Under the pieces are notes generated by a model. It was not told the DNA's origin. It was given only the letters and a program-made list of their open reading frames with translations, and made no database searches. From positions 930,001-994,000 of the forward strand of contig CM074765.1 in the NCBI GenBank assembly GCA_037355855.1: a DNA stretch of 64,000 nucleotides, read 5' to 3'. Position numbers and translations under genes: made by a program. Position 1 is the stretch's first letter. Every line of letters starts with the position of its first letter. Origin of the DNA: Pseudo-nitzschia pungens. Lineage: Eukaryota; Bacillariophyta; Bacillariophyceae; Bacillariales; Bacillariaceae. Below are positions 1 to 64,000 of this stretch, piece after piece.

Positions 1-1959
1 TATTACTATTATTTCATATTATGCTGCTGTAAACTAAGATGTTGCAGAAAAACCAATGTATTCATTGATTCCAGCAATCACTGACACCTGGTAGTCTACT
101 ACTAGTAGTATATCATGAACAGCACGCTTCGGGGAATATCATCATTGGTGAGACTCTCATCAAATGGTCAGCGCCCAAGAGGGAAAACACTCCGAGCTCA
201 TTCTTGAAGTTCAACCACCAGGTGCTTGCTGACCATCACAGTATAAGAGATTGCAGCCTTGCTGGTGATGTTCCAATTTTTAAGACTTCATTTGCTGTCT
301 TCTTTGCCTTGAAAATCAGCAAACTATTTCTTGAGTTGTTCTTGAAACCAGACCAGAAATTGAGTCAGGGAGCAATTGGTGGGACCAGTCAATATCTGCT
401 GACGACATATTTACAATTTACTTTCTCAATGTTTTTGATGGTTTTTAAACTGCCAACAACAACCACAGATTCAGTATCCCATTCATTTACTCAAGTACTA
501 CTACTAGTACTAGTTCTTCTTCTTCAATCAGTTGGGGTGCTGCTCACTCCTCTTCCAATGCTGCATTAGAAATAAACCAATGCTATTATACTCATTTTTG
601 TCTTCTAAAGAACTGCAAAGCAAGAAAGACCTTGTAAGCAAAACAAAACAAAACCTGATTATCTTGTTTGAACTTGCGGAGCCTTATTGGATGAAGAGTT
701 TTCTCTGGTTGCTTTGCAAAGTTGTGCATAACAGTACCAGCATACGGTAATTGTAGGCCTCACTAGTTGCTTCGTCTGGGTAAGGTTAAAATTACCGTAC
801 AATACGGTTTACAACGAAAAAGAAGTAATAACCTTAGTATTCGGGCCGCGGGTTTGAATTGCGCTTTTGGTCTTGTTCTTGGTCAGTCCCGTCGCGCATC
901 CTGCGCGCAATGAAACAAACCATGGGCAATAGTAGATTCGCTATTATTTTAGTCCAACCAATTTCGATCTAGAGAACTTCGATAGAATGCTCTTCTTCCC
1001 GGTGAACTCTCTAACGGCAACGATCGAAATTCGATTTCAATTTTGACGTTCCGTTTTTTTGTTCTTCCTCTTTCATCAGCAGCGCCTCACGTTGCCCCTT
1101 TCCGCTCTCAAACTTGCGGCGGTTTTCACTGGGTTCAGCCGTAGAACGTCAGTTTTCGGACACAACACCTCCTTTGTAACGCAGTAACAAGAGGATTGGC
1201 TACCCTCGCTGCTGTTGCAAACCGAACACAAACCTTTCATCAACTACCCTTTCACCCTTCTCTTTAATAACTCTACGTCAACTGTAGAGTAGAGAGACCT
1301 TTCCCTTTTCTCAATTCGTCGATCTGTAGGTATTTATCGCAGGGACTGCGAGAGTCATCGGGACACACGTTTGCTTCGATGTAGTACTAATTTCTCCGTA
1401 GTTTTCTCCGTAGAAGAACGAGTGCAACCGTTGTATCGTGCAACATCGTTGGAGCCTCCAAGAGCAAGAGACAAAGGAAATACATCCCTTGTGCCTTTGT
1501 TTGTTTAGATGCATACAAAGTCTCACTTCTTCTCTTTCGATTCATTTCCTCTCTGGATGGTCTCGGATGCGAAAACGAATCTCAAAACATTTTTAAAACT
1601 ATCAAACAATCACACGAACCACGCCTCGTTTCCCGGTAACAAACCATTACACAACAATAACCAAACGAACAAAAAATTAACGAAATATCTCCCCAGACCA
1701 CAGAGGCAAAATTACTTTCTGATAATCTAGTACGGGGAAAGACTTGGAGGGTTTTTACCACTCCTATCGGGGGAGAATCTTTTTCCGTCCATTCAACAAC
1801 TTTAATCTGAAAGCTTGTCTTCGGTGGACAAGTAAAGGCACATCGAAAGGTCGTCATTCCATTGAAGAGGAAACGACAATCCTTTGTTGTAATTTTATCC
1901 AAGCCTAGTCTTGGCCGAAGAACTATACGTTGGTACTAGCAATCCATCGACGAAACAAC
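1..1959. other. intergenic, no supportable gene
   Basis: No open frame here resembles a known protein. The longest frames (about 120 codons at 204-569 and 106 codons on the minus strand at 1582-1902) show no domain, signal or codon bias. The first 600 bases hold interspersed short TAC/AGT runs such as ACTACTAGTAGTA near 100 and AGTACTACTACTAGTACTAG near 497, a motif that recurs in other spacers of the window. The last 300 bases are presumably the 5' region of the downstream CDK. Confidence 0.6.
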
Positions 1960-3949
1960 ATGACGACGGCACAAACTATGGTCCGGCCTCCTCCTCCCCC
2001 ACCACCCCCGGGGCCTCGCCCTCCTCCTCAGAGATCTCGTCCTCCTCCCCCACCACCGAGACAAAGGCCACCCCCTCCGCCACCGTCATCCGGCTCATCT
2101 AGGAGCGTAGGAAACGGTCGCTCCCCCCCTCCGCCACCACCCCCAAGAGTGAGCCCAAATGGCTCTGGCACCAGGCGTGATCATGACACAATGTCTGGTC
2201 CCCCCGAAGTCAACAGCAGTGACCGTACTGCCCCTCCTCCGAAGCGTCCTCGTCGCAGCGGTGTTTCGATTCGGGCGCCCGTCGTCATGAGAGACGTGGA
2301 AGCCTTCGAAAAGAAATTCCAGGTCGGCGAAGGAACTTACGGAAGTGTCTTCGTTGGACAAGACAGGGTCTCGAACGAAATTGTTGCCCTCAAGCGCATC
2401 AACACCGAACAAGAGGAAAATGGATTTCCCATCACGGCACTTCGGGAGGTCAAACTCCTCAAGGGACTCAAACATCCCAACATGGTCACTCTCAAAGAAA
2501 TCGTCTGCTCGAATGGTACGTACAGAGCACGGCTTTGCCGCCATCGTGTCATGTCTAGCTCGATGCCGTTGCAATTGCAATTGCTCCGTTTCGTTGTTCG
2601 GCGGGATCTATTCTTCACGAAGTCCTCTTATACGCACCACGAGTGACTTCGTAGTTCAACCTGCCGATAGGAAAATGCTTGAAAAAGCAGTATCCTGGAT
2701 TTATCATGGGCGATATGCCTTCCCCTGCATTCCATCCATAAACGTCCAAGAGACAGTCGTGTTTGATCCATGTTGTCATAATATTATTTCGTACTATGTG
2801 TATTTTGTCTGTTTGGAGTTTTGCTGCGAAAGCAAGTCGTGGTTATCGTATGAATATGGATCAGACTTTTTCATCTAATGCCGCCCCTCTCTTTTGGATG
2901 TGTACAATGGTTGCGATCGATTTCTGCCCATGACGAACGAAACATCACCACACCATCCAACTGAAGAGAAAGGAGAGAACGGGTCGCTTCCGAAGAATGT
3001 CTTTATGGTCTTCGAGTATCTCGAGTACGATCTGACCGGAGTTTTGGAAACTCCCGAAATTCGGCTTTCACAAGATCACATTAAATCTTGGTCACGGCAA
3101 CTCCTCCAAGGAGTCCATTACATGCACAAAAACATGGTGATTCATCGAGATCTCAAAGCATCGAACTTGTTGATCAACCGAAAAGGCGAACTCAAGATTG
3201 CGGATTGGGGTCTTGCAAGAAGCTGGAAGTCTGAAATGAAACGGCTCACAAACAAAGTCATCACGCTTTGGTACAGACCCCCCGAACTCCTATTGGGTAT
3301 GATCGATTACAGCACGAAGATTGACATGTGGAGTGTCGGTTGTATCGTCGCCGAAATGTTCCGTAGATCTGCCTTTCTCAAGGGACGAAACGAAGCACAC
3401 CAATTAGAACTCATCTACAAAGTGTGCGGGACCCCAAACACAACCGACTGGCCAGACTTGCCAAAGAAGTGTCGGCTTTGGAAAAATTTCGCGCCGAAAC
3501 CAACCGACACAATCTATCCCAACCGACTTTCTCAGTGCCTACGAGAAGGCCTCCCTAATCCAAAATGGATGACAAACGAGGCTGTGAAACTGATTGTAAA
3601 TCTCATGGAAAATAATCCAGACAAACGCTGGTCGGCTGAAAAAGGCCTCTGCGCTGAGTACTTCTTCGAAGATCCCCTCGTCAAGCCGGCGGATAAGCTC
3701 AACATGAAGTTTGCCGTTGCCAGTGTTCACGAAATGGGTGAGTTGACAAAAAATCTGTTTATTGTTCGAAGCAGGTGAAGGAATCAAAAGAGAGACTATC
3801 ATCTAACTTTTTCATTTTTATTCTTTGATCACTGCCACTTTCTACCAAACGTAGATTGTCGCAAGAAATACGAACAAAACGAAGCAAAACGCCAAGCTCA
3901 ACTTGCACAAGCTCGTAGGCAAGCTGCCTTTGCCAGAGGCAGTAACTAA
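1960..3949 (+). CDS. CDK9/CDK12-class cyclin-dependent kinase
   Basis: Serine/threonine kinase of the transcriptional CDK group, probably nuclear and acting on RNA polymerase II with a cyclin T/K-type partner (family knowledge). Three exons fit: 1960-2515, 2967-3737 and 3855-3949, giving 473 residues. The first and third junctions use clear GTACGT and GTGAGT donors; the acceptor at 2966 is the least certain. Residues 1-105 are proline-rich and low complexity. The kinase domain follows: glycine loop GEGTYGSV (about 123-130), catalytic lysine in VALKR (145), an exact PITALRE helix (157-163), HRDLKASN (245-252), and activation segment KVITLWYRPPELLLG. The C-tail is basic and Q/A-rich (KRQAQLAQARRQAAFARG). 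The DFG motif reads DWG (265-267), which is atypical for CDKs. ATG 1960 (context AACAATGA) is the first ATG of the frame. CDK9 and CDK12/13 cannot be separated by eye. Confidence 0.88.
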
Positions 3950-4884
3950 TGCTTATACTCATACTATCCAACAACCACCTACTATTATTTTCCACCAGCC
4001 CCCCTCCCAATATTATCCCCAAAAACCCCAAGAAAAAATAGAATGACTTCTAGAAAACCCCAGAAAAAATATTTGCTAGTGTTGCATGTCCTCAAACTAT
4101 ATTTTCAACAAGAGAAAGAGAAGCTCCCAGTGATGTGAACAATACCCATCGATGCCTCAGGTCGAGCACTCAATTCGGTTACCAAAAGAACGAACCAAAG
4201 TACCAACACGGAACTAATTCTTCTGCACATATAATTTTTTTTTAATTTTCCGATTTCGACCCAGCCGTAGACTTTATTGTAATTGTGGATGGCACAACTC
4301 AAATTTCTGTGTGACGATGTGACGGTGATTGATAGTCATCACATTGTATCAACTATCAACGGAGTAGGACAATGCCACAACCTTACTAGTGCTTCTTAGA
4401 TGAAAAAAAAGTGGAATACGCGTGCATTGTCGACGTCTGTCAATCGATGATGCGATGACGCTGATCCCGGGGAATCATCCATCCGCTTCACTTCAACAAT
4501 AAAGCAGTATTGCTATTATTTTTTAACATCGTAACAATATAGTATTAGTAGTATATATATATATATCATAAAATCTATTGCGCAACCGGTGTTACTGCAA
4601 TGACCATTGGTTTCGATTCGGGATTCGCCATCCCCATCGCCACCGCCGGATCGTGTCGAAAATTATTCATTTCGTTCCGAGTCGGTTGCAACTCGGTTGA
4701 GGGAACCAACCGAGTGAACGAAACGAAACGAAACGAGTCGAGTCGCACACGAACCGACACCCACTCGCAAAACGCATCAACGACCGAAACAATCGATTGA
4801 CTGATTCACGGATTGATTCACCGATTGATTGATCACAGATTGATTGCTTGATTCGTTCGTTCGTTCATTCCTTCAAATAATAAT
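3950..4884. other. convergent intergenic region
   Basis: Lies between the 3' ends of the CDK and CGLD27 genes. It contains short A/T runs and an alternating TA stretch near 4552-4566. No gene is supported. The 66-codon and 61-codon frames near 4575-4800 face each other and look like chance. Confidence 0.5.
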
Positions 4885-6308
4885 TTAGCATCCCTGCCCC
4901 CCGTTGGCGACCGCCCGGTAGTACCGATTGTCGCAGTAGGTGGGCTTGTTGCCGGCGGCCCTGGCGGCCGCGTTGGCAAAGTCCTCGTCCTGGATGACCA
5001 TCTTGAGGACGCGCGGATCGTACTCGTTGAAGGTCGGCTTGAGCTGGTTGGCCGCGTTGAGGCCGACCACGGAGGCCACGAACAAAGCGGCCGCCCCCAG
5101 CGTCAGTACCTTGAGCCGGTCGACGGCCGGCTGGACGTCGGATCGGTAGAGGAACTTGTCCCGCTTGAGCTCGGCCTCCGTCTTGGGCTCGAAGTTCCCG
5201 TCGTACCAGCCGGTTTCCTCGTACTCGATGACCTTGGACTGGAGGCGGGAGCCGACGTAGCCCCAGCCGCTGTAGATGCGGACCAGCAGGGCGATCTCGA
5301 ATCCGAGGGTTCCGACGTTGGCGGCGGCGAGTTTCTGGAGGAGGAATCCGTCCTGGGTGAAGGTGGCGCCGGCGATCGGGTAGGCGCTGGGATGGCTGTT
5401 TTGCGATGTGTTTGGCAATGTGTTGTATGTATGTATGTACGTTTGTGTGTTTGTTTGTCGTGTGTGTGTGTGTGTGTGTGTAACGATCGATCGGATCGGA
5501 TCGGATCGGGGTCGCGAGATTGTCATGGTGTCGTTGCGATAATATTATTGTGTTGCATTATTCAATTGTGATTGATTTGATTGAATTGCATGGGACAGAA
5601 AAACCGATCGGAAGGTCCGAATGCAATGGAATGGAATGGAGAATGCAATCGATTTATTGGTTTGGATCCGATTGATGTCGTCATGGCAACCACAATGTGA
5701 ACGCATTGGTTCGAAACGAAAGGCATCGGCAAGTGAGAGAGAACCCGTGGTGTAGTTGAATGAATCCGTTGCAGAAGCAATATCCAATGGCCTCTACTCG
5801 GACATGCGCATGTGCTGTCAAGAGAAACACAACACACAACACACAAGTCCAGTCTCCGGCAGAGATTTACAAGGCACGGCGCGGCACGGCACGGCATCGT
5901 TACTACTTACACGAGCGCAAAGACGGCGGCGTAGACAGCCCCGAGACGAATCAGCAATCCCTTGAGTCCGACCTCGTTGCTTCCCCATCCGAAGAGGGGA
6001 GCCCGCTTCATGTCGAGGTACTCGTTGACCGGTCGCTGTCCCTCCGGAACGACCTCCGCGCCGAAGCTGTACAGGACGTCGTCGCTCTCGGACGACGCGG
6101 CCAAAGCGGTCAAGGAGCAAGTTCGGGCCGGCGTTGGAGCGGAAGCGGCAAACGGGGTCGCGGTTCGGATCGCGGGAGATGCGGACGCGGAGGCGGACGC
6201 GGCGGCCCTCGGACCGTGGACGAGTCCGTTTGCGAGTTCGCTGCCGCACGCCAGAACGAGGAGACCCACGAGAGCGGTCCGCGCGGTGATCGAGCGGCCG
6301 GATTTCAT
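4885..6308 (-). CDS. CGLD27: CGLD27/Ycf36 family protein (DUF1230), plastid-targeted
   Basis: Conserved membrane protein of cyanobacteria, red-algal plastid genomes (ycf36) and green-lineage nuclei. Its exact function is not established; in plants it is linked to chloroplast and iron-related fitness (family knowledge). Exon 1 is 6308-5911 and exon 2 is 5395-4885; the junction GTAAGT...AACAG joins ...FALV to HPSAYPIAG in frame, giving 302 residues. Diagnostic stretches are PVNEYLDMKRAPLFGW, LLIRLGAVYAAVFALV (membrane), RIYSGWGYVGSRL, and EYEETGWYDGNFEPK followed by DVQPAVDRLK and a second hydrophobic helix. The N-terminus (MKSGRSITARTALVGLLVLACGSELANG) is signal-peptide-like and is followed by an Ala/Ser-rich stretch, consistent with plastid import. 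The ATG at 6308 is the first in frame. The 515-nt intron holds a (TG)10 microsatellite at 5461-5480. Confidence 0.85.
5461..5480. repeat. (TG)10 microsatellite in the CGLD27 intron
   Basis: Uninterrupted TG dinucleotides, preceded by degenerate TGTATGTATGTACG and GTTTGTTTG tracts. It lies within the intron of the minus-strand gene, so it is transcribed as (CA)n. Confidence 0.9.
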
Positions 6309-7458
6309 TGTCGAGTAACTTGGCAAGGGTTTGATGGATCCGTGGTGTTTAGGTGGAGACGTCGGGGTTGTTGCGTTTTGTTCTTCTCCGATCGCGACTT
6401 CGGGATCGAGAGCGCTTCGATGTCGACTGACTCGTTTCGAATTGCGAAGACGATACTCTTGTGGGTCCGATGTAACTTACTTCTGAAGCAGGGAGTGACC
6501 GATCTCGAGTTTCGCGGAGAAGGACCTTTCACAAACTACTAATTAATTCCGTACGGTACGGTGCGAGAGGAGAAGCGGGTGTTGTTGCTAATTGCGAAGT
6601 ATTCTTCAAATTGTTTTCATTATTTTGAGAGAGAGTTCGAGAGGATTGGCATACGGTGGTAAGTTAATTATCGCTCTCGCATGACACACACCTTATTCAG
6701 AACGTTTCGAGCGGCAGTGGCACATGCGCTGCACGCGGTAATTGCTCGTGCCGTGCGAGTGCCGTAGCAGTACAGTACTGGTACACCCTTCGGATGAACT
6801 CATTTTTTTCTTTCGCCACGACGGAGTTGAAACACAGCGGCATCTTGTTGTTCGGATGCGTGGATGATTCGCGGTTCGCATGTGGGTACCGTACAGCCTG
6901 TACGGCATCTGGCCGGTAGTCCCGAAGCAGCTGCGTGCCATCTACTTCTAATTACCGGTAATCTTACGGTAGAAGTCGAGTCGAGGCGAGTCTTCGTCCG
7001 TCGCACTCGTTGTTTCGTCTTCGGAGATCCATCCGCAAATCAGAATTTTTGAAGTTTTTCTAGAATACCGTACCACGTAATTTGTAAGACTCACTGCGGT
7101 GGACGGTCGAACGAGTCAGTCGGTCACGTCGATCCGTCAAAATTGACTTTTGGACTAAGGTTACTGGTAAGGTCTTACAGAGATTCAGTCGATTCATTGA
7201 TTCGTTCCGACTCGATCGACCCATATTAACATACTGGACCGTAACCTTACTTCTTTTTTCAACCACGTTTTCCTTTTTACTTCACTGGCTGTCGGCTTTT
7301 CGGCGGGATTAGTGGGTCAAAAAAGCATTCATCTGTCGTGATCTACGGTTAAGATTTACGGTGCGCATGATCATTACGGTACCGGTAACTTACCGCACAA
7401 GAAGCGAGACAGATTGATTCCGAAACGGAAGTCTCGGAACGGGGCTTTCACTGCAGCA
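6309..7458. other. intergenic region between divergent genes
   Basis: Upstream region shared by CGLD27 (minus) and the RNase Z gene (plus), so it should hold both promoters. It is rich in short CG-containing palindromes around TACCGTA / ACCGGT (for example near 6549, 6890, 6955, 7070 and 7378). No coding frame is supported. Confidence 0.5.
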
Positions 7459-9541
7459 ATGACGAGGATAGCGGTATTGACGACAAAGCAACAGCAATGG
7501 CTGCGGGCCTGCAACCGAATCATTGGTAGCGCTCGCAACGCTGGCGGTCTTCCGGATTCTTGTCATTATCGTCATTATCATTCAACCGCCGGGAAACGAA
7601 CAAGAACGGTTGCGGCAGCGGCGACAACGACGACGGCGGCGTCTGCAGTTCACCATCCCGTCCGGGTTCGGAATCGCTTCGACGAACGGAATTCCGAATG
7701 CGGTGCAACGGCGCCGCCACTCCTCCGAGCCGGACCCCCCCGAGCGAGCGAAGGGGTTGTCGCTGTTTCCGAACCCCATCCATCGCGATCCGTCGCGGAT
7801 CGCTTCGTCGGTGGGAAGCATCTACGAGCCCCCCGGATACTTTCTGGGGATCGACGACGAACCCGGTGATTCTTCCCCCCGACGACGAGGTCGCGGTCAA
7901 CTCGGTTCGGTCCTGCATCAAGATCGACGAAACCGAGCACGTCGACGACGGCAACGACGACCAGCACCGTTTCGATTTCAAAAATGAGAATGAGAACAAC
8001 AATAAAAATAAAAATGAAACTGCGAATGCTGCCACCGATGCCTCGGAAAAGAACGACTGGAGCGATCCCCACGAGAGGGGCCTCGACACGGAGATGAGCC
8101 TGTGCTTTCTGGGCACCGGCGCCGGGAGTCCCACCAACATCCGGTCCACGTCCGGAGCCTTTTTGAAGCTGGCGGGGACGACCTTTTTGTTCGACGCCGG
8201 GGAGGGCACCCAAGAGGCAGTTCCAGTTCGCGAGGGGGGGATCCTCGAAGATTTCAAAGATCGAGAGGATCTTTGTCACCCACCTGCACGGGGACCACAT
8301 CTTTGGCCTGCCGGGATTGCTGCTCAGCATGCAAACGGCGCTGACGCAATCCGACGACGAGCACGAGCAGCACCAAGCGAAACCGAACCAACAACAACAA
8401 CAACAAACACACCAACACACACACAACCACACAAACAAACACACACACAACGGCGTCGCCGCAAGTCCCCCCGGGACGAGGACGATCTCACCGGTCAAGG
8501 TCTACGGGCCACCGGGACTCTTCAATTACATCGCGGCCGCCATTACCCTGAGCTGCACGAGGCTGCACCTGCTCAACGTCGAGGTGTACGAACTGGTCGG
8601 GGGACGCGTTCGCCGGGTGGTGACGCCCCCGTCGTCCGTCCGGCTCCGGGAGGCACCTGCCCCGGGGTAGTCCGTTTTCGCCGTCGCCGTCGCATCACCG
8701 CGACCCGTTTCACGGCGACTACCCCGAGCTCCGGCACAACGGGGGTCGCCTCCGGCGGTTCGAGATCCCCTGCAGGGACGGCGTCTGGGACATTCAGCAA
8801 AATCCGCCGCCGCTCTCCCGGGACGAGATCGCGGGAACACCGATCCGGAGAAACTCCCCGGGCGGGAGGAGCCCCCCGAGAAAGCAGCGGCGAGACCGGA
8901 TCCGAATCCGGGCCGCCGAGGTCGATCACATGCCGGGGGTGGCCACCTTTGGCTTTGTCGTCGAGGAGGACGAGCCCCCGCGCAACCTCGACGTTTCCAG
9001 GGCCAGGGCGCTGGGGGTCTCGCACCGGGACAAGAGGTACGAATTGCTCAAGCGCGGGTTCGCCGTGACCGCCGACGACGGGTCGGGACGCCGGGTGGAA
9101 CCCTCCGAGGTCCTCCTGGCCCCGACCAAGAAGGCCCGCAAGATCGCGGTGGTCGGGGACAACCGCGGGTGGACCCCCCAGATGACCGAGATCGCGCGGA
9201 GGGCCGACGTTCTGGTCCACGAGGCGACCCTGTCGAGGGAGGATCCCACCCGGGGGCACTCGACCGCCGCCATGGCGGGTCGGAACGCCGCGGGGTGCGG
9301 CGCGGGGTTGCTCGTTCTGAACCACATCGGTCCCCGGATGGAATCGAACCTGGCGGGGGTCGTTCGCGAGGCCCACGACGCTGCGGGACGAAAACTCTCG
9401 GTCGTCGCGTCCTTTGATTTCATGGAAGTGGTCGTTCCGTGGATGGGGTTCGGGACCGGCGACGACGACGAAAAATCGAATGCCGCCTCGGATGCGAACG
9501 CGGACCCGGGGTTTGGTGAGAAGAAGGACGCGAAGCAGTGA
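7459..9541 (+). pseudogene. tRNase Z (ELAC1-like), frame-disrupted in this sequence
   Basis: Metallo-beta-lactamase-fold endonuclease that removes tRNA 3' trailers. Family motifs are present in order: LCFLGTGAGSPTN and [11 protein letters not shown] (to about 8212), RQFQF and [18 protein letters not shown] (about 8216-8325), [15 protein letters not shown] (about 8490-8530), then DHMPGVATFGFVVEE, VLVHEATL, RGHSTAAMAG and LLVLNHIGPRM up to the stop at 9541. These pieces lie in three successive frames. One extra base sits between GEGTQ and RQFQF (about 8213-8215) and another between about 8622 and 8670; no GT-AG pair of suitable length explains either. The region before 8050 is uncertain. ATG 7459 opens a mitochondrial-looking presequence (CNRIIGSAR, YHSTAGKR), but it needs a further frame change or intron to join the catalytic frame. 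Low-complexity Gln/His/Thr/Asn codons interrupt the domain at 8390-8455. Sequence error, pseudogene or recoding are all possible. Confidence 0.7.
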
Positions 9542-9768
9542 GCAAAACTCACTCCTTGCGTACGCGCAACGACTCTGGAATCCGTTTTTGCGCCGCAAAA
9601 ACAATAGTTCCATCTTTTCTTTCGAAACAACTACCGAACCGTACGTAGCACGAAGTAACTAACAACGACAATAATAGAATAAGAGAGTGAATCGCGAATC
9701 GCGAATCGTAAATCATTGCGCGTTCGATGTTCGTTGACTCGTTTTTGTTTTTGTTTTTCTACTCGCAG

Positions 9769-11400
9769 TTATACTTCCCCTCGCTTTTCCATTTCTCGCG
9801 CTCTCTTTTTCAGAGATTTCAGCGTTTCCTTTTGCGGTATTCCCGAAGCCGATTCGTCACCGTACGAATAGTCGTCGTCGTAGTCATCGTCGTAGTCGTA
9901 GTCGTAGTCGTCGTCGTAGTCGTCGTCGAGGCCGCCCGCGTCTTCTCCGTCGTCCTCGTAGTCGTATCCATAGTCGTAATCGCCGTCGTCCGCTTCGTAC
10001 ATGACGGAACCCTGGATCCAATCGTATCCCTGGCTGTAGGCAATTTCGGCGTCCCCATCCTCGTCGTAGTACTCGGGTTCGTCGCTCGCGAAATCGTTTG
10101 GCTCCTCGGCGCTTCCGCTCTCGGCGTCGTTCTTCAGTTCTTCGACGTGACCCTCGCAGGCCTCCATGACGATCTTCCACAGGTCCCGAATCCCGGTTCC
10201 CGTCACGGCGCTGATGCACAGGGGCTGGCCCTCCGGGAGCCCCAATTCCCGATTGATCACACCGAGCGCTTCGTCGACCTGGGTCCTGGTCGAGAATTTG
10301 TCCACCTTGGTCGCGACCACCATGAGCGGCAGACCCATGTCGTAGAGAGCGGCCAGGACGGCCTTGTCGTCCACGGTGGGTGTTCGCCGACTGTCCACCA
10401 GCAACACTCCGAGAGCGAGCTCCTTTCGATTGGCCAGATAGTTTTCGGCCGTGTCCTGCACCGATTGCTTGGTATCCTTGTCCAGTTTGGCGTATCCAAA
10501 TCCGGGGAGATCCACGAGGCCCATGAGCGCCTTCTGGTTGCTGTTGCTGTTGTTGTTGTTGTTGCTGTTGCCGATGGCTTTCTTCTTTGCCTGTTCGAAA
10601 ATTCCGTACAAATTGACCGATGCGGTGGCACCCGGCGTCTTGCCGACGCGGGCCAGATCCGATTTTCCGACCAGTCGATTGAGCAGCGAAGACTTGCCGA
10701 CGTTGCTCCTTCCCAAAAAGGCCACCTCGGGCGTTCCGAGTCGCGGCGGCATCCTCTTGTTCAGAAAGGCTCCCTGGAACAAGACTTCCTGCTTGTTGGG
10801 ATTCAATGCAAATGGTTTCCACGCCAGCAAGGCTTTGTCTTCCGGCGACAAAAAGGATTTGGAGCGCCGGTACGACACCTGCGATTCTTTCAGCTCGAGG
10901 GGCGACAGATGCTTTCCGGTTTCCTGGGCCAGTTTTCGGCGGTCCTTTTCCGCCGCGACGTTCTTTTTCATGTCCTTGTTGCTGATCGTTTGCCAGGGAG
11001 GCGCCACGCGTTTCTTCTTTGGAGCCGACGACTTTGTCGACGTCGTCATGGGATTTTCGACGGCACCTCCCGCGGATTTCTTGCTCCTGGATTTGCTGTC
11101 GTTCTTGTTCTTTGTCTTCTTGTTTCTGGTAACCTTCGGGTAGGAAGAATTCTTTTTCGATTTTGGTTTGCTCTTTTTGTTGTTTGTTGAACGCCTTTGT
11201 CCCGCCATCCACAGCCGAGTAGGTGTGATGGCAGATGTTGTGGAACTAACGGTGGGTGATGGACACCTGCGTTGATGCCTCGATGCAATGCCACGACGGA
11301 AAACAAACGATTCCACCCCGAGCCATTGGTCCGGAAATAGAAACAAGGAAGCTATTATGACGGAGTGCAACGGAACCAGTCGCATCTTGCGGGGAACCAT
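9769..11400 (-). CDS. EngB/YihA-type GTPase, organelle-targeted (ribosome assembly)
   Basis: TRAFAC-class GTPase of the EngB (YsxC) family, which in bacteria and plastids assists large-subunit ribosome assembly. Single exon, 543 residues. The N-terminus is hydrophobic and ends in GVES|FVFRRG, a diatom plastid bipartite-targeting junction. A long basic, low-complexity segment follows (about 65-175). The GTPase core shows G1 GRSNVGKS (230-237), switch TPGATA (255-260), G3 DLPGFGYAK (297 onward), G4 TKVD, and a final SAVTGTGI (G5). A Ser/Asn-rich loop (GNSNNNNNSNSN) is inserted between the switch and G3. After the domain comes an acidic Asp/Tyr repeat tail of about 70 residues ending in a basic KSLKKRAREMEKRGEV. 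ATG 11400 (AAAATGG) is the first in frame. It is about twice the bacterial length because of the extensions. Confidence 0.88.
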   Translation of the reverse strand: MVPRKMRLVPLHSVIIASLFLFPDQWLGVESFVFRRGIASRHQRRCPSPTVSSTTSAITPTRLWMAGQRRSTNNKKSKPKSKKNSSYPKVTRNKKTKNKNDSKSRSKKSAGGAVENPMTTSTKSSAPKKKRVAPPWQTISNKDMKKNVAAEKDRRKLAQETGKHLSPLELKESQVSYRRSKSFLSPEDKALLAWKPFALNPNKQEVLFQGAFLNKRMPPRLGTPEVAFLGRSNVGKSSLLNRLVGKSDLARVGKTPGATASVNLYGIFEQAKKKAIGNSNNNNNSNSNQKALMGLVDLPGFGYAKLDKDTKQSVQDTAENYLANRKELALGVLLVDSRRTPTVDDKAVLAALYDMGLPLMVVATKVDKFSTRTQVDEALGVINRELGLPEGQPLCISAVTGTGIRDLWKIVMEACEGHVEELKNDAESGSAEEPNDFASDEPEYYDEDGDAEIAYSQGYDWIQGSVMYEADDGDYDYGYDYEDDGEDAGGLDDDYDDDYDYDYDDDYDDDYSYGDESASGIPQKETLKSLKKRAREMEKRGEV

Positions 11401-12037
11401 TTTGGAGTATGTTCTGACTACCGTCCGTTGGTTCTGATGTATCTCTCTACTTGTGTCCTCGATGGTATTAGTGTCAAATGTTCGGTTTCAAAAAACAATA
11501 GAAAGATAACAATGTCATTCACTGTGTTCAGCGACCGCTAGGAAGAGATGGAAAATACTTCGTAAATAGAACGGAACCGACAACATCAGAGAGCTTCGGT
11601 CGGCGGCACACATCAAAAATCACTTTTGATCCATCCAACCATGACATAAATTTTGATGGTTCGCTTAATCCCGAATGAACAGGTCACGGGTTGAAAACGT
11701 GGAAGGAATTATGGCCACACAACCACTAGGGGGAGCGTATGCAGAAGGGTGCCGGATGGAGGGCGAAGTGCAAGGGCAATAGAGAAGTTTATGTTTAGAG
11801 TGACGAAGATTTTGAACTTGATAAGTAAAACGTATTTTCACATCATCCGTCATCTATCATCAATGAACCCAAAAAAACAAGGTAGAGTACGACGGTCTTA
11901 CGAAACAGCAATCTGAAAGCGGCTGCCATCTTAAAAAAAAGAATCCAAAAGCCTGACTATTGGAACACCCCTTGGTGCATCAACAACCCTTGTTCGTTTC
12001 ATTCGAAAAGAAGAGGCAGCGTCCCCGAAACCGAACC
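11401..12037. other. intergenic region between divergent genes
   Basis: Spacer between EngB (minus) and FKBP (plus), presumably carrying both promoters and 5' UTRs. No gene-like frame was seen. Confidence 0.5.
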
Positions 12038-13246
12038 ATGTCTCCAACTATCTCCGGTCTCGTCCTGGGACTCCTTGCTACATACCACCAAGTGCCTTCA
12101 GCTGCCGCTTTTCTCGCACCCAACATGAACAAGGTAACGGCGGTCGCCTCGTCTCCGACCTCCGTTCTCAACATGGTCGGAAACGAATTCGATTTGTCCG
12201 GTGGGAACGGTGACGAAACGAACGAGATCCGAGTTGAGCCCGATACTCACGACGAACTCATGTACGCCCTCGGCGTGAATCTCGCTCGGCAGCTCGGAGA
12301 CATCCGACCCCTGGTCGAATCGGGTGAGGAATTGGCGCAAGTCGCCAAGGGATTGTTGGATACGGTCGTTGGACGACTGAACGACGACGGACAACGATTG
12401 CTTCTGAGCAAGCGTGGACGAGAGTTGGATCAGTTGATTGCTGGCCGAGCGTGAGTGTTGACCCGTCGTGAATGGTTGGTGTTGTTTGCGGTAACATACA
12501 GGGGCAGTAGCTCATTATTTGGTTGTGATCAGCCAGACGTTATTATTATTATTATTTGTCACTGATACTTTTTACTCGCCATTCAATAAAATAATTGTTA
12601 CGGTCTCGCGTGATGGACAAACAACGTGAAAACGGTGGAAAACCCACGGATCATGGATTGAAAAAATGCCCAAAATCGGACCGGAATGCAACGGGATCAA
12701 TGTCGTCTTTCGAAACGATGAAACAGCAATGCTCTTCGTGAAAAACTCGAACTTCGGGGACGAGAAATGCTGCAAAACATGGCTGATACCGAAGGAGTGA
12801 TTACTTTGGATTCGGGAGTCTGCGTTCACGTATTGGAGGACGGGCCAGAGGGACCCGGACAAGGTGCTTACCCTACCGCCGGAAGTGTCGTTATGATCCA
12901 TTACCATGGAACGCTGTCGGACGGTACCGTTTTCGATTCGACTCTCGGTGGAGAACCCGTCAAATTCCCATTGGCGCAGGTCATTCCTGGATGGCGCGAG
13001 GGTGTCTTGAACATGCACAAGGGAGAAACCGCCATGCTCGGAATCCCACCGGAACAGGCCTACGGAGCGGAGGGAACACCAGATGGACGAATTCCCGGTG
13101 GCAGCACCTTGTTTTTCAAGATCCAACTGGTAGATATTTTGACGGGTGCCGTTGGTGGAGCTCCAACTCTTTTGGGAGCCGACGGTCAAGCCTACAACAG
13201 TAATGGTGGATCTGGTTTGATCGGCGTCGACGGACAACCGCTTTGA
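12038..13246 (+). CDS. FKBP-type peptidyl-prolyl isomerase, plastid-targeted
   Basis: Prolyl cis-trans isomerase of the FkpA/FKBP type. Exons 12038-12450 and 12727-13246 (donor GTGAGT, acceptor AAACAG) give 310 residues. The N-terminus is a signal peptide ending SAAA|FLAP, the canonical diatom plastid motif. Residues about 65-140 match the FKBP N-terminal dimerisation domain (ALGVNLARQLGDI, AKGLLDTVVGRL). A basic helix then leads to TEGVITLDSGVCVHVLEDG and the catalytic fold: VMIHYHGTLSDGTVFDST, KFPLAQVIPGWREGV, GETAMLGIPPEQAYG, IPGGSTLFFKIQLVDI. About 35 Gly/Asn-rich residues follow the domain. The splice junction restores the helix ALREKLELRGREMLQNM, which supports it. It probably acts in stroma or thylakoid lumen; which one cannot be decided here. 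Confidence 0.9.
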
Positions 13247-13950
13247 TTCCAACATAAATGAAAGGAATGGAATTGAAAATGATGTCAACGCACCAATAAG
13301 GTTTATAGAGAAAAATAACACTTTCATGAGGCGGTACTGAATAACAACTGAGAATAGATAGTTTCCCTTTTCGAATTCTTCTACTCGAAGAATGAATAAT
13401 CACCTGCCTTTCTAGGTATGACATAGGAACTGCTATTTACAGGTATTGAATTCATTGTTTCAGTACATGAATTACGACGCAAGATAAGAGCAATGGTTAA
13501 AAAAAGAAAATGGCTCCTTAACGTACCAGTACCAAAGCACTGTTTCGTGCCCAAGAGATTTACTCCATGGAAAGGGACCAGAACGATACTCGCTGGACGA
13601 AGGTGATTCTTTAAGATATAATATTCACAACCTTGTTCCAAGTTGACGTCTACAGAAAATAGTTTTAATTTGTTTCACTAATAAAAATTACGAAATAAAG
13701 GACTTTTTGGTAGAAATATTAAATTGAGAATGATCTAGTAGTATGAAATAAGTATTGGGAAAATACATATACTGATGCATGCGACAGAGAGATATTTTGT
13801 ACCTTGCTCCATGCAATATGGTCGCTCTGCCAAGATTTTCTCGCCTTTCCATGTCCAAGGTCTGGTACAACTATGGTGTTGGATTGCGCTTTCAGTTCTG
13901 GCGGCGTGGAGTGTTTATTGTATGATTGAGTTCGACCGAGTTTTTTTTCT
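13247..13950. other. intergenic, nothing recognised
   Basis: AT-rich spacer between convergent genes (FKBP and the WW/CD225 gene). Only short unconvincing frames are present. Confidence 0.5.
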
Positions 13951-14640
13951 TTATTTGTCCCATCGGGGCCACCAGTTATCGGGTACTTCGAGAACGTAAG
14001 GTCCAGGGCCAGCATAATAGCAGTATGCAATGTAGCTCCACATCAGTAAACCGATGACGATGGAAATGCGAGAGAAAAGAAGAGTTTGTTGGGAGTGGTC
14101 ATGAGCAGTCGCGAAACGCCCCTGTCTGTATTTTGTAACGGTACTCAATGATCGGCAAAACGCGATCATACCAAGGGGGAAAAATAGTATGAGGGCTATG
14201 ATTGAAATTAACCGGTGGCTGTGGATGGCTGCTTGATTGGGATCGTAATCGTGGAAATCCCCTTTGTCCGTCATCGCCGCATATTCTGTTTTGGAAGTTA
14301 ACGTGCTTGATCCTACTTCGATGTCTTTCTCTTTATCATTCGAGCTTCGTGCTGCGATGATCCCCGAATAATCTCCAAGGCTCGGAGCCATTTCAATGGG
14401 TGTCGTTGGTGGTGCAGCAACATTGGGGGTAGCAGCAACACGAGGCGAACTAACCATGTTAGGATGTGACCAGCTTGTAGCACCTGTTGATGCATTCCAG
14501 TAGTAAACTCGACCGTCAATGGGGGATACGGCTGTGGACCAACCCGCAGGAAGGTCCGTAGCCGTATTAGTCGTTGAAACCGAAGGCACTTTTGGTATGT
14601 CCGCTGGCGGAGAAGGGCGTGGAGATGGTTCGGGCTCCAT
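13951..14640 (-). CDS. WW domain plus CD225/dispanin-like membrane protein
   Basis: 229 residues from ATG 14640; the open frame extends upstream only to a GTG, so an additional 5' exon cannot be excluded. Residues about 30-60 form a WW domain (LPAGWSTAVSPIDGRVYYWNASTGATSWSHP) with both signature tryptophans and the YYWN core, a proline-ligand binding module. A Pro/Ala linker follows. The C-terminal part has two membrane helices flanking a basic, tyrosine-containing loop: HRLISIIALILFFPLGMIAF, then CRSLSTVTKYRQGRF and TLLFSRISIVIGLLMWSYIAY. The FPLG turn after the first helix and the amphipathic KYRQGRFATAHDHS segment recall the CD225/dispanin (IFITM-like) family. A role in vesicle or membrane trafficking is inference only. 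Convergent with FKBP. Confidence 0.7.
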   Translation of the reverse strand: MEPEPSPRPSPPADIPKVPSVSTTNTATDLPAGWSTAVSPIDGRVYYWNASTGATSWSHPNMVSSPRVAATPNVAAPPTTPIEMAPSLGDYSGIIAARSSNDKEKDIEVGSSTLTSKTEYAAMTDKGDFHDYDPNQAAIHSHRLISIIALILFFPLGMIAFCRSLSTVTKYRQGRFATAHDHSQQTLLFSRISIVIGLLMWSYIAYCYYAGPGPYVLEVPDNWWPRWDK

Positions 14641-16191
14641 TGTTTCAGGTGTTTGTAGTGTGATGTAATGCAGGACGTCAACTTCTCTAGTTGCCGAGAC
14701 TACAAGCTTGGTGTCGACAGAAGTGTGAGCCTTGGTGATGTGAAACAGAATGATATTCGTCGGCGGCACCGGCTAGCAAGGTATTTTGAAAAAATCCCGT
14801 CCCGAAGTTGTTAGAGTATCGGCGATTACTTGAAATTCGCTTACGCGACCATTTTTTCTTTCTCAATCTAATCAAAATAACCGTACAATCGCAATAACAT
14901 TATGGGAATAAATGTACGATTGCCAACGATTGGAATCACGCATAGCCAACGGACAAAATACAATTACATACGTGTCTACGTGTACCCGTACTGTTGGTCT
15001 TTACTAGTCTTCACTTGGTAATAAATAAATGTTTCTTGCAGTTGGATTTGGATGACTTGACATTCTCGGCTTAAAAAACTTTTCCAATCTAACGGTAACC
15101 GGTACCAGTAAGCACTCGAGACTTACGAGCCTAGAAGGCTAAGGTTACCGGTAGGTAAAGGTATGGTACTCCGGACGCCATAATATGTTATGCTTCATAA
15201 TGGTTTAGTGTGCAAAGGTATTGCGTCACCGTAGAACACAGTACATTTTCTACATCGCGTCAGCGTGTCTATTTACAACTAAAAAAGCGAGTGGTCTCAG
15301 CGTCTGTCTGCCCACCGTAATTTCGATCGATAGAGGTTCGAAATAGAAAATAGAGGTTCGAAATCTCAGAGACGAATTTCGATCACTTTTTTTTGCTCTG
15401 ATAACATGTATTTGCAACAATAATAAAGGCACCCTCTCTAACAAATAAACCACTTTAAACTTCAAACCACTAACAACATTAACTACAAGCGCTCGCGCTA
15501 CTCCTCACAAGGGTAATGCGCTTGCGTCTCCTCCATCATCTTGATTTCCTCTGGGGACAGGTGTGCCCATTTCGAGAGAAAGAGAAAACAATTCTAGATT
15601 ACGGATGAAGTTACTGTAAGGTTTATCGTACCGTATCCAGAAGCAATCATTCGAGCAAAACTAGCAAATAGTAGTAATAATAATAATGCAAGAATGCTTT
15701 ACGCTACAATTCAAGTTTTTTAGACAGCCGCTAGCTGAATAACATTTTTATTGTTTCCCATAGGAAGTGCAGTGCGTCCTTCAAACTTTATCTTTTGGTT
15801 GTCTCTACCTTCGGAAGAGAGATCAAGTGTGTCTTATTTGCAAATTAATACTTGGTATGACTGAAATACCACCATGAAGAGCGTCACGGAAAAAATGCAA
15901 CAGTTGTTGTCAGTTCCCCTCATAGGCAACTCTACCTTTTCCAACAAGATGGATCTCGATGAACAATATTGTTAATAAAATTCTCTATGAAAGTATTTTG
16001 AATATTACATGACTTGGTGTGATTCTTTTTGTGAAGCGATGATGATCATCATCCATCCATTTTTGAAGAGAGTGTCTTCACTAATGGCTTTTCGACAATT
16101 CTCAGTGTTCTTAGTGTATTCGATGCGTTCGATTGTGTCTCGTTGTCTTAAACGTATTATATCATTTAGTTGATAGAAGGCTCAATGGCAT
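14641..16191. other. intergenic, no gene recognised
   Basis: Contains a 5' region for the WW/CD225 gene and the 3' region of the RRM gene. A short direct repeat, ATAGAGGTTCGAAAT, occurs twice at about 15330-15365. TACCGGTA-type palindromes occur near 15100-15150. No tRNA fold or coding frame is supported. Confidence 0.5.
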
Positions 16192-17486
16192 TTACCAATC
16201 ATTCAAATCCCCACCATCGTTGAACTCCTGCATGGGAGGACGTCTTCTCTTCCCTTGTGCCTCATTGACTCTGATGAATCGTCCGTCAAGTTCCAAACCA
16301 TCAAGTTCAGAAATGGCAACCTCACCATCCTGTCGATCCATGGTGATGAAACCAAATCCACGAGGTTGGTCTGTGTTTGGGTCAGTTGGTAGGTAGCAAT
16401 CGAAGACCTCTCCAAATTCTTCAAAAACACCCTGAAGCGTTTCTCGAGTTGTGTAGAAGGAAAGATTTCCAACATAAAGTTTGAATTGTGAGGCTCGTGG
16501 AGGGCGAGAGGGGAGTGCTTCACCCTTCTTCAAGGGTTCGTTCACGACAAGAGGACGGCCCATGAAGTCAGCACCATTAAGTTCAGACATGGCAGCGTCC
16601 GACGCTTCAGTGTCCATGGTAACGAAGCAGAACCCACGGGACTGGTCGTCCCTCAAGGGAATATACAAATCCTTAACTTCCCCGAATTGTTCAAAGTGTG
16701 CTTTGATCTCGTCATACTCGGCTTCGAATGGAAGGTTTCCGACGTACAATTTCTTTTGACCTGCGGAAACGTCGTAAGTTCGTCATGAAAAATTTTGAGG
16801 TTTTTTCGAATAGACAACATTGTGATGGTTTCGTGTTTTCAGTAATTGTCATGTTAGTCGAAACGGAAAAAATTGGGTTTGTCAAGAATTTCGAAATGAA
16901 CAACGAGCTTAGTTTCGGTATTCTGCACGCAAACAACGTTTTCAAAATTTGAAGAATTAATTTTACTTCTTCCTTCGTTGTGATGCGTGCACAACAGAGC
17001 CGTTGACTTACCGTCAGGAGTGAAATTCTTGCCCCGAGCAGGGGCCCGCTTTTCAAGCTCCTCCTTGGGAACCACTTTATTGACAATTAGAGGACGTCCG
17101 TTCATATCCCTTGCATTTAATGTGTCCACGGCGTTTCCGATCATTTCATCAGACGCTACGTCAACGAAGCAGAATCCCTTGGATCTTTGTTTACCGGTGA
17201 CACTGTCGAATTGATCTGGGCTCATCGGCATGGAGACATTGATAACAGAAATACCGTTGTCGGTAAAAAGGTCCGAGACTTCCTCTTGTGTGGTGAAAAA
17301 GGGAAGATTTCCTACATAAACCGTGTGCTTTTCAGCTTCGCTTGTTTGTTCACTCATAAACAAAGAAACAGGAGCTCTGGAGACAGCACTAACCGTTCGC
17401 CCGACGGGAGCCGAAGAAAAGGCAGATGCCGTCATGGTGCCAATGGTGGCCATGAGGCCAAGAAAAGTTGCTTGCAAGAACTTCAT
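16192..17486 (-). CDS. plastid-targeted RNA-binding protein with three RRM domains
   Basis: Exon 1 17486-17012 and exon 2 16760-16192 (donor GTAAGT, acceptor CGCAG) give 347 residues. The leader MKFLQATFLGLMATIGTMTASA|FSSAP is a textbook diatom plastid targeting sequence. Three RRMs follow. RRM1 has RNP2 VYVGNLPF and RNP1 KGFCFVDV; RRM2 has LYVGNLPF and RGFCFVTM; RRM3 has LYVGNLSF and RGFGFITM. The splice joins DG to QKKLYVGNLPF, exactly at the start of RRM2. The architecture resembles chloroplast ribonucleoproteins (cpRNP) that stabilise and process plastid transcripts, though those usually have two RRMs. The C-terminus is basic and then acidic (GKRRRPPM, NDGGDLNDW). Confidence 0.92.
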
Positions 17487-17881
17487 TTTCTATATTCTGA
17501 GCGTAATGGTAGGTAATATGTTTTGCTTCTTGATGATTACTCTTGCACCGAATGCCACTCCTTAATTTATCCTTAGCCTGAGATTAGAATTCAAATCCTG
17601 GTGGGGTTCCTTGTGTGGATAGATGCTGTGTTGTGGCTACGAGTAAGGTTTACGGTGTGGGGGTGATGTGTTCACGTTCGGATCAAAGATCAAAATTGGC
17701 AAACCGTGAGTTGACAACAACGTACTTCGTCGGGTCCCAACGCATTACGACAAGTGGAAGCAAAACATTACAAGTATTTTTTTCACACTGACGACTTTTT
17801 GTGTGGCCACGCGAAGTTGGGGATTGAGTACATTTAGTACAATAGGTATAGCACTCAAAATTTCAGGCAATAGACAGAAGC
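17487..17881. other. intergenic spacer upstream of tRNA-Pro
   Basis: Divergent spacer between the RRM gene and the tRNA. It should contain the RRM gene promoter. Nothing else is recognised. Confidence 0.5.
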
Positions 17882-17953
17882 GTCCACTTGGTCTAGGGGC
17901 ATGATTCTTCCTTAGGGTGGAAGAGGTCCCGGGTTCGATTCCTGGAGTGGACC
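17882..17953 (+). tRNA. trnP-AGG: tRNA-Pro (AGG)
   Basis: Folds by eye into a 72-nt cloverleaf. Acceptor GTCCACT pairs with AGTGGAC (17882-17888 with 17946-17952), discriminator C at 17953. The D arm is GTCTAGGGGCATGA. The anticodon stem is CTTCC/GGAAG with loop TTAGGGT, placing AGG at positions 34-36 (reads CCU and, as inosine, other Pro codons). The T arm is CCGGG-TTCGATT-CCTGG. The T loop provides the B-box GGTTCGATTCC. No intron is present, and CCA is not encoded. Confidence 0.95.
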
Positions 17954-17964
17954 ACTCCTATTTC

Positions 17965-18037
17965 TTTTGCTCCACAGGTTACACTTTTGCTCCATAGGTT
18001 ATACTTTTGCTCCACAGGTTATACTTTTACTCCACAG
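17965..18037. repeat. 20-nt tandem repeat next to tRNA-Pro
   Basis: Unit TTTTGCTCCACAGGTTATAC repeated about 3.7 times with single-base variants (17965-17984, 17985-18004, 18005-18024, partial 18025-18037). It begins 12 nt after the tRNA, where Pol III termination T-runs are expected. Each unit starts with TTTT, so the repeats may act as serial terminators. Confidence 0.85.
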
Positions 18038-19354
18038 CTATCACAATATTTTTACCATAGGGAAAATGCCATCATCACATATTGAAAAAAAACACATTAA
18101 CAAATGTAAGCACTATCATTGATTCTTGTTGTGTCCTTGTTTGTTCCTCATGGATTTGAGGTGGCATCTAACAAATAGTGTGCTCATAATTGGAAGTATA
18201 TGAGCTGGGTAAATTCATGTATTCCCTTTGAAGTAAGAACAACACATCCATAGGCATTTCCACCCAGGTAACAATGTTGTTCTTCTTGACAGCAGTTGTC
18301 CAAATAACAAACAGTCATGACTTGTTCACAGTATTGAAGAATAATACCGTGGCAAGTAGTACTAGTACTACTACTGACAACTCTTGTGTTCTGGACTCAA
18401 TTGAAACCAACCAGCCGGATCTCATTCTTGGGAAGGTTCAAAGTGCGTAATAGTAAACTTGATATATTGATCTGTGCCTTGGGACTTGGATATAACATGC
18501 TGATGGTGATTTACTCCCAGAAATTACAAACTTACCGTTGTTTAGTTTCTCCCTGTTTTTGCCAGAGCACAGCACGGCAGTCTCACTTTTCTGTGCACGA
18601 ACGGTGCCAAAGAGCTATGGCCCACAGGCTTCATGTCAGTAAAGTTTTCTTAAAGTCATTGTTTCCGACCTACACATGAGATCCAGAAGGCTGTCAAAAA
18701 TAATATTTCCACAATTCTGTGTGTCAATTAGCTTTTGAAGCTTTTATTGTCATAATCTCAGAATTTGAACCATGGAGTTGAGTACTCCCATTTTCGTTTG
18801 AAACTGTGCAATATCATGTTTCTCTAACTTCAACTTTTTCACCAGTTAGTACTTCTTGTCCTGAGCACCTCAAAACCCAAGGCTAACACAGCCAAAGATC
18901 AAACTAAAATGCACAGCAAGCGATGCTGCCAAACCGTTTGTCCAGTGTACCAAACGACAACAGACTCGTGTTGATTGGGCTGAAATCCAGTTTGGCTTTT
19001 CCAAGTCGTTGAAGCCTGATGGTACTGCTCGGTTACGTCTATAGCAGGTAAAAATATGTCACAGCATTGATAGATGGTACAAATGTATCTAGATTGTTAA
19101 AAAAAAAAGTGGTATGCTTTGCGATGGAGTCAAGTATTCACGTTCCTGGTAAACTATACGGAAGCTTCATAGCACCGATTCGTGTTTGCTTCCTCAAAAA
19201 GAATTCTTTTTCTTCGAGTAGATTCACACTCTACTGTGCAGTACACGTAATTTCGCCCCCAAGTTTCGTCGTCCACGGCTTTGGTGCCTTCCCGGTCGGT
19301 TCGGTTCGGTCCTTTCTTTAAATCAAGCAAACAAACGCCTGCAAATTGAATGGA
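18038..19354. other. intergenic, no gene recognised
   Basis: About 1.3 kb without a convincing frame. It includes a TAC/AGT-rich patch at 18356-18376 (GTAGTACTAGTACTACTACTG), similar to patches elsewhere in the window. Confidence 0.5.
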
Positions 19355-20171
19355 TCAGATTCGCTTCCACAGGGCAAGACCCCCGCCTCCGCCTCTCGCC
19401 GTAGCGATTTTGTCATCGGCGCTGATCCAATTGAAGAACGCCCGCTTTCCCTGCTTTTTCCAGTTCGACGTTGTTCGCCGATCCGAGTCCCGACTTGGCC
19501 CCGAGACTCGCCGCTTCTCCCTTTTTGAGCGGAATGTCGAAAAACCCATTGAAGAGCTCGATGCCGGTGAAATCAAACGTGAGTTTCGTCAGACCCGATT
19601 TTTCCGACAGGGTCCAGTCAAAGTCGCCCCGGAATTTGACCAATTCAAAATCCCCCACGGCAATGCCGTTCTGGATGAGCCAGTCGTCGTCCCCCGGCGT
19701 GGTGCTGTCGAAGGATTGCGTCGCCTTGAGCGGGAAGTAATTGATCTTGGTCCCCCCGAGCTTTCGCTGGGTATCGACGGTCCCGGTGGTGAAGATCAAT
19801 CGCCAGTTCACCCCCCCCTCCGACAGGGCCTTCAGGGTGTTTTCCGCCTGGGACGGATCGGCCTTGTTGGCCTTTCGCGAGAGTTTTTCGAGGTCCAGCA
19901 GGGCGTCCACGACCGCGTCGGCGTCCTCCTGCTTGGTTTCGGCGGCGCGGTACAAGATCTGCTTCGCTGCTTCCATTTGTTCCAGGACATCCTCCTGGCT
20001 GTCGGTTTCGGCGGCGGCGAGGACGCTGGTGCTTCTGCTGCCGGTGCTTGCGCTCGTGCTGCATCGTTGCGGAGCTCTGGTTGCGGACGTCTTCGGCAGA
20101 ACAAATGCTTCCACGAGCACCAACGAAGACAAGAGCAAAATTGCGCAGCAGTGCAATATCAAGGCATTCAT
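19355..20171 (-). CDS. PAP/fibrillin-like plastid protein, one frame break near the C-terminus
   Basis: ATG 20171 opens a signal peptide ending VEA|FVLPKT, a diatom plastid import junction. A coiled/helical acidic region follows (EDVLEQMEAAKQILYRAAE, DALLDLEKLSRKAN). Then comes a beta-rich lipocalin-like part: NWRLIFTTGTVDTQ, INYFPLKATQSFD, ELVKFRGDFDW, LTFDFTGIELF. This resembles the plastid lipid-associated protein/fibrillin domain. Frame 1 ends at 19413, but the characteristic C-terminus (RAFFNWISADDKIATARG, GGGLALWKR) lies one base shifted and ends at 19355. Removing one A from the AAAAA run near 19458-19462 would restore a continuous product of about 271 residues. The junction may be a sequence error or a real lesion. 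A PAP/fibrillin identity is likely but unproven. Confidence 0.65.
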
Positions 20172-21062
20172 CGTAAGTACTTGCAGATTGATTCGTATCG
20201 TCTTTGGAAACAGCGAGTGTGCCTTTGAGGAGTAAGTCTTGCCTTAGTTCCGATCAGGTATGATCAACGATGGCATGACGCAACACTCAGTTGAATGGGT
20301 CGAGGGTATCTTTTTTGCATACTTACGGTAATTTACGTAAAGGTTTACTGTATTACGAGATGCGTTGTTTCGAACCCGTTGTTGCACTTGCTGTCGTGTC
20401 GAGATTTCGATCGAGAAAAAAAAAATCGAAGCACGCCTGTCACAAAATAACTCAAACCTTAGGCGGATATGGGTTTGTCTGCTTCCGGTCTTCCAGTTTT
20501 AGTACGGCACCGTACGGTAGGAGTGAATGCAAGTCTAATTGTGATACAATCACGATACAAGTGACAAGTTTTACTTCTGTCACTAAACTAAGATTACTGT
20601 ATTTCATTTTATTTACCGGTACTGGTACCGGTACTGCATTGAGTATCTCCTATTGCACGTGCAATTTGTATTGCATCGCAGGAAATCATCGAAAGAGCAA
20701 TGAGAAGCTTGCTTTACCCCGGCGCTTCGACTCATCGAAAGCTAAAATTTTAGATGTCGATGAGAAGCTTCAACTGTCTGGCATGGGAAGAACATGCATG
20801 TATAGCAGGAAGTGAGAAGCAACATGAGAAGCAACATGAGAAGCTTCCAAATCCGAAATATCCCACAGAGCTCTCTATTCGCAGTAGGTTTCTACCATCC
20901 ATGCACGACGATCCCGAGCATTTGACAACAAGGCAGCGTTGCGGTGGGGAAAAGATCCTTTGTTTCTTCCCTGCTCCTAGTTCTCACAATCCAACAAAGA
21001 CTCCAAATCAAAAAGCTCAATCAATCAAAACAAAACAAAACAAAAGTTTCCAAACCAAAACC
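20172..21062. other. intergenic between divergent genes
   Basis: Shared upstream region for the fibrillin-like gene (minus) and the secreted repeat protein (plus). It contains TACCGGTACTGGTACCGGTA palindromic sequence near 20615-20635 and a 12-nt tandem GAGAAGCAACAT around 20813-20845. No gene is supported. Confidence 0.5.
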
Positions 21063-22157
21063 ATGAAGTTCTCGTTCGCAGTCCTCTCTCTTTCCATCGC
21101 CGCCGTCCAAGGTTCTTCTCTTCGTGCCGCTGTCAACAACAACATCAACAGCAACAATGGCCAGGTCCTCGACAGCGAAGTGATCCTCAAGGGAACCGTC
21201 GGTGAACCCACCGCCGAAGACATGGAATTCATCGGAAAGGCTCTCGTTGCTTCCTACAACAACGTCCACTGGGAGGCTGGTCACTACATGACCGGAAGCC
21301 ACGCCGTGGACTTCAAGGGACCCGACAGCTTCCTCTGCCGCCACTGCCCCGATGACGACTCCATGGGAGGTGCCGCCTCCTCCACCGGTGTCTTCGAGGT
21401 CAAGACCCCCGTCGGTTTCTTGTGCCGCCACTGCCCCGACGACGACGCCATGGGCACCGACTCGCTCTTGATGACCGCCGTCACCGAAGACTGCGCCGGA
21501 CTCTGCAAGAAGAATGCCGCCGCGGAACTCGAGGTCAACTTCTGCCAAAAGATCAGTGGCGCCCAGGGATCCAAGTACCTCAGCTCCGCCAAGTCGTGCG
21601 CCATCCGCTTCGACGTCGAGGGCGAAAAGGCGAGCAACAACAAGCGCGTCTCGTCCGCCACCAACAAGGTCGCAACCGTCGACACCACCCTTATCTTGAA
21701 GGGTGTCGGCGCCGGTGATGCCACCAAGGAAGAGCAGGCCATCCTCGCCAAGGCTTTTGTCTCCGCCTACAACGACGTCCACTGGGGCGCCAACCACTAC
21801 CTGACCGATGCGGAGATCCCCTTCACCGCCGCTACCGGAAGCCCCGACGGATTCTTGTGCCGTCACTGCCCCGACGATGACTCCATGGGAGGAGCCCAGC
21901 AGACCAACACCATGGTCTTGGACATTGTCAGTCCCGTGGAGGCGTTCTTGTGCCGCCACTGCCCCGACGACGACGCCATGGGAAGCAGCTTTGACATCCA
22001 GTCCCTCAACTCCAACCCCTTCGACAAGAAGGCCGTCGAGGTCGCCTTCTGCAAGAAGATCCAGAACTCGGTCAGCAAGAAGTTGGCGGCCACCAAGTCC
22101 TGCTCCATTGCGGTCGAATCCGTGATTGCCGCCAATGCCAACTCCAAGGCCTGGTAA
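21063..22157 (+). CDS. secreted protein with four FLCRHCPDDD motifs and an internal duplication
   Basis: 364 residues, single exon. ATG 21063 starts a signal peptide (MKFSFAVLSLSIAAVQG) without a following plastid F motif, so secretion is expected. The mature part is two homologous halves (about 36-195 and 206-350). Each begins with (E/T)VILKG or TLILKG and continues with a helix ending in YN(N/D)VHW-GxHY. Each then carries two copies of FLCRHCPDDD(S/A)MG (near 90, 119, 244 and 275) and ends in a (F/V)xFCxKI...KSC segment. The C-x2-C-P-D-D-D motif suggests disulphides or metal (for example calcium) binding, but no known family is recognised. Codons are strongly C-ending, consistent with high expression. 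Confidence 0.85.
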   Translation: MKFSFAVLSLSIAAVQGSSLRAAVNNNINSNNGQVLDSEVILKGTVGEPTAEDMEFIGKALVASYNNVHWEAGHYMTGSHAVDFKGPDSFLCRHCPDDDSMGGAASSTGVFEVKTPVGFLCRHCPDDDAMGTDSLLMTAVTEDCAGLCKKNAAAELEVNFCQKISGAQGSKYLSSAKSCAIRFDVEGEKASNNKRVSSATNKVATVDTTLILKGVGAGDATKEEQAILAKAFVSAYNDVHWGANHYLTDAEIPFTAATGSPDGFLCRHCPDDDSMGGAQQTNTMVLDIVSPVEAFLCRHCPDDDAMGSSFDIQSLNSNPFDKKAVEVAFCKKIQNSVSKKLAATKSCSIAVESVIAANANSKAW

Positions 22158-23591
22158 GTGCCACGGCCGAATCACTCCGTGGTGCTTGGGAACCAACGAA
22201 CGAACGAATGAATTGAAAAAAGGAAAATGAAAAAAAAAATGAGAAAAAGAAATAAAAAAAGAGAACATCAGAAAACCAAAGAAAAATACAAAAGCGTCAC
22301 GGTTATGTGACCGAGAAGTGAGAGAACAAAAGAAAACGAGGAAAGGACGGGAACAAACCGAACCGAGTACCACCAAGCATCAGCAAAGGAGATTCGTTCG
22401 AGATACATAATAATGCATATTGAAATAAACTACAAATAGAAAGGACTTACAGCCCGAACTTTCATTCTAGATCCATCTCCAACACTCATACGAGCCGGCT
22501 ATGCAATCGTGGTCTTCGTCCTTTTCCTTGTTTTTCCGGCACTTGGTCCCGTCTTCCCTTTGCCATTGTTCTGTCTGTAGCTGGTCTGGAGCACTACGGG
22601 AATTCCAATGGAATCCTTGGTACAAAATCAACGAGTCTGACACGGAAGCACCCCCATATGTCCCGTGGGTCTACCGTGCTCTCGGGAATCCCGGCAAGGC
22701 TCGACACAATCCATTTCATCACATTTCATTTCATTTCATTTCATTTCATTTCATCGCATCGCATCTCATCAAAAATTTCGATGGGCCTCGCACGGCAGCA
22801 GTTGGCTTGGCCCGATCGATGATGATTCGCTCCGAACTCGATTGGACCGAATGAGTCTCGTTCGATTCATTCGGCACGTTTCCGTTTCCTTGTCCCGTTC
22901 TCTTTCTCGTTTCCGTCCGGGCCGAATTCAACGCAATGTTGTTGCAAATCCATTGTGGCGGCGTGCTTCTGGCATTCCCGACCGGGAAATGATGTGGAGC
23001 GAGGGTCGTTGCCGGCCCGAGCGATTCGAATCCCTTCCACGGAACTGGGATGGATATCTTACCCCGGATGATGCCAAGAATGATTCCGGGACTGATATCG
23101 GTGGTCTTCCGTCATTATTATTTGTATTACTGGTAAGGTTGACTTACCACCAGTACGGTGATGGTTACGGTAACAAAAGTTGACGAGTGACACAGTTGGA
23201 TCTTTTTCGATGGATCCTCTCGGAAAGATCTGTCGGGTGTCGGTGAGTAAGATCTTAACTGCTACGGTAAAAAACCTTACCGGTACGTGCCTCATGTCCG
23301 TCAACTGTCGACAGACAGACATTTGATTCGTGAAAAAATCTGTAACGTGTCACGAGTAACTTTCAAACAGGTGCCCAATTGCCATGAAAGCACGACACAG
23401 ACCTTTTTGGATTATTCAGTCATCAATGATCTTTCGGCTTCCCGTTTTTGAGAGGTTGGAACAGCTTTCAAAAACTTGCTGTCACACAAACAACATCTTC
23501 GAAGACATTATTTCGTTTTTGCTCCATCCCCGACGCAAGCGACCAGAGAGCTACCGCAGCACGAGCAAATCGTTCATACTTTTTTTTCACG
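22158..23591. other. intergenic, no gene recognised
   Basis: A-rich stretch directly after the stop (22210-22290), a TTTCA microsatellite at 22722-22754, and dispersed TACCGGTA-type sequences near 23130-23290. Frames here do not look coding. Confidence 0.5.
22722..22754. repeat. (ATTTC)n microsatellite
   Basis: About six perfect copies of the pentamer CATTT, followed by degenerate CATCGCATCGCATCTCATC. Confidence 0.9.
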
Positions 23592-24570
23592 ATGGTCACG
23601 ATCACACCAGTAGACGACAACAACAAAGACATCTTTTCGCCGGAATCGTTGGTGGGCGAAAAACTCTTGAAAGACGTCAAGGGACCCCCGGTTTCGACGG
23701 CCGGCTTGTTGAAAAAGTCCGAACCCAGTCTCATCGGACTGTACTTCTCGGCATCTTGGTGCCCACCATGCCAGCGATTCACCCCGCTTCTCACCGAATT
23801 TTACAAGGACGCCAAGGCTTCTAACAGCGGACTGGAGATCGTCTTTGTCAGTTCGGACCGGGGCTTGGATGAATTCAACGAATACGTAAGTTGGAGAAGA
23901 ACCGACAAGAATGGATTCGGACGACGCCCTGCACAATTTTTGCCGTGGCGGTGGTGGTCGTTGGAATGAAGAATGCCCAAGAGAATGAATCGCATACTGC
24001 TATTTTTTATTGCGTATCTCATGTTGTTTTGTCGTTCCGCCCCACGTGTTGTGTTTTGGAAAAAAAAAACAAAAAAAAAACGACGGCACATCCTGCCCAC
24101 CACCAAATGGCATGGATCCGCAACCAAAATTCGAACTCTGCCCGGTGCGACAGTACAAAAAAATGCCATGGTTGGCCATTCCCGCAGTGGAAGGATCGGC
24201 CCAGATCAAGCAAAACCTTTCCAACACACTTGGAGTCACCGCCATTCCCTCCATTGCCATCATCGATGCCAAGACCGGAGAAATCGTGCTGGGAGGCGAG
24301 GCTCGTGACGACATCATCCAAGCCGCCGGGAGCGGCGAGCGAATCGCTGCCACGATCGAAAAATGGAAGAACGCCGAGCGACATCCCCTCTCGGAGGCCC
24401 CGCGATTGATGGATGCCGGTTCCACGGGACGCAACCCCCTCTTCAAATTCCTCTCGTTCCTGGCCAAGAATCCCATGATGATTTTCGGTCTCATTTACTT
24501 TTACAAATGGATCCAAAATAAGATGATCGAAATGGGATACGACGATGAGGACGGAAAGACGGAACTGTAG
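23592..24570 (+). CDS. nucleoredoxin/tryparedoxin-like thioredoxin-fold protein with C-terminal anchor
   Basis: Exons 23592-23885 and 24154-24570 (donor GTAAGT, acceptor CGACAG, both phase 0) give 236 residues. The thioredoxin fold has the active site WCPPC (56-60) in GLYFSASWCPPCQRF. It continues with IVFVSSDRGLDEFNEY joined by the splice to YKKMPWLAIP, the conserved nucleoredoxin/TryX segment. GVTAIPSIAIIDAKTGEI (cis-Pro) follows. The C-terminus has a hydrophobic segment MMIFGLIYFYKWI and a short acidic tail ending GKTEL, so a tail-anchored membrane protein is plausible. It probably acts as a disulphide reductase. ATG 23592 (CACGATGG) is the first in frame. No targeting peptide is evident. 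Confidence 0.88.
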
Positions 24571-24874
24571 ATGCCACGCCGACGGACACGGAAATCGAAA
24601 TCCGTGGACTCGTGCAGAGGGTGTCGCTCCGACCGGAAACAGTGGATGGCAACGGCCAACCGTTGTTCGAAAGCACAACGACATATCATCTACTATTGTC
24701 GAACGAAAAAGGCTGCGAAAGCCAAATAAAACACGGGAATAAATGGCTCGTGCTACATGGGATTTTTTAGATTTGCGAAGTTAAATCGTCTTTTCGATAG
24801 TCGTAGAACCGCACTTGCGGTCGGTTGGTCCCCGTTCGATCCCGAATTTTTTTTAACCGTGTCATCCGTCGGAT
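24571..24874. other. convergent spacer
   Basis: Region between the 3' ends of the thioredoxin-fold gene and the membrane-protein gene. No independent gene was seen; it may hold real C-terminal coding sequence of the latter if that gene is spliced. Confidence 0.4.
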
Positions 24875-25744
24875 TCAGATCGATTTCGCAGTGTCCAGCG
24901 ATCCGAGAATGGTTGACAGCGTTTCGAAGGAACACAGCCACAGATGACATACCCCGTCGCTGTAATGAAATGTAAACGAGCATCTTGCGTTCGTCCGTCG
25001 GCTTCGACACGCACACGCATCGCACTTGCAAAACACAAATCCGTCCCCGGAATCTTGTACCAGCGATCGAGCTGCACCTTTTCCTTTCTCGGTATTGAAA
25101 GGGATTCTCGAAAGAGCGACCACCGATAGTACCAGCATCGCCGCAACAATTTGAATCCCGGTACGCATCGCGTTTTGTTGATGCAACAATATCATGGAAA
25201 GAATCATCGGCAGCGCATGACTTCCCAGATCCGAGTAGGCGAATACGTGATCTCGAAATCCCTTTCCGGGTATGCCCCGAAGATTGTTGAGGGCACCCGT
25301 CAAGACCAACCGGAGCCTCTCCTTCGAGGCATTCATTCTCAGAGCCCGAACGTGAATCAGCACGTGATAGACGTATACCACCGACAGCAGGAATACAAAT
25401 ACCACCGAGTGGCGATCGATTTCCGAAGCGAAGGATATCCGAGAGAGATGCGCCCACCAGATTAGTTGCAAAATTCGCGTGAGGACGTCAAACCCGACGC
25501 CCACGAGAATCGAAAGAACGTAGGTGTCGTTCAGAGCACCCAGGACGACCAATGCGTGACTCGTGACGTTCAACAAAGATGCCGCCATCGTCAAGCTGTT
25601 GAGTACAACAGACGAGGCCGAGTGCATGGCACCGGACTCCAGCGACGCGGCATATGCACTCCCGTGAAACAAACGTGTCAGAACAAAACCGTAAACGGCG
25701 AGAATCAAAGTTCCGCTGATGGATAGTCTCGGAAAGCTACTCAT
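24875..25744 (-). CDS. multi-pass membrane protein, unknown family
   Basis: 289 residues from ATG 25744. I do not recognise the family. The first 230 residues contain about six hydrophobic helices: LILAVYGFVLTRLF, SASSVVLNSLTMAASLL, HALVVLGAL...LSILVGVGF, SVVFVFLLSVVYVYHVLI, ALPMILSMILL, IQIVAAMLVLSVVAL. The last 60 residues after RIPFNTEKGKG are Cys/Arg-rich and unlike the rest. The true C-terminus may therefore lie in another frame after an intron, since open frames continue on this strand to about 24753 in a second frame and to about 24862 in the third. Convergent with the nucleoredoxin-like gene. Confidence 0.5.
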   Translation of the reverse strand: MSSFPRLSISGTLILAVYGFVLTRLFHGSAYAASLESGAMHSASSVVLNSLTMAASLLNVTSHALVVLGALNDTYVLSILVGVGFDVLTRILQLIWWAHLSRISFASEIDRHSVVFVFLLSVVYVYHVLIHVRALRMNASKERLRLVLTGALNNLRGIPGKGFRDHVFAYSDLGSHALPMILSMILLHQQNAMRTGIQIVAAMLVLSVVALSRIPFNTEKGKGAARSLVQDSGDGFVFCKCDACACRSRRTNARCSFTFHYSDGVCHLWLCSFETLSTILGSLDTAKSI

Positions 25745-27022
25745 GGTGAACCACCTTCGTTGCTGGAAAGTATGCGGATTGTCATCTGGCAGTGAGATGA
25801 TGCTGCTTTCTGCTTGATTCGGAGTTCAACGCCGGTATTTTTCCTCGGCATGTTCGATAGAATGTAGTATTCGCATTTCTTGACAATCGAGTGTTTTTCG
25901 CGCCTCTCTGAGGTGAATCAACGAAAAGATTTCCATTCATTCGCTCGAACAATAATAATAATACGGCATGGATACGGTACCAGTATTCTACTAGTATGAC
26001 GAGTAATTACGGAAACTTCATGATATCATACTGCAGCAGTTATCCGTAACGGAGAATACCATAAGTTACCGGTAGTTAAATTTGGAATCATTGGAGATCA
26101 AGAAAAAAGCAATGTTAGTACTAGTAGTACTACTACTACTAGTACTACTAATACTACAGTAGCATCTGGGAAGTTGTCTCTGAACATGAAGACGTTCTAG
26201 TAGTAGAACTATATTGTCTTCCTAGGTCCTACAGTAGTAGTAGTAGGTCCTTAATTACTTCATATTCTTTTTTGTCAGCATTACTATACTACGAAGTACA
26301 TTGTTATTTTATGATATTTTAAACAATACAAATTGAGAGCCTCAATATAACATGTTTGTTTGCACACCAATGCTTCCTCTTCCTCTATTTCACAAAGACT
26401 GTGTCTATTATAAACCCATAAATACATTTCTCAACCAATTGAAACCACAATTTTTCCATTGAACTCTCCACAACCGACTCCCCATGATGCTGGTGGTGGT
26501 TGATCACTACTAGGAATGACACTCGTATTTGTTCCACCTTTCATTGGGACTTGAAATGGAACTGCTATTTAGCCCTATAAACAAAATCATTTTATGGCTA
26601 CTGCTGCTGATTGAAAGGGTCCTACTGCTCCTCATTCTGACCAGTAAATAACTTCCTCCAGGAAGCTGAGATTCTGAATTGTTAAAGCTAAAATAGTACT
26701 AGCTACTACTAGTTGTAGAGTATAACTCCTCCTTACTCTTCGTTACTAACCAATTCTCCTCGCTACAATAGCGAAAGTAGTAAGGGAAGATGCACGTATA
26801 TGTTGCTGGTCATGAGGATCAATGACGACTAAGATCTCATCAACTACAAGACTGCAACTGTTGGAGAAAATTTAGAGTTAGGGTTTACAAAATAAAAACG
26901 ACCGTTGAGGTTCGCCAAATGAAAGGTTCGCCAAATGTCTTTTGGAGAGACAAAGATGAAAAATTGGTCAGTTGAATACATGTCGGAAACACATCACAAG
27001 AGGTATGATTAGAGACCCCTCA
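25745..27022. other. intergenic with TAC/AGT-rich patch
   Basis: No gene seen. 26112-26160 and 26195-26245 are dense in TAGTACTACTACTAGTAC-type sequence. A 14-nt direct repeat AGGTTCGCCAAATG occurs twice at about 26908-26938. The 5' LTR of the downstream retroelement, if any, would lie in the last part of this stretch, but I could not find a second copy to define it. Confidence 0.5.
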
Positions 27023-30000
27023 CTTTTTACGTTAATACAATTAGTACATTTACATTATGTTACATCGGATTGTAGACTTGTTTTGATAATTTACAAGATA
27101 TTAACGTAAAAAGGCAAGGATAAACAAGGAAGATTAAGTGACCATGTCAGAGAAAGATAAAGAAGAAGATATAGCCGGACAAGAGGCTGAAGAACACGAT
27201 GAAGAGGATGCTTCACAAAAACGACGGAAACCCAAACGGAAAGGGAAAGGATCAACCGGACCGGGGCCCGTATCCTTCAAAGGAGGAACACCAGCAATCA
27301 AGGATTATGTGTTTGTCCACAGTCAGATCCATACCAAGGAATGGATCACCGCCAGGAAGAAGTTCATCAACTATGCAGCAAAGACGTATGGCGGGAACGA
27401 AGAGACAAGCCTGGAAATGAGAACACTCACAATCGTCACAATGGAGGAGCCCATCGAACCAACCGAAGACGAATTGAAAGCACTCAGTGAACTGAAAAGG
27501 GAATTCACTAAAGATAATTACAAACAGGATCTAAAGATCTACAAGGATATCATGAACAAAACAAGAAACAACCTAACCAAGCTCTACAAGGTGCTTTGGG
27601 ACCAATGTGATCCCATAATGCACAATAAAATCAAGGCGCACAAGGATGACTATACCAGAGTGCACGCCACGAAATCAGTAACAGGACTCCTAACCCTCAT
27701 CGAGACGGTATGCGAACAAGGTGATGCAACAAGGAACAGACGCGTCCAAAGGTTCCTAACCAAGAAGAAGGTATATAACTTTAGACAGACCGATGACATG
27801 GATTTGGGGGAATACCTGGAGAAGTTCAAAGTACTGGTCAACGTAGCTGAAAAGACCGGAGCACGATTCTATGACATGGAGGACATACAAGATGTCCTAA
27901 AAGAGAAGGGATACATAGATATGGAATCATGTGATGCAGAAACAGAATCGGGGGACGAGACAGAAGACCCCAAGATCAAGACGGAGAGTACAGAAGGAGC
28001 CGCCGTAAAGCAAGAACCAATCAAAATAAACAAAACAACCAAATCAAAATGGGGCAGCTTGAAAACTGCAACAAAACAGGAGGTGAGAGCAACAGCACGG
28101 GACCGGGCATTGGCCACTATCTTTTTCATGAATTCAAATGATGGGAAGTATGCAATATATAAACAAGATTGCCATAACGCCATGACGAAAGGCCGGGATG
28201 AATATCCCAAGAGCGTGGTGGAAGCACACAGCGAGCTTGAAGATTTCAAGTTCAACCCAAGACTATATCAAGTCACCAGAACAGGCAGACCTTCCCGTGG
28301 GAAGTTCTCTGGCCATCAGTTCCTAATCGATGATGATGACGAGGAAACGGAACGAGCAACGCCCAATAAATGGAGACCAAAAGGAAACTACATTTGCCAT
28401 AATTGTGACAGGGAAAACGACTGCATCGCGTCTGATTGCCCACACACAACCAAGGAAAACGGGGATCCTACACGAGATGAACGCCGGAAGGCCTACAACC
28501 AAGCAAAGGCAAAGCGAGAATCCGGACAGTGCAATGTAATGGAAGGTATCGAGTCCGAAGTCGCTGAAGACAACGAATCCGAAGTAGCTGAAGACAACGA
28601 CGAGGAGGAATGGGAATCAGAACTGGACGGTGACGACTACGGCATACAGTTCTACATGAATGATAACGCCGATGAGGTTCTAGTGGAAGACCTACGGGGG
28701 AAGAATAAACACGCCTTCAACCAATGCAAAAAGAGATTGAATCCAAAATGGATCCTCATTGATAATTGTTCAAGTGTAAACGTGTTCTACAATAAGCGCT
28801 TCCTCAAGAACATCCGGAACGCATCGAAAACACTGCATCTGTATACAAATGCCGGGAGAGCCATCATCACCCAAGTCGGAGACCTACCAGGTTTTGGTGA
28901 AGTATACTACTATCCCGATGGAATAGCCAACATTTTATCATTCCATATAGTGACCAACATGGCCGGGTATATTGTGGAATACCATAATGGAATCGAGGAT
29001 GCATTCCGCGTCACCAACCCAAAAGGGGTAACAAGGAAATTTGTGCCATCGCCGAAAGGTCTGTATTACTGGGATAGTAGCAAAGCAATAATGTCAGCAC
29101 AATCATTCATCGAGACTGACATTAAGTTGGAAGAAATTGGCGTTGAAACAGTCCGAGGGAACCAGGCAAAATTCTCCCGGAAAGATAATAAAACAGCCTT
29201 AGCAGTCAGGCAATTACAGGATGTAACAAATTGGAGCAACGGGGACATGATCCGAGCAATCAAGAATGGCACCCTACTGAATAACCCATTCACACCAAGA
29301 GATGTGACCATCATGAACACGATATTTGGACCACGAGTCGCCGCACTACAAGGAAAAACAGTACGGGCGAAACGGAAAGAGATAAAGACGGCATTAATCG
29401 GATTGCCACGAACAATAATGGATCACTATACCGATTTAACGGTGTCCATTGACATAATGAAGATAAACAGGATCCCATTCATGGTGACCATTAGCAAACA
29501 CATCCACTATGGGACAGCTAATCCCATTGAAGATATGACAGCAGAGTCCATGTTCAAGGTCCTGGCGGAACTACAAAAATTCTATAAACGACGCGGGTTC
29601 CACATCGGGCTTATGCTGGGTGATAAACAGTTTGAATGTTTAGATAATGAGCTCGCGGGCATAGGAATCCTACTTAACATCGCAGCACAGGATGAACATG
29701 TGCCTGAGGTGGAGCGATTCATTCGCGTAATAAAAGAAAGAGCAAGATGCGCCTTCCATAACACCCCTTTTAAGCGAATACCAAACCGGATGGTGATTGG
29801 GCTCATTGCCGGGGTAATGGTGTACATCAATGGCATATCATGGGAAGGGGGCGTATCTAAAATCCTATCACCGATGACAATAGTCACCGGAAAGAAACTA
29901 GACTACAAACTACACTGTACTATACCTTTCGGGACATATGCCCAGGTGAGAAGAGAAACTGATAATACATTGAAAACAAGGACATTCGGGGCCATAGCCA

Positions 30001-31145
30001 TGGGGCCTATGCACAATTTACAAGGAGGAATGACCTTCATGAGCCTGAAAACAGGAAGAAGAATCGAAAGAGACAGACCCGACTTTCACATCCTACCGAT
30101 GCCGGATGAGGTTATTGACCAAGTTAACGCAATGGGGAACAAGAACCCTATCGGATTGGTGTTCACAGATGGGGACAATAACCAAGTGACAGACATAGAC
30201 GAAGTCGAAGGAGACGACAACAATGATGACGCATCAATCGACTCTGACCGTGACGTCACCGACGATAGCAAAGGGATCGACGAAAGAATCGATTCAACAT
30301 CTGAGGATGAAGATGTAGAAAGCACAGGAGTGGATCATGATAGCCCCCAAGGGAACACCACCGAAAATACAGGAGTGGTGGATGACGAAATCGAAATCAT
30401 TTTCGAAACGGATAGTGAGCAGTCGGACTCGGACGGAGAAAACCAAGAGGAGGACAATGATGGAGCAAGTGCCGGAACCGACGGATCCGATCAGGAATAT
30501 CAAAGTGATAGTGAAGAGAGCACTAGTTCCGAAGGACGGCCAAGACGGACTGTCCAACCATATGTCTGGCCGGGTTATGAAGACGCATATGTAAACGTTA
30601 TGACCGAGGAGCATAAGCGTTTCAAGGGGGTTATCCACAAGATGACCCAAGAGACAAAGCACAGGAGTGCATACCAATATCTGCAGAGGGCAACCGAGTT
30701 CAAGGAGAATGTTAAACTAGTCACATCTGGAAACGAGCAATATAACTATGAACGTGCAATGACCTTCCTGGGTACAACGTCAGAGAAATGTCGTGGAGCG
30801 GTGACTCACTATATCATGACTCAGTATGGGTTAAAAGCAGGACTACGAGAGTTCGGTGAAGAAGGGAAGGCCGCAACTACCAAGGAAATGAAACAGATGC
30901 TATCCCGGGAGGTGTTTGAAGAGATTGACTACAAGACACTATCAAATGAGGACAAGCGATTAGCACTACCCATATTACTATTTCTAACAAGGAAGAGAGA
31001 TGGAAGTGTGAAGGGACGTGCATGCGCTGATGGGAGGAAACAGAGGATCTGGATGAATAAAGAAGACACCCGATCTCCAACCGTATCAACAGAAGGACTA
31101 TTCTATTTGTTGATGCAGAGTGCAACCAACGAACAGAACGCTTCG
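27023..31145 (+). mobile_element. copia-type (Ty1/copia, diatom CoDi-like) retroelement, 3'-truncated
   Basis: Defined by the Gag-Pol frame below. The right boundary is where similarity to reverse transcriptase stops, at about 31140. RNase H, most of RT, a polypurine tract and the 3' LTR are all missing. The left boundary is arbitrary: a perfect 15-bp inverted repeat (CTTTTTACGTTAATA, 27023-27037 and 27099-27113) lies in the leader just before gag. Copia order (integrase before RT) is clear. Confidence 0.8.
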
Positions 31146-31373
31146 TTTTTGAGAAACCTGAGTAATTATTTTTTTTTCGTTGTTTTCATCGTAGAAATTA
31201 GAAGTGCAGCTACGTGTGCGACGGGACTGATTGCATCCATGACTTTTTGTTGTGTGCTGTTAGAAAGATTGACAAGTGACGTAGTCTGTAGTCTGGTCGT
31301 CTCAATCGTTCATACAGTAAAGAAAAATACTGCGCTGGCGAGATCTTGTAACCTTACGCCACATGAGTTTTGA
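27144..31373 (+). pseudogene. copia-type Gag-Pol polyprotein, broken in reverse transcriptase
   Basis: One open frame from ATG 27144 with a product of 1409 codons. Order of parts: acidic/basic N-terminus; Gag-like helical region; Cys cluster C-x2-C-x5-C-x4-C at about residue 417 (a zinc-knuckle variant without the usual His); aspartic protease-like WILIDNCSSVNVF (about 537); integrase core with Asp in LTVSIDIMKIN (about 770), Asp in LMLGDKQFE and Glu in HVPEVERFIRVIKERAR; an acidic Asp/Ser/Glu linker; and the start of RT (KRDGSVKGRACADGRKQR, SPTVSTEGLFYLL). After NEQNA (about 31140) the copia sequence ends and the remaining 75 codons are unrelated. Cannot transpose autonomously. The frame is otherwise intact, so the insertion is fairly young. 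Confidence 0.85.
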
Positions 31374-31532
31374 TACTACGGAATTAATATCAGCTGTCCC
31401 CAGGTTTCCGTAGAAATTAGTACGAAGTAGTTGGGGATGTAGAACTGAATATCATCATTAATTTGAATCATATCAAAGAATAATCGCAATAAAGCAATAA
31501 TCACAGCAGCAACAACAACAACAACAAAGGAG

Positions 31533-32678
31533 ATGAACAACGAAACCCTAGTGACAACGACCACTGTTAATGCTTCGTCCGTTACTACACTTGTGATCGG
31601 AGCGCTTGGAATGGTGGCTGCATTGGCAACTGCAATTTCCCGTACCACCAGCAAGGAAAAATCTGTCAGCGAGAAGCCGGCACCACTACCATGTGCACCG
31701 ACAGGGTCCAAATTTGCGACCCTCCCACAATCTGAAGTGACTTTACGCTACAAAGATTCTATGACTGAAGATTCGATCAAGAATAGAATCGATGATAGTA
31801 AAGCTAATCAAGTTACATTCGTTTTGCTGCATGGATTTGCAGGGGTACTCGAAACTTGGGAATTGGTTACTCCTTACCTAATTCAAAGCAACGAAACAAA
31901 TGGCAGCGATTTAAACGTCCGAGTGGTTGCGCTGGACATGGTTGGTAGTGGATTCTCTGATAAACCACTCGATTTTGACTACTCCTATAGGAATCAGGGC
32001 AAGGTCGTGTCGGAGTTCATTTCAGTTCTAGGGTTGTCGAATGTCGTGCTTGTCGGTCACAGCTCAGGGACCGTGGTCGGTGCAGCAACCGCTGTAGAGC
32101 AGCGGAAAGATAACAATGAAGAATCTGCAGTCATTGGAGCTGTCTTCATGGATTGTGCCCTATTCCGTCAGAAGTCGGACTTCTTTTCGAAGTCTTGGCT
32201 CAAGCCTTTGTTCCAGTGGATGACCACCAAAATGATGGCTAATCGGAAAAAAAGTTTAGCAAAGATGCACCTACCGATGCACGCTGAACGGGTGCTTACT
32301 GATGACTTCGTTGAGAAGTTTGCTGCACCTACAAGGCTTCCTAATTTCAATTCCGCTTTGGTCGACACAGTAATGGCCAAAGAAGCTCCATACGAACAAT
32401 TAGTCGACGAAATGCTATCTCCATCAACCACCCACGAAACGAATCCGTTCCCAATGTTATTTGTGTGGGGGAAAGGGGATACCTACCAGCCTCTCCCCGC
32501 ACAACAGAAAGAATCAATCAAACGAAAACTAGATGCCTTGAATGCGACGAAACCGCAACAACAACAAATCCTCGAAACGACTGAGTTGACGGAATGCCAT
32601 CATTATCCTCAGCACGAACAACCTGCGGCACTAGCGAACGAAATCTTGTCGTTCGTTCAAACGAAAATAAAACTATAA
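31533..32678 (+). CDS. alpha/beta hydrolase
   Basis: 381 residues, single exon, ATG 31533 preceded by a CAA-rich leader. The N-terminal hydrophobic segment (VTTLVIGALGMVAALATAI) is probably a membrane anchor. The hydrolase fold shows the oxyanion HGF in FVLLHGFAGVLETWE, then VVALDMVGSGFSDKP. The nucleophile elbow is GHSSG in VVLVGHSSGTVVG. The candidate Asp lies in LFVWGKGDTYQPL and the His near the C-terminus in ECHHYPQHEQPA. Substrate unknown: epoxide hydrolase-, lipase- or esterase-like members share this layout. The gene begins about 390 nt after the break of the copia element. Confidence 0.88.
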   Translation: MNNETLVTTTTVNASSVTTLVIGALGMVAALATAISRTTSKEKSVSEKPAPLPCAPTGSKFATLPQSEVTLRYKDSMTEDSIKNRIDDSKANQVTFVLLHGFAGVLETWELVTPYLIQSNETNGSDLNVRVVALDMVGSGFSDKPLDFDYSYRNQGKVVSEFISVLGLSNVVLVGHSSGTVVGAATAVEQRKDNNEESAVIGAVFMDCALFRQKSDFFSKSWLKPLFQWMTTKMMANRKKSLAKMHLPMHAERVLTDDFVEKFAAPTRLPNFNSALVDTVMAKEAPYEQLVDEMLSPSTTHETNPFPMLFVWGKGDTYQPLPAQQKESIKRKLDALNATKPQQQQILETTELTECHHYPQHEQPAALANEILSFVQTKIKL

Positions 32679-33291
32679 GTTGATACAGTAGATGAATTTT
32701 AAGGCCTCTTCTTCGTTTGCTTTGACATGGTTTGCGTCCCTATAACAACAGAAGTTTCCCGTCTCAAAATAGCAACCAATTTTTTTCCGAGATGACGAAC
32801 TTTGGCAACGTTTACAAATCCTGTTCGACTACTTCTGTTCATTTATGAAAGACAATTTCTGTTTCACGGATTCTATACTTTCGCAACGCGATGCAAGCTA
32901 ACGCGTATGGATTATGTTGAATATTTTCGTTGACCATGCATCACAAGAGATTCATTAGCAGCATCAAGAGCAGCATGTACCAGACTTGAACGAACACGGA
33001 CGAAAGAGTGGGAGTTAATTTGTTTTGTTTTAGCATTTTCAATTCGTTTCTCCTCCATACTACACGTCAAAGTACGCTCGATCCTTTGACACGATGCATT
33101 CCATAGTTGTCACTTTTCAGTTCCAGCTTTGGTGAGCAGACCCAGTGTTTTTTGAATCGAAACCTTTCTTCTTCATGTGTTGGATATTGTGTTATCGAGG
33201 CGTTTCGTGATTGATGTGTATTTGCCCACGAGAAGCATGGAGGCAAAATCACAGCAGTCGCCTAAACTGTCATATTGGTATTTTTCTACTT
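32679..33291. other. convergent intergenic spacer
   Basis: Between the hydrolase and peroxiredoxin 3' ends. No gene recognised. Confidence 0.5.
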
Positions 33292-34043
33292 TTAGGCTTG
33301 TTCCAGTAGGTGTTCGGCATCCCCATCGGCATCTTCAACGAGGTTGAAGGCCGTGACGATGCCATTCTCCACAATCATGGAAAATCGTGCCGATCGATGC
33401 CCCAGCGAACATCCCGTGTAGTCTCGTTCGAGATCGTTCGATCGTGCCCACGCGCCGTCGACGTCGGCTAAAAAGGAAATCTTGTTGAAGTCGTTTCCCA
33501 TGGCCTTGCCCCAGTTGTAGTGTGCGTAGGGGTCGGCAACAGAGTAGCATACGAGCTCATCCACGCCTTTCGCCGAGAATTCGTCTTGGAGTTTTTGGTA
33601 TGGGGGATAATGAGCCGTAGTGCACGTTCCGGTAAACGGAGCCGGTACTCCAAATATGGCTACCTTCTTTCCCTCGAACAAGTCTAACATCGTGACCGCG
33701 TTGTCTTCTGCCAGGTTGGAATCCTTATCGTTCATGTGCTATTCAGATGGAAATGTCAAGCGCATCATGCAATATTGATTGAAAAATTAAAAAATTTAGG
33801 ACAGGAGAGAGTAAGGAAAAATTCTCGAGTCGGTCATTACACTCTGGATGGAAACACATCTAAATTTCTACCTTTTCTTACCCATGGTCGAGCTTTTTGT
33901 AGGATGCTGTCATCCTTCGAAAGATCTGTGCCGATCGAAATGTCTCTTTTCGTTGTACCTGCACTACCTTTAGCTTGGCGTCCGTTACGGATGAAAGATC
34001 GCAATGCGAGTCTCGATGTTTGTCTTGAAATCATAGAGATCAT
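33292..34043 (-). CDS. peroxiredoxin-5 type thiol peroxidase, mitochondrial
   Basis: Reduces hydrogen and alkyl peroxides with an active-site cysteine. Two exons: 34043-33882 and 33738-33292 (donor GTAAGA, acceptor GAATAG, phase 0), 202 residues. Exon 1 encodes a basic, Ser/Arg-rich presequence (MISMISRQTSRLALRSFIRNG) typical of mitochondrial import. Exon 2 carries the Prx5 core: LFEGKKVAIFGVPAPFTGTCT with the peroxidatic Cys at about 93, HYPPYQKLQDEF, VCYSVADPYAHYNWGKAMG, ISFLADVDGAWARS, LGHRSARFSMIVENGIV. The usual motif VPGAFTPTCS is altered to VPAPFTGTCT. Without exon 1 the protein would begin at ATG 33735 (147 residues) and lack a leader; exon 1 is inferred. Confidence 0.82.
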
Positions 34044-35164
34044 GTTTGCTTGTTTTTCCGTTTCTCTGGTTTGCTTTCCCTTTGTCGCTTTGACTCGAAG
34101 GAGGAAAGGCTATTGTTTTTTGAGTAGAATAAAAAAAGGACGATTACGCTCTGCTCGCACTTTCCAGTCTTCAAAATCTTGAGTTCCGCATACCGATGTA
34201 AGGTTACCGTTACAGCATCTTTTTTGGTCGAAGAATTCGAATTCGAATAGATTTCCGATCCTTTCAATTCAGTAGACACTATTTTTCTCTTTTATTCTTC
34301 TCTTTGCGACATCATAAAAATTACTTATGACTTTGTGTGAGAACTACGAAGTAGAAGTTTCAAACGCGCATTGTGTATGAATATCACTCAACCCAACTCC
34401 CGGGGGCAATGTCATCTGGAAAACATTGTCTAATCAGAAGCATCCCATTCATCTGGATAATTTTGGATTTGAAAGGAGAAAAAAATGATTAAAAAAATGA
34501 GATCTGTTTATGTCCGAGATCGTGAGTGACCCGTGACTGACGTGTTATTCCCGCAACATTGTTGTTCATACGGTACAGGGTACGAGTAAGGTTACGAATA
34601 GTAGCTTTACGAAGGACCGAGTCCTTGTAGTACGAGTTCTCGTACTGGTACGAGTACATCGTATTGTGTATCAGATCTTCTTGGGTTTCACGTCAGCAGT
34701 TGAACTTTGCACATCCATGCTGTTTTGTTGTCGTCGTCGAGCTTGATAGATGATTGGATCTTGTGTTTGCAATTCTGCTGATGCGACTGGGACCTGCTGT
34801 CGAGGACAATCAAGTCTTTTCCTGCCGATGCAGACTATCCTGCGAGGAACGCGACACCACGGAGTACGGCACACCGGGTAATTACCATCCCAAACCTCCG
34901 CAAACAGCTGCTAACAAGTAAGATTGCATCATTCCATACAATCTATCAATTGACACGAACCGTGCAACAATCGATAAGATTCCGTCAGTAGCAGCTCTAT
35001 CGCATCCAAAACCGTCATTCCAAAACTCTCAACGACGTGGATTAACACTTTTTGCAGGGAAATCTATAATCTCTCCTCTCCGACGTCTTCAAGAAGGTGT
35101 TGCTCACAGAACTTCAGATAACTAATCACAAACTTCAGAAAAAAACACTATTCACTACGCCAAA
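34044..35164. other. divergent intergenic region
   Basis: Promoter region for the peroxiredoxin (minus) and EF-hand/Tic20 (plus) genes. A GTACGAGT-type repeated stretch occurs near 34575-34660 (GTACGAGTTCTCGTACTGGTACGAGTAC). No gene supported. Confidence 0.5.
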
Positions 35165-36346
35165 ATGAAATTCGGATACGCCTCCATCTCTGTGGCCTTT
35201 TTCTTGGCTGTCAATCACCACGGAACTGCCGCCTTTTCCATCAGACCTAACTCACACTCGATGACAAGGATTATGAACACGTACAATGCAAATGGGATGC
35301 ACGTACGACAACCCTTGGCGTTGGGGACTTCGACGGACTCTTCGTCCAGCGCGTCATCGACCACAGACGAAGACGACGAAATTGCTCGTCTCCGAGCCAT
35401 GGCCCAGAAACTTCGATCCGAAGCAGCTGCCCTCGAGGCCGAGCAAGCTGAAGATCGTGCCAACTTAGCAAAGTTGGCGTTTGACAAGTTCGACAATAAT
35501 TCGGACGGGAAGATTTCCAAGGAAGAGCTTAAAGCAGGACTCGAGGCTTCCCTCAAAACAGAAATTAGCGAGGATCGCGTTCAGAAGCTCATGGACAAGT
35601 TTGACGTCAGCGGAGATGGCTATCTCCAGCTGGAAGAAATGGTTTCCGTCGACCAGTTTAGAAACCAATTGGAAGCTTTTTCGAGAGAAGAAAAGCGCCT
35701 AGCACGGGAGGCGGCTATTGAAGCCCAGAAGGAAGAGGAGGCATCGCGATTGGCAGAAGCGAAACTGGCCATCTTAAATGAAAAGGATCCAACACAGACA
35801 GACAAAATCGTTAGTGTGTTGCCTTATTTGTTTCCGCTACTGGACAGTCTCCAATTCGGACGATACTTTCTCATCGACAACCCAGACAATCCATTTGTGT
35901 TCATTCTGGCCCTCATGTTTGCAGCATACAAGAGCATTCCATTTTCGGGATTTGCCGCTTTTATTGCTCTTAACACCCTATCAAATAATCCCGGTCTGAA
36001 CAAATTGGTCCGATTCAACATGCAGCAGGCAATTTTTCTCGATATCGCTCTCTTTTTCCCGGGATTACTCGCGGCGTTGTTTGGCGCAGTTGGTGGCATG
36101 GCCGGAATTCAGATCCCTCAATCAATTAACCAAGCGGGATCGACGGCCATTTTTGGGGCCCTCGTATTGGTTGTAGCATACGCCTCAATAAGTTCCCTCT
36201 TGGGCATTAAACCGGACAAAATTCCCATCATATCTCAAGCCGTCGAAGAACGAATGCCAACCGTCGATATGTTTGACGATTCTGGACGCTTTATTCCCCG
36301 AAGAATGAGAGAATCGGAAGACGACGAAAAAGACAAGAAGGATTGA
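35165..36346 (+). CDS. plastid protein with two EF-hands fused to a Tic20-like translocon domain
   Basis: 393 residues, single exon. Leader MKFGYASISVAFFLAVNHHGTAA|FSIRP gives plastid import with the diatom F motif. A helical acidic segment (72-100) precedes two canonical EF-hand loops: DNNSDGKISKEE (110-121) and DVSGDGYLQLEE (147-158). Both have all calcium-ligand positions filled. A charged coiled coil follows (171-206). The C-terminal half is Tic20/Ycf60-like: KIVSVLPYLFPLLDSLQFGRYFL, then three more membrane helices (FVFILALMFAAYKSIPF, IFLDIALFFPGLLAALFG, IFGALVLVVAYASISSLL). Tic20 forms the inner-envelope protein-import channel. The fusion suggests calcium regulation of import (inference). 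Tic20 proper usually lacks EF-hands. Confidence 0.85.
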   Translation: MKFGYASISVAFFLAVNHHGTAAFSIRPNSHSMTRIMNTYNANGMHVRQPLALGTSTDSSSSASSTTDEDDEIARLRAMAQKLRSEAAALEAEQAEDRANLAKLAFDKFDNNSDGKISKEELKAGLEASLKTEISEDRVQKLMDKFDVSGDGYLQLEEMVSVDQFRNQLEAFSREEKRLAREAAIEAQKEEEASRLAEAKLAILNEKDPTQTDKIVSVLPYLFPLLDSLQFGRYFLIDNPDNPFVFILALMFAAYKSIPFSGFAAFIALNTLSNNPGLNKLVRFNMQQAIFLDIALFFPGLLAALFGAVGGMAGIQIPQSINQAGSTAIFGALVLVVAYASISSLLGIKPDKIPIISQAVEERMPTVDMFDDSGRFIPRRMRESEDDEKDKKD

Positions 36347-38386
36347 AACGAGCAATTCATAGATAAGCGAGAGCAGTAGATAACGAAAATCGATCGATAC
36401 TTAAGAAACACATTCTGTAAAGATTGAGTGGCTTCGTGATGTAAAATAAGACCTACAAATAAACAATGACGACATCTTGAATCTTTCATATACTTAATAT
36501 TTCCATTGAATTGCTATGGTTATTTTTCTAGTCTTAGTGTAGAGTGCCATCCACTACCATCCGTTTGAGGGCCATTTTTTCGATCTGCGTCATCTCTCGT
36601 CGAAGATTCGACCACAGCAACAGCCCAGAACACTTGCTCAATCCATGTGTGAAAGACTTAGCGGAGCATACATTCCTGACCCCCCTCCCACTCACTCTTC
36701 ATGCACGATACTCATTTCAGTCAAATTTAGAATCCTTTCAGAAAACTATAATACAAATTTATCATGAATGGATGGATGTTGTGACGAGCTAATGACAAAC
36801 AAGTTGTTCGAAGGGTGCTAGTACTAGCCACGTTTTTCTTGGGCTTTTTTCTTAGGCTTGCGAATGCACCATCTAAGACTCAGTATTGATATGGAACAGA
36901 GCCTGTCTACTGGAACAAATAAAATGAGAACCAAAGAAGTAATGCAAGGCTAAGCAGAGAAAGCAAACGCTTTTCTTGAAAATTGATGAAGCTCATGTCT
37001 TGTTAGATTATACAGTACAACATTAGAAATCAATGAGAAGGTCTCGCCCAAGTAGTACTGGTATTTAGTGCAAACAATATTGTTGATACGGAAATCACGA
37101 GCTATGACGTGATAATATCTACTGTATTTACCATTCCAGAGATCCCTGATTCAGATTGTGATATGTCATTGCCAGCAGTTCCTTGACAAGAACTTATGGG
37201 CTCATGGGTGCCATTATTGGTGCGCAGCAACAATCACCACATCCATTGTTCAGTCAAAGGTATGAACCAGAAGACACCAGAATCAGCACTCTTATAACAC
37301 GTCAGAATTCGTTTTATGCAATTGCCACCACCACCACCACCACCAGCAGCAGGAGCAATGGTGGGAATGAATAGTATTACTACCTGTAGTAGTAGTGTAT
37401 AAGCTAGTAAACAATCTGTGACCGAAGCGCAAATAGAAGGATCCATTATGCAATAATTACCGAGAAGATAGCCATCATACAACGCGAATAACCACTCCAC
37501 TTCAGCAGTTGGCCGTCCTTAAGTAATTCGTGGAGTTAAATTCAGGTTTATCTTGGTTCCCTTCCAAGGAAGAGGAAAAGCATCGCCAGGCAAACAGTTT
37601 TCTGCGACGAGCATCATCTTGGTGCTTTTCTCTCATCGATCAGAAAGTTGTAATCTTACCGTTGCTTATGCGAATGCGCGGTAAAAAAGCTCGACGTGAT
37701 TAAAAACTAATTTCCCACGCTTCTCTTGACTAAAATTTCCTTAAATGATGGTCGCGTCTCTATTTCAAAATGGATCTCAACAGAAATATTGATCAGCATG
37801 GTGTCAAATTTAACGCTATTATAACGTTAGTTACAAACTTTGAATATAAGTGATGAGTTTTTAAGGGTGGTGATGCAATTTTTTCCATTTCATTAGGTAG
37901 TCTTACGGTACTTACTAGAGATACTCCCTGGGTATTTTCGAGTACTATCGGAGTGTGAACTTGGAATGAAGTAAATCGAGGTTGATTTATCGTCCCATGG
38001 TGTAATGCAAGGAACATCTTTTGTTGAAATCTTACGGTGTGCATGCCTGATGTTTCAGGTGAAAAACAGGTTGCACCATTCCTTCTCATCTCAAACTTAG
38101 CAACTGATACTCGAAGTACTACTACTTCGTAATAAGCATCAAATTACTGTGCTTCGTATTTTGATTGGCCCGATTCTGAGCAGTGTTATTGACTTCCCCT
38201 CTTGCCTTAACACAACCGACATTAGAAGAACTGCGAAGACGCTTCGCAGCTAGACGGATAAGAGAAGCGTGAGGCAGACATATCGGGACACCGGCCTCAT
38301 TCAAAAGGAACACTGTGCGGCTGTTTCGACCCTACCTTCTCACAGTAGTTGTAGAACATTCAACGATCTATCAGGTTACATCCACA
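36347..38386. other. intergenic, 2 kb, no gene recognised
   Basis: Holds a short (CCA)n run at 37326-37349 and scattered TAC/AGT motifs (37376-37402, 38113-38132). The upstream end of the SAMHD1-like gene begins after about 38315. None of the frames of up to about 98 codons has recognisable features. Confidence 0.5.
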
Positions 38387-40656
38387 ATGCAGTCGCCCCC
38401 GAGTAAAAAACAAAGGTATCGGCTTACGAAATCCGAGGACAATGATCTTCCGCCGTTAAAGCGGTTCAAAACGACGGGAGAAGACTTTGCCTTGCGGCAA
38501 CTAACGTACCACAACGACAAAATGGATACCAACGATGAGATTCACGAAAGCATCGAACTCTGCCCTGTAACTAAAGCACTCGTCGACACCGAAGTCTATC
38601 AGCGACTCCGCAATATTCGTCAACTAGGAAACGCCGAATTTATTTATGCGTGCGCCAATCACAATCGCTTCCAGGTGAGTTGTTCCATCGAGAAGGCTAT
38701 TGAAAATATCGCTTTGCGCATGATAATCCTGAAAAGAGAACTCATCTGTGTTTGACCTTTTACATCGGTGATTGTTTCCAAAATAGCATTCGCTGGGAGT
38801 CGCTTTCTTAGCCGAAAAAATGTGCAAAACCATCAAAGAAGAGCAACCGGAGCTAGGAGCCACAGATAAGGACGTCCTCTGCGTCAAACTGGCAGGATTG
38901 CTTCACGATATTGGTCATGGCCCTTTCTCCCATACGTTCGAAGCATTTCGAGATCATTATCTTCCTAAATTTCTAGATGCCAACCCCGACTTGAAAGAAG
39001 AGTACAAGGACTGCGAAAATTTGAAACCCATTCCCCACTGGAGTCACGAGCAGTCCTCCCTTCTTTTCATTGATGCAGCCTTAGAGGAGCTTGGATTGCA
39101 GATTGATTTGAACAATCTAGACAAACCATTGAGACAAATAGGCGACGGAATTGATGCAAATTCGATGCGGGTTTTTAAACCCCGAAAACTCAACGATGCA
39201 GTATTGACTAGTCGCGATTTCGTGTTCATCAAGGTGAGATCCAAAAAATGTGAAAGGAGTTATTAGTGGTATTGACTATGTTCAACCAACGCAACATCGA
39301 ATTACACACACATGCATCGTTACGCTAACATCGTTGCTCGTTTCGATCCAACTAATGAAGGAGTGCATTTTCGGAAAGCCGTTGAAAGGATTCAACTATT
39401 TTGTTGGAAGACAGGATAAGAAAGTTGAATGGCTATATGACATAGTTTGTAACCGGCACAATGGACTTGATGTCGATAAGATCGATTACTTCGCAAGAGA
39501 TCATACTCGTGCCATGGGCAAGCGTGGAATCTTCATGAAAATGATCACCGACGCGCGTATAGCCAAAGGAAGATGCAGTCGACCAGAAAAGTGTGCAACT
39601 TGCAAAGACAAAGAAAATCCTGGCATGCATTACATGATTTGTTACCCTGAAAAACACATAGTCACAACAATGCATTTTTTCCAACAAAGAATGTTTCTTC
39701 ATAATTTCGTTTACCAACACAAAACGACAGCAGTTGTGGAAAGTATGATATGTGACATTCTATGCCTTGCCGATCCATACCTTCGACTCCAATCGCATTC
39801 CGGGGAGAAATTTCCGATGAGTCGAGCACATCTCAAAAGCGATTTTTTGATGAGATTGGATGATAGCATTATCACACTCATAGCGCACACAACAGATGAA
39901 CGGTTGGCAGAAGCACGCGCTCTGTGTCGACGATTCAAGCGACGCGATTTCTATAAGTGTGCTGTCGACCAATCTCTGGATATAGACAGAGTAATTGGCG
40001 ACATGGATGACTTAGAAGGAGAGGAATTGGAAAAGGCCAAGAATAGCCAGCGAGATGTTACTGTTTGGAAAATGACTGAAACTGAAATCCATTCTTGCAT
40101 TCTGCAAGAGGGTATGTTTTGGGCTGAACAAAACGACAGCGATTCCACAGCAAAGCTGCAAGGGAAAGACTTCATCGTGAAGAAGTATTGTATGCATCAC
40201 GGAGCTGGAGCAAATAATCCTCTGCTGCGTATGCGTTTCTATGGCAAGATGAGCGAGGAAAAAATTTTCGGCCCGGTGGACGACCTACCGGTTGCCGAAC
40301 AGGTGAAAGAGTGGAGACACAGTTCGTTCATACCTATTGAACATCAAAAAGTTGGTATTCGCGTCCTGGTTCGAGAAGCCTGCAAACGGGGTATCGTCAA
40401 TCAGTTCTTTCATCAATGGTACAACAATCGAATCAAAAACGAGGATGCACCTGATCAATGTGGGGAAAGCACATGCGGTTTGGAAGTCGACGAAGGTGAT
40501 GGAAACGAGGACTGGAATGGTCAGGAGCGGAGTGAGCCTGTTTGGCTTTCTCAAGATTTCGATGAAAGTGCCGAAGAAACTGACGATGATCGCAATCGCA
40601 GCGAGCGGGACCCACTCGAATTGAGCCCAGTCCCAGTTCGAGCTCTGACCCATTGA
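38387..40656 (+). CDS. SAMHD1-like HD-domain dNTP triphosphohydrolase
   Basis: Cleaves dNTPs to deoxynucleoside and triphosphate in characterised homologues, limiting dNTP pools; nuclear location is likely. Three exons, all phase 0: 38387-38674, 38787-39233, 39361-40656 (donors GTGAGT and GTGAGA), 676 residues. A basic N-terminus (PPSKKQRYRL, PLKRFK) may be a nuclear signal; no SAM domain is visible. The catalytic core has YQRLRNIRQLGNAEF, CANHNRFQ joined to HSLGVAFLAEKM (first metal His), LAGLLHDIGHGPFSHTFE (HD motif, about 136-137), and NGLDVDKIDYFARDH (metal Asp). The C-terminal extension is acidic (residues about 600-676). Exon junctions fall inside conserved blocks and rejoin them exactly, so the model is well supported. 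Confidence 0.92.
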
Positions 40657-41752
40657 AAGGGATGCATGAATTGCTTTTCTTACGCACGGACTACTTTTAT
40701 AACAAGTGAGATGCGGCAAGTCAATGATCTCACAACCAACATTGTTGCATCCTGGTATCAAATAGAAGAAATAATGCTAGAGTTTGTGCAAGAGGAATGT
40801 TTTGGGATTTCATTTTTTTCTAAGTTGGTTATTACAGCTACACGTACTGGTATTGTTCATGCTGTAACTACTTTTTTGGAGATATATTCGAGGCTCTGTA
40901 GAATTGTTGCATTGCTACCATTTTGTTGGCTGATCATTCTCCCATCACATCCAATCACCCTCAAGAGGCGTCTGAGGTGGTTGCCTTTCAGAACAGAGAA
41001 CTCTTTCAGGTTTCTTACTCCCCTTACAGTGCGTAATTGACAAGGCTGCCAATATTTTCTTTTCTTCTTGCTAAGTACAATTTACAGTATTGCAGAATTA
41101 TCATTTTTGTTGATCGATTATTTCATCACATCATGTAAACAATGATGAAACAATGTGGATAATCGTATCGAAGTGTTGTACCAGGTATCGCGTAAATAAA
41201 TACTAGAGGGTAAGCTAACCTTTTTTTTTAACCTTACTCATGCCGGGATGTATCATTTACAGTATTTTTTTTACGATCACAATTTTTTTTTCGTGAGAAC
41301 AATCATAAAAAAGCTCGAAAGAAAAAGAAGAAGAATCGCGAAAACACCTTTCGTGTTTCGTCCCCCCCAAAACATAAAAATACCCAATGATCAACCTACA
41401 AAGCGTATGGGTAGTACGTACACTCAACACACTTCCACGTCACAAGCCCCATCAAAGAAGAAATACCGGTATTATGAGTCGAACTAATCAGTGTACGGTA
41501 TGAATCAATCAAACACGTACGTGTGGTGGGAAACGTGTTACTGGTAGATCGATCGAATTTTTTTGATGACACTTCCGACTGCGGAAAAAAACAATGTTTC
41601 ATCGTACAACGCAAACAGACAGATTCGATTCGCTGCTTCCGGGAGGCACGTCACGTTACATCATCATGTTCGATTTTTGATTATCTTTCTATTCTCCGTA
41701 TTCTCCATAATTCAGTTCACACCACTGAACAAAGAATTGCAGATCATCCAAA
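40657..41752. other. intergenic, no gene recognised
   Basis: AT-rich spacer upstream of the SulP gene with several homopolymer A/T runs (41221-41330). No supportable coding frame. Confidence 0.5.
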
Positions 41753-43370
41753 ATGGGAAAGCCTCAATTCAACCCGATCAGAGATCTTGTTAGTGGCGCC
41801 ATTATGGCTGCCACTTCGGTTCCACAGTTGATCGCTTACGCCGAAACCGTAGGATATGCAGGATACCGTGGTTTGGCTACCGCTGGGCCACCTCTCATGG
41901 CCTGGGGATTCGTCACGGGAGGTCCCTTCATGAACGCCGGTGTCACATCCATTACAGCTCTCATGGCCAAGTCCGACTTGAACGGTGAAGCTTACATGGC
42001 GGAACACGGAGAGGAAGCATACGTCGAGCTCGTCGCTGCCTACTCGATGTATGTCGGAATTGCCTCCGTCTTCTTGGCCGTCGTCGGATTTGGACGACTC
42101 GCATCGTATGTGCCAAAATGTGTTGCAACCGGTGAGTAGAAGACAAGTTGGTCGCGATGCTACGAGGAAGTATCGTTCGACTCAACCCGTGAATCGTCGG
42201 CGGAAATAAAGCTCCACGATTTGGGTCGTGATGAACACTCGGCGCATCGAATCCCTCCCGAGATGCCACCATTGATCGATCAGAACGCATTGCATCCTTC
42301 TAATTTTTTCCGCCTTTTCGATTTGATAAAACTGCTTGCCGTGTCTTGTTCTTTCAGGCTTCAAATGGGGATGTGCCCTCGGTGTCTTGGTATCGGCGCT
42401 TCCCAACGGACTGTTCAACAAGGGGTCGAAAGAGGTCAAGGCCTTGGTAGCGGATGACGCCATTTTCGGTGCCTTTGTCCGCGCCATCAAGGCCAGTGCT
42501 CCGCAAGCAACGGGTGCCGTCAACGTAGCCGGATTCGTCTACAGCCTGACGCACCCTCTCCAGTGGGCCCTCGTCCCCACCATCATGTTTGTGATCGGTA
42601 CCTGGTTCGTCATGAACGGAAAGAAGTTGTTGCCAAAGTCCCTGCCTCCCGGTACGGAAGTCATCATCGCCACGGCCGTCGCGACCTTGTACAGCATGAA
42701 CTTTGACTACTCCGGTGGCGTCGTTGGAGAAATCCCCACCCTGGATCCCGATGCCGGCATCGCCATCCCCGGCACCGGATTGAAGATCCCCGTTGCGTTG
42801 CTGGACTTCCAAAAGGTCTTGGACGCACCCGTCGCGGACCGCATGGGTGGATGGCCCGCGTTGGCCATCACCTCGATGCTGTTTGCCGGTGTCAACTTTT
42901 TGTCCATCATGGGAATCGCTTCCGGGTTCGAGTCCGAGAACGGAATCCCGTGGAGCGCGCCCCGCGAGTTGATTGCCCAGGGTGCCAGTTGCGGGGTTGC
43001 CGCCCTCGTTGGATCGGCTCCCGTTTCCGGAAGCATGAGCCGATCGTTGGTGTCCCGCATGACGGGTACCACCTCCCAGCTCGCCTGCATCCTGACCGCG
43101 ATCATCTGGATTGTTGCCATGCCCTACATGAGCATCATGAGCCCCACACCCAAGGCCGCCCTGAGTGCCGTTATTGTGAGCGCCGTTCTCAAGAGTGTTG
43201 TCATGCCCACATCTCTGATGGCACTGAAGGGAATCGATTTTGCCGTTGGTTGGGGAACCGCCATCTTGACCGCCATGACTTCCCCTACCCTGGGGTTTGG
43301 TTCGGGTTTGGTCTTGTATTTGGTCACAAAACCATTGCAATCCGACGACAAGAAGACCAAGAAGGAGTAA
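41753..43370 (+). CDS. SulP/SLC26-family anion transporter-like membrane protein
   Basis: Exons 41753-42131 and 42358-43370 (donor GTGAGT, acceptor TTTCAG) give 463 residues. The N-terminus FNPIRDLVSGAIMAATSVPQLIAYAETVGYAG is the SulP signature region (bent helix 1, usually PQAMAYA). Further family features are GLATAGPPLMAWGFVTGG, VSALPNGLF, and PVSGSMSRSLVSRMTGTTSQLACILTA, equivalent to the conserved PxxGSxSRT block. About 10-12 hydrophobic helices are visible. The cytoplasmic STAS domain found in most SulP proteins is absent: the chain ends in a basic tail DDKKTKKE soon after the last helix. Substrate (sulfate, bicarbonate or another anion) cannot be read from the sequence. GC-rich, C-ending codons suggest strong expression. 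Confidence 0.85.
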
Positions 43371-44244
43371 AAAGTGCGAGGAGAGCATTTGTTCTACGTG
43401 TACGTTGTCAACGACAATTCATAGGAATATTCTATTTTAGATGATCTACTTTTTATATTAGTCTACATACTTTATACCATACCGTATACCGTAGCACTGA
43501 GAATCATCATAGCATCAATCGGTCAATCCATGACATCGATCGATCTATCAATCAATCATCATGACCAAAACATGCGCATTCGCAAGAAATCACTGTTTTT
43601 TTTCTCATCCTCACATCTCTCTCTCAACTAGAGGTCGAAAAGATCTTCTTCAGATCCATTTTTATTTGTTTGGAGTTAGTTTTTCTTCTCCATACGAACG
43701 TGACATGACAGACCTTTGCACTTTTTTTGATGAATGGACCCAATCGCGAAACAGTCGCGCCAAAATTAGGATTGGGAAAACAATGACAAAAACAATAATG
43801 TACAGTAAGAGTTACTACGTAAGGTTACTGAAGCTCCGTACCGTACACATGGACATCGTGAACGCCTACTAGTACCGTCGTCTACTCGTACGTCTACAGG
43901 TAGAATATTATGTACCAATACCGCCATGACTACGAACTTCAAACTACTCGTTCAATCCAATCATCACGTCAAAGAAGTTGATCCCCGATACCGGTACGAG
44001 TATGATGTAAGGTATTTACTTGTAATCACCGTACGTGTTGGCTAATGAGAGAAAAAAATAGTAATCTTACTGCAGGCACAATCGATTGTAGATGCTTTTG
44101 TCGAGCACTTCCAGTTTTCCCAGTTTCACCGAAAAGGCTACGAAGCTGATCGATCCGAGAGTTATCACACCAGGACAAAGCGAAAGAACACATCGGTTGC
44201 CAGAAACACACAGCGCTGACGCACACGGAATCAATCAATCCACA
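43371..44244. other. intergenic, no gene recognised
   Basis: Contains many TACCGTA/ACCGGT-type sequences (43478-43495, 43840-43880, 43990-44035). The frame of the next gene is open from an earlier ATG at 44092, which is noted in its entry. Confidence 0.5.
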
Positions 44245-45462
44245 ATGTTCATCAAGAAAGATTTGCGGAAGATACCCACCATCCTCGACGAAGCCGTCGA
44301 TTGCAACTCCTACGATGACGAAAACGACGAACACGACGCAAGCAACGACGGCGACAAGAAGAAAAAACGAGCCAAACGCGAGGAACCCATTCGGATGCTC
44401 AGATTGGGCCGCCGCAAACAAGAATTCGATGGATGTGTCCGAGTTCTCTGCCAGCCGGTGCACGTTCCCAAGCTCAAGTACCTCTCGGTGCTGAACCTCT
44501 ACGATTGCGACATTCACGATCTGAGCGGATTCGGTCCCATGTTCGGGGAGGCGGCGCCCAATCTCGAAACCCTGAATCTGGGGCGGAATCCGTTGAGCAA
44601 TGGCATTCCGGACGAGTTCTCCGAGGTTCGCTCGCTCAAGCATTTGTGGCTCGACGATTGCAAGCTTTCCGGAGAACTGCCGAGGGCGTTTTTGAATCTT
44701 CCCAACCTCGAGAGCCTGCGGCTTCCCAACAACAAGATCACGCGTCTCAACATTGGTGGGATCGATGCAAACGCAAGCGGGAACGCTTCGAAGAAGGACA
44801 GGGACGACGGGGAAGAATACGAGTACGACGATTCGCAGATGGACGATGCGACAACCACCGAGGTGATACCGCTGCGAAATCTCAAAATCCTCTGCCTGGA
44901 TCGGAACGTTTTGGGAGCACGAGACAGCAGCAACGCAAATGGCAATGACGCGAGCGGAGACGAGATGGAAACGGAAGATACCGCCACGACCGTCCTGCCG
45001 TCGAACCTGGCCGAATGGGCGCCCAACCTGGAAGAATTGATGCTGCGGCACAACAAGTTCCGGAAGCTCGGGGTTCGAAAATGGCCGTCGACCCTCCGGA
45101 TTCTCCACGTTTCTTCGAACCAATTGGAGAACCTCGACGAATTAGTCGTGAACGATGGGGGTTTGCCATCGCTGACCCACCTCTACGCCAACGGGAATCG
45201 GCTGAACCGACTGCCGGAGGGCATCCTGGAGAGGCACCCGAGACTCCGGCGGTTGGTGGTGAGCCACAACCCGCCCCTCGGGGACCTTCCGAAAGAAGTC
45301 TGGAAGAGGCTGGGATTGCTGCCATCGCGGGAACCCGCGTCCGGTGACGCAACCGGAGCGGGAGACGACGAAAGCTCGTCGTGCGAAATTTTGTGGCAAC
45401 CCAATCCGAATCTTTCCGCGCCGTCCGGTGCCGGCGCTTCGGACAGCGCCGCGACCGCGTAG
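44245..45462 (+). CDS. leucine-rich-repeat protein
   Basis: 405 residues from ATG 44245 (CACAATGT context); an in-frame ATG at 44092 would add 51 residues. I prefer 44245 because MFIKKDLRKIPTIL begins with a well-formed helix and the upstream residues look like leader UTR. About eight leucine-rich repeats of plant/SDS22-like type are visible: LKYLSVLNLYDCDIHDL, LETLNLGRNPLSNGIP, LKHLWLDDCKLSGELP, LESLRLPNNKITRL, LKILCLDRNVL, LEELMLRHNKFRKL, LRILHVSSNQLENL, LTHLYANGNRLNRLPEGI. Two acidic, Asn/Ser-rich insertions separate repeats. It has no signal peptide, membrane helix or kinase, so is probably an intracellular scaffold. Specific role unknown. Confidence 0.82.
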   Translation: MFIKKDLRKIPTILDEAVDCNSYDDENDEHDASNDGDKKKKRAKREEPIRMLRLGRRKQEFDGCVRVLCQPVHVPKLKYLSVLNLYDCDIHDLSGFGPMFGEAAPNLETLNLGRNPLSNGIPDEFSEVRSLKHLWLDDCKLSGELPRAFLNLPNLESLRLPNNKITRLNIGGIDANASGNASKKDRDDGEEYEYDDSQMDDATTTEVIPLRNLKILCLDRNVLGARDSSNANGNDASGDEMETEDTATTVLPSNLAEWAPNLEELMLRHNKFRKLGVRKWPSTLRILHVSSNQLENLDELVVNDGGLPSLTHLYANGNRLNRLPEGILERHPRLRRLVVSHNPPLGDLPKEVWKRLGLLPSREPASGDATGAGDDESSSCEILWQPNPNLSAPSGAGASDSAATA

Positions 45463-46809
45463 CTATGGAATTTCGGGACAGCGGATTGCCGTACCGTAGA
45501 TCGGTGGCCGGAAATCGATGCGAGTGCTTCGGTTCAATAATATCTTGCGAAGGAGATCAAGCGTTCGGAAGCAAAGTAGTGCGCGACGAAGGGGTACATG
45601 AACCTGCTTCGAATGACGGCTACTGCAATGTTTCGCAAAAAAAAATAATCTCGGTAACATCAGATGTGGAAGTCAAGGCAACTTCCGGAAAATCTCCTGT
45701 CGATAACCCGCTCTAGTTTATTTTTTCACGGTCGCGATGGATATCCCATCCTCAATCAACTCGCTAGTAGTAGCTCTTGTCACGCACTCTAGTGTCGGTC
45801 ATAATTGATACTAATCCATCGTTGCTCAGCTTTCCGCCTGAAGAGTTTCATGCGCACCAGACTCACCCTCGATATCCAGGATGTAATCAGTCTAGCGTGC
45901 GTGTAATTAATTATTTCGAAATTATCACGTATTCCGTGGTCGTCAACACGAGCTACACGTATGGAAATGTATTTGGGATGCAAAGGACCGATGCTGCTGA
46001 TATTGAAAAAATATTAGATTGCTTCACCCAACACGACCTACTAATAGTAAGCGAGAAGTGCTTTTGATAAAGCTTATTGGAACAGATTTTGGTTCATATC
46101 TCTTCCCACAGAACCAGCTGACTCTGTTGAGAGACTGTCTGTAGTAGTATTGATACCTACAATCGCAACATTACTCCTACTACTAGTGCAGGTGTAGTAA
46201 TCAATATTTCCTCCTCAATTTCTCTGCAAAATGAAACTGATATGGCAAGTTTTAGTAGTAAAGGGGCTTCAGCCCAAAAATAGACGGAGTGAGATGCAGT
46301 CAATGTTGCTAAAGCACGACTCCATTGACAGACATCTATCATGTCCACATCACAACCTCGTCGAAGTTGCAATGAGAGATGCGGTAAGATTATTTATTTT
46401 TCTAATGTAAAAAAACTGTTTAGAATGTTTAGAAAAGAATTCTTCAATGACGATGACAAGTAACCTTACAAGTAATCCTTACGGTTATCTAACCTTACTA
46501 CGTACCAGTAAGCTTACCGCACTGTACTTGTTTTGATCTTTCGGCTCGGATTCTCAATTCGGAGGTCAATGCCCCCTTTCAAAAATATCCCCGATTTCAT
46601 GCTTGAACGAAGATCCACACTGATGTTTTGTCGGAAGATTATTTTTTTTTGTTTTTGTTGATGCCATCAGGAACGACCGCAAACACGAGACGCATTCGGC
46701 CGACGGCAAGAGGCTCCCGTCTCCCATCATCGAAACGAGTGCATCTCGAACGAACCAACATAACGTACGGTGATAGTTTGCGTCCGTCTTGCGAAAAATC
46801 CAGGTCAAC
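45463..46809. other. intergenic, no gene recognised
   Basis: The spacer has TAGTAGTA patches near 46144 and 46172. The 96-codon frame at 45777-46067 has no distinguishing features. Confidence 0.5.
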
Positions 46810-48276
46810 ATGGGACCCGCATCCTTTGCAATTTATTCGTTCTTTGTTAGCAGCGCCGCTGCGTGTGTTTTCGCATTTTTGCCGTCGACACCAAACACGT
46901 GCAGCCCGGAAAACAATTTCTCGCGCCGCTCCACCGCCACCAATTCAGAGAAAACAATACCGCTTCGAGGGCGATGCCGTGGTCACCAGCGGCGAATGCG
47001 ACTTTCTCGTTGTTGGGGCAGCGGGACCGATGACGATGCCATTTTCCCCAACGAACAAGATGTGAACTTGTCGGAACTAATCTCATTATTCGGGGGGTCA
47101 CCAAACAATCTACTTCGGCTCGACACGGAAAATGGAATTCGCGGGGTATACACGAACGAACCCGTGGAAGAAGGGACAATTCTCTTAAAGATGCCTCTAT
47201 CCTCCTGTCTTCGAGACGATCAGCCACCATCATGGCTGCTAGAACACCAGCAGCAGGACGATGAGGACGAAGAGGAGGATTCGGATTCGGCGGTTTGGAT
47301 TCAGGACTGGGTGACCAGATTAGCCGCTTGCATCCTAGAGAAACGACACGAGCAAGAGAACAAAACGGAACTGGATTCCCTCGATCGCGCAACGCAGGCG
47401 TGGCTGAACCTTTTGCCATCCCGCTCGACGTTTCAACACTGCCTTCCTATCCACTGGTCCGAAAACATTCAAAGTAGAATTGATTACATGCCACTGGAAC
47501 TCGCGGTAGATTCCGCATACTTTGCTCGCGCAGCTCCTCTCGGCGACCTTCTGGGAGCCATTCCGCCCACGCATGGCGGTGACAGTGGCGAGATCAAGGA
47601 AAATATTGAGTGGGCGCTAGATTTGGTACACACCCGTTGTTGTCGTTGTGCTTCCCGAAACTCCGATGACAACGCTAGCGATAGTGACGAGGCTTTGCGG
47701 GTGCTGGTTCCTGTTTTTGACATGATCAACCACTCTCCCGAACCAAACGCCGAATTCTTTCGGAAAGACGATTTTATGATGGTTCAAACTCTATCTGACA
47801 TTGCAGCAGACGAGCAGGTTTGCATTCATTACGGTGGCTCTACTGCACCGGCGTGGAAGCGGCTTTTTTCGTATGGATTCTGCGATACGTCTGGCAACGA
47901 CGACGACGGATTTGCGGTTTACGAGGATGACGCAGTCGAGATTCTTCTCGATGGCCGATTCCGCTTTGAGGTATCTCCCACTCAAATACCCGTGGAACTC
48001 ATTCAATATCAAGCACAACGAACAGCGGTTGGTGGTGGAGATGAATCGATGGATGTCGAACTCACCCCCGAAATCGGTTATGCCATTGTCGATCAATTAA
48101 AGATGGCAGCCGATGATTCGAAACGAAAAAGGGATGACGCCGTCAATGCAGCAACGAAGAGTACAGAAGAATCTCTATCGATTCCGCTTGGACTCATGGC
48201 AGATCTTCACGAGTCCCACCGAAGGACCTTGTTGACTTGTGCCGGAGGTCTTCGCGAATACCTCGAAGAAGAGTAG
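46810..48276 (+). CDS. SET-domain protein methyltransferase (Rubisco LSMT/SETD-like), plastid-targeted
   Basis: 488 residues from ATG 46810, the first ATG of the frame. The leader MGPASFAIYSFFVSSAAACVFA|FLPST fits plastid import. The catalytic region is a split SET domain of the LSMT/SETD3/SETD6 class: NGIRGVYTNEPVEEGTILLKMP at the start, an intervening alpha-helical segment, VLVPVFDMINHSPEPNAEF (the NHS cofactor-binding motif) and CIHYGGSTAPAWKRLFSYGF (catalytic Tyr block). The C-terminal substrate-binding part is present but short. It contains acidic low-complexity inserts (QQQDDEDEEEDSDS, SDDNASDSDEA). Likely methylates lysine on a plastid protein; the substrate is not known. It ends 163 nt from the convergent ankyrin gene. 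Confidence 0.85.
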   Translation: MGPASFAIYSFFVSSAAACVFAFLPSTPNTCSPENNFSRRSTATNSEKTIPLRGRCRGHQRRMRLSRCWGSGTDDDAIFPNEQDVNLSELISLFGGSPNNLLRLDTENGIRGVYTNEPVEEGTILLKMPLSSCLRDDQPPSWLLEHQQQDDEDEEEDSDSAVWIQDWVTRLAACILEKRHEQENKTELDSLDRATQAWLNLLPSRSTFQHCLPIHWSENIQSRIDYMPLELAVDSAYFARAAPLGDLLGAIPPTHGGDSGEIKENIEWALDLVHTRCCRCASRNSDDNASDSDEALRVLVPVFDMINHSPEPNAEFFRKDDFMMVQTLSDIAADEQVCIHYGGSTAPAWKRLFSYGFCDTSGNDDDGFAVYEDDAVEILLDGRFRFEVSPTQIPVELIQYQAQRTAVGGGDESMDVELTPEIGYAIVDQLKMAADDSKRKRDDAVNAATKSTEESLSIPLGLMADLHESHRRTLLTCAGGLREYLEEE

Positions 48277-48439
48277 TAAGACAGAATCTGAAAAAAGAGA
48301 CCTGAACTCCGACGGCGTCAACAAAAGAATCGAAGTGCAAAATTGTAACTGAGCACCAAGTAAAGCCGCAAAATCCAAAAGAGTGCTTTTGTGAATCATA
48401 AATTAGATATTTCTTCCCAAATCAGCCGTCGACCAGATG

Positions 48440-49804
48440 CTAAAATTCACAAATGCAATTCCAGCAACGTCCAAGAAAAGTTTCCGGACCGACAGGTGGG
48501 TATATTTTCAATGAAATTGGCTCAAGTTCCGCCTTCATTTCCAACAACGGACCAACATTTAACAAATTGGCTATCTGCCACATAGATCGATTCCCGTGAA
48601 TTTGCCAAGGGTCAATTCCTGCCTTCAAAATAATCATCACACAATGAATCCTTCCAGCAACTGCAGCCCATTCATCTGCGGTGCTATCAAAGTACTCATT
48701 CATTTTGGTGCACGGATCTGCGCCTTTCTGAATCAGCTCGTCAACTTTCTTTACATCATTCGTTGCAATAGCAAAGATGAGAGGATATTTTTCGCTCCAC
48801 TCGGGATATCCTGCAAATAATGATTTCATGGCTTCGACGTTCGCTGTTTGACCAGTGCCGAGTCCCGGTAACAAACCATCTGGGAATTCCACCAAGAACT
48901 TCTTTTCGTACTTAGACAGAATCTTTGCGATCTCGGGATGCATTGGATCCCATTTAGCCGGGCGTATTCTTGGTTTCCGTGCGGATAAAACCAAACAACA
49001 GGAATAAATCGCGGCGGTGGCGACCACTCCAAGAGACGCGTTGTATCCACACACTGCGGAACAGTAAACAAAAACTGTTCCGGGAATCTCGACGTGTCGC
49101 ATCCAGTCGATATCGCTGTGATGGGACAAGTGTCTTCCTAGCAGGAACGGCGTTAACGATGCTGTTTGATAGTTCCACCCGAGGCCAGGTTGACCTTCCG
49201 CATTGAAATATGAATAAACAGTCGCAACGGTTCGACCTGCGTACGCATATCTCGCCCATCTCAATACAAGGGATTTCTTGCCGTCGGAGGATTTTTTCAA
49301 TCCAAAAAATGGAAGGATATAGGTTTGAATGGAGGGAAAGGAATGGATAAACCACATCCATGTGAACGTTTGCGTATTTCGTGATCCCACTAAGGAGTTA
49401 CTTTCGAAAATGTGAAAGCATAGGGCGATCATTGCACCTGCATGATGGAGGGTGAACAATAGGCCCTGTATCGGTATGGTAGTAACAATTAATCCTCCGT
49501 CCCACAGTAAGAAGGCAAATGGGATCATGGAAATATTGAAAATGATTTCAACCGAGGCATTCCTGGATGAGGGAAAGTCTGGGTCGAACGCCACACCATT
49601 GGTGAGATAGAACACCAGGCATAAAACAGGTGCGTGTAGAGCGTAAATTGTTTTCAAGCACTTGGATTTAATCCATACATCATAATGTTTCGTTTTGTTG
49701 CTTGCAAAAATGAATCCTACCATGCGAAGACTCAACATGGCGATTGCGATCCATAACATCCATCGCGTGGCGTTGGCCGTTGTTCCGATTACAGTTATAT
49801 TCAT
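48440..49804 (-). CDS. multi-pass membrane protein with ankyrin-like C-terminus
   Basis: 454 residues from ATG 49804; a further upstream exon is possible. The N-terminal 290 residues have about seven hydrophobic helices: WMLWIAIAMLSLRMVGFIF, IYALHAPVLCLVFYLTNG, IIFNISMIPFAFLLWDGGLIV, LFTLHHAGAMIALCFHIF, TWMWFIHSFPSIQTYILPFF, VFVYCSAVCGYN and VVATAAIYSCCLVLS. A His-rich LLGRHLSHHSDIDW lies between helices. The layout with LHHAG recalls TLC/TMEM-type lipid proteins, but I would not assign it. The C-terminus has ankyrin-like units: YPLIFAIATNDVKKVDELIQKGADP and TADEWAAVAGRIHCVMIILKAGIDP. Function unknown. Confidence 0.65.
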   Translation of the reverse strand: MNITVIGTTANATRWMLWIAIAMLSLRMVGFIFASNKTKHYDVWIKSKCLKTIYALHAPVLCLVFYLTNGVAFDPDFPSSRNASVEIIFNISMIPFAFLLWDGGLIVTTIPIQGLLFTLHHAGAMIALCFHIFESNSLVGSRNTQTFTWMWFIHSFPSIQTYILPFFGLKKSSDGKKSLVLRWARYAYAGRTVATVYSYFNAEGQPGLGWNYQTASLTPFLLGRHLSHHSDIDWMRHVEIPGTVFVYCSAVCGYNASLGVVATAAIYSCCLVLSARKPRIRPAKWDPMHPEIAKILSKYEKKFLVEFPDGLLPGLGTGQTANVEAMKSLFAGYPEWSEKYPLIFAIATNDVKKVDELIQKGADPCTKMNEYFDSTADEWAAVAGRIHCVMIILKAGIDPWQIHGNRSMWQIANLLNVGPLLEMKAELEPISLKIYPPVGPETFLGRCWNCICEF

Positions 49805-50387
49805 TCTGTTTGACAATGCGATGTTGAAAGGTCTGTTTGTCCTCTAGCTTACATTCACGAGTTATCACCGATGCGCCTTCAGTTTGTGCTCTTTCCATAT
49901 ATGTAACTCTTGCTTCTGGTACTTCGTGAAAAAATCTGTTGAAGCATATTGTATCTTATAGACCCGCCTGTGAGTCTCTGACCAGACAACGAAGTTGGGA
50001 GTTGGAAATAATGAGAAACTGCGACGGAAGACTGAAGATTAGTGCGACAAACAGACAAACAGTTGTGCATGGACGCACCTTTCTTTCACTTAGTACTGGT
50101 AGCAGTAGAAAGGAATTCCGGAATCACAACCGGAATCATGCAACGTAACTTACTTCGTCATATCGATCAGAGGTGTACCGTACTCTGTCTCGTAAAGTAT
50201 TCATAGGCCTTCAAAAGTGCAATAAGATATAATTCTTCTTCTCAACAGGTGAAGAGGAGATGAATAAGTGATATCAAGAACTCCCGTCACGTGTACGGTA
50301 ACTCTAGTTGCAGTTCATAATTATTCATGTTCACCCGGTGCACGATAAATAAGGTTTTACCTGTTTCTAATTTACAGGACGAGTCAG
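49805..50387. other. intergenic spacer left of a MITE
   Basis: Probable 5' region of the minus-strand membrane/ankyrin gene. 50377-50387 (GGACGAGTCAG) is the left copy of the target-site duplication of the adjacent transposon. Confidence 0.6.
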
Positions 50388-50496
50388 GGACCCATAACAG
50401 TAAATAGTACTAAAGGATTTTTTTTTTACTTTAGTTCGGTACAAATCTGGACGGTTGTTAAATTTCGTGTACTAGCGATCAGACGTATTGAATCCC

Positions 50497-50603
50497 GCGT
50501 AGAAAAGTTACTTGGGATCGGACATTTCTGCGTAGAAAAGTTACTTGGGATCGGACATTTCTGCCCATCGAGGTGCAGAAGTTACTTTGGATCGGATCCT
50601 TCT
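50497..50603. repeat. 33-nt tandem repeat inside the MITE
   Basis: Unit GCGTAGAAAAGTTACTTGGG plus ATCGGACATTTCT, two perfect copies (50497-50529, 50530-50562) and a diverged third (50563-50603). Confidence 0.9.
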
Positions 50604-50670
50604 GAACGTTATTATTATTTGTAACTGTTAAAACTCACCTAATTAAAATTTTAATTAATGATGAACGGAT

Positions 50671-50712
50671 ATTTCAAATATTAATGCACACATTTCAAAT
50701 ATTAATGCACAC
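50671..50712. repeat. 21-nt tandem repeat inside the MITE
   Basis: ATTTCAAATATTAATGCACAC occurs twice back to back (50671-50691, 50692-50712). A partial echo, AATAATGCACATGATA, follows. Confidence 0.9.
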
Positions 50713-50757
50713 GATACTATGTAATAATGCACATGATATGTACCGTATTGTGTTATT

Positions 50758-51300
50758 TGAATCACCGTCTTAAAAAATTATTCGATACCGTAGAGGTGTA
50801 TCAGTACTGTATTGAATCACCCTCTTAAATATTCAATAAGGTTACTCTACTAGATAACGAATCACTGTGTTAAATTTCCAATAGAGGTGAATATGATGTT
50901 ATTTAAATCAACGTCTTTCAAACATGTTATTTATTTGATACGAAGTAGATATGTACCGGTACGGTACGGTATCAGTGTTTAATCGATATGGTATTTGATG
51001 TGTATCAGTATTGAATCAACATCTTTTTACTTGAGAATGAATCACCGTGTTAAATAATATTAGATAGATATGAATCAGTATTGAATCACCATGTTATTTG
51101 AATCAACGTTTAAATAATAGTAGTAGATGTTTAAACATGAATCACCGTCTTAAAAAAAAGTAAGGTGATTTGAATCAAGTATCAACCTGTTATTCTTTGA
51201 ATCAACGTTTAAATAGATGTTCAAACATGAATCACCGTGTTAAATATTTGAATCAACGTGTTATTATTTCATAATGAATCACCGTATTAAGTATTTGATA
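50758..51300. repeat. dispersed TGAATCACCGTGTTAAAT-type repeats inside the MITE
   Basis: About twelve imperfect copies of TGAATCA(C/A)CGT(G/C)TTAAAT, irregularly spaced and all in the same orientation. They fill most of the element's centre. Spacers are AT-rich. Confidence 0.8.
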
Positions 51301-51468
51301 GACGTTTTATTGACGTTTTGAACCGTTACCAATCCGATTCGGAGTCATTTTTAGAGCCTGTTGGAGCATGTGTGGTCTGATCGCAAGTACTCATTTTTTG
51401 TTCGCCAAATTTTGTACCGATTCAAAGTAAAAAAAAAATCCTTTAGTACTATTTACTGTTATGGGTCC

Positions 51469-51742
51469 GGACGAGTCAGTCACATAAGTGAACAGAGAGT
51501 TTCAAATCTGCATACGTACAGATTGGTACGGTAAACCTTAGTACTAGCTTTGAGGCAGCTTGATTCAATGGCTAAGATCTTACTTGTAGTACTAGCACCG
51601 ACATTATTATTGCGAAGAAGTATTAGTGATGACATTCCAGTCATACTGCAAATCATTATGTTGGCTTGCTCTGGAACATGGTTGATTTAATTTTTTTCTA
51701 AGAATTTAAATTTTTCCAACCCCCGCGCACCACTCAGCGCTT
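51469..51742. other. short spacer right of the MITE
   Basis: 51469-51479 is the right target-site duplication. The rest shows no gene. Confidence 0.7.
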
Positions 51743-51986
51743 GGTGTCACTTTGACACCCGGGGTCACTTTGACACCCAAAAGTATCAGAGAGTGTCAAG
51801 TGTCACTTTGATACCGGGTGTCACTTTGACACTCTACGTATTTTTCTACTTCTCTTGTGAGTGTCAAAGTGACACCCAGTGTCAAAATGACACCCGGTGT
51901 CACTTTGACCCCCAAAAGTATCAGCGAGTGTCAAGTGTCAAAGTGACACCGGGGGTCACTTTGACCCTGGGTGTCACTTTGACACT
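51743..51986. repeat. cluster of short palindromes, TGTCACTTTGACA type
   Basis: About ten near-perfect interrupted palindromes GGTGTCA-CTT-TGACACC, in both centre orientations (CTT or AAG), within 245 nt. Copies lie near 51743, 51761, 51800, 51818, 51860, 51879, 51897, 51934, 51953 and 51970. A larger duplication is superimposed: CCCAAAAGTATCAG(A/C)GAG occurs at 51777 and 51911 with similar following sequence. The locus could form multiple hairpins. Confidence 0.9.
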
Positions 51987-52938
51987 GATTCAGTGTGGGG
52001 AGGACCGGGAATTTTTGAAATTTGTCAAAAAACAAAAATCAATCATGTTCCTGATACTAGCGCTGCTGATATGGTTCGTACTGATACAGTTGAAAACATT
52101 TGAAGGAGTTAAAGAATCACCGTACCACCATATACGGTACTACCAGAAAGCTCACTGGAGGATTGGATGAACCCAAGTTTCAATCAAATGGGTAAAGGAA
52201 TGTTCTTTCCAATAGAGGTGTGGAAGTGAGCTAATTACGGTAGTACTGTATGAGAAATCTTCGGAGATATCCTTTGGAGTAGCAACTGTTGGAGAGCAGT
52301 GAAGAAACAAGAATGACAGCATGAATCAATCAAAAAATGTACCCACTCCGAAAATCGAACGAGTCGAACTTCTTGATTTTTATGATGAAACCAAGCGAAG
52401 CAATCTTTTTTGACACCAAAAAAAAAACACATACGTACGGTAACCCCCTCATTCGGCACAGGGTTTACTATGTTCCAAGTGGCAGAGTGTCAGACGATCT
52501 TGGAGTGACTCAAAATAGATTGTTAAATGGTGATAAGGGATTAATGTCCCCAGTATACGAAGGGGGTAGGGAATGACCCAGGGGCTTAGATAACGGAATT
52601 AACCCTTTTTCAGGGGTTAAATAAAATGACCGTTTTCTGTTTCCAGAAGCATGCAAACTCTTCTGTCTCTCTGACTAGTGGTGTCGAATTCTCGACATGC
52701 AGTAGGCTGCTTCTGACCCTGGGTATACAGATCACGAGTAGACTACCGACCGGATATCTTCTATTGGGGTACTAGCCTCAACAACAAGATAGAGTTTCGT
52801 GGCGCATATTCTGCATATCCTATCCACTCTCTGTGGTCTCCAAGTTGCCAAGCTTGGAGACTTCAGAACCTTTTGGTAATCTGGGTGACTGATGACCCAG
52901 AGACAGGAAAGCAAAACACTGAAAGATTCCATAGAATC
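51987..52938. other. intergenic, no gene recognised
   Basis: No coding frame with supporting features. The last part lies just downstream of the minus-strand 312-codon ORF. Confidence 0.5.
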
Positions 52939-53877
52939 TTAGACAATAAGTCCCCCCCCCAGATTTGGACCATATTTGAGTAGGATCGAATCGATGGCTT
53001 CTTTGTTGGAGCGAGAAAGAGAGTTCTTGTTGAGTTTGTCAAGTGCTTGAGAGATCTGTTGAAGTTCCTGTAGAATGGGAGAGGGGTTAGACTCCAGGTC
53101 CCTTTCCCCTACCACTGACTTAAGGTGTGCAATCCGTAAGTCTAGGGCGGAAACGTCCAGTTCTTGTACCGATGATGCTGTCAAGATGAGCACAGATCGC
53201 ATACGAGAAGCTTGCGCATGTAGGTTCTCTAAGGCTTCCTTAACTGTATTGGGGTCACTAGTAGCACTTAGGGGCTCCATGGGGGGCAACGAGCGCTCAA
53301 CGTCAGAGCGAATGGCCGCCTTTTTCTGGCGCTTGTCCGGCGGCGCCAGAAGGCTAATGGGGATTTCCGATAGGCGTTTGCTGGTTTCGGCGAGAGCAAT
53401 GGCGTGTTCTTCAGATTCACTTGGGTTGGATGGCGTGCCCCGCGCAGCAAGCTGTGAAAAGATGGCGTCCCAGTGATTCAATGACCGGTTTTGGGAGAGG
53501 AGGTCATTGGTTGAGGATCCCAAGTACTCGATGGGAATGAAGGTGGTGGAGGACATAACGTTGGGTTTGATTTCGACAAAGGCATAGGTGTTGCTGGGAG
53601 AACTAGGCTCTAAGTTGAACTCGAACTTGCGAGTGGCGTGGGTGGCAATAGAACAAGAAGTGGAGACGCAAAAGCGCCCTTTATGACCGACCTGGCCCCA
53701 ACAGAGTTGGGGATCAGACAGTGTCAAAACACGTAAGCTAAACAACAACAACCCCCCCCCGGACTTACCCGCAATAGAAGGGGATCCCGTGGCATCGGGA
53801 GAGCCCCCCGCCCCAGTGGGAGGAGCATGAAGATCGATGCCCAAAGCCACAGAAAAGTCGAAAGGATCAGTGGACAT
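52939..53877 (-). CDS. hypothetical protein, possibly retroelement Gag-like
   Basis: 312 residues from ATG 53877, no family recognised. The N-terminus is Pro/Gly-rich, followed by QLCWGQVGHKGRFCVSTSC, a compact Cys/Gly block, and a beta-rich stretch (KFEFNL, TYAFVEIKPNVM, TTFIPIEYLG). The second half is helical and charged, including a basic PPDKRQKKAA and long amphipathic helices (VKEALENLHAQASRM, ILQELQQISQALDKL). An intron is possible near 53763 (GTAAGT on this strand), which would bypass the poly-G run GGGGGGGGG. The single-copy compact layout next to other mobile DNA makes a TE-encoded origin plausible, but no enzymatic domain is seen. Confidence 0.45.
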   Translation of the reverse strand: MSTDPFDFSVALGIDLHAPPTGAGGSPDATGSPSIAGKSGGGLLLFSLRVLTLSDPQLCWGQVGHKGRFCVSTSCSIATHATRKFEFNLEPSSPSNTYAFVEIKPNVMSSTTFIPIEYLGSSTNDLLSQNRSLNHWDAIFSQLAARGTPSNPSESEEHAIALAETSKRLSEIPISLLAPPDKRQKKAAIRSDVERSLPPMEPLSATSDPNTVKEALENLHAQASRMRSVLILTASSVQELDVSALDLRIAHLKSVVGERDLESNPSPILQELQQISQALDKLNKNSLSRSNKEAIDSILLKYGPNLGGGLIV

Positions 53878-54310
53878 GTTGGAGCGGATGCGGGGACAGC
53901 GACTGAACGAACGAAAATAGACTTAGCTGGCTGCAACCTGATCAGGGCGCGCTTTCCTGTCTATGGTTATTCTTTCACTGACTTAGTCACTCAAGGAGGG
54001 GGGAGAAGTCCAATACGCTTGGTCTTCAGTGAAGTTTATGAGGTCACTGCTTCCTAGCGCTTTGCTGGGGAGGAACTTGCTGCTGTTGTTGCTGCTGTAA
54101 CTTTGCGTGTGCACGCGCAAGCGCGGTCTTCTCCCGTCTGTCCGTTGACACCCTTCGTAGCTGGCGCATGATTGGCCGCAATAGTATGTAACCTTACTGT
54201 ATCCACCGCATCTACCGGTAATACAGACCAAACCGTTACAATTTCTGGCACATATCAGTGAAGCTTTTTGTGAAGACAGCACACTCAACGCGGAGAGTAC
54301 CACCACTATC
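53878..54310. other. divergent intergenic spacer
   Basis: Between the 312-codon ORF and the plastid membrane protein gene; presumably both 5' regions. No other feature seen. Confidence 0.5.
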
Positions 54311-55036
54311 ATGCGATTCCTCAACGGCGTCGCCAGCAATCGGTTTTTGATCGCATCCATTGCCATTGGTATGGTGCGATCTTTGGTGGGAGTTGAATCC
54401 TTTGTTCTTTCACCGTTGCTGTTGACTCCTTCCCACAAACCGCAGCAATATTATTCTCTGCCGCTTCAGACACGGTCAAAACTACAGCCTTTCAGTTCTT
54501 CACATGATGTCGAATGGGGTAGAAAAGAGCATCCCGCGAAGAGCTTTATATGTCGATACCAACCCCCTGGGGTGATTCTTCGAAGCAGCAACAATGGGGG
54601 CGACAACTTTGACGCGAACGAAAACGACGGTGACAACGCCAACAACGGTGCTCTATCGTCAGTGGTAAACTATGTCGGGTTGGCCTCTCAGCCCGTGGTG
54701 TGGGTTTCCCTGTATTCGGTGGCTACTACAGGGGGTGGTTTACCGGCCGGACCAGGTGGATCGATCGGCGCCTTGGAAGGTCTGTCATATTTGATTGTTC
54801 TCGTCTTGGCCCTATTACCAACATCATGGACAATGACGAGTATAAATGGAGCGTCCGAAACACCCGGCGACAGCGGTGCCATTTCCTTCTCGACCCTCAA
54901 GGGTCTTTCGAGCGTCACCATAGGTCTGGGACTCACCGTGTTGGCTGGTTTGGCGGCAGATAGGGGCTGTGTTCCCAATGCCAAGCCAATTTTGGATTAC
55001 TCCGCCTACCTGCCAGTCTGTAGCAGCGATTTCTAG
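54311..55036 (+). CDS. plastid-targeted membrane protein, unknown
   Basis: 241 residues, single exon, ATG 54311. The leader (RFLIASIAIGMVRSLVGVES|FVLSP) has the diatom plastid junction. The central part is Asn/Asp-rich low complexity (NNGGDNFDANENDGDNANNG). The C-terminal half carries hydrophobic segments: VVNYVGLASQPVVWVSLYSV; a glycine-rich loop GGGLPAGPGGSIGALEG; LSYLIVLVLALLPTSW; and GLSSVTIGLGLTVLAGLAAD. It ends with PNAKPILDYSAYLPVC. I recognise no named family. The pattern is that of small thylakoid or envelope proteins conserved among algae. Confidence 0.7.
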   Translation: MRFLNGVASNRFLIASIAIGMVRSLVGVESFVLSPLLLTPSHKPQQYYSLPLQTRSKLQPFSSSHDVEWGRKEHPAKSFICRYQPPGVILRSSNNGGDNFDANENDGDNANNGALSSVVNYVGLASQPVVWVSLYSVATTGGGLPAGPGGSIGALEGLSYLIVLVLALLPTSWTMTSINGASETPGDSGAISFSTLKGLSSVTIGLGLTVLAGLAADRGCVPNAKPILDYSAYLPVCSSDF

Positions 55037-56274
55037 CTGCACGTAGGTGTTTCATATTCCGACAATAACGAATTCTCATACCAAAAGTAACTGTGATGAT
55101 GTAGCCATTCCGAATAAACAAGACTGTATTGCCATCCTTCACTATGTTTCCTCCAATCTCCAATCTTTGTACCGTAATATTACCTATTCCCTTACCGAGA
55201 TCCGAGATTTTCTCAATATCATCAGAACGAATCAATTAGTGGAGTTGTAAATTTGTTAACCGTAACCATATTGGAATTTGCAACGTAACTCTTACTCGGA
55301 GAGTTGGGAGAGTTTGAGAGGGGGCCTTCTGTTAAAAACTTGTCAAAAGAATTATTTTGTCGTGGGCCTGGTAGGAATTTAACAGCTAAAACTGTGGACA
55401 AGAATTCTACTTTTGTAATAAACAATTATTCGGTTTTCTATTGGTGGGCAATATTTTATTATAACGTTCTACAAGTATTTTGATTGGATTTAAATTCGTT
55501 AGAAATTGTTGTTCACTAAGTTTTCATATCTACAGTTAGTAATATAAAATATAATTCGTCTCTTTTGATTTACTTAGTTATATACCGTTATATATTTTGG
55601 TACGAATGGATTGATGAATATTATTAATTAAAAATTTATTCTCACCATGTATTTATTGGTACGAATGGTATGATCGAAAAATTGTTCATTTTTGAATAAT
55701 TTACTATTTTAATTAAAACCATAAACCGTACCGTACTCGTACTCGTCCGGCATGATCCTAAAGTTGTTCATTTTTGAATAATTTGATTTAAACGTATCGG
55801 TTTAGTCATATGTACATAATTAATAATTAGCATTCATAATTAAATAATTAATAATTATACGTACTGACAATTGCTCAGTTTTGAATAATAATAAAGGAAG
55901 CTTCTGCCGACTTAAATAATTTTATCTTGACAATTCAAGAATCTGCCTAGTTTGTCTTCTACTCCGTACTTCCGCGTAAGAATATTTCGGTAAACCACAA
56001 TAAACTTTATTTTGCTGTCGTTTTGTTTGATCCGTTTCTGTCGGTTGTCGTTTGCGATTCTGTTTTCATTTCTGTTAGTCTTTCTAATTTGTCGTCAATC
56101 GTCGATGTTTTCAGTTGGAAGTAAGTGGTTTGAAGACAAAGGTGTTCTGATGTTTTCTTTTGTCTTCCCGTGCTTTTTGATGTTTTGTTTTGTTTTGTCT
56201 TCTGTGGTTCTATATGTTGTGCCATAATTTTCGATCAATCTTCATCAAATTGATGAAATGTTCAATTTCTCATC
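55037..56274. other. AT-rich spacer at the left edge of the foreign-looking segment
   Basis: Base composition drops sharply after about 55250, with long runs such as TAATAATTAGCATTCATAATTAAATAATTAATAATT at 55818-55853. TTGTTCATTTTTGAATAATTT occurs at 55682-55702 and again at 55764-55784, with a diverged copy at 55869-55890. No gene is seen; the 71-72 codon frames at 56007-56227 oppose each other and look like chance. Confidence 0.6.
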
Positions 56275-58168
56275 ATGGGAACGTCAAAAATGTCTAACAA
56301 AAGCGGTTCTTTGCCAACAAGAACTTATTACAGTCGAGCGAAAGCTGCAAATCAATACAAAAGTTGTAACCGACCCGATTCCACTCGGCGTAAGCAGAAG
56401 ACACAGGATGACAATTCAAAGACACAGGACGACAACTCAAAGAATGACAATTCAAAGAAGAAAGAGGCCCCACTGTATGACATAACTTTTACGAAAAGCG
56501 ACGCAGTCTTTGAATCTTTTTCACACGAGACCATATCACATTTCATGAACGTCGACTTTGTCAAGATCATTGACGATTTCTTTGAGCATGATGCACTGAA
56601 ATTCTACCGCCACGGAATCGAACTTAATGATTTTAGTTTCTGTTTCAAAGGAAGTACCGTATTGGAATCAGATTTTGATGCTCTTACTTCCCTGGTTTCA
56701 TCTGGAACTTCGACTCGAAATGAATGCAGTGCTTGGATAACTTCACCTATTCTGGACCTTGCCTCTTCGTGGACATTTATCGATACATATCATGAGTGGT
56801 TGAGTCTTCCATCATGTTTTTTTTCTTCGCTGACGAGAGGTGACTTTAAGATAGGAGGAGAAACAGATTCATATCTCAATTCTTTGCGACCCTTCGAAAA
56901 ACTTGGGAAAAATCTATTCGATTTCAAGGTCATTGATATCACCGTTTATGAAAAAGATCATTTTTCTCAGGTTTTGTTGTTTAACGTCGGCAAAGTTGGT
57001 ACAAAGGAGTTCAAAGAAGATGATGTACATTTTCCCTTTATGTTGTTTATGAATTCCAAAGGTGAACAACTGTACTCGAACGCAAGTTATCACCGGGGAG
57101 TTAACGTGGCGAGAATACTACGTTCATTCTTAAACAAGTATGGAAGAGCCAAAGGATTCTTTGACAAAAATAAATGCAACCAGAAAAGCCTTCCTCTGGT
57201 CTCGGTTCCTGGTAAGTTGTCTTTTTCGAAGATTTTGCATTCTTTTTTTTTTAATTATTCTTAATTGTTCTTTCTTTTTTGTCATAGTGCCTTTCCAAGA
57301 GAATGGTTGGTCTTGTGGTTATGAATGTCTTCTCAATCGATTTGCCGTCATGTCTGAACGAAAGAACGTCCCAAGTTTCTCCTACGCCTATGTCAAAGCC
57401 GGAGATTTGGAAATTGATCATTACCGCGCACCAGATGATGTGATTATGATTAGGAAAGACCTAGCAAAATTGGTTTTCATTCTTGAACATTTCTGTCGAC
57501 AGTATAGGACTTTGAAACCATCCGTTAAGAAGACAAAAGTCATTGCACCACCTGGTAATGATAAAGTGTCCAATCGAGAATTAAGGCTCTTCGAACGCTG
57601 CCGACTGTATTTCGATGATTCTACTTATTATCAAAAAGGTCAGTTGAAACTACAGGATCAAAGTTTTATCAAGTTTATCAAAAGTTTCAAAAAAAAGCGT
57701 AATCGGTCCAAAAAGGCAGAAGCATCTAAAGCACAACAAGGACATCGCAGAAAGGCTGAACGTGCACATTCTTTGGAATCATACCATGATGACGCACATC
57801 GTGCCGCTTTGTATCAAATGGGACACCGCATGTTTTGTTATCAATCAACTTGCAGATACAAAAATGAATTCGCAAATGTGAACACTCCAAGAACACATTG
57901 TTTTGGAGTTGTATTTAACCCTGTCAATGAATTTCCCGAGCGCAAAGGCGACAGCTTCAATCCAATTCGAAATTTTCCACAACGATTGATAATTGCTTCG
58001 AAACAAGATAAAAATGTGTTGTCGTTGATTTTATCTGATTTGAAAACTAACTCTGAGAAATATGAGATCATTGAGAAAGAAGAAGATCTGGATGTCAAGG
58101 TAATGGGTTCAAGGGCAAAACCCTTAAATGAGTTCCTTAAGAAATCGAAAGGTTCGGAAGAGAATTAA
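56275..58168 (+). CDS. Ulp1/C48-like cysteine protease domain protein
   Basis: Exons 56275-57211 and 57288-58168 (donor GTAAGT, 76-nt T-rich intron, acceptor CATAG) give 605 residues. The N-terminus is basic with a QDDNSKTQDDNSKNDNSK repeat. The middle resembles the C48 peptidase fold of SUMO proteases. His is in ITVYEKDHFSQVLLFNVG (usually HW; here HF), followed by FPFMLFMNSKGEQLY, where the normal acidic D of the YDSL strand is Asn. FLNKYG and VPFQENGWSCGYECLL then supply the oxyanion Gln and the catalytic Cys. The splice joins SVP to VPFQENG exactly at this motif. The C-terminus is very basic (KSFKKKRNRSKKAEASKAQQGHRRKAE) with a later Cys/His segment. In mobile elements such proteases process element proteins or remove SUMO; here the role is unknown. 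Confidence 0.7.
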
Positions 58169-58951
58169 GAAATTGTGATTGTCATTTCCGGACTCCGGTG
58201 GGATCACGACACAGAGATTAATTAAATAAAAAAGGAAATAGTAAATTATGTTTTAATTGTTAAATCGTGAACAATTTTTTACTTATACTATCGCTTTCAT
58301 AACAAAGAACGTTTAACAAACCACCGATATATAAATGTATTTCGTGAATTCAAAGGTTATGGTACATACCATGCAACCACAAAAGAGGTACGTATGTGTT
58401 ATTGTCGTTGAAATAACAAAAGGAAAGGTACGGAGAGTTTTTACTATGAAAAGTACGGAGACATTTTACTATGATTTAGAATTGTGCAAAAATGAACATT
58501 TTCTGATTCGAGTAGAAATAACGTACTTTCAAAAAATATAACTGAAAATAAAACTGATGTCACTTGACGTCACCAGAGGTACGCCAAGAACACGTTAAAT
58601 GTATTTACCTATATCAGCATCCGCGAAACAGTTAGATGTCACTGTATTTAAAAATTGTGCAAAAATGAACTTTTTCTGATCATAGTAGACGAACGGTAAA
58701 CCTAGTACTGTGAATAAAAATGACCACGGGAGAGGTACGGTCAGTCTTACTGCAAATTTGAATTGTGCAAAAATGAACAATTTTAGTTGTGTCCGACGAT
58801 CTGTTTCGGTGTGAAGTTTGCAAACAAAAAACATAACGAGACGACAAACGAAAGACGAAAGACGACGAGTGGTCGACAACACATTGCTATTCCAAACATA
58901 AATCAATAAACTCGTCGCAAATCGTCAAACCAAAATAAATCATATCACACC
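58169..58951. repeat. AT-rich spacer with three TTGTGCAAAAATGAAC motifs
   Basis: Motif copies at 58482-58497, 58655-58670 and 58763-58778, each embedded in (T/A)GAATTGTGCAAAAATGAAC(A/T)TTTT. GGTACGGAGAG or GGTACGGTCAG precedes two of them at a similar distance. The last copy lies about 170 nt before ATG 58952, so a promoter or UTR role for that gene is possible. The ATG within the motif opens no long frame here. Confidence 0.75.
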
Positions 58952-60880
58952 ATGACAAAATCAGATAGAACCTCCCCATTAATTGCCTCGCCAGAGAACA
59001 ACACATCTAAAAAGAGATCGCTGCAAATATCAGAAGACAATGGCAACCAATCGTCAGACGAGCCCGAGCCAAAAAAAAAGAGGCCTCCAAAAGCAACTGG
59101 AGCCACTGCTTACAATCTTGTTTTCGACAAGTTAGATAAGAACAAAGTATTGGATATGATGAACGCAAGAGGAGCCTATTTTTACGCACACAACGTCTAC
59201 AACTCAACAGGGACTTGCGAAACACGTTACTTTCCTTATGTTATTTCGTCAAACATGATGAAATATCTTTGCCCATGCGAACAAGTTTTCACGAATCTCA
59301 GGGCTGCATTCAGGCATACTGGTAATTGTGAAACAATTGAAAACGAGTCAGATCCATTTACAATTCCAGAATATTCGGTTAGAAAGAAGACTCTTCATTT
59401 GAAAATGAACTTGAATCATGCTTCTTTGCTTTGCATTTGTGGACACCGAGCATGTTACAATAAGATGACAACCCATCTCAAGCATTGTCCACATATGGAA
59501 AAATGTCAAAAAGAATATGACAAATCTCCAGAGAAGAAGCTTACAAGCTTTCAAAATAATGGAAAAAGTCACAATGTTGTGTTGGAAGAAGGATTCACAA
59601 ACAGGTGGCAGCTGCAGTGCACAAATTTCGGCGAAACAAAATTTAAGTCATCTGGTCACAGTGGATTCTCTAAATTGGACTTGGGAAGCAATGAACAATG
59701 TGTCTTCTATGTTCCAAATCAAGAAAATACTGAGTTGTTTCAAAAACCGCTTCAATTTGTCGAAAATCTGCAATCCAAAATCATATGCAATTGGGAAAAT
59801 CTCAAGACGTGGATAGAGAAAAAATCAGTTTCCAACAATTCAAATGCAATGACAATTCAGAGCTATCGATATGAATTGAAAATGAGCTTCGACAAAAAGG
59901 AAATGAAATCAGATAAAACATGGAAAGCTTTCACAAGAGAAACATCAATTACACCAGCAGAAATGAGCGAATTATTGGACTTTGTTCAAAAAATTACAAA
60001 AGAGGTTGCACTGAATTCAAACGATGTGGAAAACTGGAATTTTGCAACGCCAAGTTTAATCATTACTACTCAAGACACATGCCAAACAGTTCATCTTGAC
60101 ATTCTTGGTTCAAATCAAAAGCAATTCGGTATGATGTTATCGCCAGGACAAGCTACCACTAAAGTTTACCTTCCTCAGAAAGAAATGGAAAATGAAGTTT
60201 GCTATGACAAAGCTATTGATTTGATTAGAGATGGGATGTTATCCTATCCAGAGATGTCGTGGGCACAGCCCCCAGATGAATTCTTTTCGAGGCTAAAACA
60301 ATTGGACTCAGGGAAAACATCATTCAAACCTGAATATGGGCAGTTGTTCAGAATGATTCATGAAGTAAAGCAGAGACATTCATACAACTTGAAAACAGGG
60401 AAGTTTGAAACCAATGAATTTGATTACAACACCATTCGCTTGCTGAACGCACCTACATTCTCTTTTCTAAAACTGAATGGAGGAATTTGTCATGCTGGGT
60501 CAGGAACAACAAATAACAGTCTCAGAATTCTTCTATTCTGGACGATGAATAAGAGAGATGAAATCGGCGAATATGATTCTGATACCCAAGAAACTGCTTT
60601 GTCAAGAGTTATTGATATTGCAAAAAATGTTTGGCATGATCTCTGTCATGAAGATGACAAGATCTATATGCTTAGTTTGATTTATTTCATGTACACAGTG
60701 TCTGGTAAAGCATATCAAGAAACTGCAAGTGGCACATTTGCAAACATACCGGGCGTCGAGAACACTATTCAAGAGTTCACACAAATAAACAATCTGTTGG
60801 GTGGAACCCCAAAATTTAAAAAGTTGATGGAATTAGCAAACAATAAACAATTATTTCGTCTTCGACGAAGTGACGCATAA
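58952..60880 (+). CDS. 642-residue protein with Cys/His clusters, unknown family
   Basis: Single exon, ATG 58952. The N-terminus is hydrophilic with a nuclear-signal-like EPKKKRPPK. Two potential zinc sites follow: LCPCEQVFTNLRAAFRHTGNCE (about 110-131) and LLCICGHRACYNKMTTHLKHCPH (about 152-174). Both have C-x-C/C...H...C spacing reminiscent of C2H2 fingers. The remaining 450 residues are mixed alpha/beta with no recognised enzyme motif; conserved-looking blocks are TPSLIITTQDTCQTVHLDILG, GICHAGSGTTNNSLRILLFWTM and VWHDLCHEDDKIYML. The HLDILGSNQKQFG stretch suggests a jelly-roll or JmjC/cupin-type fold near 380, but this is a guess. The gene sits between the protease and the 247-residue gene, same strand, with A-ending codons. 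Confidence 0.7.
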   Translation: MTKSDRTSPLIASPENNTSKKRSLQISEDNGNQSSDEPEPKKKRPPKATGATAYNLVFDKLDKNKVLDMMNARGAYFYAHNVYNSTGTCETRYFPYVISSNMMKYLCPCEQVFTNLRAAFRHTGNCETIENESDPFTIPEYSVRKKTLHLKMNLNHASLLCICGHRACYNKMTTHLKHCPHMEKCQKEYDKSPEKKLTSFQNNGKSHNVVLEEGFTNRWQLQCTNFGETKFKSSGHSGFSKLDLGSNEQCVFYVPNQENTELFQKPLQFVENLQSKIICNWENLKTWIEKKSVSNNSNAMTIQSYRYELKMSFDKKEMKSDKTWKAFTRETSITPAEMSELLDFVQKITKEVALNSNDVENWNFATPSLIITTQDTCQTVHLDILGSNQKQFGMMLSPGQATTKVYLPQKEMENEVCYDKAIDLIRDGMLSYPEMSWAQPPDEFFSRLKQLDSGKTSFKPEYGQLFRMIHEVKQRHSYNLKTGKFETNEFDYNTIRLLNAPTFSFLKLNGGICHAGSGTTNNSLRILLFWTMNKRDEIGEYDSDTQETALSRVIDIAKNVWHDLCHEDDKIYMLSLIYFMYTVSGKAYQETASGTFANIPGVENTIQEFTQINNLLGGTPKFKKLMELANNKQLFRLRRSDA

Positions 60881-61548
60881 GTAGAGACAATAATTATGAA
60901 AATGTTGACGTCAATTTGAAAAAGAAAAATTATATTGATTGGTCGTGACAGTTCACCCTAATAATCGAAACATGATAATGTAGATGTCCCACATATAATC
61001 ATACTGTGACGACGACGTTTATAGCATTTTTCATTCTGGTCACAAAAGATACAAACGAGTGGTTCTCACAAAATTGTTCCTGGATGCTCCAACAGTAAGT
61101 AGAATTGGAAACGAGTGGTTCTGATACAACTACAAAGGTAATCATCACACCTTGATATGACATCATTACATTTTATCCAATCAGTATTACGTGAAAAAAA
61201 AAAATAGAACGTGACATTCGAATTGTGAATTTCTAGCCATGGGTTCATTTATCGACGAAGTTCCTGTGTTTGCACATCATTTTCCACGTACGTAATTGAA
61301 ACAAATTTGTGGTTGTAACATCGTGTACGACAATTGCGAATAGGTTTTCTACGACAATTGAATGTAGTTTTTTACCGACCACTCGGAAATTATGTGATGT
61401 ATAAGGTAAAACAACGTGTGTGTTTACGGTGTTCAACGAATTAACGGTATTCAGTCAAGTCTCATTAATTACAATACGAGTACTTGCCCGTTTTGAACAA
61501 TAATTTTTTTGTTTCAAATTGTGTTCATTTTCATCTCCAAATTTAACC
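60881..61548. other. AT-rich spacer, no gene
   Basis: Contains a duplicated GAGTGGTTCT/ACGAGTGGTTCTGATAC (61054-61125) and several short palindromes. No frame is supported on either strand. Confidence 0.55.
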
Positions 61549-62292
61549 ATGGCGCCAGTTAACTCCAAAAACAGTTCTCCTCAAGTCAAGGCTTCTCCAA
61601 GACGAGCGAAAGTTAAGAGAACCCCGGTGGTACGACCAGAAAGAAACTCTAAAAACGTCATCGAAATCTTTCAAGCAGGAGAGGATGGAAGGTTTCTGAT
61701 TGGTGTAATGTTGCAATCCAATGGATATGGTGGATTTTCGAAGCCGATTTTGGACGCCATTACTGTTGGCGACGTTGCTAAGTATCCGAAGATTGGAGAA
61801 GAATTCTTTGATATCAAATGCAAATCCCCGCTTCTCCTTCGCAAGTCTCATGAGCAAGATGTCATCATCAAGAACAATCCAAACAGCAAGTATGGACGCA
61901 TCGCTTTCGTCAGTTATCCCAACTCCGAGAAATATCCAGACATTGACATGAACGTAAAGAAGGAGTTTCGTGATCTTCTTGTCGAGATTTTCTGCAAGGA
62001 ACAACAAAAAAATGCAGAATCCACGTTTGCCCCATTTCAGCCAAGCCATTGCCGTGAACCTGCAGGGATTGCTCCTTTTTCTGCCTTGGACAAGATTTTT
62101 TTGGATGAATCCGTGGATCACATCTTGACTAACTATCATATCCCAGAAGACGCTGAAACTCCCGAAGCGAAGTATCAAATCATCACCAAAACTAAACTTG
62201 ACGACATCTACACTCGTCATTTGGACGGAAAGTTCAGCTTCTACGCCATTAAGTTCGTTGGATACCCTGAAGGACTCAATTACCAAGCTTAA
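61549..62292 (+). CDS. 247-residue protein, unknown family
   Basis: ATG 61549 (AACCATGGC). The first 40 residues are basic and Ser/Pro/Lys-rich (SPQVKASPRRAKVKRTPVVR), suggesting nucleic-acid binding or a nuclear location. Then comes a compact domain with FLIGVMLQSNGYGGFSKPILDAI, EEFFDIKCKSPLLLRKS, KYGRIAFVSYPNSEKYP and a C-terminal FYAIKFVGYPEGLNY. The repeated aromatic/Gly turns look like a small beta-barrel or single-stranded DNA-binding fold. This is a hypothesis only. It lies 685 nt upstream of the Helitron-like gene on the same strand. Confidence 0.65.
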   Translation: MAPVNSKNSSPQVKASPRRAKVKRTPVVRPERNSKNVIEIFQAGEDGRFLIGVMLQSNGYGGFSKPILDAITVGDVAKYPKIGEEFFDIKCKSPLLLRKSHEQDVIIKNNPNSKYGRIAFVSYPNSEKYPDIDMNVKKEFRDLLVEIFCKEQQKNAESTFAPFQPSHCREPAGIAPFSALDKIFLDESVDHILTNYHIPEDAETPEAKYQIITKTKLDDIYTRHLDGKFSFYAIKFVGYPEGLNYQA

Positions 62293-62655
62293 ATAAGTTC
62301 CAATGCGACCGTTGATGACTTAAGGCAATGTTTTGTCTAATATTCAGACTGACTCATTCGAATTTTCATGCAGAACAGCGATCTCTTACTTCAATCCAAA
62401 AATAATTGTCAGTAGAAAAGTGTCATAAAAATAAGAAAACGATTTAACGAAAAGAGAACCCGAATTAATATTGGTGAGTTCCTGCACTTAACAAGTTCAA
62501 CCTTTATTGCGATCGCATACATGTTTTAATCAAGAGAAGAACTACTTTTTTGTTTAATTAGCGTGATCTACGATCACTTTGTTACGCAATTAATTGGAAC
62601 TACGGTATTATGGGCACAACAGGGTTATTGTCAAAATTGTTGAATATGAGTGAGG
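62293..62655. other. spacer upstream of the Helitron-like gene
   Basis: AT-rich, no gene. Leads into the 52-nt tandem repeat. Confidence 0.5.
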
Positions 62656-62759
62656 GTTGCGTGTTAATAAAATTGTGCAAAAATGAATAATTTCGATATC
62701 ACTAAGAGTTGCGTGTTAATAAAATTGTGCAAAAATGAACAAATTTGATAACACTGAGA
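62656..62759. repeat. 52-nt tandem repeat containing TTGTGCAAAAATGAA
   Basis: Two copies with period 52 (62656-62707, 62708-62759): GTTGCGTGTTAATAAAATTG followed by TGCAAAAATGAA(T/C)AA(T/A)TT(C/T)GATA(T/A)CACT. Each contains one copy of the shared spacer motif (62673-62688, 62725-62740). The motif ATG at 62735 opens a 71-codon frame that stops at 62950, in the same frame as the downstream gene. Confidence 0.85.
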
Positions 62760-62977
62760 GTTCTCGTCCAAGTGAAATTGTTCAATTCAAATCGACTTCG
62801 TGTTTAACGAAAAGAAAGCCACACAAGACTACGGGCTATAATAAAAATTGTTCGGAGTCGAAACACTTTTGGAATTGTGTTCGTTCACAGAACATTGTAT
62901 CGCGAAAGAAATTTTCTGATTTTCTTTTTTTTTCTGCAATTGTACCTTGAATTGAAGGACTTAGATCAGAAGCAAAC

Positions 62978-64000
62978 ATGATTGAAGTTGACAACATCAT
63001 TGAAGCATACAAAAAAGCATTCAAGGCAAGAAATAGTCTACTTGCCTGTAACCAAGGGATTATTTCAGCAAAAGTGTGCTGTGTTTGTGATAGGTTTATA
63101 CGACATAATGATGAAAAAAAATTTGAAATTGATTGGCTCGTCCATCCATATGTGAGAAGACATTTTGACAAGACTATGATTGACTGGGACAACGCTCCTG
63201 TAAAATTTGTATCAGAACGTGTTCGAAAGCACGTCCTCAGCCAATACAGACAAAAATGTGTCCCAAACAGAAGAAGAATTAAGGAAGAAAGATACAGTAT
63301 GGACAATTTCATTCTATCTCCACGAACATATGCTGTAAAAACTGGACCAACTGGATCATCTGTGAAATATTTTGGATGTTGCTCTGAATGCTTTAATGGA
63401 ATGAAAAAAATGCAGAAAAATGATGAACTCATGTCTCATCCTCCTACATATGCAATTGCTAATGGTCTGATGAAAGGGTATCCTCCAAAAGAACTACTAG
63501 AGCTGACAGAAACTGAACTAGCACTTATTTCAGACGTCAGACTAAACCACCATTTGTTCTGCTTTCATGGAGGACAGCATCAGATGATAAAAGGTTATCA
63601 TATTCTCAGGAAAAATAACCTTACCTATACAAGTGGAGTTTTCAACTACATGGAGCAAATTGGAAAAAAACAAATTCAAGTTGTGCTTTCTGGGCCATTT
63701 ACACAACAACAGAAAATAAAAATTATGAAAAAGATGGATTTTAACATAACAAGAGCTAAGGCAGCTCTGAATTGGATGAAAAGAAATATCTGGTATCTCA
63801 AGGAAGAAGACATCAATGACACAGCAATAATCTCTCCCATTCTCTTTGACAAAAGCGACACAGTGCAATCAACTAATTCAAACATCGAACAACAATTTGA
63901 AATGATGGTTGTCTTTCCAGATGAACATGCTCCATCAAAACATAATGCAGGTTTTGATACTGATAAAGATCTAAGAGACCATTGCATTGAAGACCTCATT
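62978..64000 (+). CDS. Helitron-type Rep/helicase protein, N-terminal part (DUF6570-like), runs off window
   Basis: Open frame of 341 codons from ATG 62978 to the window edge without a stop. The N-terminus has a zinc-like CCVCDRF and later YFGCCSECFNGM, then the diagnostic block PPTYAIANGLMKGYPPKELLELTETELALISDVR. It continues with FHGGQHQMIKGYHI and VVLSGPFTQQQKIKIMKKM, the region (DUF6570) that precedes the Helitron-like N-terminal domain and PIF1 helicase in Helitron proteins. The HUH nuclease (Rep) and helicase motifs would lie beyond 64000. An in-frame stop at 62948-62950 separates it from the preceding 71-codon frame, so ATG 62978 is taken as the start. A family assignment from this part alone is fairly specific but needs the missing portion. 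Confidence 0.75.
   Translation, partial: MIEVDNIIEAYKKAFKARNSLLACNQGIISAKVCCVCDRFIRHNDEKKFEIDWLVHPYVRRHFDKTMIDWDNAPVKFVSERVRKHVLSQYRQKCVPNRRRIKEERYSMDNFILSPRTYAVKTGPTGSSVKYFGCCSECFNGMKKMQKNDELMSHPPTYAIANGLMKGYPPKELLELTETELALISDVRLNHHLFCFHGGQHQMIKGYHILRKNNLTYTSGVFNYMEQIGKKQIQVVLSGPFTQQQKIKIMKKMDFNITRAKAALNWMKRNIWYLKEEDINDTAIISPILFDKSDTVQSTNSNIEQQFEMMVVFPDEHAPSKHNAGFDTDKDLRDHCIEDLI

Follow-up and report, generated by a model that had tools for sequence, protein, structure and literature searches.

A probable Helitron2-type transposon carrying a predicted C48-like protease gene within a conserved four-gene set

Introduction

The last 9 kb of the window analysed here, a stretch of DNA of 64,000 nucleotides, hold four genes on one strand in an AT-rich setting. 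The question is whether these are neighbouring host genes, a viral remnant or part of a mobile element and, in the last case, of which kind. Our results favour, with a probability of roughly nine in ten, an autonomous, recently active rolling-circle transposon of Helitron2 type whose four genes travel as a conserved unit. The features in the window are listed in Table 1.

Table 1. Features of the element within the window
Feature	Position	Strand	Basis or remark
Element, left part	55236..64000	+	Three-copy comparison, empty sites of two copies, end sequences; right end C8:999081
5' terminus TTAGTGGAGTTGT	55236..55248	+	End comparison
Predicted 5' terminal hairpin	55244..55284	+	Folding prediction
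Two inverted family-motif copies near 5' end	55684-55701, 55766-55783	-	2 mismatches each
Protease gene, two exons	56275-58168	+	Intron 57212-57287
Protease exon 1	56275..57211	+	Candidate catalytic His229 at 56959, Asn260 at 57052
Protease intron (GT...AG), predicted	57212..57287	+	Corresponding place in F1, F2, F3
Protease exon 2	57288..58168	+	Gln316 at 57296, candidate catalytic Cys322 at 57314, QENGWSCG
Three family-motif copies	58480..58778	+	191-472 bp upstream of 642-aa gene
642-aa protein gene	58952..60880	+	Two CxC-x11/12-HxxxC clusters at 59270-59329, 59432-59488
247-aa protein gene	61549..62292	+	Basic N-terminal tail, then conserved domain without recognised fold
Two family-motif copies	62671..62740	+	255-307 bp upstream of Rep
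Rep/helicase, first 341 of 1,940 aa	62978..64000, continues past window	+	DUF6570 at 63440-63823

Extent and insertion of the element

The sequence-only reading had placed a Helitron-type element in the last 9 kb, and a Rep/helicase gene, shared ends, multiple copies and precise insertion bear this out. The element spans 13,846 bp (C8:985236-999081), of which the left 8,765 bp lie in the window; its start is thus 14 bp to the left of the boundary first proposed (55250). Over 13.85 kb, a second copy is 100% and a third 98.5% identical to the C8 copy, each with unrelated flanks, and letter-identical copies suggest recent activity. The search for further genomic copies with the same gene order, recommended at the outset, found ends common to many copies and co-occurrence of the four genes in several copies and families.

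Ungapped empty sites were found for two of the four copies tested and show precise insertion. The empty site of the C5 copy occurs at nine places with 98-100% identity (apparently LTRs), and that of L041, a copy without genes, at one place with 100% identity; the same search found no empty site for the C8 and C6 copies. The occurrence of several copies, with empty sites and sharply defined common ends, contradicts the reading as ordinary single-copy host genes that adjoin by chance, for which we found no evidence and which has practically no chance of being correct. The C8 element is flanked by a host A before and a host T after it. The empty site has one AAT and AAT is present at both junctions, which fits either insertion between A and T or a 3-bp AAT duplication. 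Among the junctions compared, the 5' bases are variable and the 3' CCAAT is fixed, which argues against a target site duplication; the insertion point is read as A^T.

The element is AT-rich as first noticed, with a GC content of 36.3% in positions 55234-64000 versus 47.0% in the rest of the window. Few other 1-kb bins are similarly low (one at 36.2% and two more below 38%), but they exist, so composition alone is not diagnostic. The distinct codon choice also claimed agrees with a lower GC3 in the four genes (0.30-0.46 versus 0.55), although it is thinly checked, against one neighbouring ORF as sole comparator. The spacers do share one sequence motif, AATTGTGCAAAAATGAAC, with seven sites in the window at three or fewer mismatches; shuffled sequences have 0.18 such sites on average, and none of 100 shuffles reaches seven. 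These iterated motifs are family-exclusive, each family having its own motif upstream of Rep.

Replicase and termini

The start of the fourth gene was initially recognized as a DUF6570-type Helitron replicase, and this assignment is firm (Pfam, E 4.5e-13). The complete gene encodes a Rep/helicase with further Pfam matches to Helitron_like_N (E 8.5e-12) and PIF1 (1.3e-24) and with the motifs TLHAHF at residue 610, FYLTCYASK at 893 and GSGGTGKS at 1429. The HUH, Y-x3-Y and PIF1 parts are encoded beyond the window, where the sequence-only reading had advised looking for them, and this fusion of an HUH-type Rep, with its paired tyrosines, to a PIF1-type helicase places the element in the Helitron superfamily. 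TLHAHF and FY(L/V)TCYASK are found in the Reps of three families (F1, F2 and F3). The Rep genes of the C8 and C6 copies differ by 20.5 synonymous changes over 1,186 sites and 25.5 nonsynonymous changes over 4,634 (p 0.0003, rounded counts).

The ends are TT...CCAA in all three families. In F1 and F2, a 12-bp asymmetric inverted repeat, TAGTGGAGTTGT, lies 1 bp from the 5' end and has a mirrored counterpart, ACAACTCCACTA, close to the 3' end; what F3 shares of this repeat is GTGGAGTTGTAAA, located 3 bp from the end. Asymmetric inverted repeats of 8-15 bp, of which the 5' copy lies 0-2 bp from the terminus, are described for Helitron2 elements (Bao and Jurka 2013, PMC3627910, in the part available to us), which matches F1 and F2. 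A 5' hairpin starting from nucleotide 9 or 10 and involving the repeat, another Helitron2 trait, is predicted in all three families, with different letters in F2 and F3. Since 16, 5 and 19 of 200 shuffles fold equally well, the hairpin of each single family gives modest support. F1 and F2 have a weak 3' hairpin, with 92/200 and 78/200 shuffles as good, compared with 14/200 in F3.

A canonical Helitron1 is rejected, as its 5' TC and 3' CTRR ends are absent; the 3' hairpin and CTRR end that had been anticipated gave way to Helitron2-like ends. A Helentron is likewise rejected: the Pfam matches of the 1,940-aa protein at E<=1 include no endonuclease family, and insertion is read as A^T, not TT.

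Accessory genes and their conservation

The four genes are collinear on the plus strand, as first described, in the order protease, 642-aa protein, 247-aa protein and Rep/helicase. Two further families, whose Reps are 55-57% identical, share these ends and carry all four genes, and elements are 13.8-14.0 kb long in the three families. Among 11 loci in this genome with a Rep match (our own grouping of sequence matches), the 247-aa gene is present in 11, the 642-aa gene in 10 and the protease in 10. This contradicts the outcome named beforehand as refuting, namely that replicase copies never carry the other three genes.

The first protein is probably C48-like, as judged from its catalytic motif together with a weak profile match, and is predicted to be a ubiquitin/SUMO-type protease. 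His229, Gln316 and Cys322 are invariant and in register with SENP1/2, with Asn260 replacing Asp. In the profile comparison with SENP1/2 (E 0.0089), His, Asn/Asp-Ser and Gln-x5-Cys align in register, but the hhalign probability is only 4.6%, and within the control panel of 47 the comparison comes second, behind an AlkB match of 13 columns. The original C48 call finds a basis in the motif and the weak profile match but not in Pfam: the spliced protein has no Pfam match at E<=5, and the three family members have neither a C48 nor another relevant match at E<=10. Exon 2 has a weak, unexplained match to FAM32A (E 0.0098).

The Cys/His-cluster protein of the sequence-only reading is the 642-aa protein, in which both CxC...HxxxC clusters are evident. 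H381xD383 and H514-x10-R525 are invariant, and the pattern is kept in four families. In hhalign comparisons with five E. coli 2OG enzymes (AlkB, TauD, GlaH, RoxA and YbiX), however, it ranks 14, 18, 26, 27 and 28 of 47; with these poor ranks and no Pfam match, a 2OG-Fe(II) oxygenase is unsupported, and an oxygenase role would be a guess from the HxD...H pattern. Weak, unexplained matches of this protein family are to ULD_2 (a ubiquitin-like domain; E 0.0011 in one of four) and Spore_III_AB (0.0082 in two of four). The 247-residue protein had been called basic, which is true of its tail (pI 12.0 for residues 1-36) but not of the remainder (pI 5.4), and its F2 homologue has a pI of 6.4. None of the three accessory proteins has a Pfam match above the curated cut-off or a PDB match. 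A search of 5.8 billion proteins for homologues of the 642-aa and 247-aa proteins gave none at E<=0.001 among 2,257 and 333 candidates, and single-sequence AlphaFold models have a mean pLDDT of 33.2 and 32.6, respectively.

One alternative accepts the Helitron2 identity and takes the three extra genes as captured host passengers that hitch-hike with no role in transposition. Helitrons often capture pieces of host genes (PMC6431247), the protease intron is as expected of a captured host gene, and the four-gene set occurs in two arrangements among families. Exon 2 of the protease shows no sign of constraint between C8 and C6 (1 synonymous and 8 nonsynonymous changes). However, all three genes persist across families despite the divergence of their Reps, and apart from an in-frame stop in the F2 protease copy they stay open in all three. 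Pooled, they show purifying selection in the same comparison (22 synonymous changes over 918 sites and 33 nonsynonymous over 3,561; Fisher p 0.001), although the 247-aa gene taken singly has a ratio of 0.63. Helitron capture of full-length host genes is moreover described as exceptionally rare in the accessible part of PMC6431247. We consider the passenger explanation unlikely.

An endogenous virus or virus-derived replicon, e.g. a Polinton-like one, is very improbable. Polintons carry an Ulp1/adenovirus-type protease according to the portions consulted of PMC10175614 and PMC6431247, and the 642-aa protein in the window very weakly matches a phage integrase family (E 0.04). Against this, the Rep, ends and insertion are all of Helitron type, and no capsid, polymerase, packaging ATPase or integrase is among the Pfam matches of the element genes, on which grounds the Polinton reading is rejected. 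Giant-virus sets, which had been suggested for a search, were covered through four scans of viral contigs, and these showed no relatives.

Relationship to known transposons

The following comparisons draw on the accessible portions of the cited papers. The element resembles Helitron2 (PMC3627910) in its Rep/helicase, a 5' hairpin on the repeat, a 3' repeat just short of the 3' terminus and a 5' T. It differs in cargo, which is a Rep/helicase or Fanzor there and protease, zinc-cluster and 247-aa genes here, in the distance of the 3' repeat from the end (15-20 nt versus about 20-30) and in the 3' hairpin, of which two of the three families have a weak one. With proto-Helentron-Pi of Phytophthora infestans (Thomas et al. 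2014, PMC4067079), it shares a size of about 14 kb, several genes, the lack of a C-terminal endonuclease, a 5' TT and, on our reading of the junctions, A^T insertion without duplication. Unlike here, the cargo of proto-Helentron-Pi is a SET-domain protein plus hypothetical proteins, and its 3' end is CTAG rather than CCAA. In our Rep tree, which covers metagenome, Nitzschia, oomycete, animal and fungal rows, the oomycete Reps, those of Nothophytophthora, are far from these Reps.

Helentrons with OTU or VTD deubiquitinases (PMC4067079, PMC9741609) also combine a Rep/helicase with a ubiquitin-system cysteine protease, but OTU and VTD are families other than the C48-like one, and Helentrons encode an AP endonuclease and use TT as insertion site. 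Fungal elements of Helitron1 and Helitron2 type that bear TET/JBP, one lineage being Helitron2, carry an HxD...H enzyme thought to counter silencing (Kojima 2025, PMC12730594); homology is established there, whereas here the likeness is one of motif pattern alone, without profile support. Helitrons with OTU, VTD, SET, Fanzor or TET/JBP cargo are thus in print (PMC4067079, PMC9741609, PMC3627910, PMC12730594), so that of the proposed undescribed element type the unusual cargo set stands, while the element itself is better regarded as a Helitron2 variant than as a new type. 

The literature examined on Helitrons with an Ulp1/SUMO-type protease or related cargo, or of diatoms and stramenopiles (including the available parts of PMC2836005, PMC10175614, PMC13317346 and PMC5240378; subscription papers, preprints and Repbase were outside its scope), describes neither this gene set nor a C48 protease in a Helitron. 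The Helitrons it describes encode a replicase, in some cases with one or a few accessory domains in addition. The three accessory genes kept with Reps this diverged, together with the family-exclusive repeats, offer a testable case of a rolling-circle transposon retaining a protein-modification function.

Mutator elements have a DDE-type transposition enzyme. An Ulp1/C48-type protease within a transposon is also known from Mutator (KIU/Vandal) and Ginger elements (PMC2836005, PMC13317346). Ginger is a DDE-type DNA transposon. The VANC proteins of Vandal recognise short sequence motifs in related elements (same sources). In both Mutator and Ginger, the transposition enzyme is unrelated to the Rep here.

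Possible roles of the four genes

By analogy with known Helitrons, the Rep/helicase would nick the TT...CCAA ends via its HUH/tyrosine domain, its PIF1 domain would unwind the DNA, and the copied strand would be inserted between the target A and T. The family-specific repeats that precede the Rep gene probably serve as binding sites for a protein of the element, either Rep or the zinc-cluster protein, and binding there could control Rep expression and may aid end recognition. We tentatively suggest that the C48-like protease strips ubiquitin or SUMO-like tags, which would protect Rep or loosen host silencing, with the zinc-cluster and 247-aa proteins as its DNA-binding helpers; the cargo set may in this way help the element evade silencing. 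More speculative still is a Helitron2 lineage whose four genes form an obligate module and serve as a self-contained anti-silencing system, in which the zinc-cluster protein, which might be an Fe(II)/2OG oxygenase, would read the family repeats upstream of Rep and the protease would remove SUMO or ubiquitin there, as a rolling-circle parallel to VANC/KIU of Vandal Mutator elements. With recent activity suggested, a living system may exist for watching Helitron transposition and its control in a microalga-like host.

A search of genome contigs for relatives of Rep gave 37 loci, 36 of them matching the helicase part only, and the titles shown are all of bacterial metagenome bins. The remaining locus, L042, matches Rep residues 31-1914.

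Element extent, termini and insertion site

The right end of the window (C8:930001-994000) belongs to a Helitron2 variant that is genuine and has moved recently, and whose gene set is unusually stable and in part uncharacterized. In the 66.9-Mb assembly (28 contigs) containing the window, three genomic places with the replicase start at 98–100% identity share an alignable block of ∼13.85 kb, the ends of which are abrupt and the flanks unrelated; therefore, the leftmost 8.8 kb of this element lie in the window, and the remaining 5.1 kb were taken from the genome sequence outside it. The copies on contigs C8 and C5 have 0 differences over 13,849 bp, and the C6 copy shows 98.5% identity. These copies constitute family F1; further families (F2–F4) occur in the same genome.

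Positions of element families and of sequences related to the C5 insertion junction
Feature	Coordinates	Length	Remarks
F1, C8 copy	C8:985236-999081	13,846 bp	
F2	C1:2273714-2287609	13,896 bp	one copy; ends by likeness to F1
F3	C12:1847499-1861545	14,047 bp	one copy; ends by likeness to F1
C5-junction relatives	C5:3208005; pairs C4:5374453/5368576, C12:105029/99153, C5:802422/796545, C5:4048788/4054665		near-identical sequences

The F1 element is preceded by A, begins with TTAGTGGAGTTGT, ends with ACAACTCCACTAGCCCCCTCTAAGGCCCAA and is followed by T. F2 and F3 have the same kind of ends (i.e. A before TTAGTGGAGTTGTAAA, and CCAA followed by T and preceded by ACAACTCCAC). Terminus pattern searches, which are biased toward the pattern's own letters, located the 3′ 28 bases at 18 genomic places (≤2 mismatches; 17 finish with CCCAAT and one with CCCAAA) and the 5′ 29 bases at eight (≤3 mismatches; the base preceding TTAG is A in seven and G in one), while reversed-pattern controls of both gave 0 matches in this genome.

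To look for empty sites, we joined the left flank of each of four copies to its right flank and used the joined sequences as genome queries. Nine other places continue ungapped through the C5 junction at 98–100% identity and, because eight of them form four pairs spaced 5.88 kb apart, they are probably LTRs of a recent retrotransposon; the C5 copy probably inserted into one such LTR. The joined C8 and C6 flanks matched nothing in the genome but their own flanks. The fourth copy, L041 (C5:2249198-2256201 of assembly G000), is a gene-less 6.9-kb relative with ends as in the element. Its single ungapped match (96/96 bases, of which two agree by chance with the adjoining query part) sits 75 bp past its own 3′ end and is probably a neighbouring repeat unit. 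L041 also contains a long repeat array with a 12-mer in 16 exact copies, mostly in two alternating contexts, and similar end pairs 7–8 kb apart occur at C8:441036-448220, C1:9204760-9212056 and C1:120562-128667.

The single AAT at the empty site fits either insertion between A and T without duplication or a 3-bp duplication. The former is favoured because the 5′ letters vary (AGT at C1:9204760, TAT at C1:120562), whereas AAT is read at the 3′ ends 7–8 kb off, whose pairing with these 5′ ends we infer from distance.

According to PMC3627910, terminal hairpin features are defining traits of Helitron2. A 5′ hairpin starting at nt 9 or 10, with differing letters, is predicted in F1, F2 and F3 (equalled by 16, 5 and 19 of 200 shuffles). 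The sequence-only reading had named a 3′ hairpin/CTRR end as a feature to look for; the 3′ end reads CCAA, and by the shuffle test the 3′ hairpin is absent in F1 and F2 (92/200 and 78/200 as good) and moderate in F3 (14/200).

Rep/helicase and its relatives

That reading had also recognized the start of a Helitron-type replicase, and both HUH and PIF1 helicase motifs are indeed present. Gene 4 encodes a complete 1,940-aa Rep/helicase with DUF6570, Helitron_like_N (E 8.5e-12) and PIF1 (E 1.3e-24) domains, and contains the HUH motif TLHAHF, FYLTCYASK and helicase motifs; a Pfam search found no endonuclease domain.

Among 93 Rep relatives, 29 were placed with F1–F3 in a tree built by a quick method, with several rows flagged for letter make-up. 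F1–F3 form a single clade (support 100) adjoining eight metagenome proteins and one Nitzschia inconspicua protein; oomycete, animal Helentron and fungal rows are distant. In this analysis, the support for a diatom host comes from this placement. A Rep/helicase relative on a genome contig, L042 (CALCCB010000119.1; query residues 31–1914, 25% identity), is nearly full-length; its contig is binned as uncultured Bacteroidetes, probably through eukaryotic contamination.

Some Rep relatives (P0050, P0084 and P0085) bear precomputed Pfam PF00240, PF00443 or PF02338 (ubiquitin, ubiquitin hydrolase and OTU). By these annotations, Helitrons may repeatedly carry cargo of the ubiquitin system. Published work describes OTU and VTD deubiquitinases in Helentrons (PMC4067079, PMC9741609), SET in a 14-kb Phytophthora proto-Helentron (PMC4067079), TET/JBP in fungal Helitron1 and Helitron2 elements (PMC12730594), Fanzor in Chlamydomonas Helitron2 (PMC3627910) and Ulp1 domains in Mutator and Ginger DNA transposons (PMC2836005, PMC13317346). 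Literature searches on Ulp1/SUMO proteases in Helitrons, diatom or stramenopile Helitrons and related cargo brought up no description of a Helitron that carries a C48-type protease or the gene set seen here.

Gene content and order

At least 15 Rep matches were grouped by us into at least 11 loci; these counts are lower bounds, and the query was the first 341 residues only, so loci without that part may escape. Among the matches listed, the 247-aa gene occurs at 11/11 Rep loci, the 642-aa gene at 10/11 (missing near C8:2764193) and the protease at 10/11 (for C8:2764193, a protease piece 25 kb away was left uncounted). A number of the genes are no longer intact: the F2 protease carries one stop, and the copies at C1:6.7 Mb, C9 and C8:2.76 Mb are fragmented. 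The four genes co-occur at most Rep loci, in two arrangements. By coordinates, the protease comes first in F1, F2 and C9; in F3 and the three F4 copies it follows Rep and points the other way. Identities are 55–57% for Rep, 45–48% for the 642-aa protein and 52–61% for the 247-aa protein, and the protease is 27–36% identical to F1.

An F1-like copy at C1:6689209-6790724 (in part loci L025–L027) is apparently stretched to ∼101 kb, with both termini retained and fragments of the four genes still in sequence. Nested insertions are likely because, judged by eye, frames between the pieces resemble LTR-retrotransposon genes. Rep-less matches include a 247-aa gene piece (C3:4506202), a protease piece near a 3′ end (C5:4333124) and protease-like 931-aa open frames (C7:4545167 and C2:7098589) with the other three genes absent among nearby matches; these frames perhaps represent another element that fused the protease.

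Extra proteins

The protease residues His229, Asn260, Gln316 and Cys322 are invariant across the three families. Profile comparison with human SENP1/2 aligned 88 columns (E 0.0089; hhalign probability 4.6%), pairing the His, Asp-Ser (Asn-Ser in the element) and Gln-x5-Cys-Gly regions. It ranked second of 47 panel comparisons, behind a 13-column AlkB match; for the other two extra proteins, E was 0.52 and 0.65. Pfam and PDB sequence searches returned nothing C48-like. The protease first proposed as C48-like therefore likely acts as a C48-type protease, but it is not assigned to C48 as a member.

Two CxC-x11/12-HxxxC clusters occur in the 642-aa protein, together with an invariant pattern, H381xD383...H514-x10-R525, that is reminiscent of 2OG-Fe(II) oxygenases. 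Such an identity is a tentative suggestion from this pattern, and profile comparison in the 47-comparison panel gave it no support. Library matches of the 642-aa protein are weak and scattered: ULD_2 (E 0.0011, 1/4 members), Spore_III_AB (0.0082, 2/4), phage integrase family (0.04) and one PDB chain (0.65). The 247-aa protein has a basic tail besides its conserved domain, for which protein, PDB and Pfam searches found no relatives.

Between the C8 and C6 copies, the pooled extra genes have 22 synonymous changes/918 sites and 33 nonsynonymous/3,561 (p 0.001), and Rep has 20.5/1,186 and 25.5/4,634 (p 0.0003); 76/3,536 non-coding sites differ. Protease exon 2 alone runs the opposite way (one synonymous, eight nonsynonymous), and the nonsynonymous/synonymous ratio of the 247-aa gene is 0.63. 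The counts thus show constraint on the extra genes as a group, not gene by gene.

Family-specific iterated motifs

The spacer motif first noticed between the genes is confined to F1 among F1–F3. F2 has TTTCCCTTGTTTTTTAGGGATT at three sites upstream of Rep and two inverted sites near the 3′ end, and F3 has AATATTTGAAACGATTTTGAG at six sites spaced 64–75 bp apart. No motif occurs in another of these families at ≤3 mismatches. The commonest spacer 12-mer has 5, 5 and 6 copies in the three families, and in 40 shuffles the counts did not exceed 2, 2 and 3. None of the 18 motif sites found falls within a gene, and in every family two or more are located 134–495 bp before Rep. We read the motifs as putative binding sites of an element protein, which could serve in replication, autoregulation or anti-silencing.
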